DNA of 64,000 nucleotides, from positions 168,416 through 232,415 of the forward strand of contig JBBCGY010000001.1 of the NCBI GenBank assembly GCA_037200005.1, in the 5' to 3' direction. The position numbers and the translations under genes are program-made. Source of the stretch: Alphaproteobacteria bacterium. Lineage in GTDB: Bacteria; Pseudomonadota; Alphaproteobacteria; UBA9219; RFNS01. Positions 1-64,000 of the stretch are shown here, in pieces. A model generated the notes under the pieces. The model was given only the letters and a program-made list of their open reading frames with translations. It made no database searches and was not told the DNA's origin. Within the stretch, counting starts at the first letter, position 1; each line of letters starts with the position of its first letter.

Positions 1-114
1 AAAGATGGAGAGCGGCTCGTCATTTTACTGGGCGGCGGTTCAAAGAAACGCCAGAGCGCGGATATAGCGGCTGCGGCGGCTTGCTGGCAGGATTACAAAC
101 GGCGGAAAAGATAA
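1..114 (+). CDS. higB: HigB/RelE-type toxin, C-terminal fragment
   Basis: The window opens inside a reading frame that ends at a TAA (112-114). The 37 visible residues include a hydrophobic strand ([12 protein letters not shown]) and a basic tail ([10 protein letters not shown]). This is the typical end of the 'addiction module killer protein' family (RelE/HigB fold, Gp49-like), mRNA-degrading toxins whose last strand and basic C-terminus contribute to RNA binding. A matching antidote gene starts 12 bases downstream, which supports the call. In this family the toxin gene precedes the antitoxin gene, as here. The start and most of the protein lie outside the window, so intactness cannot be judged. 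Confidence 0.75.
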
Positions 115-126
115 AGGACGGGCAGC

Positions 127-441
127 GTGGCGCTGACAAGAGAATTCAGGACGACTTTACACGAGCGCGCCCAGCGGGACGCGAAGTTCCGGCGCGAGAT
201 GCTCCGGGAAGGCGTCGAAACCATGCTGGCGGGCGATGTCGCGGCGGGCAAGGCGATTCTGCGCGATTACATCAACGCCTCGATAGGATTCCGCGACTTG
301 GCGGCGGCGACGCATATCCCGGCCAAAAGCCTGATGCGCATGTTCGGACCGAGCGGCAACCCGCGCGCCGATAATTTATTTCAGGTCATCGGCCATCTGC
401 AGCATGAAGAAGGAATGGCGCTGAAATTCAGCCATCGGTAG
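127..441 (+). CDS. higA: HigA-like antitoxin (addiction module antidote)
   Basis: 104 residues from a GTG start with an AAGGA-like ribosome site about 8 bases upstream. The N-terminal half is a charged helical region with RAQRD and MLREGVETML. The C-terminal half reads as a helix-turn-helix: IGFRDLAAATHIPAKSLMRM, then GPSGNPRADNLF and HLQHEEGM. This layout is characteristic of the 'probable addiction module antidote' family (TIGR02684 type), DNA-binding antitoxins that neutralise the partner HigB-like toxin and repress the operon. It follows the toxin fragment at 1-114 by 12 bases, so the two are one operon. Length is normal for the family. Confidence 0.85.
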   Translation: MALTREFRTTLHERAQRDAKFRREMLREGVETMLAGDVAAGKAILRDYINASIGFRDLAAATHIPAKSLMRMFGPSGNPRADNLFQVIGHLQHEEGMALKFSHR

Positions 442-445
442 CCCC

Positions 446-1207
446 TCAAATCTTCGGACTGACCGCCCAAGAAGGCCCATTTGCGCGGCTTGCGCCTGGC
501 GCGGGCGCAAGCGGCACGCCGATTTTCCGCGCCAGAACCGGATCGGGATTAAGGCCGCGTTCCGCGTTTTCCCATTTTACTTTTCCCTCGCGCACCATAT
601 CCGCCAGGAAATGATAGAAATCCTTATGGCCGCGAGTCTCCATCGTCTTTTTCACAAAACCATAACCGCCAAGCTCCTTGAAAGATTCATCGAAGGCGAG
701 AATCTGCAGCCCGCCCCGCATTAAATCTTCCGCGCTGCTTGCCTTAAAAGCCACGCGGGCCTCGCTGAAGGGAATGGGTCGCGCCGCGACCGCCTGGCGG
801 TCCGCGCGTTCAAGGGTTACGAAATCCCGATCCGCCATCGCGTAAATCGTTATGTCTCTCTGTCGCGCCATGAGCTTGCCGCGCTCGCAGGCCAGCACAA
901 GCTCGTTATCCGAATCTTCTATCGAGCCATTGCAAATGGTTTCTCCCAGGCTTCCCTGCAGACCGAAGGCCATGGCTTTGGTGATATAAGGAGAAGCGAA
1001 CACCAGCGGCGGATTGCCCTCCATCGGCAGACCGAGTTTCCGGCGTATTTCGGGCGGAATTTCCGTGCCGTAATTGTTGCTGGGGCGAATGCAATCTCCG
1101 GTCGCCGCGGTGGGAATGCAGTGATAAACGACGCCCGGTTCTTTTTCGCCTGATGGGATAAATTCGTTCAAAATGCCTCCAATATGAAGATAAGCGGATG
1201 ATAGCAT
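446..1207 (-). CDS. Unknown protein; possible ADP-ribosyltransferase-like fold
   Basis: 253 residues, no signal peptide or membrane segment. Not a family I can name. The order of features early in the protein, a VVYHCIPT strand, then LVFASPYITKAMAFGL, then charged strands, resembles the pattern of ART-like or RNA phosphotransferase-like folds, in which a strand-Tyr-His is followed by a 'vFas...A..fa' segment. This is inference only. The C-terminal third has a helical stretch (HKDFYHFLADMVREGK) and a Pro/Ala tail. The gene is convergent with the antitoxin gene, four bases from its stop. A GGAGG lies just before an in-frame TTG at 1171, so translation could begin 12 codons later than the ATG used here. 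Confidence 0.55.
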   Translation of the reverse strand: MLSSAYLHIGGILNEFIPSGEKEPGVVYHCIPTAATGDCIRPSNNYGTEIPPEIRRKLGLPMEGNPPLVFASPYITKAMAFGLQGSLGETICNGSIEDSDNELVLACERGKLMARQRDITIYAMADRDFVTLERADRQAVAARPIPFSEARVAFKASSAEDLMRGGLQILAFDESFKELGGYGFVKKTMETRGHKDFYHFLADMVREGKVKWENAERGLNPDPVLARKIGVPLAPAPGASRANGPSWAVSPKI

Positions 1208-1224
1208 ATTCTTTCTAAAAGAAT
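1208..1224. promoter_or_regulatory. Palindrome abutting the start of the 446-1207 gene
   Basis: ATTCTTT (1208-1214) and AAAGAAT (1218-1224) form perfect 7-base arms around CTA. The site lies immediately before the ATG at 1207, inside the expected leader or ribosome-binding area, so it could be an operator or an mRNA hairpin that limits translation. No conventional ribosome-binding site is visible at this ATG. Confidence 0.3.
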
Positions 1225-1321
1225 GCTTTCATGAGACGTCCATGGTAACAAACCGTCATGCGATTTGACGGCGCAAGGGCTTGCGCGGCGGAGATAATCG
1301 GTTATTCATGAAGGGGTTATT

Positions 1322-1354
1322 ATTCCGGGCGCTCCACCTGGAGCGCTCCGGAAT
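1322..1354 (+). other. Hairpin in the glmS leader
   Basis: Arms ATTCCGGGCGCTCC (1322-1335) and GGAGCGCTCCGGAAT (1340-1354) pair with one bulge around ACCTG-type loop bases. It sits 27 bases upstream of the glmS ATG. A second small palindrome (GCGCAAG/CTTGCGC, 1271-1286) lies further upstream. There is no U-run, so this is not a typical terminator. It may be a leader structure or an extragenic repeat. Confidence 0.35.
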
Positions 1355-1381
1355 GACAAGGTTTTGATAGGAAAAGAGATC

Positions 1382-3202
1382 ATGTGCGGCATCGTCGGCA
1401 TTCTGGCTCAGCGGCCCGTCGCGGAAGATTTGGTCGAGGGTCTGCGGCGGCTGGAATATCGCGGCTATGACAGCGCGGGTCTCGCCACGCTGGTCAACGG
1501 CCATATCGAGCGCCGTCGCGCCGAAGGCAAGCTCTCCAACCTCGCCAGAAAACTCGCCGAGGAGCCGCTGCCCGGCGATGTCGGCATCGGCCATACCCGC
1601 TGGGCGACGCATGGCCGCCCGACCGAAGACAACGCGCATCCGCACGCGACCGATCTGGTCGCCGTCGTGCATAACGGCATCATCGAGAATTACCGCGAGC
1701 TTCGCATCGAGCTCGAGGCCAAGCAGCACCGCTTCGTCTCGGAAACCGACACCGAAACCGTCGCGCATCTGCTGACCGATTATCTGCAGCAGGGCATGAC
1801 GCCTCAGGACGCGACGGCGGCGATGCTGAAGCGGATCGAGGGCGCGTTCGCGCTCGGCATCATTTTCAAGGGGCATCGGGATTTGCTGATCGGCGCGCGG
1901 CGCGGCTCGCCGCTGGCGGTCGGTTACGGCGACGGCGAAATGTATCTCGGCTCCGACGCCATGGCGCTCGCGCCGCTGACCAACCGCATTTGCTATCTGG
2001 AAGAAGGCGACTGGGCCGAATTGCGCCCCGGCAAGGCGATCATCCGCGATGAGAAAGACAAAATCGTCGAGCGCCCCATTCAGCAGAGCGCGCTGTCCGG
2101 CGCGCTGATCGGCAAGGGCCAGTACCGCCATTTCATGCTGAAGGAAATTTTCGAGCAGCCGACGGCGATCGGCGACACGATTTCGTCCCTGGTGACCGCC
2201 GACAACCAGCTGAGAATCCCCGCTTTGCCGTTCAAATGGGAGGACGTGCCGCGCCTGACGATGGTCGCCTGCGGCACCGCCTATTACGCCACGATGATCG
2301 GCAAATACTGGTTCGAGAAGCTGGCGGGACTGCCCGTCGAGACCGACATCGCGTCCGAATTCCGCTACCGCGGCGCGCTGTTGCCCAAGGGCGGCGTGAC
2401 CGTCGCGGTGTCGCAATCGGGCGAGACGGCCGATACGCTGGCGGGTATCGCCTATGCCAAATCGCAGGGCCAGAAAATTCTCGGCATCGTCAACGCGCCG
2501 CAAAGCACGATCATGCGGCAATCGGATATCGTCGTGCCGACGCTGGTGGGGCCGGAGATCGGCGTCGCCTCGACCAAGGCTTTCACGGCGCAGCTCGCGG
2601 TGCTGCTGTGCCTTGCCGTCGCGGCGGGCCTGGCGCGCAAGACGCTCGCGCCGCAGCGGGCGCAGGAAATATTGCAAGCATTGCGCGAGATGCCGGCGCG
2701 GATCAATCAAGTCTTGCAGCAGCATGACCGCGTCCAGCAGCTTGCCCAGGATATCGCCGAGGCCACGGACGTGATCTTCCTCGGGCGCGGATGGCTTTAT
2801 CCGGTCGCGCTCGAAGGCGCGCTGAAACTCAAGGAAGTTTCCTATATCCATGCCGAGGGCTTCGCCGCCGGCGAATTAAAGCATGGCCCGATCGCGCTCA
2901 TCGACGAGCATGTGCCGGTCGTCGTTCTCGCCCCGCATGACGCTTTGTTCGACAAAACCGTCTCCAACCTCCAGGAAGTGGTGGCCCGGGGCGGCAAGGC
3001 GGTCGTGCTGGCCGAGGCCGAAACCATGGACAGGCTGGGCTGCAAGCCGTTCCGCTCGCTCGCCATGCCGAAGGCCGACGAGGCCCTGCTGCCGATCCTT
3101 TATACGGTGCCGCTGCAGCTTCTGGCCTACTATACGGCGGTCGCCAAGGGCACCGACGTCGACCAGCCGAGAAACCTAGCCAAAAGCGTCACGGTAGAGT
3201 AA
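1382..3202 (+). CDS. glmS: Glutamine-fructose-6-phosphate aminotransferase (isomerizing)
   Basis: Makes glucosamine-6-phosphate from fructose-6-phosphate and glutamine, the first step to UDP-GlcNAc for peptidoglycan and LPS; cytoplasmic. 606 residues, normal for GlmS. The start is taken at ATG 1382, although the frame is open to a TTG at 1364, because family members begin Met-Cys-Gly-Ile and the Cys becomes the N-terminal nucleophile of the Ntn-type glutaminase after Met removal. The glutaminase domain shows CGIVGI, GHTRWATHG and HNGIIENY. Two SIS sugar-isomerase domains follow, with ACGTAYYA, SQSGETADT and, in the second, FLGRGWLYPVALEGALKLKE. It ends with the canonical KSVTVE. A purine-rich AGGAAAAGAG precedes the ATG. 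The DAHP synthase gene follows after 37 bases. Confidence 0.97.
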   Translation: MCGIVGILAQRPVAEDLVEGLRRLEYRGYDSAGLATLVNGHIERRRAEGKLSNLARKLAEEPLPGDVGIGHTRWATHGRPTEDNAHPHATDLVAVVHNGIIENYRELRIELEAKQHRFVSETDTETVAHLLTDYLQQGMTPQDATAAMLKRIEGAFALGIIFKGHRDLLIGARRGSPLAVGYGDGEMYLGSDAMALAPLTNRICYLEEGDWAELRPGKAIIRDEKDKIVERPIQQSALSGALIGKGQYRHFMLKEIFEQPTAIGDTISSLVTADNQLRIPALPFKWEDVPRLTMVACGTAYYATMIGKYWFEKLAGLPVETDIASEFRYRGALLPKGGVTVAVSQSGETADTLAGIAYAKSQGQKILGIVNAPQSTIMRQSDIVVPTLVGPEIGVASTKAFTAQLAVLLCLAVAAGLARKTLAPQRAQEILQALREMPARINQVLQQHDRVQQLAQDIAEATDVIFLGRGWLYPVALEGALKLKEVSYIHAEGFAAGELKHGPIALIDEHVPVVVLAPHDALFDKTVSNLQEVVARGGKAVVLAEAETMDRLGCKPFRSLAMPKADEALLPILYTVPLQLLAYYTAVAKGTDVDQPRNLAKSVTVE

Positions 3203-3239
3203 ATCTGTTATCAGCGACCCCTGATAACCGGCTATCGAC

Positions 3240-4625
3240 ATGAATTACATGACGCCTCAAAACTGGACCCCGGATTCCTGGCGGCAGAAGCCTGCCGCCC
3301 AGATGCCCGCTTATGCCGACGACGGCGCGCTGAAAGCCGCCGAAGCGCGTCTCGCGCGCCTGCCGCCGCTGGTCTTCGCGGGCGAAGCGCGGCGGCTGAA
3401 GGCGGATTTGGCGCGCGCGGCGGCGGGCGAAGCCTTCGTCTTCATGGGCGGCGATTGCGCCGAGAGTTTCAAGGAATTCCAGGCCGTCAATATCCGCGAC
3501 CTGTTCCGGGTTATTCTGCAGATCGCCATCGTGCTGACCTTCGGCGGCGCGACGCCGGTGATCAAAGTGGGCCGCGTCGCCGGGCAATTCGCCAAACCGC
3601 GCTCGGACGATTTCGAGACCCGCGACGGCATTAAACTGCCCAGCTATCGCGGCGATATCATCAACGGCATGGACTTCACCGCGGAATCGCGCGCGCCCGA
3701 CCCGCAGCGGATGGTCGATGTTTATCATCAGTCCGCCGCCACGCTCAATCTGCTGCGCGCTTTTGCGCAGGGAGGCTATGCAGACTTGCATGAAGTGCAT
3801 CGCTGGAATCTGAATTTCGTCGCCAAAAGCGCCGAGGGCGAGCGTTATGAAGACATGGCGAAGCGCCTCGACGAAACGCTGGCCTTCATGGCGGCCTGCG
3901 GTATGACCGGCGCGACGGTGCCGCAAATCCGCGAGACCGATTTCTATACCGCCCATGAAGCGCTGCTGCTGCCCTACGAGCAGGCGCTGACCCGCACCGA
4001 CAGCACGACCGGCGACTGGTACGACGTGTCGGCCCATCTGCTGTGGATCGGGGACCGGACGCGACAATTGGATGGCGCTCATATCGAATTCGCGCGCGGC
4101 ATCAAAAATCCCATCGGGCTGAAATGCGGCCCCAGCCTGCCGCCCGCCGATCTGCTGCGGCTGTGCGCGACGCTGAATCCGGATAACGAGGCGGGCAGGC
4201 TGACGCTTATCGTCCGCATGGGCGCGGATAAAATCGCCGCCGGACTGCCGCCTTTGCTGCGCGCCGTGAAAGAGGCGGGATTGAACGTCGTCTGGTGCTG
4301 CGATCCCATGCATGGCAACACGAAGACCGCCTCGACCGGCTACAAAACCCGCATTTTCGACCATATTCTGTCCGAAGTCCGGGATTTTTTCGCCATCTGC
4401 GAGGCCGAAAGCGTTTATGCCGGAGGCATCCATCTCGAAATGACCGGCCAGGACGTGACCGAATGCCTCGGCGGCGCGCAGGCCATCGCCGAGTCGGATC
4501 TGGCGAGCCGCTATCAGACTCATTGCGATCCCCGCCTCAATGCCAGCCAGGCGCTCGAGCTTGCTTTCCTCGTGGCCGATGCCCTCAAGCTCAAGCGGCA
4601 AACCCAAAAAATTCAGCCAGCGTAA
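3240..4625 (+). CDS. Class II 3-deoxy-7-phosphoheptulonate (DAHP) synthase
   Basis: Condenses phosphoenolpyruvate and erythrose-4-phosphate, the entry step of the shikimate pathway. 461 residues, the plant/actinobacterial-type (class II) enzyme that alphaproteobacteria commonly use instead of AroG/F/H of enterobacteria. Diagnostic stretches are [10 protein letters not shown] at the start, [13 protein letters not shown], the metal-site GGDCAES with its Cys, [14 protein letters not shown], and in the C-terminal half [10 protein letters not shown] and [19 protein letters not shown] second in-frame ATG three codons on (3249) is an equally good start; neither has a strong ribosome site. It lies 37 bases after glmS on the same strand and is followed 24 bases later by a small secreted protein gene. 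Confidence 0.95.
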
Positions 4626-4649
4626 CAACGTCAACGGAGGAGAACGGCT

Positions 4650-5015
4650 ATGCGAAGCGATCTGTTATTTGGAGCGGCGGCGGTTATTCTGACGATATCT
4701 TTTCCGGCGGCGGCGGGCGGCCTGACCTACAAGGATCGCAGCGGCATATGGCTTCCGACGGCATGCGCCCGTCCCCAGTCTCCGGCGAATCTGGCCCCCA
4801 GTTCGAAAATGTCGGCCAACGACCTCAATGGCCAGGTCAGGCTCTACAACGACTATACCGCGCAAGCTCAGGCTTATATGGATTGCGTGAGCCAGGAAGC
4901 CGCGCGCGACGCGACGGCGGCCCAGCAGGTCATCGCCCGCGATGCGCAAAAATCCATGGAGGCGATGGAGCAGGAGCTCAGTCATATCCAGGCGAAACTA
5001 AAAAAGCACAAGTGA
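4650..5015 (+). CDS. Small secreted protein of unknown function
   Basis: 121 residues. Residues 1-22 form a signal peptide (MRSDLLFGAAAVILT core, cleavage near AAAGG). The mature part has two cysteines (one in PTACARP, one in MDCVSQ) and ends in an amphipathic, probably coiled-coil helix with SMEAMEQELSHIQAKLKKHK. A clear ribosome site (GGAGGAG) stands before the ATG. It follows the DAHP synthase gene by 24 bases on the same strand and could be co-transcribed. I recognise no family; a periplasmic location is the only functional statement supported. Confidence 0.6.
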   Translation: MRSDLLFGAAAVILTISFPAAAGGLTYKDRSGIWLPTACARPQSPANLAPSSKMSANDLNGQVRLYNDYTAQAQAYMDCVSQEAARDATAAQQVIARDAQKSMEAMEQELSHIQAKLKKHK

Positions 5016-5114
5016 AGCGCGTTTTCTGCGGCAGCGCGCCCCAAATTCATTGATTTTTAAGTCTAAACCCTGTCAACTGCCTGACGACTGCCATAGCCGA
5101 CGGGGAGTAATGTT

Positions 5115-7967
5115 ATGGTCCTGCACGCCAAGCGCCGCCTTTCATCATATTTATGGTTCCTGTGCGGCGTCATGGCGCTCAGCATGCTGACGGCAAGCCC
5201 CGCCGAGGCCGCCGCGAGCCTTTACGAGGCGCCGCTGCGCGCGTTCCTCCTCCAGGATCCAAGCCATTTCAACGAGCATATGTGGGCCTTGATCGCGGAG
5301 AATCCCGAAGCCAAGAACGAGATTTTCGCCGAAGCGGTCACGCTCAGCCTGGAAAAACAGATCGCGGTGAATCCAGGCGCCAAGGCCGAGTTGCTGGCGA
5401 AATTCAAGCAATTGTACCCCCAGCTCGCGGACCGGCTCGACGCCGCTTTTCTGGACGGCTCGCAAATCCAGGCGGCCATCAGCCCGCCGCCCGCGGGACC
5501 GCTGAAGACCATTCAATCCTACAGCCCGCCCACGGCCTATGAAATGTCTCAAACTACCTGGTGGGAGCGCAACTGGCCCTGGGTGGCGCTTGGAACCGTG
5601 GTCGTGGGCGGCGCCACCGCGGGCATTATCATAGCGACATCGTCAAAAAGCGAGGACGCGCCGCCGCCCGGCTTTCCCAATCCGCCCACCGTCGGGGAAG
5701 CGGCGGAATACAGCGCTCAACACGGTCTCGAGCAAATTGGCGCCGGGGCCGCCAACGCCCGCGGTTTCGCCGGACAGGGCATTACCGTCGCCGTTCTGGA
5801 CAGCGGCCTGAACACGCTGCATCCCGATATGGTCAACAATATCGCGCCGGGGGGCTATGATTTTATCAGCGGCAGCGAGAATGTGACCGACCACTCCGAC
5901 GTCACTCACGGCACGCATGTCGCCGGGATCATCGCCGCCGGCAAGAATGATTTCGGCACGCGCGGCGTCGCCTATAACGCCAAGATCCTGCCTTTCGCCG
6001 TCATCGGCGACGGCGCGCCCGACACGGCGATCGGCGATGCCATGCGCGCCGCCACCGCCGCGGGCGCACGGGTGATGAACGGCAGCTATGGCCCCGGCAC
6101 TGAGGCGATCGCTTATTATGAGAACGCACGCGCGCAGCTTTTCACCGACTTCGATCTGGCTGATGCCAACGCCTATCTGGCGGCAGCGCAAAGCGGTATG
6201 GTCATGGTCTTCGCCGCCGGAAACAGCGGAATGGACGACGTGCCGCTGATGGCTTCGCATCCTCTTAGCGGCGGCTTCCTGCCTTTCGTCAGGCCCGCGA
6301 ACGCCAATATTCCGCTGGGAGATCCTGGCGCTTACCGCAAATACAATAACGACAATTCTATCTCGACTCTGAACGCCGATTATTCCGGCCTCGAAGGCCA
6401 GGTCATCGCCGTCGTCGCGGTGGACAGCACCAACACCATCGCTCCATTCAGCAATCATTGCGGCGTGGCGAAAGCCTGGTGCTTTGCCGCGCCGGGCGTG
6501 CATATCACTTCCACCGGCCCCGAGAACACCTATGTCGCGCTGAGCGGTACATCCATGGCTTCGCCGCATGTCGCGGGCGCGGTCGCCCTGCTGCTCTCGC
6601 AGCATCCGGAACTGACCGGCCCGCAGCTTCTCAACTTGCTGGCGACGACCGCGACGCATCTTGGCATCTCCACGACGGGAACGCCGGACGATATCTATGG
6701 CTGGGGCCTTATCAATCTCGATCTCGCCACGCAGGCGGTCGCGCCTTTCTCGGTGGCGCTGCACGGAATGGCCAGCGGCCCATCGGTTCTATTGACGAAC
6801 TCGACCGTGCGCGTCGGCAACGCTTTCGGCCCGTCGGTCGCGCGGGCGCTGGGCTCCACCCAGATCGGCGTCATGGACGCGTTCCAGCGCAATTACACGA
6901 TAGGGCTCGATCAGCATGTCACGGCGGCTTCCTCGGCCTTCGACGGCACCGTGGCGCTGCAGCGGTTCGGCCAGCAGGAATTCCGCCCCGAAATCGCCCT
7001 CGACGACCGCAACAGCCTGAACTTCACGCTGCGGGCGCAGGACGGGCTTAAGCGCGCGGCGGCCGACGGCGGCGGCCAGGACACGACGTTCGACAGTTTC
7101 AGCTTCACCCACAAGATCGACGATGCGGCCTTCAATGTCAGCCATCGCGATCCGCGCGCCGCCTCGCTGCATTACCGCGTCGAAGACCGCGAATTGCTCA
7201 GCGCGCAAGTCACGGCGGGCGGCGTCGGCAATCCCTATCTCGATTTCGTCGAAACCGGCTATGCCCAGAACGTGACCATCGACGCGCCCTGGGGAGACGG
7301 CAAGCACGGCAAGCTGCACGCCTTGACCGCGATGGGCGGGCCTGAAAACGACGACGGCCAGCGCAACATGCTGGCGGCGGGCGAGTTCAATTATGGCGAC
7401 CCGGCAGCCAATATCGGATTCACCGGCGGCGCGCTGATCGAAGACAATCGCGCGCTGGGGCTGCGCGGCGACGGCGCCTTCGCCCTCGGTCAGGGAAGCT
7501 CGACATGGTTCGCGGGCGCGAGCGCGTTCTGGCAGATCGCCAGCGATACGCAATTCCAGGCTTCATGGTATGGCGGCGTCACGCAGGCCAGCATGGCGCG
7601 CGACTCCCTGATCCAGGATGCCGAGGCGATCGTCTCGACCGCATGGCGTCTCGGCGTCACGCGAAACGGACTCTGGCAAGACGGCGACAGCCTGCGCTTC
7701 AATCTGGCGCAGCCGCTGCGCGCTGAAACCGGTTCGCTGAGCCTGAACCTGCCGCAATACCGCCTGCGCGACGGCACGGTCATCCGCGACAATGCCAGCC
7801 TCGGCCTCGCCCCCACCGGACGCGAGATCGATTTCGAGACCGGCTATCGCATGCCGTTCGGCGAGGCGACCAGCCTCGATTTCGCCGCCCTCTACCGCAA
7901 GGATTCGGGCCATGTCGCGGGCGAGAACGAAGCCATCGGCCTCGCGCGGCTCCATCACGATTTTTGA
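5115..7967 (+). CDS. Subtilisin-like (S8) serine protease autotransporter
   Basis: 950 residues. Residues 1-33 look like a signal peptide ending AEAAA. Residues about 35-145 are a helical region without a recognised domain. Residues about 150-175 are a hydrophobic stretch (WVALGTVVVGGATAGIIIA) just before the protease, which is unusual for an autotransporter. The S8 catalytic domain spans about 215-545 with Asp229 (VLDSG), His265 (HGTHVAG) and Ser480 (GTSMASPHVAG). The remaining 400 residues are rich in alternating polar/hydrophobic strands and end in ARLHHDF, the aromatic C-terminus expected of an outer-membrane autotransporter beta-barrel. Expected role is a surface-exposed or released protease. 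Its stop is 15 bases from that of pepA, which is convergent. A GGGGAG precedes the ATG. Confidence 0.88.
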   Translation: MVLHAKRRLSSYLWFLCGVMALSMLTASPAEAAASLYEAPLRAFLLQDPSHFNEHMWALIAENPEAKNEIFAEAVTLSLEKQIAVNPGAKAELLAKFKQLYPQLADRLDAAFLDGSQIQAAISPPPAGPLKTIQSYSPPTAYEMSQTTWWERNWPWVALGTVVVGGATAGIIIATSSKSEDAPPPGFPNPPTVGEAAEYSAQHGLEQIGAGAANARGFAGQGITVAVLDSGLNTLHPDMVNNIAPGGYDFISGSENVTDHSDVTHGTHVAGIIAAGKNDFGTRGVAYNAKILPFAVIGDGAPDTAIGDAMRAATAAGARVMNGSYGPGTEAIAYYENARAQLFTDFDLADANAYLAAAQSGMVMVFAAGNSGMDDVPLMASHPLSGGFLPFVRPANANIPLGDPGAYRKYNNDNSISTLNADYSGLEGQVIAVVAVDSTNTIAPFSNHCGVAKAWCFAAPGVHITSTGPENTYVALSGTSMASPHVAGAVALLLSQHPELTGPQLLNLLATTATHLGISTTGTPDDIYGWGLINLDLATQAVAPFSVALHGMASGPSVLLTNSTVRVGNAFGPSVARALGSTQIGVMDAFQRNYTIGLDQHVTAASSAFDGTVALQRFGQQEFRPEIALDDRNSLNFTLRAQDGLKRAAADGGGQDTTFDSFSFTHKIDDAAFNVSHRDPRAASLHYRVEDRELLSAQVTAGGVGNPYLDFVETGYAQNVTIDAPWGDGKHGKLHALTAMGGPENDDGQRNMLAAGEFNYGDPAANIGFTGGALIEDNRALGLRGDGAFALGQGSSTWFAGASAFWQIASDTQFQASWYGGVTQASMARDSLIQDAEAIVSTAWRLGVTRNGLWQDGDSLRFNLAQPLRAETGSLSLNLPQYRLRDGTVIRDNASLGLAPTGREIDFETGYRMPFGEATSLDFAALYRKDSGHVAGENEAIGLARLHHDF

Positions 7968-7982
7968 GAATCAACTTTTGGA

Positions 7983-9485
7983 CTATGCGCCCGCGCTGCG
8001 CGCCGTCACATACTGGTACAGCAGCCGCACGCCGTAGCCGGTCGCACCTTTCGGCACGGTGGCCAGCGGCTTCTTGATCCAGGCGGTTCCGGCGATGTCG
8101 AGATGCGCCCAGGCGACGCCTTTCTTGACGAAGCGCTGGATGAATTTCGCGCCGATGATGCTGCCCGCCTCGCGCCCGCCGCTGATATTCTTGATGTCGC
8201 CGGCGTCGCCATTGATCTCGCGATCATAGACCTCGTCGATCGGCAGGCGCCAGAGCTTCTCGCCCGTGGCCGCGCCCGCTGCGCTAAGCTGCCCCGCAAG
8301 CCCGTCATCGTTCGAGAACAGGCCCGCATATTCATGGCCGAGCGCGACCAGGATCGCGCCGGTCAGCGTGGCAAGATCGACCACGGCGCTGGGCTTGAAC
8401 TGCTCCTGCGCGTACCAGACGACATCGGCGAGAACCAAACGGCCCTCGGCGTCGGTATTGTGGACCTCGATGGTCTGGCCCGACATGGAGGTGACGATAT
8501 CGCCGGGGCGCTGCGCGGTGCCCGACGGCATGTTCTCGACGAGGCCGATCAGGCCGACGACATTCGCCTTCGCCTTGCTTTTCGCCAGCGCGTGGATCGC
8601 GCCGGTGACGGCCGCCGCGCCCGCCATGTCGTATTTCATTTCCTCCATGCCGCCGCTGGGCTTGATCGAGATGCCGCCGCTGTCGAAGGTCACGCCCTTG
8701 CCGACCAGCGCGACGGGGCTTTGATCCTTGGCGGCGGGATCGCCCTTATAGAGCATGGTGACGAGGCGCGGCGGCAGCGCGCTGCCCTGCGCTACGCCGA
8801 GCAAAGCGCCCATGCCGAGCTTACCCATGGCTTTCTCGTCCAGAATTTCAACCTTGACGCCGAGTTCGGCGAGCTCCTTGCAGCGTTCCGCGAAACTGAG
8901 CGGCGTGAGGGTGTTCGCGGGCTCGGTGACGAGATCGCGCGCAAGCTCCACGCCTTCCGCCACGGCGTCGAGCGCCGCCCAGGCGCGCCTTGCGCCCGGC
9001 ACGTCCACGGTTTCGACCGCGCAGCCTTTCAGGGCGGCTGAATCCGGGGTTTTCTTGGTCTTGTATTTATCGAAGCGATAGCCGCGCAGGCGCGCGCCGA
9101 ACGCCAGATTGGCGGCGAATTCGGCAGGCGACAATTTGCCGCCCTTGAAAATATCGGCGATCACTGCACCTTGCGCCGCCTTGACGCCGATCAGCGCCGA
9201 CGCCGCCCCGCCGCCGAGATTCTGCGCCGAGGCTTCGGTCAATTCCTCGGGCTTGCCGATCCCGAGCAGGATGACGCGCCCGATCTTCGTGCGCGGCGGC
9301 GCGACGACGGAGAGGGCCTCGTCCTTCTTGCCGGTGAAATTCCCGGCGGTCATGGCTTTTTTCAAAGCGCCGCCGGTTTTCTTGTCCAGCTTCGCGCCGA
9401 GTTCGCCGAGCTTCTGGCCGAGGGCCACGGGAATGACGGCATGGCCCTGAGTCGGGATTTGCGCGGGCGCGAAGGTGATTTTCAT
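7983..9485 (-). CDS. pepA: Leucyl aminopeptidase (M17 cytosol aminopeptidase)
   Basis: 500 residues, normal for PepA, a cytoplasmic hexameric two-metal exopeptidase that removes N-terminal residues from peptides; in some bacteria it also binds DNA. The C-terminal catalytic domain has VGKGVTFDSGGISIKP and MKYDMAGAAAV (metal-ligand Lys and Asp residues) and the family signature NTDAEGRLVLADV, followed by DLATLTGA. The N-terminal domain (about 1-165) is the less conserved macro-like region. A GAGGGA ribosome site precedes the ATG. The gene is divergent from lptF, the usual alphaproteobacterial arrangement. Confidence 0.96.
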   Translation of the reverse strand: MKITFAPAQIPTQGHAVIPVALGQKLGELGAKLDKKTGGALKKAMTAGNFTGKKDEALSVVAPPRTKIGRVILLGIGKPEELTEASAQNLGGGAASALIGVKAAQGAVIADIFKGGKLSPAEFAANLAFGARLRGYRFDKYKTKKTPDSAALKGCAVETVDVPGARRAWAALDAVAEGVELARDLVTEPANTLTPLSFAERCKELAELGVKVEILDEKAMGKLGMGALLGVAQGSALPPRLVTMLYKGDPAAKDQSPVALVGKGVTFDSGGISIKPSGGMEEMKYDMAGAAAVTGAIHALAKSKAKANVVGLIGLVENMPSGTAQRPGDIVTSMSGQTIEVHNTDAEGRLVLADVVWYAQEQFKPSAVVDLATLTGAILVALGHEYAGLFSNDDGLAGQLSAAGAATGEKLWRLPIDEVYDREINGDAGDIKNISGGREAGSIIGAKFIQRFVKKGVAWAHLDIAGTAWIKKPLATVPKGATGYGVRLLYQYVTARSAGA

Positions 9486-9625
9486 GACTATCCCTCGAAG
9501 AATGGGCCCATGAGCGGGCGGAAAACAGGCGGGAAACCCATAGTGTCATGACGGCTTATATTTGGCAACCTGCTCCAGACTATCCGCGCTTGCGCCGGTT
9601 TCGCAGGTTCGGCTACCCTACCCCC

Positions 9626-10732
9626 ATGTTCATGCTGCAGCGTTATCTCCTGCGCCAGATTCTGGTCGCCTTTCTGTTCACCTGCGTCGCGGTGACGATC
9701 GTCGTGCTGTTCACGCAGTCGTTCCGGCTTTTGTCGCTGGTGATCGATAACGCCGCGTCGCTGGGGATTTTCGCGCAGCTCGCCTTGCTGACCATCCCGA
9801 CTTTCATCGGCATGGTGCTGCCGATCGGCCTCGCCGCCGCCATCGTCTTTGTCTATCAGCGCCTCGCTTCCGATTCCGAGCTGATCGTCATGCGTTCGGC
9901 GGGGCTAAGCGCGCCCGCGCTGGCGCGTCCGGCGCTGTGGCTCGGCGTCGCGGCGACCTTGCTGGGATTCGCGCTGTCTTTCTGGATCGCGCCATGGGCC
10001 AACCGCACGCTGGTCGGCATGCAATATAAGGTCAAAAGCGAATTTTCGGTCTATCTGCTGCGGCCCGGCATGTTCAACGACATAACCGGCGGCCTGACCT
10101 TCCACGCACGCCGCCGCGACGGGCAGGGTGGCCTCGAGGGCATTTTGATTCACGACAACCGCAAGCCGGACATGCCGGTGACGATCATGGCCGAGCGCGG
10201 CCTGGTCACGACCATCGAGGGGGAGCCGCGCATCGTCGTTTTCAAGGGCCAGCGGCAGGAATATGACCGGGCCAAGAACAAGCTTTCGACGCTCGATTTC
10301 GAGCGTTACACTTTCGACCTCAGCGTTCTGCGCACCGCGAGCGACCGGCTACCCGATCCAAGGGAGCTTAGCCTTGAGGATCTGCTTTCGGATACGCCTC
10401 CGGCCGTCAAGACCGAGAATCCCGACCGGCTGACGGCGGAGCTGCATCAAAGATTTTCGACGGCGCTATGCGGCCTTGGATTTGCCATGCTGGCCGCCGC
10501 GATCCTGCTCGGCGGGCAATTCAACCGGCGCGGTGTGACGTTCCGCGTCATTATCGCGGCTTCCTGCATCACATTGTTGCAGGCGGCGCTGTTATGGGTT
10601 TCCAACCTCGTGGCGCGGCATATCGGCTTCGCGCTGCTGCTTCACGCGCTGACCCTGATGCCGTTTTTTCTTTCTTTCTGGATGCTCGGGCGCAACCCCA
10701 TGGAGCCGCCCCGGGCGAAGCCGGCAAGCTAA
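9626..10732 (+). CDS. lptF: LPS export ABC transporter permease LptF
   Basis: YjgP/YjgQ-family permease of the Lpt machine, which extracts LPS from the inner membrane and passes it to the periplasmic bridge. The frame is open from 9548, but the first 26 residues (Arg/Pro/Tyr-rich) are unlike the family. The natural N-terminus is at ATG 9626 or 9632 (MLQRYLLRQIL), giving 368 or 366 residues. Three hydrophobic helices lie near the N-terminus, followed by a periplasmic beta-jellyroll-like segment (about 120-270 with VTTIEGEPRIVVFKGQR) and three C-terminal helices ending HALTLMPFFLSFWML. lptG normally follows lptF immediately, but here the next gene is convergent and unrelated, so lptG must be elsewhere. 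Confidence 0.88.
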   Translation: MFMLQRYLLRQILVAFLFTCVAVTIVVLFTQSFRLLSLVIDNAASLGIFAQLALLTIPTFIGMVLPIGLAAAIVFVYQRLASDSELIVMRSAGLSAPALARPALWLGVAATLLGFALSFWIAPWANRTLVGMQYKVKSEFSVYLLRPGMFNDITGGLTFHARRRDGQGGLEGILIHDNRKPDMPVTIMAERGLVTTIEGEPRIVVFKGQRQEYDRAKNKLSTLDFERYTFDLSVLRTASDRLPDPRELSLEDLLSDTPPAVKTENPDRLTAELHQRFSTALCGLGFAMLAAAILLGGQFNRRGVTFRVIIAASCITLLQAALLWVSNLVARHIGFALLLHALTLMPFFLSFWMLGRNPMEPPRAKPAS

Positions 10733-10738
10733 AGAGCC

Positions 10739-11827
10739 TTACGGCGCCGGCGATGCGCCCGGATTGATCGTCCGGATGACCCGCACGCGTACCGGCTCGT
10801 TATCGCAGGACACGGCATAAATCGTGTCGGACGGTTTTTTTCTCTTTTCATTGCGCAGACCCACGGCGGATTCAGCGGCCAGATAAGACAGGCCGGTGAT
10901 ATTGGCGGAGCCGTAGGAGCCTTTGTCGGTCGCCACGATGGCGATCACGCTGCAGCTGTTGCCGTAATCGCTGAGCGCCTTGCCCGGCGGCGGCACGGTG
11001 CCGGTGGCGACGATGTCTTCAATCGCGTCGACCGGCGCGGACTCGGCGCGGGCGGGCGCGGTGGTGGCAGAAGCCGCTGCGGGCTTCTTGGCCGCAACCG
11101 TTTTTGAAGCCGCTGCTTTTGGAGCAGCCGCTTTTTTCGCGGTGACGTCAGGAGCGGCGACCGGAGCGACGGGCTTCGTGCCGTCTTCGACGGTGCCTTC
11201 AATCGGAAGACCGGCGGCGCGGCGGCGCAGCGCGCGCGCCAATGCCGTCTCCGGCACGGCGGGAACATCGGCGGGGCCTGCCGTCTTGTCTTGCGACGCG
11301 GCGACGTCCGGCTCTTCTTTCGGCTGGGCCGTTTCGGGCAGAACTTCCTTCAGCACCTGGCCGGCATAGCTGGCGAATTCGCGGCGGCGATCGACCTGAA
11401 CGCCGCAAACGACGGTATGGGACGCGTAGGTAAAATCCGTCGCGCTGTTTGTCTTGGCGATATCCAAAGCGGCCGCCTTGCTCGTCGACGGCGCGACGAC
11501 CGCATGAAAGCCGCGCTCCTTGCCGAATACGAGGCGGACTACGGAACATTCTTGCGGAAGGGCGGTTACGGAAGGCGGGCGATAGCCGTCCGCCCGGCTC
11601 GCCGCTTCAAAGGCGGAACGATTGATCTGGCCGGCGCTGAAATTATAATAACTCTCCGGCGGCAATTGCGGATTCTCGACCGGCTTGACCGTGCCGGAAA
11701 AGGATCCGGCGATCTGCGCCTCGGGATAGCCGGGATACTCGGCATTATTGAAAATACCGGCGCAAGCCGTGCTGGCCAACGCCAAAAATCCCGTGCCCGC
11801 ATAGCTGTAGAAATTCCTGACCATCAT
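10739..11827 (-). CDS. Probable lipoprotein with two copies of a Cys-bounded domain
   Basis: The start is taken at ATG 11827, the first of two adjacent ATGs, because GGAG lies 6 bases upstream; the frame is open 14 codons further. The N-terminus has a hydrophobic segment ending LALASTACAG, suggesting a lipoprotein or secreted protein (the lipobox is imperfect). The mature protein has two similar blocks of about 50 residues, each opening with C-S-V and closing with a Cys: ECSVVRLVFGKERGFH...VVCG and SCSVIAIVATDKGSYG...VSCD. They are separated by a long low-complexity Ala/Pro/Lys linker. The next gene upstream (11973-12353) carries a third copy. Function unknown. The stop is 6 bases from that of lptF, convergent. 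Confidence 0.6.
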   Translation of the reverse strand: MMVRNFYSYAGTGFLALASTACAGIFNNAEYPGYPEAQIAGSFSGTVKPVENPQLPPESYYNFSAGQINRSAFEAASRADGYRPPSVTALPQECSVVRLVFGKERGFHAVVAPSTSKAAALDIAKTNSATDFTYASHTVVCGVQVDRRREFASYAGQVLKEVLPETAQPKEEPDVAASQDKTAGPADVPAVPETALARALRRRAAGLPIEGTVEDGTKPVAPVAAPDVTAKKAAAPKAAASKTVAAKKPAAASATTAPARAESAPVDAIEDIVATGTVPPPGKALSDYGNSCSVIAIVATDKGSYGSANITGLSYLAAESAVGLRNEKRKKPSDTIYAVSCDNEPVRVRVIRTINPGASPAP

Positions 11828-11866
11828 AATAAGCTCCTTCAAATATATGTTCGAGGCATGGTTCGA

Positions 11867-11893
11867 CACATATCATCGATTCGATGAAAGTAA
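11867..11893 (-). promoter_or_regulatory. TTACTTTCA promoter-like element
   Basis: On the minus strand TTACTTTCA (11893-11885) is followed 15 bases after TTACTT by TATGTG (11872-11867), a possible -35/-10 pair. The element is 58 bases from the start of the 10739 gene. Near-identical elements stand 60 and 56 bases upstream of two other unknown genes (starts at 12353 and 14679). Confidence 0.35.
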
Positions 11894-11972
11894 TAAAAGA
11901 ATCCGCTTAAAAAGGCTCTCAGCCGCCAAAAACGGGGAGAAAACGCCTCGGATCCGAACGGATTTCTTCTGC

Positions 11973-12353
11973 TTACGGAGCGGGCATTTCTATGGTCTGG
12001 ATCACGGCGGACGGTCTTTCCGACGCCAGCCGCCCGTGCCGGGGGCCATCCGTGACGGTCGTCGTGGGTTCCGAAATGACCGTGTCGCACAAAACCTGGC
12101 TTTCAAGCCCGTTGTCGCGATTCTGGCGCGCGGCGGCTTCCGCGACATTGCGGCTAAAAATCGAAGCGGTGACGCTGGTTTCCTGGCTGCCATTGGCCAG
12201 ATTTCTTTTCGCCATGACGGCGCAATTATCAATGCCGCCGCCCGATCCCGCGTTTTCGGCCTGCGGCAGCCCGCCGCCGCAAGCCGTCGCGATAACGGCG
12301 GGAGCCATCAGAAGCGCGGTTTTTGCGTTGCGAAATATCGTGCCGGTATTCAT
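11973..12353 (-). CDS. Small probable lipoprotein with one Cys-bounded domain
   Basis: 126 residues. The N-terminus (ALLMAPAVIATACGGG) looks like a lipoprotein signal, with Cys25 as the likely lipidated residue, although the lipobox is not canonical. Residues about 42-90 form a single copy of the domain seen twice in the neighbouring 10739-11827 product: opening CAVM, a middle S...A..AA segment, and closing VLCD, with a Cys-to-Cys spacing of 45 residues compared with 47 and 49 in the other two. The tail is Thr/Pro-rich and low-complexity. The gene is on the same strand as its relative, 145 bases upstream of it, with its own promoter-like element. Function unknown. Confidence 0.55.
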   Translation of the reverse strand: MNTGTIFRNAKTALLMAPAVIATACGGGLPQAENAGSGGGIDNCAVMAKRNLANGSQETSVTASIFSRNVAEAAARQNRDNGLESQVLCDTVISEPTTTVTDGPRHGRLASERPSAVIQTIEMPAP

Positions 12354-12395
12354 AGGCTTGCCCCATCCATGTCGATGTCTATCCGTTCTGGGATG

Positions 12396-12421
12396 ATCTT
12401 ATAATAGTTTCATGAAAGTAA
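12396..12421 (-). promoter_or_regulatory. TTACTTTCA promoter-like element
   Basis: On the minus strand TTACTTTCA (12421-12413) is followed by a TA-rich box (TATAAGAT, 12403-12396). It lies 60 bases from the start codon of the 11973-12353 gene and closely matches the elements at 11867-11893 and 14717-14743. Confidence 0.35.
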
Positions 12422-12530
12422 ATAAGGAAATCCCGTGCCGTTTCGCCCGGCGGCTTTCCAAGCCTTGCTTGCCATTTCCCCCGAATCAAGCATAGCATCG
12501 AAAACCTGACGCATCGGGAAAGCGGGCTAT

Positions 12531-13220
12531 ATGAGCGCCAACGGAAGTGGGAATGGGCTTAAGGTCCTCTCGCAGCACGCGGTCGAAGAAGCGATGCTCG
12601 GGTGCGGTTATAAAACCGCCGTCTTCTATGAAACCGTTCCACCGCCGCTATATATCAATCCCGCCGATATCAAAATGCCCAAGGAGCGGGGAAGGCTCCT
12701 TACCCTTAAATTTCCAGCCAGAGCGCCTAAAAATATAATCGCCAAGGAAACGCTCGACGATCCCAAAAAGCTTTCAGACCTGCTCCAGCGGGTTTTTCTG
12801 ATGGCAAGAATGCTGCAAACGCGGATGCTGATGACGATTCTTACGGCGGATGAGGAACTCAGCGCGCCGCCGGGATCGCTCCTTGCCACCTACCGCGACC
12901 GGATAACCGTCAAACAGATATCGCCGCCATTGCTCGAAACCTATAAGGGCCGCGTCGGCGAAGCGACATATGAATGGAGCAATGGCGAAGAGGGGCCGGA
13001 GGGAGCCGCCGTCTTTTTCGGAGCCAAGACGCTCGTCGGCTCTGCCGCAGGGCTTTATAAGGAATTAGGATGCAACGCGCTCGCGGGCCCTGCCGCCGCG
13101 CCTTATATAGAAAATCTGAAAACGCTTATCATCGAAGCGTCCGGACCCGCGCCGGAACGATCTTCTCCGGTGGCGACCCTTCAAGGACAGCAACCACTAT
13201 CCGGCTTGCGCTGCGGATAA
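12531..13220 (+). CDS. Unknown cytoplasmic protein
   Basis: 229 residues, no signal peptide or membrane helix. Features are a Cys/Tyr-containing N-terminal region (EEAMLGCGYKTAVFYE), a Lys-rich segment with LTLKFPARAPKNII, a hydrophobic helix with repeated Met (FLMARMLQTRMLMTIL) and a Pro-rich C-terminus. I recognise no family. It is divergent from the 11973-12353 lipoprotein gene and convergent with the 13224 gene, with only three bases between the two stops. Codon use matches that of the neighbours, so there is no sign of recent transfer. Confidence 0.55.
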   Translation: MSANGSGNGLKVLSQHAVEEAMLGCGYKTAVFYETVPPPLYINPADIKMPKERGRLLTLKFPARAPKNIIAKETLDDPKKLSDLLQRVFLMARMLQTRMLMTILTADEELSAPPGSLLATYRDRITVKQISPPLLETYKGRVGEATYEWSNGEEGPEGAAVFFGAKTLVGSAAGLYKELGCNALAGPAAAPYIENLKTLIIEASGPAPERSSPVATLQGQQPLSGLRCG

Positions 13221-13223
13221 TTT

Positions 13224-13790
13224 CTAGCCTGGAGAATCGAGGCCGAGCCCCGGTTTGCGTTTGGGCGCGGCATTCTTAAGCGCGGGCGTGGCTGCCGGTT
13301 TGGCTTCTGCGGGCTTGGGAGCCGCTTCAGTAGCCGCAGGCGTTGGCTGGGTCGCCCAGCCGAGTTGCGCAAAATTGTTATCGGATAAACTCTTGGCCGC
13401 TTTGGCTTCAGGCTTGGGATCCGGACCTTCGGTGAAGGCGGGATGCGCCGCGTCATCGGCAACGGCGTCCGAATATTCCTTATAGGCTCCCGCCGCCATG
13501 CCAAGGTCGAAATCAGCCATCCCTTGATTTGGCGCGGCCCCCAGCGCCTGCTTAAGCGCCCAATCGTACTGCGCGAACATCTGCCCGCCGGGCAATCCTG
13601 CTATGTCATGCATAAAGCCTCTATTGACTTCGCTAAGCCCGTCGACATAAGCGGCGGTCTGGCCGGCGGCGGCGCCCGCGGCTTTGTTCAGCCGCTGCGG
13701 CACGCGCGTCAGCGCCCACATGAACTTATGTTCCGCCGCATCGACGCGCGCATTTTCAGCGCTCTCGTTCGGATTTGCTATCTTCGCCAT
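13224..13790 (-). CDS. Unknown Ala-rich protein, last gene of a three-gene unit
   Basis: 188 residues with a good ribosome site (GGGGAAG). The first 110 residues are mostly helical and soluble, with RVPQRLNKAAGAAAGQ, FMHDIAGLPGGQMFAQYDWALKQAL and YKEYSDAV. The rest is a low-complexity Ala/Pro/Lys tail, a composition shared with other unknown proteins in this window (10739 and 57331-58522 genes). It lies 29 bases after the 13820 gene on the same strand and is the third member of an operon-like set beginning at 14679. Function unknown. Confidence 0.55.
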   Translation of the reverse strand: MAKIANPNESAENARVDAAEHKFMWALTRVPQRLNKAAGAAAGQTAAYVDGLSEVNRGFMHDIAGLPGGQMFAQYDWALKQALGAAPNQGMADFDLGMAAGAYKEYSDAVADDAAHPAFTEGPDPKPEAKAAKSLSDNNFAQLGWATQPTPAATEAAPKPAEAKPAATPALKNAAPKRKPGLGLDSPG

Positions 13791-13819
13791 CTTCTTCCCC
13801 TTTTCAACCTATTCCGTTC

Positions 13820-14224
13820 TCAATCGCCCAGATTCAATTCCGGCGCTTGAAGCTTGACGCCGCGGCGCGGCGCAGGCTCGGGCGCGTCGATGAAATCAGG
13901 AATATCGATTTCCCGCTGCGTCGCCATCAGATATTCATCCAAAGCGAGCCGGGCGGCGCCGTAATCGGGATCGGTCAGAAACGCGTGGTTGCGGGTCATG
14001 ACATCCGTCGCTTGCGCCGCGCCCGCGGCAGTCTGTCCCGACCATCCGCTGGCAAGATCATAGCGCAGCGCGTCCTGTAGCGCGCCGGAAGAACCCGCGA
14101 TATCCAAACCGCGCTTGAAGGCAAATTCCACAAAACCATCCCATGCTCTTTGAGCGCTCTTTTCCGCTGCGTCCTGTCCCTGCTTGGCCTGGATATCCAG
14201 AGGATTGATCATCTGCGTTTTCAT
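13820..14224 (-). CDS. Unknown protein coupled to the 14221 gene
   Basis: 134 residues, soluble, helical in the first 60 residues (AEKSAQRAWDGFVEFAFKRG) and acidic/Pro-rich near the end. The ATG at 14224 overlaps the TGA of the upstream gene in an ATGA, and an AGGAGAG ribosome site lies inside that gene's end, so translation is probably coupled. No recognised domain. The middle of the unknown block 14679 to 13224. Confidence 0.6.
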   Translation of the reverse strand: MKTQMINPLDIQAKQGQDAAEKSAQRAWDGFVEFAFKRGLDIAGSSGALQDALRYDLASGWSGQTAAGAAQATDVMTRNHAFLTDPDYGAARLALDEYLMATQREIDIPDFIDAPEPAPRRGVKLQAPELNLGD

Positions 14225-14679
14225 TTTTTCTCTCCTTCTTCGGTTAAGCTGCGGATCATCATTTCAGCGGATTTCCAAGGCACGTAAACGCCTTCTTCTT
14301 CGCCATCTTCGTCAGATACCGACGCCGCGCTCTTCGCATCCACCGGCGAAAACATCGCCTCGTGAATCTCGCGCATCTGCCTTATATGCGGCTCGGCGAC
14401 AGCTCTTGTCTCCGGCGGGCATTGCTCGAGGAGCTTTTCATATTCGCCGATGATCTTGCCGACATGCTCCTTAAGCTCGTCCTGCACCGCGCGCTCGATC
14501 TTGAGCTGTTCGTAATCGCGCATCATCGCGTGGATATTGGCCTTGACCACCGGCCAGTGATCGCCGTCCTCGCCCATCTCCATGCCGGCGACGATCATCG
14601 CGTTGCGGGCGAGCTGAACCAGCCGTTCTTCATCGAACTGAGTGGGATTGGCCGTTTCCATATCCTGCCGTTTGGTCAT
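14221..14679 (-). CDS. Unknown acidic helical protein, first gene of the unit
   Basis: 152 residues, no signal or membrane helix. The middle is a long amphipathic helical stretch (MMRDYEQLKIERAVQDEL, KIIGEYEKLLEQC), consistent with a coiled coil or helical bundle, followed by an acidic patch (SDEDGEEEGV). It heads the operon-like unit with the 13820 and 13224 genes. A promoter-like TTACTTTCA element lies 56 bases upstream of the start. Function unknown. Confidence 0.6.
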   Translation of the reverse strand: MTKRQDMETANPTQFDEERLVQLARNAMIVAGMEMGEDGDHWPVVKANIHAMMRDYEQLKIERAVQDELKEHVGKIIGEYEKLLEQCPPETRAVAEPHIRQMREIHEAMFSPVDAKSAASVSDEDGEEEGVYVPWKSAEMMIRSLTEEGEKK

Positions 14680-14716
14680 CGTTTTCTCCGGCGAGTTTCC
14701 CCTACGCCTTATATAA

Positions 14717-14743
14717 ATCCTATCATAGATTTTGTGAAAGTAA
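14717..14743 (-). promoter_or_regulatory. TTACTTTCA promoter-like element
   Basis: On the minus strand TTACTTTCA (14743-14735) is followed, 15 bases after TTACTT, by TAGGAT (14722-14717). A second TTACTTTCA (14755-14747) lies just upstream in the same direction. The element is 56 bases from the ATG at 14679 and matches those ahead of the genes starting at 11827 and 12353. Confidence 0.35.
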
Positions 14744-14871
14744 TGCTGAAAGTAAACGCTTGAATTGTTTCATGTTTTTCTGGCTAAGACTGATGTATCG
14801 CGAGAAGATTAATCGACCGTTAATTTTATAAAAAATGATGGGTAACTTGTTGATATTTTGGGGTAGCTTTT

Positions 14872-15657
14872 TTAAGCCAAATCAATCTCCACTGGAACAT
14901 GATCGCTCGGCTGAGTCCAGCCGCGCGCCGGACGCATGACATGCATCGATTTCAGCTGGCCGCGCAAATCGGGCGTCACCCAGATATGATCGAGCCGCCG
15001 CCCGCGATTCGATTTTTCCCAATCCTGCGCCCGGTAGCTCCACCAGGTATAAAGCTTCTCCTGCGGCGGAACGAAGTGCCGCAGCGCGTCATGCCATTCA
15101 TGCGCCGCCTGCATCGCGTTCAGGCGCTCGACTTCGCCGGGCGTGTGCGACACCACGCCGAGCATCTGCCGGTGCGACCAGACGTCATGCTCCAGCGGCG
15201 CGATATTGAGATCGCCGACGAGAATCTTTCCCGTCCGCCCGCGTTTCTTTTTCCACCACGCCGCCTGCTCCTCGACGAAGCCCAGCTTATGCGCGAATTT
15301 CGGATTGGCCTTGGGATCGGGAATGTCGCCGCCCGCCGGGACATAGACATTGTGAATCTCGATGCCGTTCGACAGCCCTGCATGGATATGGCGGCAATCC
15401 TCGCGCCCCTGCCAGTTCAGCGCGCCATGCCCGTCAAACGGCAGACGCGACAGGATCGCGACGCCATTATAGCTTTTCATGCCGCAGATATGCTGATACT
15501 TATACCCGGCCTTGGCGATAGCATCATGCGGAAAGAATTCGTCCGGGCATTTGGTTTCCTGCAGGCAGACCACGTCCGGCTTGCGCTCCCTCATCAGCCG
15601 CAACAGCAGCGGCAGCCGCAAACGGACGGAATTGATGTTCCAGGTGATGAGCTTCAT
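14872..15657 (-). CDS. xthA: Exodeoxyribonuclease III / AP endonuclease
   Basis: 261 residues, normal for XthA, a magnesium-dependent base-excision-repair nuclease that cuts 5' of abasic sites and has 3'-5' exonuclease activity. Family motifs are present in order: ITWNINSVR at the N-terminus (metal-site Asn), CLQETKCPD (metal-site Glu), YNGVAILSR, VGDLNIAP with the catalytic Asp and Asn, RRLDHIWVT and the final SDHVPVEIDL with the catalytic Asp-His. The gene stands alone: unknown genes on both sides are transcribed away from it or end elsewhere. Confidence 0.95.
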   Translation of the reverse strand: MKLITWNINSVRLRLPLLLRLMRERKPDVVCLQETKCPDEFFPHDAIAKAGYKYQHICGMKSYNGVAILSRLPFDGHGALNWQGREDCRHIHAGLSNGIEIHNVYVPAGGDIPDPKANPKFAHKLGFVEEQAAWWKKKRGRTGKILVGDLNIAPLEHDVWSHRQMLGVVSHTPGEVERLNAMQAAHEWHDALRHFVPPQEKLYTWWSYRAQDWEKSNRGRRLDHIWVTPDLRGQLKSMHVMRPARGWTQPSDHVPVEIDLA

Positions 15658-15767
15658 GCCGCTTCTTTCGGAAAATTGCGCTTATCCGTCATGAAATCAT
15701 TTTAACCATTTTTGAACGGAACATAATAGCCGTATATGTAGATAGCAAAAAACGGAGATAATTAATC

Positions 15768-16376
15768 ATGGTCTGGGAATTTAAGCCTGCTCTTACACCG
15801 TCCAAAAACGAGGCGACGGTGCGCGAAGCAACGATTTTCGATTTCTTCAGCCAGGTCAAACTGGTCGTCGCCAGGCGCGACCGCAAGCATCCGGAACTGG
15901 CACACGCCATGGAATATATTCAACAGCAGGCGAAAATAGCAGGCTTGCCGCTGAGCAACCAAGGGACCCCTCTAGACGAAGCCGGTAAGCCCCTCGTGAC
16001 GCTCGCGACGCCGTGGTTTACAGAGCCGAACGGCGATCATCCCGTCAGGCTGGTGCAAGTCGCCGTCAAGTCCGAACGCTTTCAAGCGGGAAGAGATTTT
16101 TACGACGCGCTAACGGATACAGTCGCCATTGCACACTCGGCCTATAAACTCAGCGTTGAAGCCGGGGGCGGCCCTAAACTAATCACCAATAAAGGCTATG
16201 GCATCGCATATCCCGGCACGCCGATAGAAATCGCCTGTCTGGGCAAAAAGTTCTCACACCGGGCGAAGAACTGCTCGCCGACGGCTATACGAGCAGGAAC
16301 ACCATCGGCGACCGGCTCATACAGGCCCTCAAAGAGAAATGCAGGCGGGCCTCTGTCATACCGAAATAAGGCTTAA
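15768..16376 (+). CDS. Unknown protein with an apparent frameshift near the 3' end
   Basis: The frame gives 202 residues. Residues 1-157 look like a normal soluble protein (IFDFFSQVKLVVARRDRK, AMEYIQQQAKIAG, YDALTDTVAIAHSAYKL). From about 16239 the frame turns into Arg/Ser/Pro-rich sequence typical of an out-of-frame read. The -1 frame from the C-AAA-AAG stretch (about 16239-16247) gives a natural helical end (VLTPGEELLADGY, DRLIQALKEKC) and stops at 16367-16369. One more A in the A5 run would restore it. This is an assembly indel, a true mutation or, less likely, programmed -1 slippage. No recognised family. Confidence 0.5.
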   Translation: MVWEFKPALTPSKNEATVREATIFDFFSQVKLVVARRDRKHPELAHAMEYIQQQAKIAGLPLSNQGTPLDEAGKPLVTLATPWFTEPNGDHPVRLVQVAVKSERFQAGRDFYDALTDTVAIAHSAYKLSVEAGGGPKLITNKGYGIAYPGTPIEIACLGKKFSHRAKNCSPTAIRAGTPSATGSYRPSKRNAGGPLSYRNKA

Positions 16377-17347
16377 ACCTTATGATACTCCCGGAACCAC
16401 GCCACGAATTTCTCTAATCCGGCGGCGATGGTGGTCGTGGGCATATAACCCAAGTCGCGCGTGCTGGCCGCGATATCGGCGAAGGTTTCCGGAACGTCGC
16501 CCGGCTGCATGTCCTCGTACTGATAGACCGCTTTCTTCCCCAGAAGATTTTCCAGCGTGCCGATAAAGTCCATCAGATTTTCCGCGCGCGAATTGCCGAG
16601 ATTATAGACGGCGGCGGGCGCGGCGCCCGCTTCGCGCTTCGGCGGATGCGCGGCGGCAGCCAGAATGCCGGACACGATATCGTCGACATAAGTGAAGTCG
16701 CGGCGCATCTTGCCGTGATTGAACACCTTGATCGGCTCGCCGCGCAAAATCGCGCCCGCGAACAGATAGGCCGCCATGTCGGGCCTGCCCCACGGCCCAT
16801 AGACCGTGAAAAACCGCAGGCCCGTCATCGGCGTGCCGTAGAGATGCGCGTAGGTATGGCCGAACAATTCATCCGCGCGTTTGGTCGCGGCATAGAGCGA
16901 TACCGGATGATCGGTACGGTCTTCCACCGAAAATGGAATCTTTTTATTGCCGCCATAGACCGACGACGAGCTGGCATAGACGAAATGCCGCAATTTCTTC
17001 ATGGCGCGCGCCGCTTCGAGCAGCACGATCTGCGCCATGATATTCGATTCGATATAGGCGTAGGGATTGACCAGCGAGTAACGCACGCCCGCCTGCGCCG
17101 CGAGATGGATGATCTCGGTGATGTCCGCGCCGTGTCTCTCGATGATCGAGGCGACGGCTTCGCGTCCCGCCAGATTGGCGCGGTAAAACGTAAAGCCGGG
17201 CAGCTTCTGCAATTGGGCCAGCCGCGCCTCTTTGAGCTTTACGTCGTAATAATCATTGACGCTGTCGATGCCGACGACCGGCACGCCCTGCCCCAGCAAT
17301 TTCGCGGCGGTATGAAAGCCGATAAATCCGGCGACGCCGGTAACCAA
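16373..17347 (-). CDS. UDP-glucuronate 4-epimerase-like NAD-dependent epimerase, start disrupted
   Basis: Short-chain dehydrogenase/reductase of the sugar-nucleotide epimerase type. The 324-residue frame has the Rossmann motif VTGVAGFIGFHTA, then IDSVNDYYDVKLKEARL, which is characteristic of the UDP-glucuronate epimerase (LspL/Cap1J) subgroup, and the catalytic SSSSVYG plus Y-AAT-K pair. The frame only starts at a TTG (17347), losing the first beta-strand residues. An ATG at 17355, one base after the upstream gene's stop, is out of frame; one extra T in GTTTGG would give a perfect family N-terminus (MTVLVTG). The gene is therefore probably intact apart from a one-base indel. It acts with the adjacent dehydrogenase to make an acidic sugar nucleotide for surface polysaccharide. 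Confidence 0.8.
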   Translation of the reverse strand: MVTGVAGFIGFHTAAKLLGQGVPVVGIDSVNDYYDVKLKEARLAQLQKLPGFTFYRANLAGREAVASIIERHGADITEIIHLAAQAGVRYSLVNPYAYIESNIMAQIVLLEAARAMKKLRHFVYASSSSVYGGNKKIPFSVEDRTDHPVSLYAATKRADELFGHTYAHLYGTPMTGLRFFTVYGPWGRPDMAAYLFAGAILRGEPIKVFNHGKMRRDFTYVDDIVSGILAAAAHPPKREAGAAPAAVYNLGNSRAENLMDFIGTLENLLGKKAVYQYEDMQPGDVPETFADIAASTRDLGYMPTTTIAAGLEKFVAWFREYHKV

Positions 17348-17356
17348 ACCGTCATG

Positions 17357-18653
17357 CTACAAACTCCAATAGCAAAGTCCCGCCGGAACGGCGGAGGGCA
17401 TCAGCGCCGATTTCACGTCGGCGACCACGCCGCCGGGCTTGACCCGCGCCATCCATGAATCCATCGCCGCCATGATCTGCCGGTGCGGCACCGCGAGAAC
17501 CAGCGCGTCGAGCTCGCGCAAATCCGCGTCCTCGGAAAGCTCAAGCCCGTATTCGTGGCGGGCGTGGGCGGCATCGGCCATCGGATCGTGCAGCAGCACC
17601 TCGCAGCCGTAATGGCCGAGCTCGCGCACGATTTCCGGCACGCGGCTGTTGCGCAGATCGCGGACATTTTCCTTGAAGGCGAGTCCGAGAACGCCGACGC
17701 GCGCTCTACCGTTCCAGCGCCCGCCGCCGACCATCAGCTTGACGATTTTTTCGGCGATGAAGACCGGCATATTGTCGTTGATGCGCCGCCCCGACAAGAT
17801 CACCTGCGGATGATAGCCGAGCGCCTCGGCGCGCGTGGTCAGATAGTAGGGATCGACGCCGATGCAATGCCCGCCGACGAGGCCGGGCGAGAATTTCAGG
17901 AAATTCCATTTCGTGCCCGCCGCCGCCAGCACGTCCGCCGTGCGGATATTGAGGCGGTCGCAAATCAGCGCGAGCTCGTTCATCAGCGCCACGTTCAAAT
18001 CGCGCTGGGTGTTTTCCAGAACCTTGGCGGCTTCGGCGACGGCGATGCTCTGCGCCTCATGCAGGCCCGCGGTCACGACCGCGCCATAGACGGCGCGCAA
18101 TCGCGCGAGACTTTCGGCATCTTCGGCGGCGATGATCTTGACGATGGTTTCGAGCGTGTGCTCGCGGTCGCCAGGATTGATGCGTTCGGGAGAGTATCCA
18201 AGACGGAAATCCTTGCCGCGCTTTTTGCCCGACGCCGCCTCGATGCGCGGGCCGCAGACTTCTTCGGTAAGGCCGGGATAGACCGTCGATTCGAATACGA
18301 TCACCGGAACCCGGGCCGTCATTCTCGCGTCCCTTGAGCGCCGCGCCGATCATGTCGCAGGCGCTCAGCACCGCGCCGAGATCGGGGCGCTTGGCCTCGT
18401 CGATGGGGGTGGGCACGGTGACGATGAAAAAACTGCAACCGGCCAGCGCCGCCGGATCGTCCGTTATCGTCGCGGGCGTAGCCTTCAGGACATCCGCGCC
18501 GATTTCCCCGGTCCAGTCATGACATTGCCGCAACGCCTCGACGCGGCGCTTGTCCACGTCGAAACCGGCGATGCCGGGGAATTTCCCGGCCAGCCCGACG
18601 AGAAGCGGCAGCCCTACATAACCAAGACCGATGACGGCGATTTTTTCCTGCAT
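17357..18653 (-). pseudogene. UDP-N-acetylhexosamine 6-dehydrogenase (TviB/WbpO type), frameshifted
   Basis: Oxidises a UDP-HexNAc to the uronic acid. It is read in two frames. The N-terminal part (18653 down to about 18320) has AVIGLGYVGLPL, the dinucleotide fold, and VTVPTPID. The C-terminal part (18322-17357) begins VPVIVFESTVYPG and has SPERINPGD, the catalytic GLVGGHCIGVDPYYL with its Cys, and the usual ending CYWSL. Together they span a full-length enzyme of about 425 residues, with a one-base shift around 18315-18325 (GAGAATGACGG). It follows xseA by 48 bases on the same strand and precedes the epimerase gene by one base, so the three probably share a transcript. Because both parts are well conserved, a recent mutation or assembly indel is more likely than an old pseudogene. 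Confidence 0.8.
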
Positions 18654-18701
18654 GAAGGGGAAAAAGCACAGAAACGGGGCGAGCGCAATGCCCTCCCCAA
18701 A

Positions 18702-20180
18702 TCAGAACAGGCTGCCCTGTCCGCCGTCGCGGCGCGGCAGGATTTGCGCCGCCGCCTCGCCATCATGGAAGATCAGCGCGACTTTCTGCTTCAGCTTGGC
18801 CCCGGCAGCGCTCGAAACAATCTGGCCGTTTTCCGCACGCACCAACGCGTAGCCGCGCTGCAGCACGCCCTGCGGCGACAGGCTGACCAGAAGCTGCCCC
18901 GCGCGGCGCACGCGTTCATGCCACTGCTCCCATCGCTGCCCGAACGCACGCTCGCCGCGCGCGGCGATCTCGGGCAGTCGGCGCTCAAGCTCCCGGAACG
19001 ATTGCACGCGCTGGCGGAAAGCGGATTCCATCGCCCGCGATTCATTGCTCAGTTTCTGCGCCGCGAGGCGCAGCCATTCGCGCGGATGCGGCAAGCGCCC
19101 GCCGGTTCCCGCCAGCGCCGAGCGTCGCAACAGCAGAATCTGACTCATGCCGGTTTTAAGGCGCTCCGCCCTGTCGTCGGCGCGCTGCCACAGCGGCTCC
19201 AGCATGCGGCGCGGATCGCCGAGCGCGCGGGCGACGAGCATGAGCCGGTCGCGACGCGCCTCGATCCCGCGCCGATTGGCCTGCTGCTGCCGCGCGGCGA
19301 GATTGTGCAAGTTCGCGAGCAGCTCGGCCCGCACCGGCACCGCCATTTCGGCGGCGGCGGTCGGCGTTGGCGCGCGGCGGTCGGCGGCGAAATCGATCAG
19401 CGTGGTATCGGTTTCATGCCCAACCGCGGAAATCAGCGGGATCGCGCTCGCCGCCGCGGCGCGCACCACGATCTCTTCGTTGAACGGCATCAGATCCTCG
19501 ACCGAGCCGCCGCCGCGCGCGATAATCAGAACGTCCGGACGCAGCGGCGAATCTTCCGCAAGCGCATTGAATCCGTTGATCGCGGAAACAATCTGCTCCG
19601 CAGCAAGGGGGCCCTGCACCGCCACCGGCCAGATGACGATGGGACACGGAAAACGGTCTTCCACCCGGTGCAGAATATCGCGGATCACCGCGCCGGTCGG
19701 CGAGGTCACGACGCCGATGCGGCGCGGCATGAAGGGCAGGGGTTTTTTACGTTCCGGGGAAAAAAGCCCTTCCGCCATAAGCCGTTTTTTGCGCTCCTCG
19801 ATCAGTTTCAGCAGCGCGCCCTCGCCCGCGAGCGCCATCGCCTCGACGACGAGCTGGTATTTCGATTGCCCGGCATAGGTGGTGAGCCGCCCGGTGCAGA
19901 CCACCTCCATGCCGGCCTCCGGCTTGAAGCCGAGCCGCCCCGCGCCGCCTTTCCAGATCACGGCGGCCAGAACGGATTTATCGTCCTTGAGCGACAGATA
20001 GACATGGCCGTTGCCATGGAATTTGCATTCCCCGATCTCGCCGCGCACCCGCACATGGCCGAAACGCTCCTCGACCACCTGTTTAAGCTCGCGGCTGATC
20101 TCGGATACCGTGAATTCGGGCGCGTTCGCGCCCGGACGGGGTTGATCTATCAGAGCGGATGGGGCAGAAATTTCATTCAT
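18702..20180 (-). CDS. xseA: Exodeoxyribonuclease VII large subunit
   Basis: 492 residues. XseA is the catalytic subunit of a nuclease that degrades single-stranded DNA into oligonucleotides, working with several copies of XseB. The N-terminal OB-fold has VRVRGEIGECKFHGNGHVYLSLKD. The catalytic region has GVVTSPTGAVIRDI, ARGGGSVEDLMPFN and ISAVGHETDTTLIDFAAD, the standard signatures. A long coiled-coil segment follows, with many Arg/Gln/Leu residues. The gene is divergent from purD with about 35 bases between start codons, a common alphaproteobacterial arrangement. Confidence 0.95.
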   Translation of the reverse strand: MNEISAPSALIDQPRPGANAPEFTVSEISRELKQVVEERFGHVRVRGEIGECKFHGNGHVYLSLKDDKSVLAAVIWKGGAGRLGFKPEAGMEVVCTGRLTTYAGQSKYQLVVEAMALAGEGALLKLIEERKKRLMAEGLFSPERKKPLPFMPRRIGVVTSPTGAVIRDILHRVEDRFPCPIVIWPVAVQGPLAAEQIVSAINGFNALAEDSPLRPDVLIIARGGGSVEDLMPFNEEIVVRAAAASAIPLISAVGHETDTTLIDFAADRRAPTPTAAAEMAVPVRAELLANLHNLAARQQQANRRGIEARRDRLMLVARALGDPRRMLEPLWQRADDRAERLKTGMSQILLLRRSALAGTGGRLPHPREWLRLAAQKLSNESRAMESAFRQRVQSFRELERRLPEIAARGERAFGQRWEQWHERVRRAGQLLVSLSPQGVLQRGYALVRAENGQIVSSAAGAKLKQKVALIFHDGEAAAQILPRRDGGQGSLF

Positions 20181-20215
20181 CGTCTGACGATAAAGTAGAA
20201 ACAGGGGGGAAGTCC

Positions 20216-21484
20216 ATGCGGGTTCTGGTTATCGGCGGCGGCGGACGCGAACATGCCCTATGCCAAGCCCTGCTCAAATCGCCGCAATGCAAGGCGCTGT
20301 TCTGCGATCCGGGCAATGCCGGGATTGCCCCCATCGCCTCCTGCATCCCGCTGAATAGCGAAGACCATGCGGCGACCGTCGCCTTCTGCCATATGGAAAA
20401 GATCGATTTCGTCGTCATCGGGCCTGAAACCCCCCTCGTTCACGGTCTGGCCGATGTGCTGCGCCAGGATGGAATCCCGGTTTTCGGCCCGTCTCAGGCC
20501 GCCGCCGAGCTGGAAGGCTCGAAGGGCTTCATGAAGGATTTGTGCGCCAAGACGAATATCCCGACCGCCAAATATCAGCGCTTCACCGATCTCGACGCCG
20601 CGCTCGCCTATATCGACCAGGAAGGCGCGCCGATCGTCGTCAAGGCCGACGGCCTCGCGTCCGGCAAGGGCGTCACCGTCGCCATGACCGTCGAAGAGGC
20701 GAAACAGGCCGCCACGGAAGCCCTCAAGGGCCGCAAATTCGGCGCGTCGGGCGCGTCGCTGGTGATCGAGGAATATATGGAAGGCGAGGAGGTCAGCTTC
20801 TTCGCTCTATGCGACGGCCCGCACGCGATCCCGTTCGCCTCGGCGCAGGATCACAAGCGCGCCTTCGACGGCGACGAAGGCCCGAACACCGGCGGCATGG
20901 GCGCCTATTCGCCCGCGCCGCATATGACGCCTGCCTTGACCGAGCAGGTCATGCGGGAGATCGTGCAGCCGGCGACGAACGCGCTGCTCGCCATGGGCAG
21001 GCCGTTCCAGGGCGTGCTGTTCGCGGGGCTGATGCTGACCAAGAGCGGCCCGAAGCTGATCGAGTTCAACGTCCGTTTCGGCGATCCAGAAACCCAGGCG
21101 ATATTGCCCCGCCTCAAGAGCGATTTATTGCTGGTGCTGCATGCGGCGGCGATGGGCAAGCTCGACGAGATCGCTCTCGAATGGGACGACCGCGCCGCCC
21201 TGTGCGTGGTGATGGCGGCGAAAGGCTATCCCGGCAGCTACGGCTATGGCAGCGTCATCAAGGGCCTCGACCGCGCGGCGGAGTCTCCCGACGTGCTGGT
21301 GTTCCATGCCGGAACCGCCCATGACGGCGACACGATCCTGGCGAATGGCGGGCGGGTGCTGGGCATTACCGGCCTCGGCGCGACGATTCAGGAAGCGCAG
21401 CAGAACGCCTATAAGGCTATCGACCGGATCGAATGGAAAGAGGGCTTCTGCCGCCGCGATATCGGCTGGCGCGCGGTGGGATAA
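20216..21484 (+). CDS. purD: Phosphoribosylamine-glycine ligase (GAR synthetase)
   Basis: Second step of purine synthesis: ATP-dependent joining of glycine to phosphoribosylamine. 422 residues from ATG 20216, preceded by GGGGGA. The frame is open to 20159, but the upstream 19 residues are unlike the family and would run into the xseA start region. Motifs: MRVLVIGGGGREHAL, FVVIGPETPLV, VVKADGLASGKGV (ATP-grasp), EEYMEGEEVSFFAL, HKRAFDGDEGPNTGGMGAY and EFNVRFGDPETQ. A strong hairpin lies just after its stop. Confidence 0.97.
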   Translation: MRVLVIGGGGREHALCQALLKSPQCKALFCDPGNAGIAPIASCIPLNSEDHAATVAFCHMEKIDFVVIGPETPLVHGLADVLRQDGIPVFGPSQAAAELEGSKGFMKDLCAKTNIPTAKYQRFTDLDAALAYIDQEGAPIVVKADGLASGKGVTVAMTVEEAKQAATEALKGRKFGASGASLVIEEYMEGEEVSFFALCDGPHAIPFASAQDHKRAFDGDEGPNTGGMGAYSPAPHMTPALTEQVMREIVQPATNALLAMGRPFQGVLFAGLMLTKSGPKLIEFNVRFGDPETQAILPRLKSDLLLVLHAAAMGKLDEIALEWDDRAALCVVMAAKGYPGSYGYGSVIKGLDRAAESPDVLVFHAGTAHDGDTILANGGRVLGITGLGATIQEAQQNAYKAIDRIEWKEGFCRRDIGWRAVG

Positions 21485-21491
21485 AACAAAA

Positions 21492-21520
21492 ACGCGCGCG
21501 GCAGAGACTGCCGCGCGCGT
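21492..21520 (-). terminator. Intrinsic terminator between purD and the 21543 gene
   Basis: Perfect 13-base arms ACGCGCGCGGCAG (21492-21504) and CTGCCGCGCGCGT (21508-21520) enclose AGA. Read on the minus strand the stem is followed by TTTTTGTTTTAT, so it is a good rho-independent terminator for the small minus-strand gene at 21543-21734. It may also slow transcription leaving purD, although no U-run follows on the plus strand. Confidence 0.75.
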
Positions 21521-21542
21521 CATGAATTGAATTCCGGGCCGA

Positions 21543-21734
21543 TTACGGTGCCGGAGCGCCGAAGATACGTTCGAGGCGGCTCAAGAACGGAACCGCGCCG
21601 CGCGCAGGCTCCATCGCCATCGAAGCAGTTATTCCCAGTTTCACGGTTCCTAATTGCTGACCGATGGCATCAGGCACGCCACCGGTTTGACCGGCGACTT
21701 CGCTCATGGCGCTTGCAAAATCCAAACCAAACAT
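21543..21734 (-). CDS. Small unknown protein (63 residues)
   Basis: A short frame with a convincing AGGAG ribosome site 7-8 bases before the ATG and an intrinsic terminator just past its stop, both of which argue for a real transcription unit. The product is MFGLDFASAMSEV..., Gly/Ala-rich in the middle with one positively charged helix (FLSRLERIFGAPAP) at the end. No family is recognised, and there is no signal peptide. An overlapping plus-strand frame (21527-21754) has no ribosome site and is rejected. Confidence 0.5.
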   Translation of the reverse strand: MFGLDFASAMSEVAGQTGGVPDAIGQQLGTVKLGITASMAMEPARGAVPFLSRLERIFGAPAP

Positions 21735-21810
21735 CGTCCATCTCCTTGACTTGAGGGTAGAGGCCCGACGATAGGGCCATGAAAACCATAAATTGGCAAG
21801 TAATTTTTAG

Positions 21811-22255
21811 TTAATACCTTAAATTACTGAAAAAGCTTCGCAATATGTCCCCGCAAGCCTGTTCCTCCATGCCGCCGATGATTTCCGGCGCGTGATGGCA
21901 GGTCGGCTGCGCGTAAAAGCGCGGCCCATGATCAACCGCGCCGCCCTTGGGGTCGTAAGCGCCGAAATAAAGCCGCCGGACGCGGGCGAAGCTGATCGCC
22001 CCGGCGCACATGGCGCAAGGCTCCAGCGTTACATAGAGATCGCATTCCGGCAGGCGCGGCGAGCCGAGTTTTTTTCGTTGCCTCGCGTAAAACGAGCATT
22101 TCCGCGTGCGCCGTGGGGTCATGGGCGGCTTCGGTCATATTCCCGGCCCGGGCGACGATTTCGCCGTTCAGCACGGCGACCGCGCCCACCGGCACCTCGC
22201 CGCGCAAGGCGGCGGCGCGGGCTTCCTCGAGCGCGATTTGCATGAAGCTTTGCAT
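21811..22255 (-). pseudogene. tadA: tRNA(adenine-34) deaminase TadA, frameshifted in an A7 run
   Basis: TadA converts A34 to inosine in tRNA-Arg(ACG) and is usually essential. The N-terminal half (ATG 22255, MQSFMQIALEEAR) contains EVPVGAVAV and the zinc/proton-shuttle PTAHAEMLVLREATKK. The C-terminal half, in another frame, continues LGSPRLPECDLYVTLEPCAMCAGAI, with the two zinc cysteines, and FGAYDPKGG. The break is at a run of seven A on the coding strand (about 22070-22076); six A would join the halves exactly. The two halves are otherwise well conserved, so an assembly error is likely. Divergent from rluB, start codons 43 bases apart. Confidence 0.85.
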
Positions 22256-22298
22256 AAGGGGCGGCATGGCTATACATAGGGAATCCAGGGAAAGAACC

Positions 22299-23063
22299 AT
22301 GCCACAAACAACGACGAAAAGCGAACAGGCGAACAAGGGCGAGCGCATCGCCAAATATCTGGCGCGCGCGGGAATCTGCTCGCGCCGCGACGCCGAGAAA
22401 ATGATTCTCGAAGGGCGCGTGAAGGTGGACGGCAATATTCTCGCCAGCCCCGCCTTCAACGTCACCGAAGCCAGCGCGGTTCTGGTCGACGGCAAATCCG
22501 TCGCCGCACGCGAGCCCGCGCGCCTGTGGCGCTATCACAAGCCCGCGGGCCTCGTCACCACCGCGCGCGATCCGCAGGGCCGCCCGACGGTATTCGAAAA
22601 TCTGCCGAAAAATCTGCCGCGCGTGGTTTCCGTGGGGCGGCTCGACCTCACCACCGAAGGGCTTTTGCTGCTGACCAATGACGGCGCGCTGGCGCGGCAT
22701 CTGGAACTGCCGAAGCATGGCTGGATGCGGCATTACCGCGTGCGGGTGCATGGCACGGTGAACGAAGCGCGGCTGAAGAAGCTGGAGGGCGGCCTGGTGC
22801 TCGAGGGCGTCCGCTACGGCCCGATCAAGGCGACGCTGGAAAAGGCGCAGGGCGCTTCCAACGCGTGGCTCGAGGTCGGCATCCGCGAGGGCAAGAACCG
22901 CGAGATTCGCAAGGTCATGGAGCATATGCGCCTTACGGTCACCCGCCTGATCCGCGTCAGCTTCGGCCCCTTTCCGCTTGCCAAACTGGCGCCGGGCGCA
23001 GTAGAGGAAGTGCCGCCGCGCATGATGCGCGAACAATTGGCGGACTTTTTTACAGAACCATGA
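22299..23063 (+). CDS. rluB: 23S rRNA pseudouridine synthase, RluB type
   Basis: 254 residues from ATG 22299 with a CAGGGAAAG ribosome site. An alternative ATG at 22266 is in frame but poorly placed. An S4 RNA-binding domain (about 10-60: ERIAKYLARAGICSRRDAE, GRVKVDG) is followed by the catalytic domain of the RsuA/RluB/E/F family, with VGRLDLTTEGLLLLTNDG containing the catalytic Asp and ending in GKNREIRKVMEHM. The family modifies helix 89 region uridines of 23S rRNA. The stop overlaps the rsmD start (ATGA). Confidence 0.9.
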   Translation: MPQTTTKSEQANKGERIAKYLARAGICSRRDAEKMILEGRVKVDGNILASPAFNVTEASAVLVDGKSVAAREPARLWRYHKPAGLVTTARDPQGRPTVFENLPKNLPRVVSVGRLDLTTEGLLLLTNDGALARHLELPKHGWMRHYRVRVHGTVNEARLKKLEGGLVLEGVRYGPIKATLEKAQGASNAWLEVGIREGKNREIRKVMEHMRLTVTRLIRVSFGPFPLAKLAPGAVEEVPPRMMREQLADFFTEP

Positions 23064-23629
23064 TTCGGATCGTCGGAGGCATATTCGCGGGCCGCAGTCT
23101 GCCCGTGCCGGTGGGGCGGGAAACCCGCCCGACCTCCGACCGCGTGCGCGAAGCGATGTTCAATATCCTGGCCCACCGCGACTGGAATGTCGGGCGCGAC
23201 GCAATCATGAACGCCCATGTCCTCGATGTCTGCTGCGGCACCGGCGCGCTGGCGCTGGAGGCGATCTCGCGCGGCGCCGACTATGCCTGCCTCGTCGATC
23301 TGTCACCGGCAGCGATCAGAGTGGTGGATAATAACGTCAACGTGCTCGGCATCGCCAACCAGTGCCGGATCATCCGCGCCGACGTGCTGCAGATGCCCAA
23401 AGCGCCCAGGCCGTGCAATTTGATTTTCATCGATCCGCCCTATGACAAGAATCTTCCGGCGCAAATCGTGCCGGGCCTCGTCGCGCAAGGCTGGGTCGCG
23501 CCGCGCGCCATCGTCGTCGTCGAAACCGCCGAGGACGAAACGGTGGAGCTTCCGCCGGAATTCACCCTCAAGCTCGACCGCGAATATGGCGACACGAAAA
23601 TCTGGTTTTATGTTTACGAGAAGAAATAA
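23060..23629 (+). CDS. rsmD: 16S rRNA (guanine-966 N2)-methyltransferase
   Basis: 189 residues. SAM-dependent methyltransferase of the RsmD (YhhF) family. Motifs: MIRIVGGIFAGRSL at the N-terminus, RPTSDRVREAMFNIL, the SAM-binding VLDVCCGTGALALEAISRGA and the catalytic FIDPPYDKNL. The ATG at 23060 overlaps the rluB stop in ATGA, showing coupling within a rluB-rsmD operon. A longer open frame (from 22865) is an artefact reading through rluB. The stop is two bases from that of mutL, which is convergent. Confidence 0.94.
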   Translation: MIRIVGGIFAGRSLPVPVGRETRPTSDRVREAMFNILAHRDWNVGRDAIMNAHVLDVCCGTGALALEAISRGADYACLVDLSPAAIRVVDNNVNVLGIANQCRIIRADVLQMPKAPRPCNLIFIDPPYDKNLPAQIVPGLVAQGWVAPRAIVVVETAEDETVELPPEFTLKLDREYGDTKIWFYVYEKK

Positions 23630-23631
23630 AT

Positions 23632-25416
23632 TTACCTTCGCTCGAATAATTTTTCCAAATCCGCCAGCTTCAATTCGATATAAGTCGGGCGGCCGTGATT
23701 GCACTGGCCGCTGTTGGGCATATCTTCCATTTGGCGCAAGAGCGCGTTCATTTCCTCGCCATTCAGCAACCTTCCCGCCCGCACCGAGCCGTGACAAGCA
23801 AGCGTCGAGCAAATATGTTCGAGCTTCTCGCGCAGGCTTTCCGCCGTGCCGTAGGATGCGATCTCGTCGGCAAGATCGCGAATCAGTCCCTTGATGTCCC
23901 GCTGGCTGAACAGCGCCGGAATCTCGCGCACCAGAACCGCGCCCGCGCCGAACGGCTCGATCATCAGGCCGAGCGCCGCCAGCTCCTCGGCGCGCGCGGC
24001 AAGCCTGCCCGCCGCCACGTCGCCGAGATCGACCACTTCCGGCAGCAGCAAAATCTGCCGCTTCACGCCGCCCTCGGCCAGGGCGGCTTTCATCTGCTCA
24101 TAGACGATGCGCTCATGCGCGGCATGCTGATCGACGATGACGAGACTGTCTTGCGTCTGGGCGATGATATAGGTGGCATGCACCTGCGCCCGCGCCGCGC
24201 CCAGGCGATGTTCCGGCTGAACTTCCGCCGCAGATTCGACGCGCGCCGCCGGCGCGGAATCGAACGCCAGAGAGCCGTGCGACATCGGCGGCAGCCCGGA
24301 CGGCATATGAAATCCGCCGCCGTGAGAACCGCCGGAACCTTGGTGAAGCCATGTCATATTTTGTCCGGGCCGCATCGCGGCAAGCGCCTGCGGCGCAAGC
24401 GACGGCGCGGCGCGCCTTGCGTCACGCGACAGCGCGTCGCGGATCGCGGCCACCGTCAGCCCGCGTATCAGCGCGGCGTCGCGAAAACGCACCTCGGCTT
24501 TCGCGGGATGCACATTCACGTCGACCTCGCGCTCCGGCAGCGTGATGAACAGCGCCAGAACCGGCTGCCGTCCCGTGGGCAAGAGATCGCCATAGCCGCC
24601 ACGCACGGCGGCATAGAGCAGCTTGTCCTTCACCGGGCGGCCATTGACGAACAGATATTGCTGCCGCGCCGTCGGGCGGTTGTGAGTCGGAAGGCCGATC
24701 ATGCCGCCCACCGTCACATGGTCGCGGCTCAGCGAAACCGGCATCGAGTTTTCCAGAAATTCCTCGCCCAGCACCTGGCCGATGCGCGTCCGCCGCGCTT
24801 CTTCGATAAGGCCCGGCGCGGGGGCAAAGCGCACGGGACGCCGCCCTTCCTCGATCAGGCTGAACCCGGCATCGGCGCGGCTCAGCGCCAGGCGCTCCAG
24901 AACCTCGCGCGCATGATCGCCCTCGGCGCGCGGCGTCTTGAGAAATTTGAGCCGGGCAGGCGTCGCGTAAAACAGATCGCGCACTTCGATGCGCGTTCCC
25001 AGGCCCGCCGCCGCGGGCTGAGCGATGCCGACCGCGCCGCCTTCGACCGCGATCATCGCGCCACTTTCGCTTCCCGCCGCGCGGCTGGAAATCGACAGCC
25101 GCGATACCGCGCCGATGGAGGGCAGCGCCTCGCCGCGAAACCCCAGCGTGCTGATGGCGAACAGATCGTCGCCGGGAAGCTTGGAGGTGGCATGGCGCTG
25201 GATCGCGCGCGGCAATTCTTCCTGGGTCATGCCCTTGCCGTTATCGACGACCAGAATCATGGACTGGCCGCCATCGCGCAACGTGACCTCGATCTCGCTC
25301 GCGCCCGCGTCGAGCGCGTTCTCGACCAGTTCCTTGACAACGGCCGCCGGCCGTTCGATGACCTCGCCCGCCGCGATCTGGTTGATGAGATTGTCCGGCA
25401 AAACGCGAATCGTCAT
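23632..25416 (-). CDS. mutL: DNA mismatch repair protein MutL with endonuclease motif
   Basis: 594 residues from ATG 25416. Links MutS mismatch recognition to strand incision. N-terminal GHKL ATPase: IAAGEVIERPAAVVKELVEN, NALDAGAS and VVDNGKGM, then TLGFRGEALPSI. The C-terminal dimerisation domain has VDQHAAHERIVYEQM, which fits the DQHA(x)2E(x)4E metal-dependent endonuclease motif, and also ACHGSVRAG and GQCNHGRPT. This marks it as a nicking MutL, as in bacteria without MutH. A longer frame to 25908 reads into the next gene and is not part of it. The start overlaps the stop of the upstream pentapeptide-repeat gene (ATGA), so they are co-translated. Confidence 0.95.
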   Translation of the reverse strand: MTIRVLPDNLINQIAAGEVIERPAAVVKELVENALDAGASEIEVTLRDGGQSMILVVDNGKGMTQEELPRAIQRHATSKLPGDDLFAISTLGFRGEALPSIGAVSRLSISSRAAGSESGAMIAVEGGAVGIAQPAAAGLGTRIEVRDLFYATPARLKFLKTPRAEGDHAREVLERLALSRADAGFSLIEEGRRPVRFAPAPGLIEEARRTRIGQVLGEEFLENSMPVSLSRDHVTVGGMIGLPTHNRPTARQQYLFVNGRPVKDKLLYAAVRGGYGDLLPTGRQPVLALFITLPEREVDVNVHPAKAEVRFRDAALIRGLTVAAIRDALSRDARRAAPSLAPQALAAMRPGQNMTWLHQGSGGSHGGGFHMPSGLPPMSHGSLAFDSAPAARVESAAEVQPEHRLGAARAQVHATYIIAQTQDSLVIVDQHAAHERIVYEQMKAALAEGGVKRQILLLPEVVDLGDVAAGRLAARAEELAALGLMIEPFGAGAVLVREIPALFSQRDIKGLIRDLADEIASYGTAESLREKLEHICSTLACHGSVRAGRLLNGEEMNALLRQMEDMPNSGQCNHGRPTYIELKLADLEKLFERR

Positions 25417-26690
25417 CGCTTCCCATCCATTCGCGTGCCTTCGAGATTGACGGCTTCCATGTCCGCGCCTTGCAGATTCGCGCCGCGCAGATCGGCGTTC
25501 GACAAATTGGCATGCGCGAGGTCGGCTCCCGCGAAATTGACGCCGGTCAAGTCCGCGCCCGAAAGATCGGCATAGCGCAGGCTGGTTCCCGATAAATCGC
25601 TGGCTATGGCTTTGCGGCTGCCGATCTTCAGCGGCTGAAGCTTGGCGCGCTGCAGATGGCTGCCGGTCAATTGCGCTCCGGATAAGTTGGCCCCCCGCAG
25701 ATCGGCCTGGATCATGTTGCACTGCCTGAGATCCGCGCCGCGCAGATCGGCGGCCTGCAGCTGCACTTCCAGCATGTCCTGGCCGTACCAGATGGAATTC
25801 TCGCCCCGGATCATCGCGAGAAGCGCGCGGGTGAAGGGCGGCTCCCGGCGCAGATCGAAGCCGCTGATATCGAGCCGTTCGCCCTCCATGCCTTCGCTCG
25901 CGACCCATAGCGTGTGCGCCTTGAGCCTTTCGGCGAAAGGCTTGTCGAGCTGCGCCAGCGTCGGCCCGGCGGCGGCGGCATCCAGCGCGCCCTTGGTGTC
26001 GGCGTCGAGGAGATTGGCGGATTCGGTCTTGGCTTCCGTCATCACGGCGGCGCGCAGATTGCTTTCCCTCAAATCCGCCTGGCTGAGATCCGCGCCATGC
26101 AGGTTGGCTCCCTCCAGGCTCGCGCCGCGTAAATTGCCGCGCAGCATGACGCTGCCGGCAAGATTGGCGTCCTGGAAATTGGTGTTCATCGCCATGACGC
26201 CGGAAAGTTTCGAGCCGCTCAAATCCGCGCCGCGGAAATCGGTCGTGCTTTCGGCGGTGGCGCGATCGCCGCTTTTCTTGGCCGAAATATCCCCGCCGCC
26301 ATCCTCGTCCTGCGCCTGCGCCATCATCCGGCCGCCGCGCAGATCGGCGCCGGTCATATCCACACCCGCCATCACGGCGCCGCGCAGGACGGCGCCGCGC
26401 AGATCGGCGCGCACCATGCTGGCGTTCAAAAGATTGGCCTCGCGCAAATCGGCGCCGAAGAAGGAGCAGTAATCCAGCGTCGCGTCGCGCAAATCCGCCC
26501 CCGCGAGAACCGCGCCGCCGAAATCCGCGTGGGACATATCCTGGCCGCGCAGCGTCAGGCCGGTCAGGTCGTAATTGATCAGGCTCGCGCGCCGCCCGCC
26601 CACTTTGCCCGCGCGGAACATCGCATGCTTGCGGACCAGATCGTCCAAAGCTTCCTGATCGATGCGGATCGTCGGAGAGGATTCGTTCAT
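25413..26690 (-). CDS. Pentapeptide-repeat protein
   Basis: 425 residues. Two long tracts of A(D/N)LxG-type pentapeptides, about residues 45-235 and 300-420 (for example ADLRGA, ANLHGADLSQADLRESNL), predict two right-handed quadrilateral beta-helices, separated by a non-repeat segment with WVASEGMEGERLDISGF and SIWYGQDMLE. The first 30 residues are charged and non-repetitive. Some pentapeptide proteins mimic DNA and protect gyrase, but this one has no feature that proves such a role. It is the first gene of a unit with mutL, the two overlapping by four bases; it is 79 bases upstream from galE's stop on the same strand. Confidence 0.88.
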   Translation of the reverse strand: MNESSPTIRIDQEALDDLVRKHAMFRAGKVGGRRASLINYDLTGLTLRGQDMSHADFGGAVLAGADLRDATLDYCSFFGADLREANLLNASMVRADLRGAVLRGAVMAGVDMTGADLRGGRMMAQAQDEDGGGDISAKKSGDRATAESTTDFRGADLSGSKLSGVMAMNTNFQDANLAGSVMLRGNLRGASLEGANLHGADLSQADLRESNLRAAVMTEAKTESANLLDADTKGALDAAAAGPTLAQLDKPFAERLKAHTLWVASEGMEGERLDISGFDLRREPPFTRALLAMIRGENSIWYGQDMLEVQLQAADLRGADLRQCNMIQADLRGANLSGAQLTGSHLQRAKLQPLKIGSRKAIASDLSGTSLRYADLSGADLTGVNFAGADLAHANLSNADLRGANLQGADMEAVNLEGTRMDGKR

Positions 26691-26769
26691 GAGCCCAATT
26701 TAAGGCACATCGCGGCGAAAGGGAATCGGTTAGTATCCATTCGGAAACCCGCGATGATGCGCCGCAATA

Positions 26770-27771
26770 TTACGACGGCAGCCGCACATCCAGCACCGCC
26801 TCGCGGTAACGCTGGCCGCGATGCCAGGCAAGGGCGGAGGCGACGATATCGCCGAGCGGGCGGCCCGGCTTCCAGCCCAAAAGCCTGCCCGCCTTCTCGG
26901 CATTGGCGACCAGCGCCGGAGGATCGCCCGCGCGGCGCGGCCCATATTCCGCCGGAACGGGGCCGCCGACGCGATTTTGCACTTCGTCGATGACCTCCTT
27001 GACCGAATAGCCCTTGCCGGTGCCGAGATTGCAGACGGTGCTTTCGCCGCCGCCGAGAAGGTAGCGCAGCGCCGCGACATGCGCCTCGGCGAGATCGCGG
27101 ACATGGACGTAATCGCGCACCGCCGTGCCGTCCGGCGTCGGATAATCGGTGCCGAACACCGTGATCGCGGGCTTATGGCCCAGCGCGGCGAGAATCACGT
27201 TGGGCAGCAGATGGCTCTCCGGCCAATGGGCTTCGCCGATGCCTTCCTCCGCCGCGGCTCCGGCGGCGTTGAAATAACGCAGCGCCACCGACTTCATGTC
27301 CGCCATCTCCCGAAGCGCCTGCTCCGCCGCCAGCTTGGTCTCGCCATAGGGGTTGATCGGCTTGAGCGGCAAATCCTCGGTCAGCGGGGAGATGTCGGGC
27401 ATGCCGTACACGGCGGCGGTCGAGGAAAACACCGCATGGCGAATGCCGCCGGCGCGCGCGGCGGCGAACAGCTTCTTGGCGCGCTCGAAATTATTGTCCC
27501 AGTATTTCGCGGGATTTTGAACCGACTCGCCGACTTCGATGAAAGCGGCGAAATGCATCAGCGCGGCGGGCTTGAACTCGGCGCAGACGCCGCGCACGAA
27601 ATCCTCGTCGCCGATGTCGCCCTGGCGCAGCGGGCCGAATTTCACCGCCCATTCATGCCCCTGCGACAGATTGTCGATGGCCACCGGCGTGAAGCCCGCG
27701 TCCCGCAAGGCAAGGCAGGCATGGCTGCCGATATAGCCGGCGCCGCCGGAAACGAGGATCGTGGATGACAT
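26770..27771 (-). CDS. galE: UDP-glucose 4-epimerase
   Basis: 333 residues, normal for GalE, which interconverts UDP-glucose and UDP-galactose using bound NAD. Motifs: ILVSGGAGYIGSHA at the N-terminus, IDNLSQGH, ALMHFAAFIEVGES, SSTAAVYG, the catalytic Y-GET-K, and RYFNAAGA, VFGTDYPTPDGTAVRDYVHV with GKGYSVKEV. It supplies precursors for surface polysaccharide. A short repeat-rich region and tRNA-Gly lie upstream; the unrelated pentapeptide gene is downstream. Confidence 0.95.
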   Translation of the reverse strand: MSSTILVSGGAGYIGSHACLALRDAGFTPVAIDNLSQGHEWAVKFGPLRQGDIGDEDFVRGVCAEFKPAALMHFAAFIEVGESVQNPAKYWDNNFERAKKLFAAARAGGIRHAVFSSTAAVYGMPDISPLTEDLPLKPINPYGETKLAAEQALREMADMKSVALRYFNAAGAAAEEGIGEAHWPESHLLPNVILAALGHKPAITVFGTDYPTPDGTAVRDYVHVRDLAEAHVAALRYLLGGGESTVCNLGTGKGYSVKEVIDEVQNRVGGPVPAEYGPRRAGDPPALVANAEKAGRLLGWKPGRPLGDIVASALAWHRGQRYREAVLDVRLPS

Positions 27772-27845
27772 GGGTGCCTATAAATATATCTTTGTTTATG
27801 CTTCGTCCGCCGTCGCGTCGCGTCGCGAAGCTATGGCGGGACACT

Positions 27846-27883
27846 CGGTTTTTCTAAGCGCGCCAGCGCGCTAAGAAAAACCG
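27846..27883. repeat. 17-bp inverted repeat next to tRNA-Gly
   Basis: CGGTTTTTCTAAGCGCG (27846-27862) and CGCGCTAAGAAAAACCG (27867-27883) pair with a single mismatch around CCAG. It is adjacent to the 3' end of tRNA-Gly on the minus strand. It could end tRNA transcription, although the U-rich part lies inside the stem, or it may be an extragenic palindrome. CGTCG-type short repeats and a GTCCGCC/GGCGGGAC pair precede it (about 27805-27843). Confidence 0.5.
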
Positions 27884-27884
27884 G

Positions 27885-27958
27885 TGGAGCGGGTGGCGGG
27901 AATCGAACCCGCGTAGCCAGCTTGGAAGGCTGGAACTCTACCATTGAGTTACACCCGC
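27885..27958 (-). tRNA. tRNA-Gly (TCC)
   Basis: On the minus strand the sequence begins GCGGGTG, has a D-arm with AACTCAATGGTAGAGTT, an anticodon stem CCAGC/GCTGG around loop CTTCCAA (anticodon TCC), and a T-arm GCGGGTTCGATTCCCGC. It ends CACCCGCT with CCA encoded. The acceptor stem pairs fully (GCGGGTG with CACCCGC). All four arms fold without mismatch. Reads GGA and, by wobble, other glycine codons. It lies between galE and the quinone oxidoreductase gene. Confidence 0.96.
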
Positions 27959-28054
27959 GCTCATCGATCGAAAAACACGGCGACCGGTCATCAGACGTAG
28001 CCGAAAATCAAGACCGGTTCAACAAATCCCGCGTTTCGCAGGGCCGATTACCGG

Positions 28055-29026
28055 CTATGGCATTAAAATAACCTTCCCCGCCGTCTGCCGCCCTTCGAGC
28101 GCCTCATGAGCCTTGGCGGCGTCGGCGAGGGCGAAACGGGTCATCTGATCGAGCAGCACGGCGCCGGATTTCAGCATCAGGAACAAATGCGCGGCGCGGC
28201 GCCCCAGTTCCTGCGGCGTGGCGATATAATGGGGCAGCGAAGGCCGGGTCAGCGTGAGCGAGCCCAGCGCGCCGAGCCGCGCCACGTCGAGCGGCGGAAT
28301 CGCGCCGGAAGACTGGCCGAAGCTGACCAGCGTGCCGCGCGGCTTGAGGCATTGCAGGCTACCCTCAAACGTCGTCTTGCCGACAGAATCATAGACGACA
28401 TCGACGCCCAGGCCGCCGGTGATCTCGCGCGCCCTTTCGGCGAAATCCTCGCTTTGGTAATCGATCGCATGGGCGCAGCCATAATGCAGCGCGAGGCGCG
28501 TCTTGGTTTCGCCGCCCGCGGTGCCGATGACCGTCGCGCCGTGATGCGCCGCCCACTGGGTTAGCAAAAGGCCGACGCCGCCCGCCGCCGCATGCAGCAG
28601 AATAGTATGCCAAGGCATGACTTCAAAGCTCGAGGTGATGAGATATTCGGCGGTCAGGCCCTGCAGCAGCACCGCGGCCGCCGTCGCGCTGTCGAGCCAG
28701 TCGGGCAGCGGCACCAGCCGGTCCGCCTTGACCAGATTGTGCGTGGCGTAGGTTCCGGGCTTGTCGGCGACATAGGCGACGCGCATTCCTTCGGAAATTT
28801 TCTCGACGCCCGCGCCCACCGCCTCGACCACGCCCGCCGCCTCGAGGCCGAGGCCCCCCGGCAGCGCGACCGGATAAAATCCCGTGCGGTGATAGATATC
28901 GATGAAATTGACGCCGATGGCTTCATGGCGAATCAGCGCCTCGCCGGGTCCGGGCGCGCCGAGCCGCAAAGGCTGCAGCCGCATGATGTCGGGGCCGCCG
29001 GGCGCGGCGAAGGTGATGGCCTGCAT
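28055..29026 (-). CDS. Quinone oxidoreductase (zeta-crystallin-like MDR)
   Basis: 323 residues, NADPH-dependent medium-chain reductase without zinc. N-terminal GroES-like domain: PGPGEALIRHEAIGVNFIDIYHRTG and LGLEAAGVVEAVG, typical of the QOR subgroup. The nucleotide-binding domain has HAAAGGVGLLLTQWA and DVVYDSVGKTTFE. Expected to reduce quinones by one electron; the physiological substrate cannot be told. It is followed five bases later on the same strand by the dienelactone hydrolase gene reading (upstream member), so the pair 29730-28055 is likely an operon. Confidence 0.9.
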   Translation of the reverse strand: MQAITFAAPGGPDIMRLQPLRLGAPGPGEALIRHEAIGVNFIDIYHRTGFYPVALPGGLGLEAAGVVEAVGAGVEKISEGMRVAYVADKPGTYATHNLVKADRLVPLPDWLDSATAAAVLLQGLTAEYLITSSFEVMPWHTILLHAAAGGVGLLLTQWAAHHGATVIGTAGGETKTRLALHYGCAHAIDYQSEDFAERAREITGGLGVDVVYDSVGKTTFEGSLQCLKPRGTLVSFGQSSGAIPPLDVARLGALGSLTLTRPSLPHYIATPQELGRRAAHLFLMLKSGAVLLDQMTRFALADAAKAHEALEGRQTAGKVILMP

Positions 29027-29031
29027 CCTGG

Positions 29032-29730
29032 CTAACTCCGCAAGTGAGCGGCAAAAAATTCGGCGCTGCGCTTGTTCGCCAGCGCCGCCGCGGCTTCGTC
29101 CCAGTGAACGCCGCCGGGACGGGCGAAGGCGTGATCGGCGTCCGGATAGACGGGCGCCTGGATGCGGCTGTTCTTGGCGACGGCCGCCAGGACTTTTTCC
29201 TGCGCTTGCGGCGACGAGAATTTATCTTTCCCGGCCATATGCATCAGAAGCGGGCAGCGTATGTCCGGCACATCCTCGAGCAGATTCTCAAGCCCGACGC
29301 CGTAATAGCTGACGCCGCAATCGAGATCGCTGCGCGCCGTCAGAAGAAAGGCCAGCTTGCCGCCCAGGCAATAGCCCACCGTGCCGACCTTGCCGTTGCA
29401 GCCCGGCATCGTGCGCGCATAGGCCAGCGCCGCCAGCAGATCGTCGACGCCGCTGGCGACGTCGAAGCGCTCATAGAGCCCGAATGCCTGTTTCATATCG
29501 GCGTCGGTCTGGTCGGAAAGCTGGATATGAGGCTCGAGCCTCCAGAAAAGATCGGGGCATATGGCGAGGTAGCCGTCGCGCGCCAAATCGTCGCAAATGC
29601 CGCGCATGGCCGGATTGACGCCGAAAATCTCCTGGATGACGATGATCGCGGGCGCGGAAACGAAATCGGGCCGCGCCACATAGGCGTCGAAATGGCGGCC
29701 GTCGAGGGAAGGGATTCGGGTGTCGAACAT
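29032..29730 (-). CDS. Dienelactone hydrolase family protein
   Basis: 232 residues, alpha/beta-hydrolase. The catalytic triad is visible: Cys121 in GYCLGG, Asp169 in MAGKDKF and His200 in YPDADHAF. This Cys-Asp-His arrangement defines the carboxymethylenebutenolidase (dienelactone hydrolase) family. Glu34 in VIQEIFGVN is the expected interacting residue. The substrate is not certain, since many family members are not part of chlorocatechol pathways and no other catechol genes are nearby. It is the first gene of a unit with the quinone oxidoreductase, separated by 5 bases. Confidence 0.88.
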   Translation of the reverse strand: MFDTRIPSLDGRHFDAYVARPDFVSAPAIIVIQEIFGVNPAMRGICDDLARDGYLAICPDLFWRLEPHIQLSDQTDADMKQAFGLYERFDVASGVDDLLAALAYARTMPGCNGKVGTVGYCLGGKLAFLLTARSDLDCGVSYYGVGLENLLEDVPDIRCPLLMHMAGKDKFSSPQAQEKVLAAVAKNSRIQAPVYPDADHAFARPGGVHWDEAAAALANKRSAEFFAAHLRS

Positions 29731-29806
29731 GGAGGCGTATCCCAGAATGAGAAACCGGCTTTATCAGGCGGCGCGGCCTGTGGTACCATGTGGTATCGTC
29801 AGTCCG

Positions 29807-29896
29807 CTTGAGAACCCGAAAAAATTCTGTCGCCGGCGCGATGAAGACATTGAGAAAAACCACCCGGCCGCGACAGAATTTTTTCGGGTTCTCAAG
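29807..29896. repeat. Perfect 27-bp inverted repeat element
   Basis: The arms at 29807-29833 and 29870-29896 are exact reverse complements (left arm begins CTTGAGAACCCG, right arm ends CGGGTTCTCAAG), with a 36-base spacer. The element lies between two divergent genes, so it cannot be a transcription terminator for either of them. Both arms encode peptide-like ENPKKF/EFFRVL in minus-strand frames, as palindromic elements do, but no gene is supported. Probably a dispersed palindromic repeat. Confidence 0.8.
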
Positions 29897-29961
29897 TTGA
29901 CGTAGTATATAAGCCATAATATTCCCTTCCCTCAAGAAAGATCGCGCAAAGGCCAGCCGCC

Positions 29962-30237
29962 ATGAAATTGACCATGAATGTCGAATGCACGCCCGAGGAA
30001 GCGCGGGCCTTTTTCGGGCTGCCCGACCTGCAGCCGATGCAGCAGCGCCTGATGGAGGAACTCGAGGCGCGGATGATGGCCAATATCAAGGCCATGGACC
30101 CCGAAGCGCTGGCGCGCAGCTGGTTTCCCGCCAGCATCCAGGGCATGGAACAGCTGCAAAAAATGTTCTGGGGCCAGATCCAGCAAGGCATGGCGGGCTT
30201 TAACCAAGCGGCTGGGTTATCCGAGAAAAAGAAATAG
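29962..30237 (+). CDS. DUF6489-like small protein
   Basis: 91 residues: MKLTMNVECTPEEARAFFGLPDLQP followed by a Met-rich helix (MQQRLMEELEARMMANIKAM) and a second helix (MEQLQKMFWGQIQQGM), ending Lys-rich. I associate this opening (CTPEEARAFFGLPD) with the alphaproteobacterial family DUF6489; this is from memory and untested. No function is known for it. It looks cytoplasmic and helical. The gene is divergent from the dienelactone hydrolase gene and 120 bases upstream of the paralogue pair. Confidence 0.7.
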   Translation: MKLTMNVECTPEEARAFFGLPDLQPMQQRLMEELEARMMANIKAMDPEALARSWFPASIQGMEQLQKMFWGQIQQGMAGFNQAAGLSEKKK

Positions 30238-30257
30238 GGATCGCGTCGAAATCTCTG

Positions 30258-30335
30258 AAAATATTGCAAGAGCCAATATTTTGCAGTAACTTACCGTTTA
30301 TTGAAGCCTGACAAGACGATATTGCCTTGCAATAT
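30258..30335 (+). promoter_or_regulatory. Two AATATTG palindromes upstream of the 30358 gene
   Basis: AAAATATTG (30258-30266) and CAATATTTT (30274-30282) form perfect 9-base arms. A second palindrome, ATATTGC (30319-30325) with GCAATAT (30329-30335), lies 37 bases on. Both share an AATATTGC core. The second ends 22 bases before the ATG at 30358, so the pair may be operators for a regulator of the paralogue genes. Confidence 0.4.
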
Positions 30336-30357
30336 GGTTTTGTTGTAGGGGACGACC

Positions 30358-30966
30358 ATGATAACGGGAAAAGATAAGCCGTCTTTCGATATATGGTTGC
30401 GCTGGGCGGATGTGCTGGCGCGGCGCCTCGATACCGTGCGCCAGGTTTACGAAGATCACGGCGACCATGATTCCACGGCCAAAACCGCGGTCTATCTCGG
30501 ACAGTTGCAGCATGTGCTGGCGGGAGCGCTGGCGCGCTATTTGTCGGGACAGCCCTATGCCGCGCTCAACCAGCTATCTCACGGCCAGGAAAAACTGGAT
30601 GAAACCCAAATCCGCGCGCTGGCGGGCATATTCCGCGCCGCGCTCGACGCGTTGCCCAAGATTTCCCGCGATATGCAGAAACTTCTGCACTCCAAATGGA
30701 ACGGCGAATGCAGCGGACGCTTGGCGTCCGACCTGTTCAAGGGGCCGCGCGGCGCCGTGAATGAGGGCATCGGCAGCGGCCTGCCCCATGACGGCCAGCT
30801 GCCCCAGGCGCTGGACGCGTTGCTGCGGCAGGAAGAAACCGGCGAGCAGCGCCCGGCGCGGGTCAGCGCTCTTTCCGCCGACCAGCAGCAGCGCTGGACG
30901 GATACCGCGCGGCGCTGGGCGGATCAGAATAGCGGGCACTTGCGCCGCGCAGGCTCGGTCGAGTAG
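30358..30966 (+). CDS. Unknown protein, paralogue A
   Basis: 202 residues, soluble, largely helical. Two blocks match the next gene: an N-terminal block with FDIWLRWADVLARRLDTVRQVYEDH and a central block DLFKGPRGAVNEGIGSG...LPQALDALL (about residues 5-35 and 120-155). The C-terminal end is Gln/Trp-rich (QQRWTDTARRWADQ). No family recognised. The ATG follows GTAGGGG by 9-10 bases. It is the first of two genes separated by only 8 bases, behind the two palindromes at 30258-30335. Confidence 0.6.
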   Translation: MITGKDKPSFDIWLRWADVLARRLDTVRQVYEDHGDHDSTAKTAVYLGQLQHVLAGALARYLSGQPYAALNQLSHGQEKLDETQIRALAGIFRAALDALPKISRDMQKLLHSKWNGECSGRLASDLFKGPRGAVNEGIGSGLPHDGQLPQALDALLRQEETGEQRPARVSALSADQQQRWTDTARRWADQNSGHLRRAGSVE

Positions 30967-30974
30967 AAATCCCC

Positions 30975-31646
30975 ATGTCGAAATTAAGCCAGCGCGCGCC
31001 CTTTAACGATTGGTGGTATTGGTCGGAATGCCTTAGCAAAAGGTTCCGCACCATCTGCGACATTTATCATGAGAATATCGAGCATACGCGCGCCCACGAC
31101 GCTTCGAATTGGTCGAAGAAACTGAAAGAGAACTGTCAGCCGCCGGTCGAAGCCATGCGCAAGGGCATGAAGACCGACGAGCAGAAAGCCGAAGTGAAAC
31201 GGCTGGAAGAAGAGGCCATCGCCAACGCGGCGCAGATGTTCCGCGAAATCATGGTCAATTTCCCCTTCATCTCGAGCTCGATGCAGGCGCTGCTCGCCGT
31301 CACCTGGCAGGAATGCGAATGGGAAAAACCCGTGCCGGACGAATATGACGAAGACACCGGCCTGCTCAAGCCCAAGCCGAAGAAAAAGAAAATCGACGAG
31401 CGGATCACCGAGCTTTTCTGGGGGCCGAAACAGCGTCAGGACGAAGGCATCCGCAGCGGCAAGGTAGCGGATGGCGGCCTGCCCGGCATTCTTTACAATC
31501 TACTCGCCGCCGAAAAAACCTCCTCGACCCGCACGCCGACCGATTACGGCCAGGCGCTGCAGGCCGCCGCCGTGCAGCAGCAGGTCGCGACCACCAAGGC
31601 GCAAGCGTCGGCGGGCATGAATTTCAGGCCGGGTGGAGGAATGTGA
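30975..31646 (+). CDS. Unknown protein, paralogue B
   Basis: 223 residues. FNDWWYWSECLSKRFRTICDIYHEN near the start matches the corresponding block of the preceding gene, and LFWGPKQRQDEGIRSG...LPGILYNLL matches the second block, so the two genes are diverged tandem duplicates. Between the blocks is a Lys/Glu-rich helix and a KPKPKKKK stretch that is absent from paralogue A. The C-terminus is Gln/Ala-rich. No signal peptide or membrane helix, no known family. Translation probably follows the first gene in one operon (8-base gap). Confidence 0.6.
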   Translation: MSKLSQRAPFNDWWYWSECLSKRFRTICDIYHENIEHTRAHDASNWSKKLKENCQPPVEAMRKGMKTDEQKAEVKRLEEEAIANAAQMFREIMVNFPFISSSMQALLAVTWQECEWEKPVPDEYDEDTGLLKPKPKKKKIDERITELFWGPKQRQDEGIRSGKVADGGLPGILYNLLAAEKTSSTRTPTDYGQALQAAAVQQQVATTKAQASAGMNFRPGGGM

Positions 31647-31664
31647 GGGGCTTTGTTGGTGAGT

Positions 31665-31747
31665 GAAGCCGCAGGCTTCGCGAACCTACAAAACCCCATG
31701 AACGCCTTTGGCGTTCAAACCCGCCGAAGCTTCCGCGCAGCGGAAGC
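31665..31747. repeat. Array of three short palindromes
   Basis: Three hairpins follow paralogue B: GAAGCC/GGCTTC (31665-31679), GAACGCC/GGCGTTC (31700-31716) and GCTTCCGC/GCGGAAGC (31729-31747), each with a 3-base loop. There is no U-run after any of them. They look like an extragenic palindromic element rather than a terminator; they also mark the boundary to the AT-richer 31811 gene. Confidence 0.5.
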
Positions 31748-31810
31748 GAAGGGGGATTGATTCAAAAAGAACCTGGGGAAAAGCCGTATTTTCTTTGTAT
31801 AGGACAACAG

Positions 31811-32347
31811 ATGGAATACGCAGGCTTTTGGCGACGTTTCGGCGCTTTTTGGATTGATGGCATCGTTTTTTTGCCAGTGACAGGCATCTTCTATTTGGCC
31901 CAGGAGCATTTCCGTCTTGCTGAGTTGTATCTCTTGGCTCCTATGTTGGCAGTCAGTATTTGGTTTCAAATTTATCTGGTTGCTAAATATGGGGGTACGC
32001 CTGGAAAAATTTTATTGAAAATACGAATTGTCATGGTTGATGGCTCGCCAGCCACAATGAAGGCGGCCATCCTTAGATATGCAATCCTGCTCATACTCAG
32101 TCTACTATCTCAAACCGCATATATTATGGCAGTTCTTAAAATGACTGATACGGAATATCATGCCCTAAGTTTTATGCCGCGAACGTTAAGACTGCATGAG
32201 CTTGCGCCATCATGGCTTCCCGTCGTTGACGCATTGCTGCAAATATGGATTTGGGGCGAATTTATCACCCTTCTCTTTAATAAGAAACGCCGTGCGGTAC
32301 ATGATTTTATAGCAGGAACGGTCGTTATCAAAAAGCGCAGCCAATAA
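31811..32347 (+). CDS. RDD-family membrane protein
   Basis: 178 residues from ATG 31811 (AGGA upstream); the frame is open to 31757 but the extra residues are not family-like. RDD hallmarks are the FWRRFGAFWIDGIVFLPV opening and, in the second half, GGTPGKILLKIRIV and KKRRAVHDFIAGTVVI. Three to four hydrophobic helices are visible (about 15-35, 40-60, 85-110 and a C-terminal one). RDD proteins often act in ion antiport or are of unknown role. The sequence is clearly more AT-rich than its neighbours, so it may be a recent acquisition. Confidence 0.85.
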   Translation: MEYAGFWRRFGAFWIDGIVFLPVTGIFYLAQEHFRLAELYLLAPMLAVSIWFQIYLVAKYGGTPGKILLKIRIVMVDGSPATMKAAILRYAILLILSLLSQTAYIMAVLKMTDTEYHALSFMPRTLRLHELAPSWLPVVDALLQIWIWGEFITLLFNKKRRAVHDFIAGTVVIKKRSQ

Positions 32348-32417
32348 GGACTTTTCCATTTGACCTCCCCGCGATTCCGCATCAAACTATCGCCCTGCGC
32401 CATAGCGGGAACGGCCC

Positions 32418-32858
32418 ATGCCATTCGGGATACGCGGAGAATTCATCGTCGTCGGAGCGGCCCTGATCGCCGCCAGCGCCGCCTTCCCCGCCGCCGCGCC
32501 GGTCCTACTTGAAAACGCCACCGGCATCAGATTGCTTCCCGGCGCCAAATTTAAAGATGAATGGACGGAGAACCATGCGGCCGCCACCCCGGCCGCGGCC
32601 GGCTCCATCGAATGGAGCTTTCGTCTGTCGCAAATTGAAAAGGACAATACCGGTCTGTCACGCACGCTAAGCAAGAGCGGCCTCAAACTGACCTGCGAGA
32701 GCCGCCCGCGCAGTCTCGCGACCGGCAGCGAGCCTCCCGCCATGATAGTGTTGAACAGCCTTATCGACGGCAAAGGCTGCAATTTATATGGCTCGCGCAG
32801 CACCTATTACCGGCCAGCGCCCAAGCCGCCCGCACTCGCGGCCATGATCCATCCCTAA
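32418..32858 (+). CDS. Small secreted protein of unknown function
   Basis: 146 residues. A signal peptide of about 27 residues (MPFGIRGEFIVVGAALIAASAAFPAAA). The mature part has two cysteines (in LTCESRP and GKGCNLY) that could form a disulfide, and a Pro-rich end. No recognised domain. It has no strong ribosome site, but codon use is normal. It lies between the RDD gene and the DUF5765-like gene on the same strand. Confidence 0.5.
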   Translation: MPFGIRGEFIVVGAALIAASAAFPAAAPVLLENATGIRLLPGAKFKDEWTENHAAATPAAAGSIEWSFRLSQIEKDNTGLSRTLSKSGLKLTCESRPRSLATGSEPPAMIVLNSLIDGKGCNLYGSRSTYYRPAPKPPALAAMIHP

Positions 32859-32992
32859 GGCGCGATCGTCTTTCGAGACGGAGCCGGCGCGGTTTCCATC
32901 CGGAAAATGGAATGGAAAAATCGAGATGTTCATGGCAAAAATGAAAGAAACGATGGCGAATCGGCGCGGATGATTGACCGGAGGTGAAAGGC

Positions 32993-33760
32993 ATGTGCTG
33001 GAGTGGTGAGGCATCGGCGGCGATTGCGGCGGTGGGGGTATTGAGTACGGGGTATGCGGCTTATAAAAAAGAGCCGCGCGCGCTCTGGATATGCCTCGGT
33101 TATTTCTCGCTGATGGAAATTCTTCAGGCCTATACTTATTCGGTGATCGGCCAGTGCGGCAATCCCGCGAACCAGATGGCCACCTTGCTGGGCTATCTCC
33201 ATATCGCCTTCCAGCCCTTTTTCATCAACGCGGTCTCCATGCATTTCATCGACCGGCGGAAAGCGCGAAAGATCGCGCCGCTGGTTTATACGCTATGCTT
33301 CGCGTCCGCCGTCATGCTGCTCCTTAAACTTTATCCGTTCGCCTGGGCCGCGCCATGCAACGCCATACCGTTATGCGGCAAAGAGCTATGCTCCATGCAT
33401 GGCAACTGGCACATAGCCTGGTCGCTGCCGCTGACGACGGTCGGGGAGAAGGCGCATATGTACGCGCTGGCGGCCTTCGTCGCGCCGCTGCTCTACGGCT
33501 CGTGGCGGTTTACGCTCTATCACGCGGTCATGGGGCCGCTGCTTGCCATGGCGACCACCAGCAACATGAATGAGTGGCCGGCAGTCTGGTGCCTGTTTTC
33601 CATCGGATTCCTGCTGGTCGTGATTAAAACGCCGCTGCGCGGGCTTTTATATGTGGATCGAGGCCCGTTATGGGGCCGCCGCCCGCCGCAGCCGGTCGTT
33701 GATCGCCATGCCGAGGCCGATTTCGGGAATGGCGGAAACGGCAATGCCCGACAAAGCTGA
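32993..33760 (+). CDS. DUF5765-like integral membrane protein
   Basis: 255 residues from ATG 32993 (ribosome site GGAGGTGAAAGG); an in-frame GTG at 32984 is less likely. MCWSGEASAAIAAVG and PLCGKELC-SMHGNWHIAWSLP, with several Cys and seven or so hydrophobic helices, match the family I remember as DUF5765. Function unknown. The natural protein probably ends near RGPLWG; the frame continues for another 25 residues of unnatural Gly/Asn-rich sequence through the 3' end of the convergent Sua5 gene, giving a 93-base overlap. This could be loss of the normal stop codon. Confidence 0.7.
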   Translation: MCWSGEASAAIAAVGVLSTGYAAYKKEPRALWICLGYFSLMEILQAYTYSVIGQCGNPANQMATLLGYLHIAFQPFFINAVSMHFIDRRKARKIAPLVYTLCFASAVMLLLKLYPFAWAAPCNAIPLCGKELCSMHGNWHIAWSLPLTTVGEKAHMYALAAFVAPLLYGSWRFTLYHAVMGPLLAMATTSNMNEWPAVWCLFSIGFLLVVIKTPLRGLLYVDRGPLWGRRPPQPVVDRHAEADFGNGGNGNARQS

Positions 33761-34627
33761 GGCATCGGCCTCATGCAGGAAAGCGAACAGGTTTGCCGCC
33801 GCTTCGCGCAGATCGCCGTCGCGGCTCAGATTTTTGCGCAATCCGCCGCCTCTCAATCCCAGTTCCGGCCCGAACAGGATGAACACTTCGTCATCGCGCG
33901 CCGCCGAGACATTCATGCGAAGCGGCAGGCGCGGCGCGTAATGGCTTGCCAGCTGGCCGGGAGCCTTGGGCATTCCGGCAGCATCGGCCTGCGCCAGTTT
34001 GCCGCCCATTTTGCCGACCATGCATTGCTCGATCTGCTCCGCGCCGATGCCGCCGGGACGCAGCAGAACCGGATTCGCACCCGTCAGATCGATGATGGTC
34101 GATTCGATGCCAACCTGCGATTTGCCGCCCGCGATAATCGGAATTCGATCGCCCAGACCGGCGCGCACATGCAAGGGCGTCGTCGGGCTGAGGCCGCCGG
34201 AAGGATTGGCGCTCGGCGCGGCGACGGGAATTCCCGCCGCCGCCAGCAAGGCGCGCGCGACGGGATGGGCCGGGATGCGCACCGCCACGGTCGGCAATCC
34301 GGCGCGGGCAAGCAGGGAAATCGGGCAACGCTCGGCGGCGGGAAGCACCAGGGTCAGCGGCCCCGGCCAGAAATGCCGCGCCAACAGCCGGGCGGAATCA
34401 TTCCAGACGATGACCGGATCGAGCTTTTCCGCCGCGTCGGCATGGACGATCAGCGGGTTGAAGCCCGGACGCGCCTTGGCCTCGAAGATTTTGGCGACGG
34501 CGCGGTCGTCGGTCGCGTCCGCGCCGAGGCCGTAGACCGTCTCGGTCGGAAACGCCACCAGCTCCCCCGCGCGCAGCATCGCCGCCGCGCGCGCGATGCC
34601 GGCTTCGTCGGCGGCCATCATCGTCAT
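33668..34627 (-). CDS. L-threonylcarbamoyladenylate synthase, Sua5 type
   Basis: 319 residues from ATG 34627. Makes threonylcarbamoyl-AMP for the t6A modification of ANN-decoding tRNAs. YrdC domain: VAFPTETVYGLGADA, KIFEAKARP, NPLIVH, ARHFWPGPLTLVLP and SANPSGGLSPT. A C-terminal Sua5 domain (LRPGGIGAEQIE, LASHYAPRLPLR) makes this the long form. A longer open frame to 36073 runs through bcp and the AsmA gene and is not real. The ATG overlaps the bcp stop as ATGA, which fixes this start and indicates coupling. Confidence 0.92.
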   Translation of the reverse strand: MTMMAADEAGIARAAAMLRAGELVAFPTETVYGLGADATDDRAVAKIFEAKARPGFNPLIVHADAAEKLDPVIVWNDSARLLARHFWPGPLTLVLPAAERCPISLLARAGLPTVAVRIPAHPVARALLAAAGIPVAAPSANPSGGLSPTTPLHVRAGLGDRIPIIAGGKSQVGIESTIIDLTGANPVLLRPGGIGAEQIEQCMVGKMGGKLAQADAAGMPKAPGQLASHYAPRLPLRMNVSAARDDEVFILFGPELGLRGGGLRKNLSRDGDLREAAANLFAFLHEADASALSGIAVSAIPEIGLGMAINDRLRRAAAP

Positions 34628-35154
34628 GGAGCCTTGGTCAATTCTTGCAGCGCTTTTCTCACATCCTCGACATGGCCGGGAACGCTGACCTTGCGCCAGA
34701 CGGCGCGAATGACGCCCTTGCCGTCGACCAAAAAGGTCGAGCGCTCGATGCCCATATATTTCCTGCCATACATGCTTTTTTCCACCCAGACGCCGAAGCG
34801 CTCCAGCGCCTCGCCGGTTTCGTCCGAGGCGAGCGGAAAATTCAATTGATGTTTCGCGATGAATTTTCCGTGGCTCGCGATGCCGTCCTTCGACACGCCG
34901 ATGACGGCAGCGCCGAGTTTCGTGAAGTCCGCCAGCGCGTCCCGGAAACCGCAAGCCTGCGCGGTGCAGCCGGACGTGTCGTCCTTGGGATAGAAATAGA
35001 GAATATAAGGTTTGCCCTTCAGCCGCGCCGGGCCGATCATCCCGCCATCCGTGGCGGGCAGGCGGAAAAGCGGGGCCTTGTCGCCGGTTTTGGGGCCGCC
35101 GCGCGGCGGCGCGGGGGGTTTCTTTACGGCGAATTTTGAAGTCTGTTTGGGCAT
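34624..35154 (-). CDS. bcp: Thioredoxin-dependent peroxiredoxin, BCP/PrxQ type
   Basis: 176 residues. Reduces hydroperoxides. Peroxidatic Cys63 in SGCTAQACGFRD and resolving Cys68 five residues later are the 2-Cys BCP pattern. YILYFYPKDDTSGC precedes them and FLVDGKGVIRAVWR follows. The N-terminal 25 residues are a Lys/Pro-rich extension not typical of BCP. No signal peptide, so cytoplasmic. Its stop overlaps the Sua5 start. It is divergent from the AsmA-like gene, starts 34 bases apart. Confidence 0.93.
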   Translation of the reverse strand: MPKQTSKFAVKKPPAPPRGGPKTGDKAPLFRLPATDGGMIGPARLKGKPYILYFYPKDDTSGCTAQACGFRDALADFTKLGAAVIGVSKDGIASHGKFIAKHQLNFPLASDETGEALERFGVWVEKSMYGRKYMGIERSTFLVDGKGVIRAVWRKVSVPGHVEDVRKALQELTKAP

Positions 35155-35188
35155 GGCGGTCTCTGCTGGGCGCGGCTAAGATAAGGCT

Positions 35189-38100
35189 ATGAGCGTTATA
35201 TATAGATTGTTGCGGCGAGCGGTCAAACTTGTCTTGGAAATGACGGCGGCCCTGATCGGGATCGCGCTGCTGCTGCTCGGGCTGCTGGTCTGGCGCGCGG
35301 GCAGCGGGCCGGTCATGATCGACACGCTGGCCCCGCAGCTGGCGCAGATTTTGAGCAATCCTGGCGCGGGCCTGCGCGCCGAGGTCGCCCACGCCCAGCT
35401 TATGTGGAGCAAAGACGACCAAGCGCTGCGGCTTGTCGCCATCACGACCAGGATTTTCGACCGCCAGGATCGCCTGATCGCCGAATTGCCGCAATTGTCG
35501 CTCGGCCTCAATTTTCTCGCTTCGCTGCACGGCCAGAGCGCGCCGGTCGAGATTTTCAGCAATAATCTCAATTTGCGCTTTTTGCGCACGCCCGACGGCT
35601 CGCTGCATTTCGGCGAATGGGCGACGTCGCCGGAAGAAGAGCAGGGCGCGACGCCCGATATCGCGGGCTATATGCGCGAGTTCCTGCGTCTTGAAACCGG
35701 CTGGAGCGGCCTTGGCCTCATCGGCGCGGTAAAAGCCGAGCGGCTCGACGTGATCGTCAGCGATCAGGCCACGCGCCAGGACTGGAGCATCAAGGCCTCG
35801 CGCCTGCATATGGCGCGCAGCCGGACGGGGCTGACCGCCAAGGGCTGGCTTGAAATCGGGCTGGGCCAAGGACAAGACAGCACGATCCTGCTCGATGCCG
35901 CCTATAACGCCCGCGATAAAGCCATTACGCTGCGCGCGCAATTTTCCGGCCTTAACCTTTCCCGCTGGGCCGACAAGGAGCCGCGCCTTGCGAAACTGGC
36001 CTTCGCCGATATCGCGCTCGGCGGCGTGGTCGAGGCGGGGTTCGACGAAAATCTGCAATGGCGGAGGCTGCATGTCGATCTAAGCGGCCAGGGAGGGCGC
36101 CTCGTCAGGCCCGATCTGTGGCCGAAACCCTTGCCCGTCACGACGCTTCGCCTGAAGGGCGACGCCGATCTCGACGCTCGCCGTTTGCTCGGCGAAGCGG
36201 CGCTGGACGCGGCGGGCGTCAAGATCGCGCTTCATGCCCAGGGCGCGCCGGGGCCGGGGCCGGATGATATCGCCGTGACGGCGGCGGCGTCGGTCGGCGA
36301 TTGGCCGCTCGAACGCCTGACTGAAATCTGGCCGGAGGGAATCGCGCCCAACCCCCGCGCTTGGATCGCCGCCAACATCACCGCCGGGACGTTCGGAGAG
36401 GTCGCGGCGTCGGCTGCCTTCAACACCAGCCTCCACGATCCGTCGGACGCGCGCGATTTCGCGCTCAAGGGAAAAATATCCCTCGCCGGCGCGACGATCC
36501 ACTATCTCGACGGCATGCCGCCGGTGACCGGCGTCGATGCCGTGGCCGAAGCCGACCGCTCGACTTTGAGAATCGAGGTTAAGGGCGGCAAGGCCGACCA
36601 TGTCGTGCTGGGACCTTCTCCCGTCGTCATCGACGGCCTCGATAGCGACCGGCAGACGATCTCCATCGGACTGACGGGAAAAAACAGCGTCGGCGACGTG
36701 CTGCGTCTGATCGATCATCCGCCGCTCGGCTATGCCAAGGCGCTCGGCCTCTCGCCGCAGGACGTGGCGGGCACGGCCGATCTCGACGTCAAATTGGGTT
36801 TTCCGCTGATCAAAATATTGCCGCTCGACGCTATCCATATCGACGCCAGGGCTAAAATCGCCGATCTCGCCAGCGACAAACTGATCAAGGGATTGCCGAT
36901 CACCGGCGGGCAATTCGACCTTGCCGTCGACGCGGCGAAAATGAGCGTCGCCGGCCAGGCAGCCTTCAGCGGCGTTCCCATGAAGGCGGAATACAAACAG
37001 CAGTTCGCCGCGATGCAGGTGCCGGGCGACGCGCCGGATTCTCCCGCCACCGCGCTGCAAAGCGAGGCCATGCTGACCGGCGTCTTGTCGCCGGCGAACT
37101 GGACGGCGCTTGGCGTCGATTTCGGCAAGGACGCTTCTGGCGATACGCCGGTCACCGTCAAATACGCCAAGGGTTTCTCGGGTCCGGCAACGCTGGAACT
37201 GGATGCCGATTTCACGCAAGCCGCCATGGCCATCGGCGCGCTGAACTGGTCGAAAACGGCTTCCCAGCCCACGTCGGCCAAAGCCAAGTTGGTTTTCGGC
37301 GGCAAAAAAGGCGAAGGCGCGAAACTGGCCTTGGCGCTGGCAGGCCCGCAAATGAATCTGAAGGCCGAAGGCGCGGTCGATCCCGAAACCATGCGCCCGC
37401 AAAATATCGCCTGCGATCCGTGTAAGGCCGGGCGCAACGATATCCGCGCCAGGCTGAGTTTCGCCAAAGACGGCGGCGTCGAAGGAACGATCTCCGGCGC
37501 GGCGCTCGATTACCGCGAACCGGAAGAAAAAAGCGCCGTGCCGCCGGGGACGGCGAAGACCAAGCCCCTGCGCCTGAAAATCAACGTCGAAAAACTGTAT
37601 CGCGGCGGCGGGGAATATTTTTCCAAATTCCGTGCCGTGTTGCGCCGCGACGAGATCGGCTGGGACAAAATCGAATTGCGGGCTCTGGCGGGCGGCAAGG
37701 TTCCGTTTACCGTCACGCTGCTGCCCGAAGCCGTCAAGCTGCGGCGGCTTACCGTCACGACCGACGATTTCGGCGCGGTGCTGCGCGCGGCAGGCATGAC
37801 CGAGGAAATCTCCGGCGGCAAGCTGGTCATCATGGGCAACAGCACGCCCGCTTATCCGCGCCGGATCGAAGGCGAAGTCAAGCTGAAGAATTACCGCGTC
37901 TATCGTCTTCCGTTTCTGGCCGTCCTGCTCAACGCCGTGTCCTTCACCGGCTTTGCCGATTTGATGAGCGGATCGGGAATCGGTTTCGACCGGCTGGAAG
38001 GGAAATATGTCTGGGAAGGCCAGAAGCTTCGGCTCGACGATGTCCGCACTTCAGGCGGCGCGCTGGGCCTTAATGTCGAAGGCGGGATCGATTTTGCCGC

Positions 38101-38320
38101 CAGCAGCGCGGATTTGCAGGGAACCGTGGTGCCGTTCAGCTTCGTCAACAAAGTCATCGGCCTGATCCCGCTGGTCGGCGACATTCTGACCGGCGGCGGC
38201 GGCGGCGGGGTTTTCGCCGCCACCTATCAGGCAACGGGCGATCTCGACGACCTGCAGGTCAGCGTCAATCCGGTCTCGATCCTCGCGCCGGGAATCGTCA
38301 GGCGGATATTTTTTCAGTGA
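35189..38320 (+). CDS. AsmA/YhdP-like envelope protein
   Basis: 1043 residues. One N-terminal membrane helix (about 18-38, ALIGIALLLLGLLVW), then a very long beta-rich periplasmic domain with DUF3971-like repeats (for example GLAGEIGE-like GKISLAGATIHYLDGMPPVTG and ATLNLDAD-like stretches), ending in an AsmA-like C-terminal domain (GTVVPFSFVNKVIGLIPLVGDILTGGGGGGVFAATYQATGDL). Members of the AsmA/YhdP/TamB group form bridges that carry phospholipid between membranes; family role is known, this protein's own role is inferred. It is the largest gene in the window and stands alone between bcp and the unknown 38324 gene. Confidence 0.85.
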   Translation: MSVIYRLLRRAVKLVLEMTAALIGIALLLLGLLVWRAGSGPVMIDTLAPQLAQILSNPGAGLRAEVAHAQLMWSKDDQALRLVAITTRIFDRQDRLIAELPQLSLGLNFLASLHGQSAPVEIFSNNLNLRFLRTPDGSLHFGEWATSPEEEQGATPDIAGYMREFLRLETGWSGLGLIGAVKAERLDVIVSDQATRQDWSIKASRLHMARSRTGLTAKGWLEIGLGQGQDSTILLDAAYNARDKAITLRAQFSGLNLSRWADKEPRLAKLAFADIALGGVVEAGFDENLQWRRLHVDLSGQGGRLVRPDLWPKPLPVTTLRLKGDADLDARRLLGEAALDAAGVKIALHAQGAPGPGPDDIAVTAAASVGDWPLERLTEIWPEGIAPNPRAWIAANITAGTFGEVAASAAFNTSLHDPSDARDFALKGKISLAGATIHYLDGMPPVTGVDAVAEADRSTLRIEVKGGKADHVVLGPSPVVIDGLDSDRQTISIGLTGKNSVGDVLRLIDHPPLGYAKALGLSPQDVAGTADLDVKLGFPLIKILPLDAIHIDARAKIADLASDKLIKGLPITGGQFDLAVDAAKMSVAGQAAFSGVPMKAEYKQQFAAMQVPGDAPDSPATALQSEAMLTGVLSPANWTALGVDFGKDASGDTPVTVKYAKGFSGPATLELDADFTQAAMAIGALNWSKTASQPTSAKAKLVFGGKKGEGAKLALALAGPQMNLKAEGAVDPETMRPQNIACDPCKAGRNDIRARLSFAKDGGVEGTISGAALDYREPEEKSAVPPGTAKTKPLRLKINVEKLYRGGGEYFSKFRAVLRRDEIGWDKIELRALAGGKVPFTVTLLPEAVKLRRLTVTTDDFGAVLRAAGMTEEISGGKLVIMGNSTPAYPRRIEGEVKLKNYRVYRLPFLAVLLNAVSFTGFADLMSGSGIGFDRLEGKYVWEGQKLRLDDVRTSGGALGLNVEGGIDFAASSADLQGTVVPFSFVNKVIGLIPLVGDILTGGGGGGVFAATYQATGDLDDLQVSVNPVSILAPGIVRRIFFQ

Positions 38321-38323
38321 GCG

Positions 38324-38917
38324 TTATTTCGCGGGATTCGGATCCTGTCCCGGCTTGCGGGGCTTACGCGCCGGCGGCCTGAGCAGCGCGGCGGCTTCAG
38401 GGGTCATGAACCCGGCATCTTCCATGACCTGCAGGGTGACCTGCCGGTCTTTCGGCAGAATTTTTTTGTACATATCGAGGCCGCTCGTAATAAGAAATTG
38501 CCCCTGGCTGTCCATGGACTGCGCGTTCAGGCCGCCGCGCCCGTCATAGGCGACACCCATCGTCACGATGCCGGTGTGGATGCGGTGCAGAGCCTGCCCC
38601 AGCGGAAACAGCTCGATGGCGCATTCGGAAAAACTCTGCTCGATGCCGGATTTTCGGCCTTTCGGCGCGCTGCTTTCGATTAGCCTCGCCTTGGCGGCAA
38701 GATTCAGCGGAATGACGATCTGGTTCAGATTTTCGATGCGGCGCTCTGGACTGACCCTGATATCTTCCGCTTCCGCATTTCTATACAGCCGGGTCTTGTC
38801 ATGCAAAGTCCGGTATAAAAAATCCTGGGGGCGCTTCTCGCTCGAAGCGAGGCCGCAGGTATGGAGAAAGGCAAAAATGCTGCCGCGCGTTTGCTGATCT
38901 ATATTCGGCTCGGCCAT
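38324..38917 (-). CDS. Unknown soluble protein
   Basis: 197 residues, no signal or membrane helix. Regions: an N-terminal stretch with FLHTCGLASSEKRPQDFLY, a basic middle (RIENLNQIVIPLNLAAKARLI) and FPLGQALHRIHTGIVTMGVAYDGRGG, and a Pro/Lys-rich end. No family recognised. Convergent with the AsmA gene (3 bases between stops) and downstream of tyrS on the same strand with a 68-base gap that contains a TTACTTTCA-like sequence at 38970 in the opposite orientation. Confidence 0.55.
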   Translation of the reverse strand: MAEPNIDQQTRGSIFAFLHTCGLASSEKRPQDFLYRTLHDKTRLYRNAEAEDIRVSPERRIENLNQIVIPLNLAAKARLIESSAPKGRKSGIEQSFSECAIELFPLGQALHRIHTGIVTMGVAYDGRGGLNAQSMDSQGQFLITSGLDMYKKILPKDRQVTLQVMEDAGFMTPEAAALLRPPARKPRKPGQDPNPAK

Positions 38918-38985
38918 GACGGTCGCTCAAAAGAAAGTTAAATCCACGCCTTCAATTTATCCCAGGGATTTACTTTCACCAAAAA

Positions 38986-40224
38986 CTATTCCGCCTTAAC
39001 CAAACCGTGCCGCTTCTTGCCGAATGTCAGGCGGGCCGTGCCGTCGATGAGATCGGCTTCGGCGATGGCGGCGGTGATAACGGTGACCGGCTGGTCGTTG
39101 AGCCTGACGCCGCCTTGCTCGATCAAACGCTTGGCCTCGCCCTTGGACGCCGCCATTTTCAGCGCGACGGCGATATCGGCGATCAGCGGCGTCTCGCCGC
39201 GCTTTATATGGAAGGTGGGCAGCCCCTCGGCGCTGCCGCCCGCGAAAGCTTCGGCGGCGGTTTTGGCGGCCTGCAAGGCGGCGTCCTCGCCATGGCAAAG
39301 TTTCGTCGCCTCGTTGGCCAGGATTTTCTTGGCCTCGTTGATCTCCGCGTCTTTCAGATTCTCCAGCCGCTCGATTTCATCCACGGGCAAATCGGTGAAC
39401 AGCCGCAAGAACCGCCCGACATCGGAATCCTCGGTATTGCGCCAGAACTGCCAGTAGTCGTAAGGCGAAAACTTTTCCGCCTTCAGCCAGACCGCGCCGG
39501 AGACCGTCTTGCCCATCTTGACGCCCGACGAAGTCATGATCAGCGGCGTGGTCAGGCCGAAAAGCTCGGCGTCATGCAGCTTGCGCCCGAGCTCCAGCCC
39601 GTTGACGATATTGCCCCATTGCTCGGAACCGCCCATCTGCAAAACGCAGCCATGCCGCTTATGCAGCTCGGCGAAATCAAAGCCCTGCATGATCATGTAG
39701 TTGAATTCGAGGAAAGTCAGCGGCTGCTCCTGCTCCAGCCGCCTTTTGACGAAATCGAAGGCGATCATCCGGTTGACGGTGATGTGCCTGCCGACCTCGC
39801 GCAAAAACGGGATATAGCCGAGGTTATCGAGCCAGTCGGCGTTATTCACCATGATCGCGTCCCGCGGCCCGTCGCCGAAAGTCAGAAAGCGCCCGAAGAC
39901 GGTCTTGATGCTGGCGATGTTGGCGGCGATCTGTTCGTCGCTCAGCATCTGGCGCAGTCCCGTCTTGTCGGACGGATCGCCGACCTTGGTCGTGCCGCCG
40001 CCCATCAGCACGATGGGCCTGTGCCCCGCCTGCTGCAAACGGCGCAGCGCCATGATGCCGACCAGATTGCCGACATGCAGGCTGTCCGCCGTCGCGTCGA
40101 AGCCGATATAGCCGGAGATCGTTTCGCGCGCGGCTTTAGCATCCAGCCCGGCAAGATCGGTGCATTGGTTGATCGTGCCGCGCGCGGCGAGGCTGCGTAT
40201 AAATTCCGATTGCGGATTTTCCAT
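38986..40224 (-). CDS. tyrS: Tyrosyl-tRNA synthetase
   Basis: 412 residues, normal length. Class I aminoacyl-tRNA synthetase that charges tRNA-Tyr. HIGH-like HVGN at 50-53 ([16 protein letters not shown]), the tyrosine-site [13 protein letters not shown] and EQWGNIVNG, the KMSKS-like [12 protein letters not shown] near residue 240, and a C-terminal S4-like domain ([18 protein letters not shown]). Stands alone. It is divergent from the aldose epimerase gene. Confidence 0.96.
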
Positions 40225-40255
40225 GGTTTAAGTTTATACTAGCATCCGATTGTCC

Positions 40256-41179
40256 ATGTCAGCAATAAATGCCGGGGAGACGGATTTGCTTTTACTTGAT
40301 TTGGAAAATGGTCCCCTGAAATGCCGCGTCGCGCCGGAAATGGGCGGTTCGATTTATAGCTTCGACTATAAGGCCGGGCAGAAAATCCAGCCTCTGATGC
40401 GTCCCGCCTGGGGCGAAGACGCGCATCTGATAACCGATTTCGCGTCATGGCCGCTGGTGCCGTTTTCCAATCGCATCCTGCATGGAAAATTTCGTTTCGG
40501 AGGCAAAGACTACCGGGTGCCGGTGACATGGCTCGGCTATCCGCACGCTTCCCACGGCCATGGCTGGGAACGGCCTTGGCGTGTCGAACGCCATGACGAA
40601 ACGCGCTGCGACTTGTCTTTCGCGTTCGACGATGAGATTGCCTGGCCGTTTCCCTATAAGGCGGAACAGAATTTTTCTCTGTCCGAAAATGCGCTCGATT
40701 TACGGCTGTCGCTCGTCAATAGCGGAGACAAGCCCATGCCGGCAGGTTTGGGACATCATCCCTATTTTCCCAAACCGCCCGGCACCACGCTGCAGGCGAA
40801 AATCGGCGGATTGTGGGAAGTCGACAAGGATGTCATTCCGACCCGGCGGATTCCCGTGCCGCCGCGCTATGACTTTTCCTCGCCGAAGGCTTTGGACGAT
40901 GCCGAATTGGACCATTGCTTCGACGGCTACGAAGGATTGATGGAAATCGTCTGGCCGGGACGGCCGGTGACATTACGCGTCTCATCCTCGGAAAATCTCC
41001 GGCATTGGGTCGTTTATACGCCCGCGGGCAAGGATTTTTTCTGCGCCGAGCCGGTCAGCCATATGCCCGACGCGGTCAACCGGATGGACGCCATGGAGAC
41101 AGGGCTTCAAATCCTGCAGCCGGGACAAAGCCTGACGGCGGATTATCGTTTCGAGATTGCCGTCATAAAGCCGGAATGA
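40256..41179 (+). CDS. Aldose 1-epimerase family protein
   Basis: 307 residues from ATG 40256 (an in-frame TTG lies at 40250). Galactose mutarotase-like fold: FSNRILHGKFRFGGKDYRVP near the N-terminus, HASHGHGWERPW (expected catalytic His pair in HGHGW) and AGLGHHPYFP. The sugar substrate is unknown; with a ROK kinase and cupin isomerase downstream, hexose conversion is likely. No strong ribosome site is visible. Divergent from tyrS; the HAD gene on the other strand is convergent with only one base between the stops. Confidence 0.85.
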   Translation: MSAINAGETDLLLLDLENGPLKCRVAPEMGGSIYSFDYKAGQKIQPLMRPAWGEDAHLITDFASWPLVPFSNRILHGKFRFGGKDYRVPVTWLGYPHASHGHGWERPWRVERHDETRCDLSFAFDDEIAWPFPYKAEQNFSLSENALDLRLSLVNSGDKPMPAGLGHHPYFPKPPGTTLQAKIGGLWEVDKDVIPTRRIPVPPRYDFSSPKALDDAELDHCFDGYEGLMEIVWPGRPVTLRVSSSENLRHWVVYTPAGKDFFCAEPVSHMPDAVNRMDAMETGLQILQPGQSLTADYRFEIAVIKPE

Positions 41180-41180
41180 A

Positions 41181-42062
41181 TTAGCCCGACGAGCCGGGCT
41201 CATAGTCGGCGCCGCCCACGACGCGAAGCCTGCGCGCGTGATTCGCCGATGGCCTCTCGGGCTTGGAATGGCCGAGACGGCTGGGGCGTTCGGGCATGGC
41301 CTGCACGATCTCCACCAGGGCGGGGACGAGATCTTCCGGCCGGTAAATAACGGCCACCGCCCCGAATCTGAGCATTTCCATGGCCAGCGTGTCTTTGCGG
41401 TCTTCGGTAACATGGCTGGCCAATACCTGGCCGATCACGGGGATGCCCGCCTCCCGGGCGGCTTCCACGCCCGCGATCGAATCTTCGAAAGCCAGCATCC
41501 GGCGTCCATTAGCGGCAAACATTTCTTTGGCCCTGTTGTGGGCGTCCGGATGCGGCTTGTGCCGGGGCTGTTCGAAGTCGTCATGACCGCTGATAAGCCA
41601 TTGCTGGCTGGTATCGAAATGACGGTCGAGCTTCGCGGCTTCTATATAGCGGGTGGCGCGGGCGCGCTCGCTGCTGGTGACCACCATTTGCGGCACACCG
41701 TTGTTTCCGAAGAACTTCACCAGTGCCGCCATGGCCGGAACCACGATCACTTTTTCGTCCGGTTCGGGCGAATTGCTGCGCCGGCGCAGAATGGAGTCTT
41801 CGACCGATTGGGGAATCTTGGTGTTGTATTTCTGGCTGATGATCTGCCTGATGTTGGGCAGCGCCGTGCCGACATAGGGCAGGCAGCATTCGATCTGCGT
41901 GACTTTGAATTGGGTGGCCTTCGCGAGATGGCGTTCGAATTCCTGCTGAATGACCTTAAGCGCGCGCGTCTCGTTGTCGACCAGCGTGCCGTCGCAATCC
42001 CAGGCGACGCCATCGATTTTATCCAAATAAGGAATCAACGGCGAGAAATCCATTTTGCTCAT
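41181..42062 (-). CDS. HAD-superfamily phosphatase / phosphoglucomutase-like
   Basis: 293 residues from ATG 42062 (GGAG 8-9 bases upstream); the frame is open 25 codons further to 42137. Motif I DCDGTL with nucleophile Asp and acid Asp in WDCDGTLVDNETRAL, motif II VTSSER, motif III/IV KPHPDAHN and AFEDSIAGVEAAREAG. This is the beta-phosphoglucomutase/phosphoserine-phosphatase-like subgroup, a sugar phosphatase or mutase. The cap domain has CCLPYVG. The C-terminal 45 residues (PERPSRLGHSKPERPS) are an unusual basic/Pro-rich extension. Confidence 0.85.
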   Translation of the reverse strand: MSKMDFSPLIPYLDKIDGVAWDCDGTLVDNETRALKVIQQEFERHLAKATQFKVTQIECCLPYVGTALPNIRQIISQKYNTKIPQSVEDSILRRRSNSPEPDEKVIVVPAMAALVKFFGNNGVPQMVVTSSERARATRYIEAAKLDRHFDTSQQWLISGHDDFEQPRHKPHPDAHNRAKEMFAANGRRMLAFEDSIAGVEAAREAGIPVIGQVLASHVTEDRKDTLAMEMLRFGAVAVIYRPEDLVPALVEIVQAMPERPSRLGHSKPERPSANHARRLRVVGGADYEPGSSG

Positions 42063-42388
42063 ATTGATACTCTCCTCATATTGACAGTCTCTTGCGCGAA
42101 GGAAGAAGGAACAGGTAATCGAGTCGGCTCCATTCACTCACTCTGTCGTCCACTTGTATGGTTTTTCAAGTATAATTTCCATAAGTGTTTTTTATTTTCA
42201 TGCAGGGTGGAAGAAAAAAGCAAAAACATGGTAAACAAATTCAAACATGGTAAATAAAAATCGACTTTCATTTTGCACTGCACAACAAACAAGTTCGCGT
42301 ATGCACAAATTATCTTTTGATGAAAAAGAAAAATATGCGATAGAGTCGCTTTTTGGCCATTCAAAACTAAAGACGGAGATATTCGCTC
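42063..42388. other. AT-rich intergenic region upstream of the sugar kinase operon
   Basis: 326 bases with no supported gene, clearly more AT-rich than the surroundings. It holds a directly repeated AAACATGGTAAA (42224-42235 and 42243-42254, 19-base period), which resembles a pair of operator half sites. A minus-strand frame crossing it (42134-42502) reads mostly out of the ROK gene and is rejected. It probably contains the promoters for the HAD gene and for the ROK kinase, transcribed away from each other. Confidence 0.5.
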
Positions 42389-43309
42389 ATGATCCGCATC
42401 GGCATTGATCTCGGCGGCACGAAAATCGAGGCGATCGCCCTCGACCAGGACGGCATGGAACTTGCGCGGCAGCGCGTGCCCACGCCCAGGGACAGCTATC
42501 AAAATGTCGTCGAGGCCATTACCGGCATCGTGCTGGCCCTCGAATCCGAGCTGAACGAACGCGCGCTCGTCGGCGTCGGGATGCCCGGCTCGATCTCGCC
42601 GCGCACCGGCCTGATCCGCAATTCCAATCTCCAGATCATGAACGGCAAGCCTTTCGACCGCGACCTGCTCAAGGCGCTCAACCGCGAGGTTCGCGTGGAG
42701 AACGACGCCAACTGCTTCGCCGTGTCAGAAGCCTCCGACGGCGCGGGCGCGGACAGCCGCGTCGTGTTCGGTGCCATTCTCGGCACCGGCTGCGGCGGCG
42801 GCATCGCGGTGGACGGCAGGATCATCGGCGGATTCAACGGCATCGGCGGCGAATGGGGCCACAGCCCGCTGCCGTGGCTGCAAGAGGGCGAATGGCCTGC
42901 CCCCGAATGCTATTGCGGCAAAAGAGGCTGCCAGGAATTGTATATTTCGGGCACGGGCTTCCGCAGGGATTATATGCTGCAGGCCACGCAGGAGCTTTCC
43001 GGCGGCGAAATCGCGCGCCAGGCGCTTGCCGGCGAGCCGGTCGCCAAGGCGGCGTTCGAGCGTTACGTGGACCGGCTGGCGCGGTCGCTCGCCGTCGTCA
43101 TCAATATGCTCGATCCCGATGTCATCATCTTCGGCGGCGGGATGTCGAACGTGACGGCGCTTTACGATCTCGTGCCGCCGCTTCTCTCCAAATATGCGTT
43201 CTCGGACGGCGTTTCCACGCCGGTGCGGCGCGCCAAGCATGGCGACAGCAGCGGCGTGCGCGGCGCGGCTTGGCTGTGGAGCCTGGAAGATTTGCGCCAG
43301 GCCGCTTAG
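42389..43309 (+). CDS. ROK-family sugar kinase (fructokinase/Mak-like)
   Basis: 306 residues. Motifs: IRIGIDLGGTKIEAIALD, the phosphate-binding ENDANCFAVSE, GTGCGGGIAVDG, EWGHSPLPW and the ROK zinc site PECYCGKRGCQELYISG with three Cys. The length and the CYCGKRGCQE spacing fit the Mak/NagK group, so fructokinase or glucokinase is likely, but the substrate cannot be read. GGAG ribosome site. It is followed 21 bases later by a phosphomannose-isomerase-type cupin gene. Confidence 0.9.
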   Translation: MIRIGIDLGGTKIEAIALDQDGMELARQRVPTPRDSYQNVVEAITGIVLALESELNERALVGVGMPGSISPRTGLIRNSNLQIMNGKPFDRDLLKALNREVRVENDANCFAVSEASDGAGADSRVVFGAILGTGCGGGIAVDGRIIGGFNGIGGEWGHSPLPWLQEGEWPAPECYCGKRGCQELYISGTGFRRDYMLQATQELSGGEIARQALAGEPVAKAAFERYVDRLARSLAVVINMLDPDVIIFGGGMSNVTALYDLVPPLLSKYAFSDGVSTPVRRAKHGDSSGVRGAAWLWSLEDLRQAA

Positions 43310-43330
43310 GGTCTGAACTGGACAAGCATT

Positions 43331-43816
43331 ATGCCTCGCTATGTGGTGAATTACCGGCCCGGCGAAAAAGACTATGATCGTCCGTGGGGAGGATGGGAAA
43401 CCACCGGCGTCGGGCATCTGGCCGAAGACGAGGGCGGGTTTGCCTATTGCGACAAGATTCTGACCGTCAATCCCGGCTGCCAGCTTTCGATCCAGAAGCA
43501 CGAATTCCGCCAGGAAGACTGGACGATCACGCGGGGAGAGGCCGTCGTCTGCCTCGGCGACAGCCCTGACGCGCTCAAGGAATATGACCTTAGGGCAGGC
43601 GAACGCATCCATATTCCGCGCGGCGCATGGCATCGCATCAGGAATAACGGCGCCACCGCCATGAGTTTCGCCGAACGCCAATCAGGCATCTATCTCGACG
43701 AGAAAGACAATATCCGCCATCCGACGCCCAAGGATCCGCGCATGACGGACGAAGCCGCGATGCGGCACATTCGCGCCGAAGTGATTCGGCTCGGCTTGGA
43801 ATGGCCGGCCGGCTGA
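43331..43816 (+). CDS. Phosphomannose isomerase type II-like cupin protein
   Basis: 161 residues, stand-alone cupin domain. RPWGGWETTG, VNPGCQLSIQKHEFRQEDWTI and GEAVV are the usual mannose-6-phosphate isomerase type II pattern (normally the C-terminal part of mannose-1-phosphate guanylyltransferase fusions), with metal ligands HEFR and HIPRGAWH. Expected reaction is interconversion of mannose-6-P and fructose-6-P. With the ROK kinase, this suggests a short pathway from fructose to mannose-6-phosphate for polysaccharide synthesis; this is inference. Weak ribosome site. Confidence 0.85.
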   Translation: MPRYVVNYRPGEKDYDRPWGGWETTGVGHLAEDEGGFAYCDKILTVNPGCQLSIQKHEFRQEDWTITRGEAVVCLGDSPDALKEYDLRAGERIHIPRGAWHRIRNNGATAMSFAERQSGIYLDEKDNIRHPTPKDPRMTDEAAMRHIRAEVIRLGLEWPAG

Positions 43817-43835
43817 CGGCAAGACAGACGATCCG

Positions 43836-44552
43836 TCATCCGGCCTTCGTTTCATCGAGAACTTTTTGCGTCTTGAGCTGGTAGTGAAATTTATAGACGT
43901 CGTCCGGAACCGGCTTGCCCAGCGCCCAGATGGCGTTGAAATGCTGGCGGAAGGACGCGGCGATGCCGTGATTGCGAATGATGATCATGCGAAGCGGCGG
44001 CCCCCAAAGCACGATCGCGACATTGTCGCCATAGATCGCCATCGGCACCTCGCCGAATAGCTCCTTGGGAACCCAGCGGTAGTGATTGCGCACGGCCAGG
44101 AAGTTCGTGTCGTTCTCAAGGAACAGCGCGCGTTCCTTGATATTGATTTTAATCGCGATTTCTTCAAACCTTTTGTATGCCGCAAGCCGGCCGGGATCAT
44201 GGCTCCGAAACCGGCTGTTATCTTTGCCGATGACGAGAAGCTCGCCATTGCCGGACGGAAAAGCCTTAAGGCAATCATCATAAAACAGATTGGTAAGGGC
44301 ATCCTGACCTTCGATCTTCTCGATCTCGAGAAGCTCTCCGGCCAAGCGCACGCCGTCCTTGTCGAGAAATTCGACGCCTTCGCGGGCCAGCGCGTCGCGA
44401 ATCGCCTGCATGCTGTCCATGCGCGGGCTGCCGACTTCGCGCTCGATATTGTTGAGCGAGTTTACGGAAAGTCCGGATTTCTGGGCCAGTTCTTTCTGGC
44501 TGAGGTTCAAAAGGCCGCGTGCGGCTCTGATCTGCTTGCTGCTGATGGTCAT
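43836..44552 (-). CDS. XRE-family transcriptional regulator
   Basis: 238 residues. Helix-turn-helix at 7-60: QIRAARGLLNLSQKELAQKSGLSVNSLNNIERE, then PRMDSMQAIRDAL. The C-terminal domain (about 90-230, with FLENDTNFLAVRNHYRWVPKELFG and IIIRNHGIAASFRQHFNAIWALG) is not a standard phage repressor domain and resembles the effector domain of TrmB-like sugar regulators, tentatively. It is likely a regulator that senses a ligand or stress. The start is preceded by an AT-rich region. It is divergent from the SPFH gene (158 bases), whose expression it may control. Confidence 0.85.
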   Translation of the reverse strand: MTISSKQIRAARGLLNLSQKELAQKSGLSVNSLNNIEREVGSPRMDSMQAIRDALAREGVEFLDKDGVRLAGELLEIEKIEGQDALTNLFYDDCLKAFPSGNGELLVIGKDNSRFRSHDPGRLAAYKRFEEIAIKINIKERALFLENDTNFLAVRNHYRWVPKELFGEVPMAIYGDNVAIVLWGPPLRMIIIRNHGIAASFRQHFNAIWALGKPVPDDVYKFHYQLKTQKVLDETKAG

Positions 44553-44619
44553 GAAGCAAGCTATATCATAATTTTATGCAATTAAAATAAAGAAAATGGT
44601 TTTTTCACACAAATGTCTG

Positions 44620-44651
44620 TTTGTAATATACATATTATATATATTTACAAA
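44620..44651. promoter_or_regulatory. Split palindrome between the XRE and SPFH genes
   Basis: TTTGTAA (44620-44626) and TTACAAA (44645-44651) form perfect arms with an 18-base AT-only spacer. It lies between the XRE regulator start (44552) and the SPFH gene start (44710). It could be an operator for the XRE protein. The arms are simple AT-rich words, so chance is possible. Confidence 0.3.
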
Positions 44652-44709
44652 TCACAAATATGTATTTATCACAATAGATACTGATAATAATCATATTTAG
44701 GAGTAAAAC

Positions 44710-45768
44710 ATGACAGATCTTTCCAATATCGGAACCGTTTTCAAAAAAGCCAAAAAAATCGCCATACGAGGCTTGCTCCCTATCCTGGCCGTCGCCGCGG
44801 TCTATGATTCTTTCACGGTGAACGACTCGCAGGAGCAATCGGTCGTGACCCGCATGGGCAATATCAACCGGATCCTTGGCGCCGGGCCGCATCCCAAGAT
44901 CCCCTTCTTCGAGCAGGCCGATAAATATCTGGCCGGCACGACGACCTTCCCGGTCATCGACATTCCTATCTCGGTAGCGCCCGACAGCGAAACTCCGGAA
45001 GCCAAGACGGCGCGGCTGGCTCAATACGAAACGGCGGGACTTGCGATCTATACAACGGACGAACAGCCGATCTATGTCAAAAAATTCACGCTGCAAATCC
45101 GGATCAAGGAAGGCGAGGATCTGGTGAGGCTCCACGCCAAGAACCGAAATTGGCGAGAGCAAATTCTCAGCATCTCCGAACAGGCCTTGAAAGCCGTCTC
45201 GGGCCAGCAGCATACGGCGGACGTGCCGCAAAACCGCGACAAGATCGCCAATGACGTCGCCGCTCATGTGGGCGACGTTTTGAGAAAGCGCGGCATCGGC
45301 ATCGAAGTACTGGGCGGACAGCTCAACAATTATAACTATTCGGCGAAATATCTGGCGCAGATCGAAGACGCCGCCAAGGCCAAGGCCGAACAGGTCAAGG
45401 CCAAAACCGTCGCCGATACCGAGGCCGAAAACAAACGCGGCCTGATCACCAAGGCGGAGGGCCTGGCCGACGCCCTGAAGCAGAATGCCGATGCCGAGGC
45501 GCATTCCATACGCGTCAAGCAGGATGCCGAGGCCTATGCGATCACCCAAAAGGGTAATGCAGAAGCCGCCGTCTTGAGGGCCAACAAAGCGGCGGAAGCG
45601 CAAGGCATCACGGATATCGGCAAGGCGCTCCGGGCCAATCCTTCGATCATTCCCTACACTTATGCCGCCGGATGGAAGGGCTCGTATCCGACCTATTACG
45701 TCGAAGGCGGCGCGCAGCGGCCCGCACAGATGTTCAACATGCCGCTTCCGCCCGCGCCGGGAGGATAA
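44710..45768 (+). CDS. SPFH/Band 7 (prohibitin/HflC-like) membrane protein
   Basis: 352 residues. One N-terminal membrane anchor (about 17-35, AIRGLLPILAVAAVYD). An SPFH core with VVTRMGNINRILGAGPHPKIPFFEQADKY and LAIYTTDEQPIYVKKF. A long Ala/Lys/Glu-rich coiled coil (about 210-310, KAKAEQVKAKTVADTEAENKR), ending Pro/Gly-rich. Band 7 proteins form rings at the inner membrane and scaffold proteases or organise membrane domains. AGGAG ribosome site. It is followed by a bidirectional terminator. Confidence 0.9.
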   Translation: MTDLSNIGTVFKKAKKIAIRGLLPILAVAAVYDSFTVNDSQEQSVVTRMGNINRILGAGPHPKIPFFEQADKYLAGTTTFPVIDIPISVAPDSETPEAKTARLAQYETAGLAIYTTDEQPIYVKKFTLQIRIKEGEDLVRLHAKNRNWREQILSISEQALKAVSGQQHTADVPQNRDKIANDVAAHVGDVLRKRGIGIEVLGGQLNNYNYSAKYLAQIEDAAKAKAEQVKAKTVADTEAENKRGLITKAEGLADALKQNADAEAHSIRVKQDAEAYAITQKGNAEAAVLRANKAAEAQGITDIGKALRANPSIIPYTYAAGWKGSYPTYYVEGGAQRPAQMFNMPLPPAPGG

Positions 45769-45789
45769 TCAATCGGCCCGCTTGATTGA

Positions 45790-45859
45790 GGGCCGGAACG
45801 AAAAACGGCGGGGTCCTGCCATCAAGGGCAAGACTCCGCCGCAATTTTTTGTCCGGCCC
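45790..45859. terminator. Bidirectional terminator between SPFH gene and secA
   Basis: GGGCCGG (45790-45796) pairs with CCGGCCC (45853-45859), and AAAAACGGCGG with CCGCCG...TTTTTT inside, giving a long hairpin with A and T runs in both arms. It lies between the convergent SPFH gene and secA, ending both transcripts. The inner stem runs about 45806-45841 with a T6 run at 45845-45850. Confidence 0.75.
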
Positions 45860-48580
45860 CTAAACCGCCGCGCCGTGGCAATGCTTGTATTTTTTGCCGG
45901 AACCGCAGGGACAGGGCGCGTTGCGCGGCGTCCTGGTCCATGTGTCCGGATTCGCGGCGTCGAAAACCGCCTGCGTCGGCACGGCGGCGAGCGGGCGCGG
46001 CATGGGCGCGGCGGATTGCACGGGATCGGGCTCGGGCAGGCTGGCATGAATCGCCTGCATGTCCATTTGCTGCTGGCGAGCGATAAGCTCTTCAAGCGTC
46101 GGCACGCGCACTTGGGCCAGCATGAGGCTCCTGGTCACGTCCAGCCGCAGCTGGCTGACCATCCTCTGGAACAGCTCGAACGCCTCGCGGGCATATTCGT
46201 TCATCGGATCGCGCTGCGCGTAGCCGCGCAGATGGATGCCCTGCCGCACATGATCGAGCGCCAGCAAATGATCTTTCCACAGCTGATCCAGATGCGCGAG
46301 CAGCGCGGCCTTTTCCACGCGGCGCATGGATTCCGGCCCGGTCTGTGCCTCTTTGGCGGCCATGTGCTCGTCGGCGGCTTTGGTGATTCGCTCGGCGATC
46401 TCGGCTTCGGCGATATGATCTTCCTTGGCCCAGGCTTCGAGCGGCAGATCGAGGCCGAGCCCGTCGCTGACCCGCTCCTTGAGCCATCCCATGTCCCATT
46501 GTTCGGCATAGGAACCGTGCGGAACGGCCTTCGTCACCATGGAATCGATCATGTCGGCGCGCATGTCGCGGATGGTTTCGGACACATCGGCTGTAGCCAT
46601 GATCTCGCGGCGCTGCTCATAGACCACCTTGCGCTGGTCGTTCATGACATTGTCGTATTTCAGCAGATTCTTGCGCATGTCGAAATTGCGCGCTTCGACT
46701 TTTTCCTGGGCCTTGGCGAGGCGGCTGGTGATCATCGGATGGGCGATCATTTCGCCGTCGCGCAGGCCGAGCCGCGCCAGCAGCGGCGCCATGCGATCGG
46801 AACCGAAAATCCGCATCAGATCGTCTTCGAGGCACAGGAAGAATTTGGAAGCGCCGGGATCGCCCTGCCGCCCCGACCGGCCGCGCAGCTGATTGTCGAT
46901 GCGGCGCGATTCATGCCGTTCGGTGCCGATGACGAACAGGCCGCCCGCCTCGCGCACCTTCTCGCGCGCGATCTCGATCTCGGCCTTGATTTCCTGCGCG
47001 CGCCGGGCGCGCTCCGCCTCGTCCTCGACTCCCTCAAGCTCGATGACGAGACGCATGTCGAGATTGCCGCCGAGCTGAATGTCGGTGCCGCGTCCCGCCA
47101 TGTTGGTCGCGATCGTCACCGCCCCCGGCCTTCCGGCCTGGGAGATGATTTGCGCTTCCTGCTCGTGATAACGGGCGTTGAGAACATTGTGCGGGATGCC
47201 CTGCTTCTTGAGCGCCGCCGAAAGCAGTTCTGATTTTTCGATGGAGACCGTGCCGACAAGAACCGGCTGCCTGCGCTCCAGGCATTCCTTGACCAGCTTG
47301 GTGATCGCGGCGAACTTGTCGGCAATATTCTGATAAACCTCGTCGTCGAGGTCGAGCCGCCGCACGCCGACATTGGTCGGCACGTCGATCACTTCGAGGC
47401 CGTAGATTTCCGAGAATTCCGCCGCTTCGGTCATCGCCGTGCCGGTCATGCCCGCGAGCTTGGGATAAAGCCGGAAATAATTCTGGAAGGTGATCGAGGC
47501 GAGGGTCTGGTTCTCGCGCTGGATCGTCACGCCTTCCTTGGCTTCGAGCGCCTGATGCAGCCCTTCGGAATAGCGCCGCCCTTCCATCATGCGCCCGGTG
47601 AATTCGTCGATAATGACGATCTTGTCGTCCTTGACGATGTAATCGACGTCGCGGGCGAACAGCTTGTGGGCACGCAACGCCTGGTTGGCGTGATGGACCA
47701 GATGGATGTTCTGCGGATCGTACAGCCCGCCGCCGGGAACGAGGAGTTCCGCCTCCGTCATCAGGCGCTCGAGCCTCTCGTCGCCCTGCTCGGTCAGCAC
47801 GACGGTGCGCTGCTTTTCGTCTTTTTCGTAATCGCCGCTTTCGAGACGCGGCATCAGCGCATTGACCTTGATATAGAGCTCTGATGAATCTTCGGCCGGA
47901 CCGGAGATGATCAGAGGCGTCCGGGCCTCGTCGATGAGAATGCTGTCCACTTCGTCGACGATGGCGAAATTGAACGCGCGCTGCGCCAGTTCCGCGGGCG
48001 AAAATTTCATATTGTCGCGCAGATAGTCGAAGCCGAATTCGTTGTTGGTGCCGTAGGTGATGTCGGCCGCGTAAGCGGCGCGGCGCTCTTCGTCGTCGAG
48101 GCCATGGACGATGCAGCCGACCGACAGGCCGAGAAACCGGTAAACCCTTCCCATCCAGGCGCTGTCGCGCTTAGCCAGATAGTCGTTGACCGTCACGACA
48201 TGCACGCCCTTGCCTTCGAGCGCGTTGAGATAGACCGCCAGCGTGGCCACCAGCGTCTTGCCCTCGCCGGTGCGCATCTCGGCGATCTTGCCTTCATGCA
48301 GGATCATGCCGCCCATGAGCTGAACGTCGAAATGCCGCTGGCCGAGCGTGCGCTTCGCCGCCTCGCGCACCGTGGCGAAGGCTTCGGGCAGCAGGCCGTC
48401 GAGTTTTTCGCCGGCCGCCAGCCGCGCGCGGAATTTCGCGGTCTGCGCCGTCAGCGCCTCGTCGCTCAAGGGCGCGATGCTGGCTTCCAGATCGTTGATT
48501 TTGGCGACATTTTTATGCATCGAGCGCAGAATGCGCTCGTTATGCGAGCCGAATACCGCCCGCGCCAGATTTCCGAACAT
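45860..48580 (-). CDS. secA: Preprotein translocase ATPase SecA
   Basis: 906 residues, normal for SecA, the motor of the general secretion pathway. Walker [25 protein letters not shown]-like [20 protein letters not shown], then [19 protein letters not shown] and [14 protein letters not shown] in the second nucleotide-binding domain. It ends in the zinc-binding [14 protein letters not shown] that contacts SecB and phospholipids. Stands alone, followed by a terminator at 45790-45859. Confidence 0.98.
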
Positions 48581-48669
48581 TGGGGAAAGAACTCCAAAAA
48601 GCGCTTCTCACGAGGCTATTATCTGGCGCTTCAAGCGCCATAATACAAGGGGCATTTAGTTTGCCCTTA

Positions 48670-49413
48670 TCAGGACACGAAGCGGGTAGGGTCAGTAATT
48701 CGCGGCACAGCCGGGGGAGGGCGCGACGGCGATTCGCCAAAAGCGCGCCGGACGACCTCGAGCGCCTGATTGACCGGTATTTTCCCGTCCTCGAATTCGA
48801 CAAGCGTGAAATTGTCTTTTGCCGACGCCTCAAAGCCCATATTGGCGCGGCTGATATATACCCTGCCGCCGGTTCGCGTCTCGACCTCGACGAAATTCTG
48901 ACCCGCATAGGAAGACAAATCCAGGATATCCATCGCGAACCCCGGCTCCGCCCCCACGGCCTCCACCCTGCCTTTGACATACAGTTTCGCGCAGGGAAAG
49001 TCCGCCGCCGCCGCCGGGCCGGGCAATTCCAAAATTTGTATCGCTCCGGCGTAAATTGGGGCATAGCGCGGGCCGCTGCATGCCTCCATGACGACGGCAT
49101 GAGATTGCTCGAACAACTGCTTCGTGCCGTCGGTAAATCGCACGGCGGTAAAACGATCGTCCGGAGTTTCTTCTATGCCGTCATAGGCCGCCGCGTTGAC
49201 GATAACATCGTTTCCTGTGCTCGTTTTGAACGTAAAGATATTCACGCTCGCGTCGCCGATAGCGTTCATAAGCAAATCGCGGGAAGGCAACGTCCCCGCC
49301 TGAATTTCCCTATCGCCGAAGGACCGGAATCTTATGGGGGTCAAACTTTCGAGTTCCGGGCTTATGAATTCGACGAATTTCATCGATCCCGGATCAAGAC
49401 GTTTTCCATTCAT
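48670..49413 (-). CDS. Unknown protein with FlbD-like modules
   Basis: 247 residues. At least two copies of a ~45-residue unit: NIFTFKTSTGNDVIVNAAAY...RFTAVRFTDGTKQLF and FVEVETRTGGRVYISRANMG...FTLVEFEDGKIPVNQALEVV. The spacing (strand, T-R-T-G, V-x-(N/S)-A, then ~15 residues, V-x-F-x-DG) recalls the small FlbD/swarming protein fold. FlbD-like relation is inference. No signal peptide. AGGAAAG ribosome site. Same strand and 28 bases downstream of the related 49442-49852 gene. Confidence 0.6.
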   Translation of the reverse strand: MNGKRLDPGSMKFVEFISPELESLTPIRFRSFGDREIQAGTLPSRDLLMNAIGDASVNIFTFKTSTGNDVIVNAAAYDGIEETPDDRFTAVRFTDGTKQLFEQSHAVVMEACSGPRYAPIYAGAIQILELPGPAAAADFPCAKLYVKGRVEAVGAEPGFAMDILDLSSYAGQNFVEVETRTGGRVYISRANMGFEASAKDNFTLVEFEDGKIPVNQALEVVRRAFGESPSRPPPAVPRITDPTRFVS

Positions 49414-49441
49414 GGTCTTTCCTGTAATGAGCAGTTTGCCG

Positions 49442-49852
49442 TTAATTCAAATTCGGATTTAAGCCTCTTGCCTGGCCGGGCGAAATCAGCCGGCGGATAA
49501 ATTCCGGCTCGCGGTAGATTTCCACTCTGCCGCCATCGGTGAACGTAACCATGCTGTTCCCGTTTTTCTTCGCCGTCGCGATATTCTGGACATGCGCGGG
49601 ATTGAGATGCACCTCCGACCCGGTCCTCGTAAGAAACGAAACCAGCTCGACTCCCGCCATTTTCATCAGCCCGGCATAACTGACGACTCGTCCGCGAACG
49701 AACGCCGTGCGCGATACGGGCGTGGTATCCTCAACGCCGTCGAGCAGCATCTCGCCCACCGTCGCGCCCTGGCCGGGATAGATGATCACCTGCACATCGC
49801 GCGTGCCGCCGAAACTTTCCAGGGATATATCCAGTTCTCCGGCGCAGTTCAT
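49442..49852 (-). CDS. Unknown protein with FlbD-like module
   Basis: 136 residues from ATG 49852; a longer open frame upstream reads through shc and is rejected. C-terminal half has VSFLTRTGSEVHLNPAHVQNI...MVTFTDGGRVEIYREPEFIRRL, the same TRTG...V...A...FxDG pattern as in the 48670-49413 product; the first half is beta-rich (GTRDVQVIIYPGQGATVGEML). Eight bases after the shc stop on the same strand, so probably in the shc operon. Function unknown. Confidence 0.6.
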   Translation of the reverse strand: MNCAGELDISLESFGGTRDVQVIIYPGQGATVGEMLLDGVEDTTPVSRTAFVRGRVVSYAGLMKMAGVELVSFLTRTGSEVHLNPAHVQNIATAKKNGNSMVTFTDGGRVEIYREPEFIRRLISPGQARGLNPNLN

Positions 49853-49860
49853 CGTAAGCG

Positions 49861-51822
49861 TTACATCCCGTGAATGATCCTGGTCTTTCCGTCCCGCCGC
49901 AGGTTCCGATAGCGCGCAAGCGCCCAAAGCGGAAAGAAGGCGCGATAGCCGTGATAGCTCAAATAAAACACGCGCGGAAAGCCGACGGCGGTGCACAGCC
50001 TTTCGTCCCACAGGCCGGTCTCGTTCTGCGTGTCGATCAGATATTCGATTCCGCGCTTCACGGCGGGGTGATCGACTTCGCCGGCGGCCATGAGCCCGAG
50101 CAGCGCCCAGGCCGTCTGCGACGGCGTGCTGGCCTTGCCTTCGCCTTTCGGCTGATCCTGCCAATAGCTCGCGCCGTCTTCGCCCCAGCCGCCGTCGAGG
50201 CGCTGTTTGGAGGCAAGCCAGTCGACCGCGCGGCGCACCGCCGGATCGTCCGGCTCGACGCCGCAAACATTCAGCGCGCATAGCGCCGACCATGTTCCGT
50301 AAATGTAATTCGTGCCCCAGCGCCCGAACCAGCAGCCTTCCTTTTCCTGCTCCTTGCGCAGATAGTCGATCCCGCGCGCCATGTGCGGATGGTCCTTGGG
50401 ATAACCGATCTGCGCCAGCATGGAAAGGCAGCGCGCGCTGACATCGGCGGAGGGCGGATCGAGCAAGGCGCCGTGATCGGCGAAGGGAATGTGGTTGAGA
50501 TAATAATAGGTGTTGTCGGCGTCGAACGAGGCCCAGCCGCCGTTCTTCGACTGCATCCCCAGCACCCAGTCTTCGGCCAGGGAATTTTGCGGGCGAAAGG
50601 CGCGCCAGTCATGCCGGTCGAGCGCCAGCGCCACGACGGCGGTGTCGTCGAGATCGGGATAGTGGTCGTTGGCATATTGGAACGCCCAGCCGCCGGGCTT
50701 GAGTCCCGGACGCTGATCCGCCCAGTCGCCGACGACATCGGTGATCTGCCGCGCCGCCATCCATGCGCAGGCGTTGCCGACCGCGGCATCCTGGCCGCCG
50801 GCTTCGAGCAGCGCGTGAGCGGCAAGCGCGGTATCCCATATCGGCGACAGGCAGGGCTGGCAATAGGCGCTGTCCGCCTTGTCCATCACCAGTTTTTCCA
50901 CCGCGCTCCAGGCCGTCACGCTGTCGTAATGGGTCTTCGGATAGCCGAGCACGTGATACATCATCACCGTATTGGCGATCGCCGGATAAATCGCGCCGAG
51001 GCCGTCCTCGCCGTTCAATCTCTCCTTGACCCACGCGACGCACGCCTCGATGGCGCGGCGGCGCAAATCCGCCGGCATGAAAGGCTCGGCCCGGCGCAGG
51101 ATTTTATCGATCGCGCCGAACACCGGCACCATGACGGATTTGTTGTGGTTGCTGTTCCAGTCCTGCACCTTGTCCGGCGGCACGGCGAATAATTCGTCGA
51201 TGCGAATGCGGTCCGGATTCGCGGCGCGCGGCTTCTTCGCCATCAGCACCAGCAGCGGCACGATCACGGTGCGCGACCAATAGGACACTTTCGACAGATG
51301 GAACGGGAACCAGCGTGGCAGCAGCATGATCTCGACCGGCATCACCGGAACGGCGCGCCACGGCACCAGGCCGAATAGCGCAAGCTGGATGCGGGTGAAG
51401 ACATTGCTTTTTTCCGCGCCGCCATGCGCGAGAATGGCGTCGCGCGCCCGGATCATATGCGGCGCGTCCGGGCTGTCGCCCGCGCAGCGCAGCGCGAAAT
51501 AGGCTTTGACGCTCGTGCTGATGTTGAAATCGCCGTCGGGGAATAGCGGCCAGCCACCATGCGCGCCCTGAATGCCGCGCAGATAGACCGCCATTTTCTG
51601 CTGCCGGGGCCGGTCGAGCTCGCCCAGAAAATGCTCCAGCAGGATGAATTCCGCCGGAATGGTGGCGTCGGCCTCAAGCTCGAAAGCCCAATGGCCGTCC
51701 TCGCGCTGAAGTTTCAGAAGCGCGTCGGTCGCTCCGGCGATCACGTCCTGCAGTTCGCCCTGGGCGGTATCCAGAAGCGGCTGCATGTCCGGGGTTTGGT
51801 ATTGAAAAGCTTGCGTGGGCAT
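49861..51822 (-). CDS. shc: Squalene-hopene cyclase
   Basis: 653 residues, normal length. Cyclises squalene to hopene, for hopanoids that order the outer membrane. The catalytic DLDD (Asp390-Leu-Asp-Asp393) is in HYPDLDDTAVVAL, and there are the QW repeats (QREDGHWAFELEADATIPAEF, QSKNGGWASFD, KQRLDGGWGED). Expected membrane-associated, monotopic. It is followed 8 and then 28 bases later by the two FlbD-like genes. Confidence 0.97.
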   Translation of the reverse strand: MPTQAFQYQTPDMQPLLDTAQGELQDVIAGATDALLKLQREDGHWAFELEADATIPAEFILLEHFLGELDRPRQQKMAVYLRGIQGAHGGWPLFPDGDFNISTSVKAYFALRCAGDSPDAPHMIRARDAILAHGGAEKSNVFTRIQLALFGLVPWRAVPVMPVEIMLLPRWFPFHLSKVSYWSRTVIVPLLVLMAKKPRAANPDRIRIDELFAVPPDKVQDWNSNHNKSVMVPVFGAIDKILRRAEPFMPADLRRRAIEACVAWVKERLNGEDGLGAIYPAIANTVMMYHVLGYPKTHYDSVTAWSAVEKLVMDKADSAYCQPCLSPIWDTALAAHALLEAGGQDAAVGNACAWMAARQITDVVGDWADQRPGLKPGGWAFQYANDHYPDLDDTAVVALALDRHDWRAFRPQNSLAEDWVLGMQSKNGGWASFDADNTYYYLNHIPFADHGALLDPPSADVSARCLSMLAQIGYPKDHPHMARGIDYLRKEQEKEGCWFGRWGTNYIYGTWSALCALNVCGVEPDDPAVRRAVDWLASKQRLDGGWGEDGASYWQDQPKGEGKASTPSQTAWALLGLMAAGEVDHPAVKRGIEYLIDTQNETGLWDERLCTAVGFPRVFYLSYHGYRAFFPLWALARYRNLRRDGKTRIIHGM

Positions 51823-52041
51823 TTTTATCTTTCCTGATGACGGCGGGGAACATAGCCGAAACGAGGCCGGGTTTGAAGTTTAATCGGTAAGAATATTACT
51901 TTCAGCGCATGATGTTAACCAATATCTCTATTAAAATTCGCCGTGAAAAGCCTTTTTCGAGTTATGAAAGTTTTTAAAATAGTCCTTTATTCTGGTAAGA
52001 TCACGATAGTTAAGCAGTTAATGATTGTGGGAGACTTGATT

Positions 52042-52878
52042 ATGGCCGCTTCGGAACAACCGGGACGTTCGCGTCCGCCTAAAGGCCGCCGCCACCGGCA
52101 GGAAATGCCGCGCGTCCCAGCGCATCAGCCGGGCGCGGCCAGAGCGCCGCGAGGCCAGGTCAGCGCGCCTGCCGTCCCCGTGGGAGGAATCGGCGCCCCT
52201 CCCGCGCAAGCCGTTCGGGGCGCGATAGCGCCCGGACAAAGGCGGCCTGCGCTTCAGGGGGCCATCAGCCCCGGCGGAAGCCAAAATCCACAGAACACGA
52301 CGCGTCAAACTTTGACTCCGCTTACGAAAGCCGTCGGGTGGGGGTTGGGCATTCTTGCCTTCTTCGGCGCCGTTCATCTCGGCCAGGAATTTCACGCCCA
52401 CGCGACCAAAAACGATGCCAGCAGCACGGTTCTGGGCGCTACGGTCACGACGCCGAACAATTACAAGAACATGAGGGAACTCAACCGGCAATATTTCGCC
52501 CTGGTTAATCACATCATCGGCGATGCGATCAAGGCCAACGGGGTTAATGGCCTTGATGAGGTGCGGCGAGACTTTCCTTCATATTTCGGCGACCGGCCGG
52601 CGGGCAATCAGCCGCCGCTCGACGGGCAGCGTCAGCCGGTGGTGCAACAGCCGGGCCTGCAAGGCGGAGGCAGCGTCCAGGATCCTGCCACGCCAGGCCT
52701 GCCGCTCCTGACCAGCAACAGCCCCGCCGCCGGCCAGCCGCAAGTTGCGGCGGTTCAGATTCCAGCCGCGGCCCCCGCGCCCCAAAACGAAGCCGCGCCT
52801 CTTCAGAGGGCGGAGTCGCGCGGCAAGCCGGCCCCGGAAACCAAGCCTTCCCCTGCAAGGGTCACATACTCCCTATAG
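52042..52878 (+). CDS. Unknown membrane-anchored Pro/Gln-rich protein
   Basis: 278 residues from ATG 52042 (GGGAG about 8 bases upstream); the frame is open back to 51943. The N-terminal 100 residues are Arg/Pro/Gly-rich and disordered; a single hydrophobic helix (GWGLGILAFFGAVHLG) lies at about 100-115; the rest is Gln/Pro-rich with no recognised fold. Possibly a bitopic inner-membrane protein with the basic end in the cytoplasm. The 219-base AT-rich region before it holds a TTACTTTCA element at 51896-51904. It stands before the Tol operon on the same strand. Confidence 0.55.
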   Translation: MAASEQPGRSRPPKGRRHRQEMPRVPAHQPGAARAPRGQVSAPAVPVGGIGAPPAQAVRGAIAPGQRRPALQGAISPGGSQNPQNTTRQTLTPLTKAVGWGLGILAFFGAVHLGQEFHAHATKNDASSTVLGATVTTPNNYKNMRELNRQYFALVNHIIGDAIKANGVNGLDEVRRDFPSYFGDRPAGNQPPLDGQRQPVVQQPGLQGGGSVQDPATPGLPLLTSNSPAAGQPQVAAVQIPAAAPAPQNEAAPLQRAESRGKPAPETKPSPARVTYSL

Positions 52879-52916
52879 TCTATTGTAGTCTGGCGCTTTT
52901 CCTCTAATCTCGCGTC

Positions 52917-53360
52917 ATGACGCATTCTCATGACGCGGCGCATCGTTTTTCGTTGCGCGTCTATTACGAAGACACCGACGCGGGCGGGATTGTCTATTAC
53001 GCGAACTATCTGCGTTTCTTCGAGCGCGCCCGCACCGAGTGGCTGCGGATAGCGGGCATCGATCACACCGAGCTGAAACGGCGATACGGCCTTATTTTCG
53101 CCGTAAGGTCATGTGACATCGACTATCTCGCGCCGGCGCGGCTCGACGACCTGCTGGAGGTCGTGACGGAAATCCGGCATCTCGGCGCTTCTAGGCTGGA
53201 CATGACTCAATTCATCCGTCATGAAGAAAAGACGCTGACCACGGCGGACGTTACGGTGGTGGCGATCGGCCTGGACGGCAGGCCGGTGCGGATACCGGAC
53301 GATTTGCGGCGTATCATCGCGCCGCTGATTTCTTCTCCCGCGGCGGAGAAAAAGATTTAG
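52917..53360 (+). CDS. ybgC: Acyl-CoA thioesterase YbgC (Tol-Pal associated)
   Basis: 147 residues, 4-hydroxybenzoyl-CoA thioesterase (hot-dog) fold. The signature YYEDTDAGGIVYYANYLRFFERARTEW contains the catalytic Asp. It heads the tol cluster as in most Gram-negatives; its role there is likely in phospholipid or acyl-carrier chemistry. tolQ starts 9 bases after its stop. Confidence 0.94.
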   Translation: MTHSHDAAHRFSLRVYYEDTDAGGIVYYANYLRFFERARTEWLRIAGIDHTELKRRYGLIFAVRSCDIDYLAPARLDDLLEVVTEIRHLGASRLDMTQFIRHEEKTLTTADVTVVAIGLDGRPVRIPDDLRRIIAPLISSPAAEKKI

Positions 53361-53369
53361 GGGGAAATA

Positions 53370-54110
53370 ATGGAACCACAAGCAATTGAAGCGGCGCAGC
53401 TGGCGGGGTCGGTAGGACCGGTCGATCTGTCGATCATAGGGCTGTTCTCGCATGCCGACATCATCGGCAAATGCGTGATGCTGGGCCTGCTCGCGCTGTC
53501 GGTGGTGACCTGGGCGATCATTTTCGACAAGGGCGTGAAATTGGGCCGCCTCAAGCGCAAGGCGCTTTATTTCGAGGAGCGTTTCTGGTCCGGCCATTCG
53601 CTCGACACGCTCTATGACAAGATCGGCAAGCGCCCCGGCGATCCCATGCAGTCCGTCTTCGCCGCCGGGATGAAGGAATGGCGCACCGCCGCCGAAAAGG
53701 GCGGACTCGCGACGGCCCAGTCCCGCACCAGCCTGCAAAGCCGCATCGACCGCGTGATGTCGGTGGTGATCGGGCGCGAAATGGCGCAGATCGAGACTTG
53801 GATGACGTTCCTCGCCTCGGTATCGTCGGTCGCGCCCTTTGTCGGCCTGTTCGGCACGGTATGGGGCATCATGCGCAGCTTTATCGGCATCGCGGCGGCG
53901 CAGAACACCTCGCTCGCCGTCGTCGCGCCGGGCATCGCCGAGGCCCTTCTGGCGACCGCCGTCGGCCTTATCGCGGCCATTCCCGCCACCGCGGCTTACA
54001 ACAAGTTTTCCACCGAACTCGGCCGTTACGGCGACCGGCTCGAGAATTTCGCATCGGATTTCAGCGCGCTGCTGTCGCGCAATCTGGAAGAACAAAGGCT
54101 GGCGGCGTAA
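53370..54110 (+). CDS. tolQ: TolQ, proton-channel subunit of the Tol system
   Basis: 246 residues. ExbB/TolQ/MotA family with three membrane helices: one near residues 30-55 (MLGLLALSVVTWAIIF), and two at about 145-165 and 180-200 (SVAPFVGLFGTVWGIMRSF, ALLATAVGLIAAIPATAAYN). Forms the channel with TolR that uses the proton gradient to energise TolA. GGGG ribosome site. Second gene of the operon. Confidence 0.95.
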   Translation: MEPQAIEAAQLAGSVGPVDLSIIGLFSHADIIGKCVMLGLLALSVVTWAIIFDKGVKLGRLKRKALYFEERFWSGHSLDTLYDKIGKRPGDPMQSVFAAGMKEWRTAAEKGGLATAQSRTSLQSRIDRVMSVVIGREMAQIETWMTFLASVSSVAPFVGLFGTVWGIMRSFIGIAAAQNTSLAVVAPGIAEALLATAVGLIAAIPATAAYNKFSTELGRYGDRLENFASDFSALLSRNLEEQRLAA

Positions 54111-54137
54111 CCATTCGCCGCCACGGGAGATCGCGTC

Positions 54138-54593
54138 ATGGCCATGGGCCCTCAATCATCCGGCGGCGGCGTCCGCCGCAGCGGGCGGCGCAACTGGCGG
54201 CGCAACGCCGAAATCAACGTCACGCCGCTGGTCGACGTAATGCTGGTGCTGCTGATCGTGTTCATGGTCACCGCGCCGCTGCTGAACGTCTCGGTGCCGA
54301 TCGACCTGCCGCAGACCAAGGCGAAAGCAAGCTCCAACCAGGACAAGGAGCCCCTCGTCATCACCATCGACAGCAAGGGGCAGGTCTATCTCCAGGAAAG
54401 CATGGTGGAGATGGGCAGCCTGATCACGCGGCTTCAGGCGGTCAGCGGAGCCAATCCCGACGCCAGGGTTTTCGTGCGCGGCGACCGCAACCTGTCTTAC
54501 GGGAAAATCATGGAAGTCATGGGGCTGGTGACGTCGGCGGGCTATAGCAAGGTGGCGCTGGTAGCCGAAATGCCGAAAGCCAAGAGCCGGTGA
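54138..54593 (+). CDS. tolR: TolR, ExbD-family subunit
   Basis: 151 residues. An Arg-rich N-terminus, then one membrane helix starting INVTPLVDVMLVLLIVFMV, with the conserved proton-carrying Asp. The periplasmic domain has VPIDLPQTKA and VFVRGDRNLSYGKIMEVMGLV. Begins 27 bases after tolQ; tolA starts 7 bases after its stop. Confidence 0.95.
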   Translation: MAMGPQSSGGGVRRSGRRNWRRNAEINVTPLVDVMLVLLIVFMVTAPLLNVSVPIDLPQTKAKASSNQDKEPLVITIDSKGQVYLQESMVEMGSLITRLQAVSGANPDARVFVRGDRNLSYGKIMEVMGLVTSAGYSKVALVAEMPKAKSR

Positions 54594-54600
54594 GAGGGCG

Positions 54601-55407
54601 ATGAAACGCTCCCTCTGGGTTTCGTTTGCGCTGCATCTGGCGATTTTTCTGGTCGTCTGGCTGGGACTGCCGCACTTTCTGCCGCCCTTGCCGTCGCCGA
54701 CCGTGATTGTGCCGGTGGAAGTCGCCGATATCGGCGAGATCACCAACACCAAGGTCAAACAGGAAAAAGAGCCGGAGCCGCAACCCCCGCCTCCGCCGCC
54801 TCAGCAGCCGCCCAAGCAGGACGAAACGCCGCCACCGCCCCCCAAGGCGGAACAACCCCCGCCGCCGCCTCCGGAAAAGAAGCCGGAGCCGCTGCCTGAA
54901 AAGAAACCCGAGCCGCTGCCCGAGAAAAAGCCCGAACCCAAAAAGCCCGAGAAAAAACCGGAGCCTAAGCCCGACCCGCTGGCCAGCGTGCTGAAAAATA
55001 TCGCCCAGCTCAAGCCCAGCACGCCGTCGAAAACCCCGCCCGATCCCAAGCAGAAGGAAGCCTCGGCGCCCCAGAACAACACGCCGTCGCTATCCGACCG
55101 GGTGACGATTTCCGAGGCCGACGCGCTGCGCCGACAGATCGCATCCTGCTGGAACATGCCGATCGGCGCGCGCAACGCCGAGCAGCTCATCGTCGAGGTG
55201 GTGATCGAGGTCAACCCCGACCGCACGGTGCAATCGGTGCAAATTGTCGATATGGTTCGGCTGGCCGATCCGTTTTTCCGGGCCGCCGCCGAATCGGCGG
55301 TACGGGCGCTTCGCAACCCGCGCTGCAGCCCTCTTGAACTTCCGCCCGATAAATACCAAGAATGGAAGACGATTCACTTCAATTTCGATCCGAGGGACAT
55401 GCTGTAG
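54601..55407 (+). CDS. tolA: TolA, energy-transducing envelope protein
   Basis: 268 residues. An N-terminal membrane helix ([16 protein letters not shown]). A low-complexity linker of Pro/Glu/Lys repeats at about 45-125 (for example [11 protein letters not shown]) in place of the Ala/Lys helix of E. coli TolA. C-terminal domain with [15 protein letters not shown], typical of alphaproteobacterial TolA and TonB-like folds. Works with TolQR and TolB to keep the outer membrane tethered during division. Confidence 0.92.
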
Positions 55408-55426
55408 CCCGGAGGATGGAAATCAG

Positions 55427-56764
55427 ATGACGAAAGACAGAGGACAGAAAGCCATGCGTTATTTTATCGCCCTACTCGTAACCGTCCTGGCGCTCATGGC
55501 AGCGCCCGCCCGCGCCGAGCTGCGCATCGATATCACGCGCGGCACCGTGGAGCCGATTCCGATCGCGCTGCCGGTCTTCGCGGGTTCGACGGCGGAGGCC
55601 GCGCAAGTGGGTCGCGACATGGCCAAGGTGATCGAGAATAATCTTCTGCGCTCCGGCCTGTTCAGGACGGTCGATCCCAAATCCTTCATCCAGGACGCCG
55701 CCAGCCTTCAGGTGCAGCCGCGCTTTCCCGACTGGCGGGTGCTGAACACCCAGGCGCTCGTGGTCGGCAAGGTCGAGCCGCAGGACGGCGGACAGCTTCG
55801 GGTCGAGTTCCGCCTTTGGGACGTGTTCAGCGAAAGCCAGATGGCCGGGCTTTCCTATAAGACCTCGCCGCAGAACTGGCGGCGCGTGGCGCATATCATT
55901 TCCGACGCGATCTATAAGCGCATCACCGGCGAGGACGGCTATTTCGACACCCGCATCGTCTATGTCTCGGAAACCGGCGTGGCGACCAAGCGCATCAAGC
56001 GCCTGGCGATCATGGATCAGGACGGCGAAAATCACCGCTTCCTGACCGACGGGCGGACGCTGGTGCTGACGCCGCGCTTCTCGCCGACGGCGCAGGAAAT
56101 CACCTATATGGCATTCTACAACAACAAGCCGCGCGTCTATCTGTTCAACATCGACACCGGGCGGCAGGAGATGCTGGGCGATTTCCCCACCATGACCTTC
56201 GCGCCCCGTTTCGCGCCGGACGGCAACCGGGTGATCTTCAGCCTGAGCACGAACGGCAATTCCGACATCTACACCATGGATCTAAAGACGCGGCGCACGG
56301 TGCGGCTGACGGCGGGCGGCTCGATCAATACCGGGCCGAGCTTCTCCCCCGACGGGCGGCAGATCACCTTCGAGTCCGACCGCGGCGGCGCGCAGCAGAT
56401 TTACACGATGAACGCCGACGGCGGCAACGTGCAGCGCATCAGCTTCGGCAACGGGCGCTACGCCACGCCGGTCTGGTCGCCGCGCGGCGATCTAATCGCC
56501 TTCACCAAGCAATATCAGGGCCAGTTTTATATCGGCGTCATCCGTCCCGACGGTTCCGGCGAGCGGCTTCTGACGCAGGCGTTCCATACCGAGGGGCCGA
56601 CCTGGGCGCCCAACGGGCGCGTGCTGATGTATTTCAAGGAAACGCCGAGCGGCAACGGCAAGCGCGCGCGGGTCTATTCCATAGACCTCACCGGCTATAA
56701 CGAACGGGAGATCGCAACGCCGCTCGACGCCTCCGATCCCGCATGGTCGCCGCTGATTCCGTGA
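55427..56764 (+). CDS. tolB: TolB, periplasmic beta-propeller
   Basis: 445 residues from ATG 55427; an alternative ATG at 55454 starts directly at the signal peptide ([21 protein letters not shown]). N-terminal domain with [20 protein letters not shown], then WD-like propeller blades with [13 protein letters not shown] and [31 protein letters not shown]. TolB interacts with Pal and TolA. The frame is open into tolA (55244), but that part is not TolB. pal, usually next, is absent: the next gene is convergent. Confidence 0.95.
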
Positions 56765-56771
56765 CCGCGCC

Positions 56772-57278
56772 CTAGCGCTTCAAAACCACATAAAACGCGC
56801 CGCCGCCGCCATGGCGCGGCGCTGCGGGATGGCAAAAGCGCACCGCCTTGGCCGTCGCGCCGTCCCCGAGCCAGCGTGGGAGCGCCGCGCGCAGCACCGC
56901 GCCGCGCCCGGTGACGATCAGCGCGAAACGCTTTCCGTCTCGCCGCGCTTTATCGATAAATTTTCCTACCGCCGCGTGCGCGGAAGATTCGGTCATATGA
57001 TGCAGATCGAGCTTCGCTTCGATGCGCGCCTCGCCGCTCTCGAGGCGGCGCAGCAATGCCGGATCGCCGGGCGAAGGTTGCGGGACGAGCGTGACGGTGA
57101 CGGCGGGAAGTCTGGAAGGCTTGTCGGGCAGCGCGAGGACGGCGAATTTCTTTTTCTTTCCGGCCTTGGCGGATTTTTCTTCGGGCTTCGGCGAGGCGCG
57201 GACGCCCGAACGCGCCGCCGGTTTTCGCGGCGCGGGTTTTATGCCGCGCTTGAAATTTTCCCAAACATCGTCCGTCAT
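56772..57278 (-). CDS. Smr-domain protein
   Basis: 168 residues from ATG 57278 (MTDDVWENFKRG); an in-frame ATG is also at 57305. Basic, Lys/Pro-rich first half, then a Smr domain: LDLHHMTESSAHAAVGKF, the conserved DLH motif, and VTGRG. Smr domains are nucleases acting on branched DNA or on mRNA (for example in ribosome rescue). Convergent with tolB, 7 bases between the stops. Confidence 0.9.
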   Translation of the reverse strand: MTDDVWENFKRGIKPAPRKPAARSGVRASPKPEEKSAKAGKKKKFAVLALPDKPSRLPAVTVTLVPQPSPGDPALLRRLESGEARIEAKLDLHHMTESSAHAAVGKFIDKARRDGKRFALIVTGRGAVLRAALPRWLGDGATAKAVRFCHPAAPRHGGGGAFYVVLKR

Positions 57279-57330
57279 CGGAATGATGCTAAGGCAAATT
57301 TTCATGAAAGGGAATCACAACGGATTCTGG

Positions 57331-57765
57331 TTATCCGCCGATCTTCATGGCCGAAGCCGACGACACCCGGCACTTCGCGCCTTTTTTCGTATTGCTCACG
57401 AATTTATCGCGCGAGACGGGAGCTTCCTTGCCCTTGGCGTCGGTGCAAACCGGAAAACCGCGGCCATTATCGATTCTCTGAAGGTCTTTGGCGAGCTTCG
57501 CTTCTTTTTCGGTCGGCACCGCATACCGATCCACGATTTTCGTATAGCCCGCCTGCTGCATGCTTCCGCCGCCGGGCACGCTTTCATTGAATCCGGGGCC
57601 GCTGGTCTTGCCTTTGGCTTCCGGGCCTTTCGCCGCTTGACCTTTCGCCGTCTGAGCGGGGGCATTTTTTGCTTTAGGTTCGGCCGAAGCGGTTTTCGTG
57701 CCGCCCGCCGCGGCCACTGCCAGCGCGACTCCGGTCAAAAGCCTGTATGTTTTTCTCGACGCCAT
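57331..57765 (-). CDS. Unknown secreted protein, Lys/Ala-rich
   Basis: 144 residues from ATG 57765 with an AGGGAAAGAG ribosome site; the frame is open to 57888. N-terminal signal (TYRLLTGVALAVAAAGGTKTASA). The middle is Ala/Lys/Gly low complexity (KGQAAKGPEAKGKTSGPG), then a region with two Cys (FPVCTDAKG and AKCRVSS). No family. It starts 10 bases after the 57776 gene's stop, the two making one unit. Confidence 0.55.
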   Translation of the reverse strand: MASRKTYRLLTGVALAVAAAGGTKTASAEPKAKNAPAQTAKGQAAKGPEAKGKTSGPGFNESVPGGGSMQQAGYTKIVDRYAVPTEKEAKLAKDLQRIDNGRGFPVCTDAKGKEAPVSRDKFVSNTKKGAKCRVSSASAMKIGG

Positions 57766-57775
57766 GTCTCTTTCC

Positions 57776-58522
57776 CTAATCTCTGCCGAAAGCAGGCGAT
57801 TTTCCTTTGGGCTTGGGGCTGCCGGCCAGCCTGGTGTCCGGCTTGGCGGCGGATTTGACGGCGGGTTTTTGCTCCGCGCGCTTGACATCTTCCACGATAT
57901 TGAACGGCACGCCCGATCCCTGCTCCTGCGGCGCGCCCATCGTGACGATCGTCGCTCCGTTGGCGCGCTGCTCGGCTACCCAGCGTCTTTGCTCTCTGTC
58001 TTCCGCGCTTTCCGCGGAGTGGCCCGTTTTGATGCCCGTGGTTTTCGAGGCCGCGGGTTTTACCGCAGGCTTCTTTTCAGGCTCGCTGACCGGAGGCGTC
58101 CACGCCCATGGAGCTTGCGTCGTTGCCGCCGCCACGCTGGAAGAAGGAGGCGGAGCCGCCGGCGCTTTGCCGCGCGCGTCCCATTCGGCCTTATGCTGGG
58201 CGGCAACCTGTGCCGCGGCCTTGGCGCGCGCGCCTTCATCGATGCTCTGCTGCCTGAGCGCGCCTCCAGCCGCTACGGCGCCGCCGATGACGCCCGCCAT
58301 GCTCAAGCCTGCCGCCAATCTCTTAAACCGTCCGGGACTTTTGCTTTTTTCCGCTCCGGCAAGAAGCCTGGCTTCCATTTTATTGACGGCGCCTTCCTGC
58401 TTCAGCCGCTTGTCCTCGGTGCGCGCGGCAACTTTCCTCGGAGCCGTCATGGCAGCCACGGCGTCGCTGACATCGCCGCCAGGCAAAGGTTCGTTCCCAG
58501 AAATCGTTGGTTTTTTAGCCAT
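57776..58522 (-). CDS. Unknown Ala/Pro/Lys-rich protein with one membrane helix
   Basis: 248 residues from ATG 58522 (GGAGG 6 bases upstream); the frame is open to 58555. Basic N-terminus, a hydrophobic segment at about 70-90 (RLAAGLSMAGVIGGAVAAGG), then a long low-complexity Ala/Pro/Lys region and a conserved-looking segment (EDREQRRWVAEQRANGATIVTMG). Topology suggests a membrane-anchored periplasmic protein. Function unknown; same composition type as the 10739 and 13224 products. Confidence 0.55.
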   Translation of the reverse strand: MAKKPTISGNEPLPGGDVSDAVAAMTAPRKVAARTEDKRLKQEGAVNKMEARLLAGAEKSKSPGRFKRLAAGLSMAGVIGGAVAAGGALRQQSIDEGARAKAAAQVAAQHKAEWDARGKAPAAPPPSSSVAAATTQAPWAWTPPVSEPEKKPAVKPAASKTTGIKTGHSAESAEDREQRRWVAEQRANGATIVTMGAPQEQGSGVPFNIVEDVKRAEQKPAVKSAAKPDTRLAGSPKPKGKSPAFGRD

Positions 58523-59121
58523 GTCAGCCTCCCTGCGCACTCTCAGTCGCTTCAATAATCATATGCATAATTGGCAACTAATTACCAATATTAATTGGGC
58601 CGCTTATTATTCTGCGTTACAACACTAATCTTAAAGCCAAGGGATTTACTTTGTCCTAAAGGAGAGAAATAGCTGCCGCCTCCGATTTTTCTGGAAAAAT
58701 GACGGCGATAACGGCAGCCATGACCGATTTTATAGCTGAAAAACCCATATCATGAGCGAAAACACCTCATTTAACCCCTATTTGCCCGTCATAAGCCTGG
58801 ATTTATCGTGAAAAATCCAAAATCGGCCTTCAAATAGTCAAATTTCAGCATTATTGATCATTTTTAAAGCCTGTTTGAGGCATAGGCGCTGGTTATAATA
58901 TGTTATGTCTTTCTCGATTAAGACTGGAATCACGGACAGGCCGAGCGATGACATATAACATGGATGGCGTTTTGCGAAAAAATGTGCCTCAAAAACGATT
59001 CGCGTGCTAATGCTTGATAAAGCATCCGGCAAGGTTGTGAAGATCATCAATGCTTGAAACAATGTTAACTTGCTGAGAAACCTCGTAAATCCTCGCCTGC
59101 ACGCATTAAAACGAGACGAAC
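58523..59121. other. 599-base intergenic region, no gene supported
   Basis: AT-rich relative to the flanks. A 74-codon minus-strand frame (58838-59062) has no ribosome site and an unnatural composition, so I reject it. A GGGATTTACTTT sequence at about 58636-58647 resembles the TTACTTTCA elements. Promoters for the 58522 gene (minus) and the 59122 gene (plus) must lie here. No conserved RNA was recognised. Confidence 0.5.
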
Positions 59122-59925
59122 ATGGCAGCCACTAAAAAATCGAGTCCGAGCGCTAAACCCGCTAAAATCAAAGCTCCGGCAAAGAAGCCGGCTAAACCGC
59201 CAGCGAAAACTGCGGCAAAAAGCAGCCCGGCCAAAAGCGCCGTGCCCAAGAGCAATATCGCGGCGCTTAAGCTGGCGCGGCTGCCGCGTCCCAGCCTTGC
59301 CGTGCAGTTTGCCGGGTCGGCCGCCAAATTGCCGCCGCGGCTGCAGGCAATCCTGGACCGGAGCGAAATCGAGCAATTGCTGCATACCCATAGCCGGGCG
59401 CTCGATCGGGGCGAGGAAAATTTGCTGCGCTCGGTCTACCATGCCGACGCGACGCTCGATCTCGGCCCCGGGGTTTTCCAGGGCGCGGTCACCGACTATA
59501 TCCAGTGGGTCGCGGCGGTGATGCAGCAGGTCAAGTCTTCGCATCATTTCACCGGATCGAGCCGGATCGACGTGCGCGGCGACGAAGCCTTCGGCGAAAG
59601 CTATTTCATCGCCCAGAACCGCCTCGACAAGCCGACGGGGCGCGAAGACCTGTTCCTCGCCGGACGCTATCTCGACCGGCTCGAGCGCCGCCCCGCCGGG
59701 GCCGCCGGGGTATGGAAGATTGCCCACCGCAAGCAAGTTCTGGACTGGGTGCGCACCGTGCCGGTCGCCGATATTTTCTACCACCTCAATCCCGATGCCC
59801 TGTGGGGCCTGCGCGGCAAGGCCGACATGTCAAGCCACATGGAGCAGTTTCCCGGCGGCGAGGGCAAGGGCAAGATGCCTTCCTTCGCCGGACGCCGGTA
59901 TGAAAGCAAGAGCATCAAGCTCTAG
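59122..59925 (+). CDS. SnoaL/NTF2-like protein with histone-like N-terminus
   Basis: 267 residues. Residues 1-55 are Lys/Ala/Pro repeats (AKPAKIKAPAKKPAKPPAK), like histone H1 or bacterial AlgP-type tails that bind DNA. From about 75 on it is an NTF2-like (SnoaL) domain: LDRSEIEQLLHTHSRALDRGEENLLRSVYHADATLDLGPG and GSSRIDVRGDEAFGESYFIA. Known members are hydroxylases or dehydratases acting on polycyclic or aromatic substrates; this one's substrate is unknown. The TAG stop is created by the inserted element at 59923-60192; without it the stop would be TAA. Confidence 0.8.
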   Translation: MAATKKSSPSAKPAKIKAPAKKPAKPPAKTAAKSSPAKSAVPKSNIAALKLARLPRPSLAVQFAGSAAKLPPRLQAILDRSEIEQLLHTHSRALDRGEENLLRSVYHADATLDLGPGVFQGAVTDYIQWVAAVMQQVKSSHHFTGSSRIDVRGDEAFGESYFIAQNRLDKPTGREDLFLAGRYLDRLERRPAGAAGVWKIAHRKQVLDWVRTVPVADIFYHLNPDALWGLRGKADMSSHMEQFPGGEGKGKMPSFAGRRYESKSIKL

Positions 59926-60192
59926 GGTCCAGACTCAATTGGAATGGAGGGTTTCGCGCAGGCGAAAAAGCCGAACCGGCTACGAAAAGACCGAAGCAGG
60001 TAACGGTGTCTACCTGCAAGGTCTTTGAGAACGCCGGGCGGCTTTTGCGCCGCGCCCCCCGGGTATGCTAAAGAAGGCCGATGTGCGTTGTCAGCTTCGC
60101 TTGCCGTAGATGGACTACGGCTTCGCTCGCTTCCTAGCATCTCGGCCTTCTTTAGCATACGAAACCCCCATTCTAATTGAGTCTGGACCCTA
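59923..60192. mobile_element. 270-bp MITE-like element with TA target duplication
   Basis: Ends are near-identical inverted repeats of about 32 bases. Outer bases GGGTCCAGACTCAATT at the left (59925-59940) are exactly complementary to the right end; after that there is one substitution and one indel. The outer TA on each side (59923-59924, 60191-60192) fits the TA duplication of IS630/Tc1-type transposition. Inside are a perfect 19-base repeat (60063-60081 with 60142-60160), CCGTAG/CTACGG, and GCAGGTA/TACCTGC. No reading frame is supported. It separates the SnoaL gene from dsbB, which would otherwise be 7 bases apart. Confidence 0.75.
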
Positions 60193-60198
60193 ATCCCA

Positions 60199-60825
60199 AT
60201 GACGGACGGCGCAAAGCATATCGTGGAAGAGGGCGGGCGAAAATCCTCATGCCCCGTCTCGTCGGCTCTCCTTAATCTGACCTGTTGCCGTTTGACCTGG
60301 CGCTGCGGACTGTTCGCCGCGGCGGCAATCGCCTGTTTCGCGCTCGGCTTCGCCCTTATCTCGGAATATGCCTTCGGCTATGCGCCCTGCGTGCTCTGCT
60401 TGTGGCAGCGCGCGCCTTACGCGCTGGTCGCGATCATCGCCGCGGCGGGGATTTTTCTTCCCGGCCTGCGGCGCTGGCGCGGCGTTGTCATTCTGGCCAG
60501 CGCCCTGCTTCTGGCCGTCGATGCGGGTCTGGCGGTTTTTCATGTCGGGGTGGAGCAGCATTGGTGGCTCGGCACGTCCGGCTGCGGCATCCATGACGCC
60601 GCCGAAGGCGATACGCGCTCGATACGCGAGAGCTTGCTGGCGCTGCCGGTGGCGCGGTGCGACGAGATCGCCTGGACGTTCCTCGGTTTCTCGATGGCGG
60701 CCTGGAACGCGGTTTATGCCACATTTGCCACGCTGCTCATGACCTATATCCTCCTGTTCGGCAGTCCAGAAAATGTCCAAACGCAAGACGTCAAAAAGTC
60801 CGGGGAAAACCGCGAACGCGCGTAA
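60199..60825 (+). CDS. dsbB: Disulfide bond formation protein DsbB
   Basis: 208 residues. Inner-membrane quinone reductase that reoxidises DsbA. Four membrane helices (about 37-57, 72-92, 95-115 and 160-190). Cys64 and Cys67 are in YAPCVLCLWQRAPY, and Cys129 with Cys154 form the second, periplasmic pair. The 30-residue N-terminus with extra Cys (SSCPVSS, LTCCRLTWRC) is longer than in E. coli. The start codon is 6 bases from the MITE-like element and has no clear ribosome site, so its expression may depend on the insertion or on a later start. Confidence 0.9.
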   Translation: MTDGAKHIVEEGGRKSSCPVSSALLNLTCCRLTWRCGLFAAAAIACFALGFALISEYAFGYAPCVLCLWQRAPYALVAIIAAAGIFLPGLRRWRGVVILASALLLAVDAGLAVFHVGVEQHWWLGTSGCGIHDAAEGDTRSIRESLLALPVARCDEIAWTFLGFSMAAWNAVYATFATLLMTYILLFGSPENVQTQDVKKSGENRERA

Positions 60826-61345
60826 AGCCATCCCCGGCCATAAAAAGCTGGAGCGGATCTTGCGCGTCGATCACGCGGGCGAGTTCGGCGCGCAGCGCAT
60901 CTATGCCGGACAGCTTTCCATATTGGGAAAAAGCGCCATAGGCGACGAGCTTCGCCATATGGCGGCGCAGGAAGACGAGCATCTGCGCGCATTTTCGGCA
61001 CTGCTCAACGAGCGGAAGATCAGGCCCACGGCGCTGCATCCTTTGTGGCATGTCGCGGGATTCGCGCTCGGCGCGGGAACCGCCCTGCTCGGCGAAAAAG
61101 CGGCGATGGGCTGCACCGTCGCGGTCGAAGAAGTCATCGACGAGCATTACCGGCAGCAGCTTGCGGCGCTCGGCCCCGGCGAGGCGAAGCTAAAGGCGCT
61201 GATCGAGAAATTCCGCCGCGAGGAAAACGAGCATAAGGACGCTGCCGCCGCGCACGGCGCGGAAACGCTGCCCTATTACCCGGTGCTGCGCGCCTTCATC
61301 CGCGCCGGGTCGAAAGCGGCGATCTGGCTGTCGGAAAGGTTGTAG
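60773..61345 (+). CDS. coq7: Demethoxyubiquinone hydroxylase Coq7
   Basis: 190 residues. Di-iron monooxygenase that performs a late ring hydroxylation in ubiquinone synthesis. The iron-ligand pattern is clear: Glu in RVDHAGEFGAQRIYAGQ, E-x-x-H in QEDEHLRAFS, Glu in VAVEEVIDEHY and E-x-x-H in EENEHKD. The N-terminal 25 residues are basic (MSKRKTSKSPGK). The start overlaps dsbB by 53 bases in another frame, so the two are likely co-transcribed. Confidence 0.93.
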   Translation: MSKRKTSKSPGKTANARKAIPGHKKLERILRVDHAGEFGAQRIYAGQLSILGKSAIGDELRHMAAQEDEHLRAFSALLNERKIRPTALHPLWHVAGFALGAGTALLGEKAAMGCTVAVEEVIDEHYRQQLAALGPGEAKLKALIEKFRREENEHKDAAAAHGAETLPYYPVLRAFIRAGSKAAIWLSERL

Positions 61346-61410
61346 AGCAAATCCCGTTTAGGTGGAACACCCGCTCTTCGCAGTGATCCACCTAAACGGG
61401 TGAATTTGCT
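61343..61410. repeat. Palindromic repeat, family TAGAGCA, copy 1
   Basis: AGCAAATCCCGTTTAGGTGGA (61346-61366, one continuous arm split here as AGCAAAT plus CCCGTTTAGGTGGA) pairs with TCCACCTAAACGGGTGAATTTGCT-type right arm at 61387-61410, apart from a 3-base insertion. It begins at the coq7 stop codon. It is related to copy 2 by the opening TAGAGCA and the following TCCCGT. Confidence 0.6.
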
Positions 61411-61423
61411 CGACAAACAAAAG

Positions 61424-61479
61424 CTAGAGCATGTCCCGTCTTTATAATTTCGATTCTACCTTTCCGGGACATGCTCTAG
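61424..61479. repeat. Palindromic repeat, family TAGAGCA, copy 2
   Basis: Perfect 15-base arms CTAGAGCATGTCCCG (61424-61438) and CGGGACATGCTCTAG (61465-61479) with a 26-base AT-rich spacer. Similar AGAGCATGTCCC words are common dispersed repeats in alphaproteobacteria. Placed after coq7 and before the small genes at 61579 and 61800. Confidence 0.65.
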
Positions 61480-61578
61480 AAGAAAGACGGCAGCGCGTTA
61501 ACCATGAAGGCGAATCTGTTTTTCAGTTTCATGGTTTCAGGATATTGTGTAGGCGCACATCATAAGGAAATTTGAATT

Positions 61579-61788
61579 ATGACGCATTATTCGACCCAAG
61601 AGGAATTATTGGCCGGCCGGTTTGCCGAGATGCGCCTGCGCCGCGCGGCAAGACTTTCAACGCGAAGCCCGCGCTTGGGCGTGCTTAATTTAATCCGCGC
61701 TTATTCGAGTCTGCCGCCCGAAGCCAAACGCTCGGATACATGGTCGTCGCGCCGCCGGATCGACGCGCTGAATTTTGAGACCAAATAG
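61579..61788 (+). CDS. Small basic unknown protein
   Basis: 69 residues, Arg/Leu-rich (MRLRRAARLSTRSPRLGVLNLIRAYSSL). AAGGAAAT ribosome site about 8 bases before the ATG. The composition (MTHYSTQEELLAGRFAEMRLRRAARL) resembles small DUF1127-type proteins only vaguely. A 9-base inverted repeat (AACCATGAA 61500-61508, TTCATGGTT 61528-61536) lies in its upstream region. Eleven bases before the next small gene. Confidence 0.45.
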   Translation: MTHYSTQEELLAGRFAEMRLRRAARLSTRSPRLGVLNLIRAYSSLPPEAKRSDTWSSRRRIDALNFETK

Positions 61789-61799
61789 GAGATATTATC

Positions 61800-62051
61800 A
61801 TGGCCAATAAAAAGCTTTACGCCGCCGTCATTGCGGGATTCATCGCCGCTAAATGCGCCTATCGGCCAGCGGCGGAAGCCGCACTCGGCCTTGTGCCGCT
61901 TCAAGTCACCTATCATCCAGGCGGCAAGGTAGATCCGGACGGCGCCATCACGATATCCCGGCAGTGGCGCACCGAAACCGGCGGGCATGCCGAAGGTCAT
62001 GGCTATAGGATTCCGTCGGTTCCGCTGCTTCCGAAGCTCGATTTACTGTAA
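61800..62051 (+). CDS. Small unknown protein, possibly exported
   Basis: 83 residues. N-terminus KKLYAAVIAGFIAAKCAYRPAAEA is a short signal-like hydrophobic segment; the Cys at 19 could be a lipobox residue but the consensus is weak. The rest (PLQVTYHPGGKVDPDGAITISRQWRTE) is soluble. AGGAG ribosome site. Follows the 61579 gene by 11 bases. An opposite-strand frame (61701-62000) is rejected. Confidence 0.45.
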   Translation: MANKKLYAAVIAGFIAAKCAYRPAAEAALGLVPLQVTYHPGGKVDPDGAITISRQWRTETGGHAEGHGYRIPSVPLLPKLDLL

Positions 62052-62092
62052 GCGAATTGCGGATTAAGTAAAGATTATCCCGTTTCACCAGA

Positions 62093-62136
62093 CCCCGGAT
62101 AAAATCCGTCTGCTTCGCAGCCGGATTTTTCCGGGG
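62093..62136. terminator. Hairpin between the 61800 gene and tadC (first)
   Basis: CCCCGGATAAAATCCG (62093-62108) pairs with CGGATTTTTCCGGGG (62122-62136), with the A/T-rich tract in the stem. It lies in the convergent region after the 61800 gene and before the tadC stop. The stem lacks an outer U-run on either strand, so termination by it is likely but not certain. Confidence 0.55.
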
Positions 62137-62137
62137 T

Positions 62138-62181
62138 AAGGGTTTGGTAAGCTCGCCTTCGGCTCGCTAACCAAGCCCCTT
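62138..62181. repeat. Second inverted repeat overlapping the tadC stop
   Basis: AAGGGTTTGGTAAGC (62138-62152) is nearly complementary to GCTAACCAAGCCCCTT (62166-62181), with mismatches. It overlaps the end of tadC. With the first hairpin it makes a double stem between convergent genes. Confidence 0.5.
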
Positions 62182-63154
62182 ACTTAGCTGCCGCCATGGT
62201 CGCCGTGACCTTGATCGCGGCGGGGCCGATGATAACGATGAACAAAGTCGGCAGAATGAACAGGATCATCGGCACGGTGAGGACGGCGGGCAGGCGAGCG
62301 GCTTTTTCCTCGGCCTTCATCATGCGCTCCTCGCGCATTTCGCTCGCCAGCACCCGCAGCGCCTGAGCCAGCGGGGTGCCGTAGCGTTCGGTCTGAATCA
62401 ACGTATTGACCAGCGACATCACGCCTTGCAAATCCACGCGGTTGGCAAGATTTTGCAGCGCCTTGCTGCGCTCGGGCAAAAGGCCAAGCTCGACCGAGGT
62501 CAGGCCGAATTCCTCGGCGAGCTCCGGATGGCTTTGCCCAACCTCGCGGCTGACCCGGTCGAACGCCGAATCCAGGCTCAGTCCCGCTTCGGCGCAGATC
62601 ACCATGAGATCGAGCGCGTCGGGCAGCGATTTGCGCATAACGGTGACTCGTTTCTGCGCCGCGTTCTTGAGAAAGAGGCTGGGCAGAACCCAGCCGAGCA
62701 TCGCGCCCGTCATCACGCCCAGCATTCCCAGCGCCGCCTTGGTCTTCAGCGCGCCAAGCGCGGCGATAAGCGAAAAGGAAAGAAACCCCAGGCCGCAGGT
62801 CATCGCCAGCTTGACGAACAGGAAGATCGCGAGCGCGTCCCGGCTGCGATAACCGGCGCGCGTCAGCTTGAGGCGCATGTCGTTCTCGCCGTCCTTTTTT
62901 TGCATCTTGGTCGCGCCGACGATGCGCTTGATGACGCTCATCTGCTTTTGCTGCTTTTTTTTGTCTTTCAGGCGACGGCCCGGAAGTTTTTTCGTCTGCT
63001 TGGCCAGCTCCTGCCGCCGCTGGCTGACGGCGCGCAGACGGGCTTCGAGCGGGTTGGTCTCGAGCAGCACTTTCCAGATGATCCAGATGACGACGACGGC
63101 GATAACGCCGTAGACGCCGACCATCGTGCCCTGATCCTGAAATATGCTTTTCAT
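62180..63154 (-). CDS. tadC: TadC, Tad pilus assembly inner-membrane protein
   Basis: 324 residues, type II secretion system F (GspF/TadC) family. Helices at about 12-30 (GVYGVIAVVVIWIIWKVLL), 110-165 and the C-terminus (VPMILFILPTLFIVIIGPAAI). The T2SSF signature is present: RKSLPDALDLMVICAEAGLSLDSAFDRVSREV and SLVNTLIQTERYGTPLAQALRVLA. Together with TadB it forms the platform for the Tad (Flp) pilus. The start overlaps the tadB stop as ATGA. Confidence 0.92.
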   Translation of the reverse strand: MKSIFQDQGTMVGVYGVIAVVVIWIIWKVLLETNPLEARLRAVSQRRQELAKQTKKLPGRRLKDKKKQQKQMSVIKRIVGATKMQKKDGENDMRLKLTRAGYRSRDALAIFLFVKLAMTCGLGFLSFSLIAALGALKTKAALGMLGVMTGAMLGWVLPSLFLKNAAQKRVTVMRKSLPDALDLMVICAEAGLSLDSAFDRVSREVGQSHPELAEEFGLTSVELGLLPERSKALQNLANRVDLQGVMSLVNTLIQTERYGTPLAQALRVLASEMREERMMKAEEKAARLPAVLTVPMILFILPTLFIVIIGPAAIKVTATMAAAK

Positions 63155-64000
63155 GCTTCGAACCGGATCATCTTCGCCATGATGCCGTGGCCGGTGCCCA
63201 TCAGTCCGAGCGCGATATAAAGCAGCGTGTTGCCTTGCGGCGTATTGATCATCTGCATCATATATTCGCGGTTGACGGCGAGCAGGATCAGGAACATCAG
63301 AAACGGCAGCGAGCCGATGATCAGCGCGCTGGCCCGCGCCTCCGACGACAGCGCGCGCACCTTAAGGCGCAATTGGCGGCGTTTCCGTAAAAGGTCGGCG
63401 AGATTGCCCAGCGTTTCCGCGAGATTGCCTCCGGTTTCGCGCTGGATCGACATGGCGATGATCATGAAGCGGAATTCCGGCGTATCGATGCGCCGCGCCA
63501 CCTCCCACATCGCCATGTCCATGGTCTTGCCGAGCCGGATGCCGTCGGTGATGCGCGAGAATTCGAGGCCGATCGGGTCCGGCATCTCGCGGGCGACCGA
63601 GGCCATCGACTCGGCGATGGGCAATCCCGAACGCAGGCCCCGGCACATGGTGTCGATCGACTCCGGGAAATATTTCAGGAACTTGTTGACGCGCCGCTTC
63701 GCCATCGAGCCGGTGACGGCATAGGGCAGGAACCATCCGCCGAGCGCGGCGAGCGCCCCGCCCTTCAGCGAGCCCATATGCATCATGCCGGTGGTGACCA
63801 TGAAGAAAATGATCGCCAGGACGGCGCAGAGCAGAAGATATTCGCCGAGCGCGATATTGCGCCCGGTGCGCTCGAGCCGCGCCCGCAATTTGTCGGGATT
63901 GCGCAGCATGTTCTTGATCAGATCGTCGAGAAACGGGATCGCGCTATCGTGCATGCTCCGGCGCAGCGAGAGCTGCTCGCTCTTGCTCTTGCGGACTTCA
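63151..64000 (-). CDS. tadB: TadB, Tad pilus assembly protein (5' end beyond window)
   Basis: At least 283 residues are visible. The frame is open to the window edge, so the ATG at 63954 may be internal: residues before it (EVRKSKSEQLSLRR-like) read naturally, and the family has an N-terminal membrane helix that lies outside. T2SSF domain: FPESIDTMCRGLRSGLPIAESMASVAREM and SIQRETGGNLAETLGNLADLLR. Membrane helices at about 45-70 and in the last 50 residues. Its stop overlaps the tadC start. Upstream, the ATPase cpaF would be expected. Confidence 0.9.
   Translation of the reverse strand, partial: EVRKSKSEQLSLRRSMHDSAIPFLDDLIKNMLRNPDKLRARLERTGRNIALGEYLLLCAVLAIIFFMVTTGMMHMGSLKGGALAALGGWFLPYAVTGSMAKRRVNKFLKYFPESIDTMCRGLRSGLPIAESMASVAREMPDPIGLEFSRITDGIRLGKTMDMAMWEVARRIDTPEFRFMIIAMSIQRETGGNLAETLGNLADLLRKRRQLRLKVRALSSEARASALIIGSLPFLMFLILLAVNREYMMQMINTPQGNTLLYIALGLMGTGHGIMAKMIRFEA

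Follow-up and report, generated by a model that had tools for sequence, protein, structure and literature searches.

Introduction

MITEs are usually viewed as what remains of the two ends of a dead transposon, the sequence between them being of no importance, and an autonomous partner in the same genome is usual without being strictly required. One described system close to the element reported here is IS711, a member of the IS5 family. In Brucella, IS711 is reported to generate a TA duplication within a YTAR target (PMC2266754). We describe here an element that has ends and a target like those of such a system, carries no transposase and has a folded interior conserved across the Alphaproteobacteria. 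No description of this element family was found in the open literature (most subscription journals lay outside the coverage of the search), and the family is apparently undescribed so far. New relative to known MITEs are the conservation of the fold throughout the class and the decoupling of the ends from the core.

Results

The window is the whole stretch of DNA that was analyzed, 64,000 nt in length. Within it, a non-coding element of 270 nt occupies positions 59923 to 60192 of the plus strand and reads G...C between duplicated TA dinucleotides; a covariance model of the family scored this copy at 260 bits over model positions 1 to 270 of 270. The terminal arms are inverted repeats of 31 nt (59923-59953 and 60162-60192) with 90% complementarity, and a second, nested inverted pair of 24 nt is present inside the element (60063-60086 and 60137-60160). 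The folding energy was -171.8 kcal/mol, compared with a mean of -93.6 for shuffled sequences (z, -14.8; 0 of 200 shuffles as low). The inverted ends, flanking TA and nested palindromes described in a first-pass annotation of this DNA were thereby confirmed. The terminal repeats are contained in a closing helix, P1 (5' strand, 59923-59955; 3' strand, 60161-60192), and two hairpin arms, P2 (59956-60055) and P3 (60063-60160), were assigned on the same strand from the consensus structure and its conservation.

The left TA of the target duplication (59923-59924) forms, with position 59925, the TAG stop codon of a gene encoding a SnoaL_4 domain (SnoaL; 59122-59925, plus strand; Pfam PF13577, 93 bits). 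The right TA (60191-60192) was assigned from the sequence and from the YTAR rule derived from 19 copies, and with A60193 it would restore an original TAA stop. The earlier claim that the insertion had turned TAA into TAG while preserving termination was borne out by the sequence and by the open reading frame at 59122-59925. The dsbB gene (60199-60825, plus strand; Pfam PF02600, 103 bits) starts 6 bases past the right edge. Removal of the element and one TA in silico yielded CTC-TAA-TCCCA-ATG, which corrects the gap between SnoaL and dsbB from the 7 bases given previously to 5 bases. A scan of positions 59700 to 60400 detected no terminator-like site and no plus-strand promoter-like site, and hence the proposals that the element broke an operon and now supplies the dsbB upstream region are unproven; neither a local role of the fold nor an influence on dsbB has support. 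Two other repeats were observed nearby. A short palindrome at 61343-61413 starts exactly on the coq7 stop codon (TAGAGCAAATCCCG...) and ends in TTTGCTCGA; this gene cluster therefore has another stop codon that coincides with an element-like edge. At 61425-61478, a perfect 15-nt inverted repeat (TAGAGCATGTCCCG...CGGGACATGCTCTA) lies within a CTAG site, and its TAGAGC end is similar to those of four full-size copies (L202, L203, L208 and L210).

Three additional full copies, with 80 to 83% identity to the window element, were detected in the genome from which the window derives (G000), as had been anticipated, and many more were present in relatives. According to names assigned by reading translations, without a domain search, copies L008 and L007 both begin precisely on a stop codon, that of a mannose-1-phosphate guanylyltransferase-like ORF for L008 and that of an opposite-strand, CheX-like ORF for L007, and copy L009 is upstream of an amidase-like ORF. 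A search with the covariance model, which was built from 13 copies (A2, R1), identified 9 carriers among 33 genomes of the order and gave a total of 42 loci when own-genome and contig-cut copies were included. Comparison of these 42 sites revealed no two with flanking genes in common on both sides and only four one-sided similarities, indicating that the insertions were independent. The size of 270 nt, the non-coding sequence, the 31-nt ends, the four copies in one genome and the 42 dispersed sites in the order are those of a MITE, and the proposal of a MITE-like dispersed element with a TA duplication was supported. At L003 (~1734-1758), an ATG within the inverted end (ATGAGTCCTGACCCTA) could be the start of a glycosyltransferase-like ORF that lies downstream of the copy, and the element may supply a start codon to this ORF. 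A 71-nt inverted repeat with 76% complementarity was also observed in genome G006 (L141:1733-1902) and was unmatched by the covariance model.

Among 289 sampled genomes of the class, 29 loci were detected outside the order, in 12 genomes from 12 different families; no copies were present in the plasmid and viral collections searched. The distribution across the Alphaproteobacteria is patchy. Full copies outside the order were mostly 263 to 274 nt, with a best E-value of 3e-42. As these E-values are rough, the calibration having used random sequence and not hairpins, homology was checked separately. The 26 unpaired positions conserved in the order were kept at a level of 76% in these copies (519/684; chance, ~25%), above the 58% seen for paired positions conserved in the order, and every one of the 101 pairs of the consensus structure occurred as at least two Watson-Crick types among them. 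Shorter copies of 163 to 179 nt that lack P2 were also found (L102 and L123 to L126).

The site at SnoaL and dsbB was then compared with those of relatives. The two genes are adjacent without the element in five genomes (G003 and G006, in both of which they overlap, and G005, G028 and G002), which indicates that the insertion in the window is derived. A second example was found in G010, where a copy lies between rpmF and plsX (named from reading translations) and two congeners have the same spacer with no element. Relatives without the insertion, for which the first-pass annotation had suggested a search, were thus found, with the qualification that the spacers in relatives have drifted and the exact ancestral target is not preserved there. 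A TA duplication in a YTAR context, together with empty sites at SnoaL-dsbB and rpmF-plsX, is in keeping with a MITE.

Among 19 copies with TA at both edges, the reconstructed empty site was YTAR in 16 (background, 17.6%) and CTAG in 7 of the 19 (background, 1.8%); outside the order, CTAG was found in 9 of 16. TAG was also read at the left edge of copies with a reconstructed empty site of YTAA, which indicates a duplication of TA and not of four bases. Because a G directly follows the duplicated TA, a stop codon of either type, TAA or TAG, is always TAG after insertion, whichever way the element is oriented, and such insertions are consequently tolerated in compact operons. The TAG of the element was in register with an upstream open frame of at least 100 codons at 15 of ~74 ends (for two of them, once the called edge had been moved by one base), compared with 3 and 6 for the other frames. 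Under a rough gene model, 7 of 18 non-disrupting insertions were at stop codons, compared with 12.5% of the YTAR sites in non-coding DNA (P = 0.004); this enrichment partly follows from the YTAR target itself. For approximately 14 ends, a long open frame had its ATG no more than 6 bases away, and these probably reflect YTAR-like sites beside gene starts.

An RNAalifold consensus comprised 101 pairs in the form of a three-way junction, with the closing helix P1 formed by the inverted ends and the two arms (P2 and P3) separated by a small hairpin. Pairing in the consensus structure was seen in 95.6% of cells. Changes on both sides were observed for 70 of the 101 pairs, and cells with double changes numbered 241, compared with 68 after shuffling and no more than 50 when the structure was slid. 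P2 contains an internal loop of tandem GA/GA at element positions 62-63 and 105-106, together with a CGNAG/CAAG loop, and P3 contains conserved unpaired bases at GT (168-169), C202 and CCT (211-213). The tandem GA/GA loop was kept in 25 to 27 of 29 copies outside the order, and the pair beside it, 61-107, was predominantly pyrimidine-purine within the order and predominantly G-C beyond it. Key unpaired bases of the fold thus persist class-wide. No Rfam family matched at gathering score, either in the window element or in the other copy-bearing loci scanned. The Rfam family malK-III aligned with one arm of L206 at 30.9 bits, below its gathering score of 50, and in no other copy scanned, and was rejected.

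If each copy acted as an RNA, G-U mismatches would be expected far above A-C mismatches. In the sequence alignment, the ratio of GT to AC stem mismatches was 29:23; in a structure-fitted alignment of 42 copies, which leans toward G-U, it was 110:64; and in copies outside the order it was 78:58. Copies that end a gene were sense to that gene in 7 cases and antisense in 8. These near-even mismatches and balanced orientations indicated no visible maintenance of the inserted copies as strand-specific RNAs, and the suggestion of a stable RNA acting between SnoaL and dsbB is not favored. A candidate role as a sense-strand RNA was not supported by the same mismatch and orientation data.

The ends of the element were compared with those of insertion sequences. 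The common end in the order, GGGTCTGGACTCATAAATA, matches four identical ends in genome G027 at 17 of 19 bases, each with TA before it and, after it, a transposase C-terminus in reverse complement. The G027 end beside the transposase C-terminus, TAGGGTTTGGACTCATAAATC, is 94% identical over 17 nt to the end of copy L007, and this piece of G027 matches IS5-family elements on alphaproteobacterial plasmids. Genome G003, which belongs to the same family as G000, has an IS5-like element of 847 bp that encodes a DUF4096 transposase; the ends of this insertion sequence (TAGGCTCAGGACCTATTAAT) are 94% like those of copy L121 in G016. The match to IS5-family ends was therefore found via L007 and L121 (94% over 17 nt); the window copy's own ends are 59% identical to the G027 element over 17 nt. 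Searches of G000 for PF13586, for relatives of the G003 transposase and for elements with matching ends were all negative, so the source of the copies in this genome is absent or lost. Lone ends in the same genome (L131 to L134) were considered as candidates and enclosed no recognizable insertion sequence and no further copy.

The ends and core of the element are decoupled. The ends of L008 (G000) and L205 (G128) are 94% identical with cores at 43%, and those of L097 (G010) and L221 (G042) are 88% identical, again with cores at 43%. The converse was seen for L202 and L215, both in G215, with 94% identity of the cores and 71% of the ends. Over all pairs, end identity and core identity were moderately correlated (r = 0.55). 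In G011, the element's end TAGTGCCCTGCGTCACCTAAAAAG (L136:810-977 and L137) also bounds a shorter hairpin, and several lone ends were present. This shorter hairpin was not recognized by the covariance model as a three-way junction, which indicates that the ends are common to different interiors. We infer that ends have been replaced or reshaped to suit the resident transposase while the core was retained.

Discussion

The element is probably a MITE-like, non-autonomous element that is moved in trans by an IS5-family transposase, with a conserved fold that it probably needs for its own propagation. The ~20-nt ends resemble those of IS5-family (IS711-like) insertion sequences, and an IS5-family transposase acting in trans would cut the element out and paste it into the TA of a YTAR site, the target here having been the CTAA at the SnoaL stop codon. 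Between interchangeable ends, the three-way junction of P1, P2 and P3 and its conserved unpaired bases would be retained. The fold would serve propagation of the element, as extruded or single-stranded DNA or as RNA, rather than the adjoining genes. Counting against this explanation are the negative searches of G000 for an IS5-type transposase and for an insertion sequence with matching ends, the low identity (59%) between the window copy's ends and the G027 element, and the depth of conservation of the fold, which exceeds that predicted by a plain MITE model. A stronger version, which we advance tentatively, is that the fold is the selected part, persisting class-wide while ends are replaced or reshaped for different IS5-type transposases, and that it acts as single-stranded DNA or RNA in transposition or in evasion of host control.

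Compensatory changes could also arise without selection, through arm-to-arm correction during replication; such correction alone would not preserve the unpaired bases class-wide. Binding motifs conserved in double-stranded DNA could preserve them, although the conserved bases lie opposite one another within internal loops. The lack of a strand signal at individual sites may be compatible with selection acting on the fold in those few copies that move.

The compensatory changes also bear on a mechanism like that of REPINs, in which a Y1 (RAYT/HUH) transposase would move a single-stranded hairpin by recognizing its structure and not the sequence of its ends. Such changes are reported in REPIN hairpins too (PMC3116915), and the element's ends vary freely if paired while unpaired bases are conserved. 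This mechanism is nevertheless unlikely, as TA at both edges and a YTAR target fit a DDE transposase with TA duplication and the ends match those of the IS5 family. Somewhat more doubtful still is a regulatory or trans-acting structured RNA that is carried to new sites and selected for an effect on host genes or as a small RNA. The large covarying fold with conserved internal loops and the z score of -14.8 would suit such an RNA; the 7 sense and 8 antisense copies, the mismatch ratios of 29:23 and 78:58, the lack of insertion sites in common and the lack of an Rfam match at gathering score argue against it. One or a few copies may nonetheless have a trans-acting RNA role.

The original proposal, a MITE of the IS630/Tc1 type, would fit the TA duplication, and IS630 also prefers CTAG. 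A precedent exists in the pneumococcal RUP, a TA-targeting MITE of IS630-Spn1 (PMC2229807). An end-sequence search of 33 genomes detected no IS630 element with matching ends; no insertion sequence of any kind with such ends was detected in the element's own genome, and those detected in relatives belonged to the IS5 family with a YTAR target. On these end sequences, an IS630/Tc1 origin is very unlikely. Mobilization by an IS5-type transposase, with a fold directed to the element's own propagation, remains the preferred explanation. In this element the interior fold is the part kept across the class, pair by pair through compensation, and the ends appear to follow the available transposase; whether the passenger of a DNA transposon needs a folded strand to move becomes testable. 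The geometry of TA plus G furthermore provides a simple rule for colonizing stop codons in compact operons with the gene unharmed.

Among known systems, IS711 and the Bru-RS palindromes of Brucella, from the same bacterial class, share with the element the TA duplication in YTAR and an association of palindromic repeats with the insertion sequence (PMC2266754), but IS711 is autonomous and 842 bp in length. IS5-family insertion sequences with DUF4096/DDE_Tnp_1 transposases (G027, G003 and plasmid LR723678) have TAGGGT-type or TAGGCT-type terminal repeats and flanking TA, as does the element, but carry a transposase, of which the element has none. The RUP is likewise small and non-coding, with a TA target and ends matching a transposase-bearing element (PMC2229807); it differs in its size of 107 bp and in its transposase family, and is not known to have a class-wide three-arm fold. 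REPINs are similarly non-autonomous and hairpin forming, with compensatory stem changes (PMC3116915), but their REP ends have a conserved sequence and are linked to RAYTs, whereas the ends of the element vary between lineages and carry TA. The Correia/NEMIS elements, likened here by description and not by sequence, are also dispersed MITEs, shorter at 107 and 155 bp, and their RNA stem-loops have been proposed as RNase III substrates (PMC2229807).
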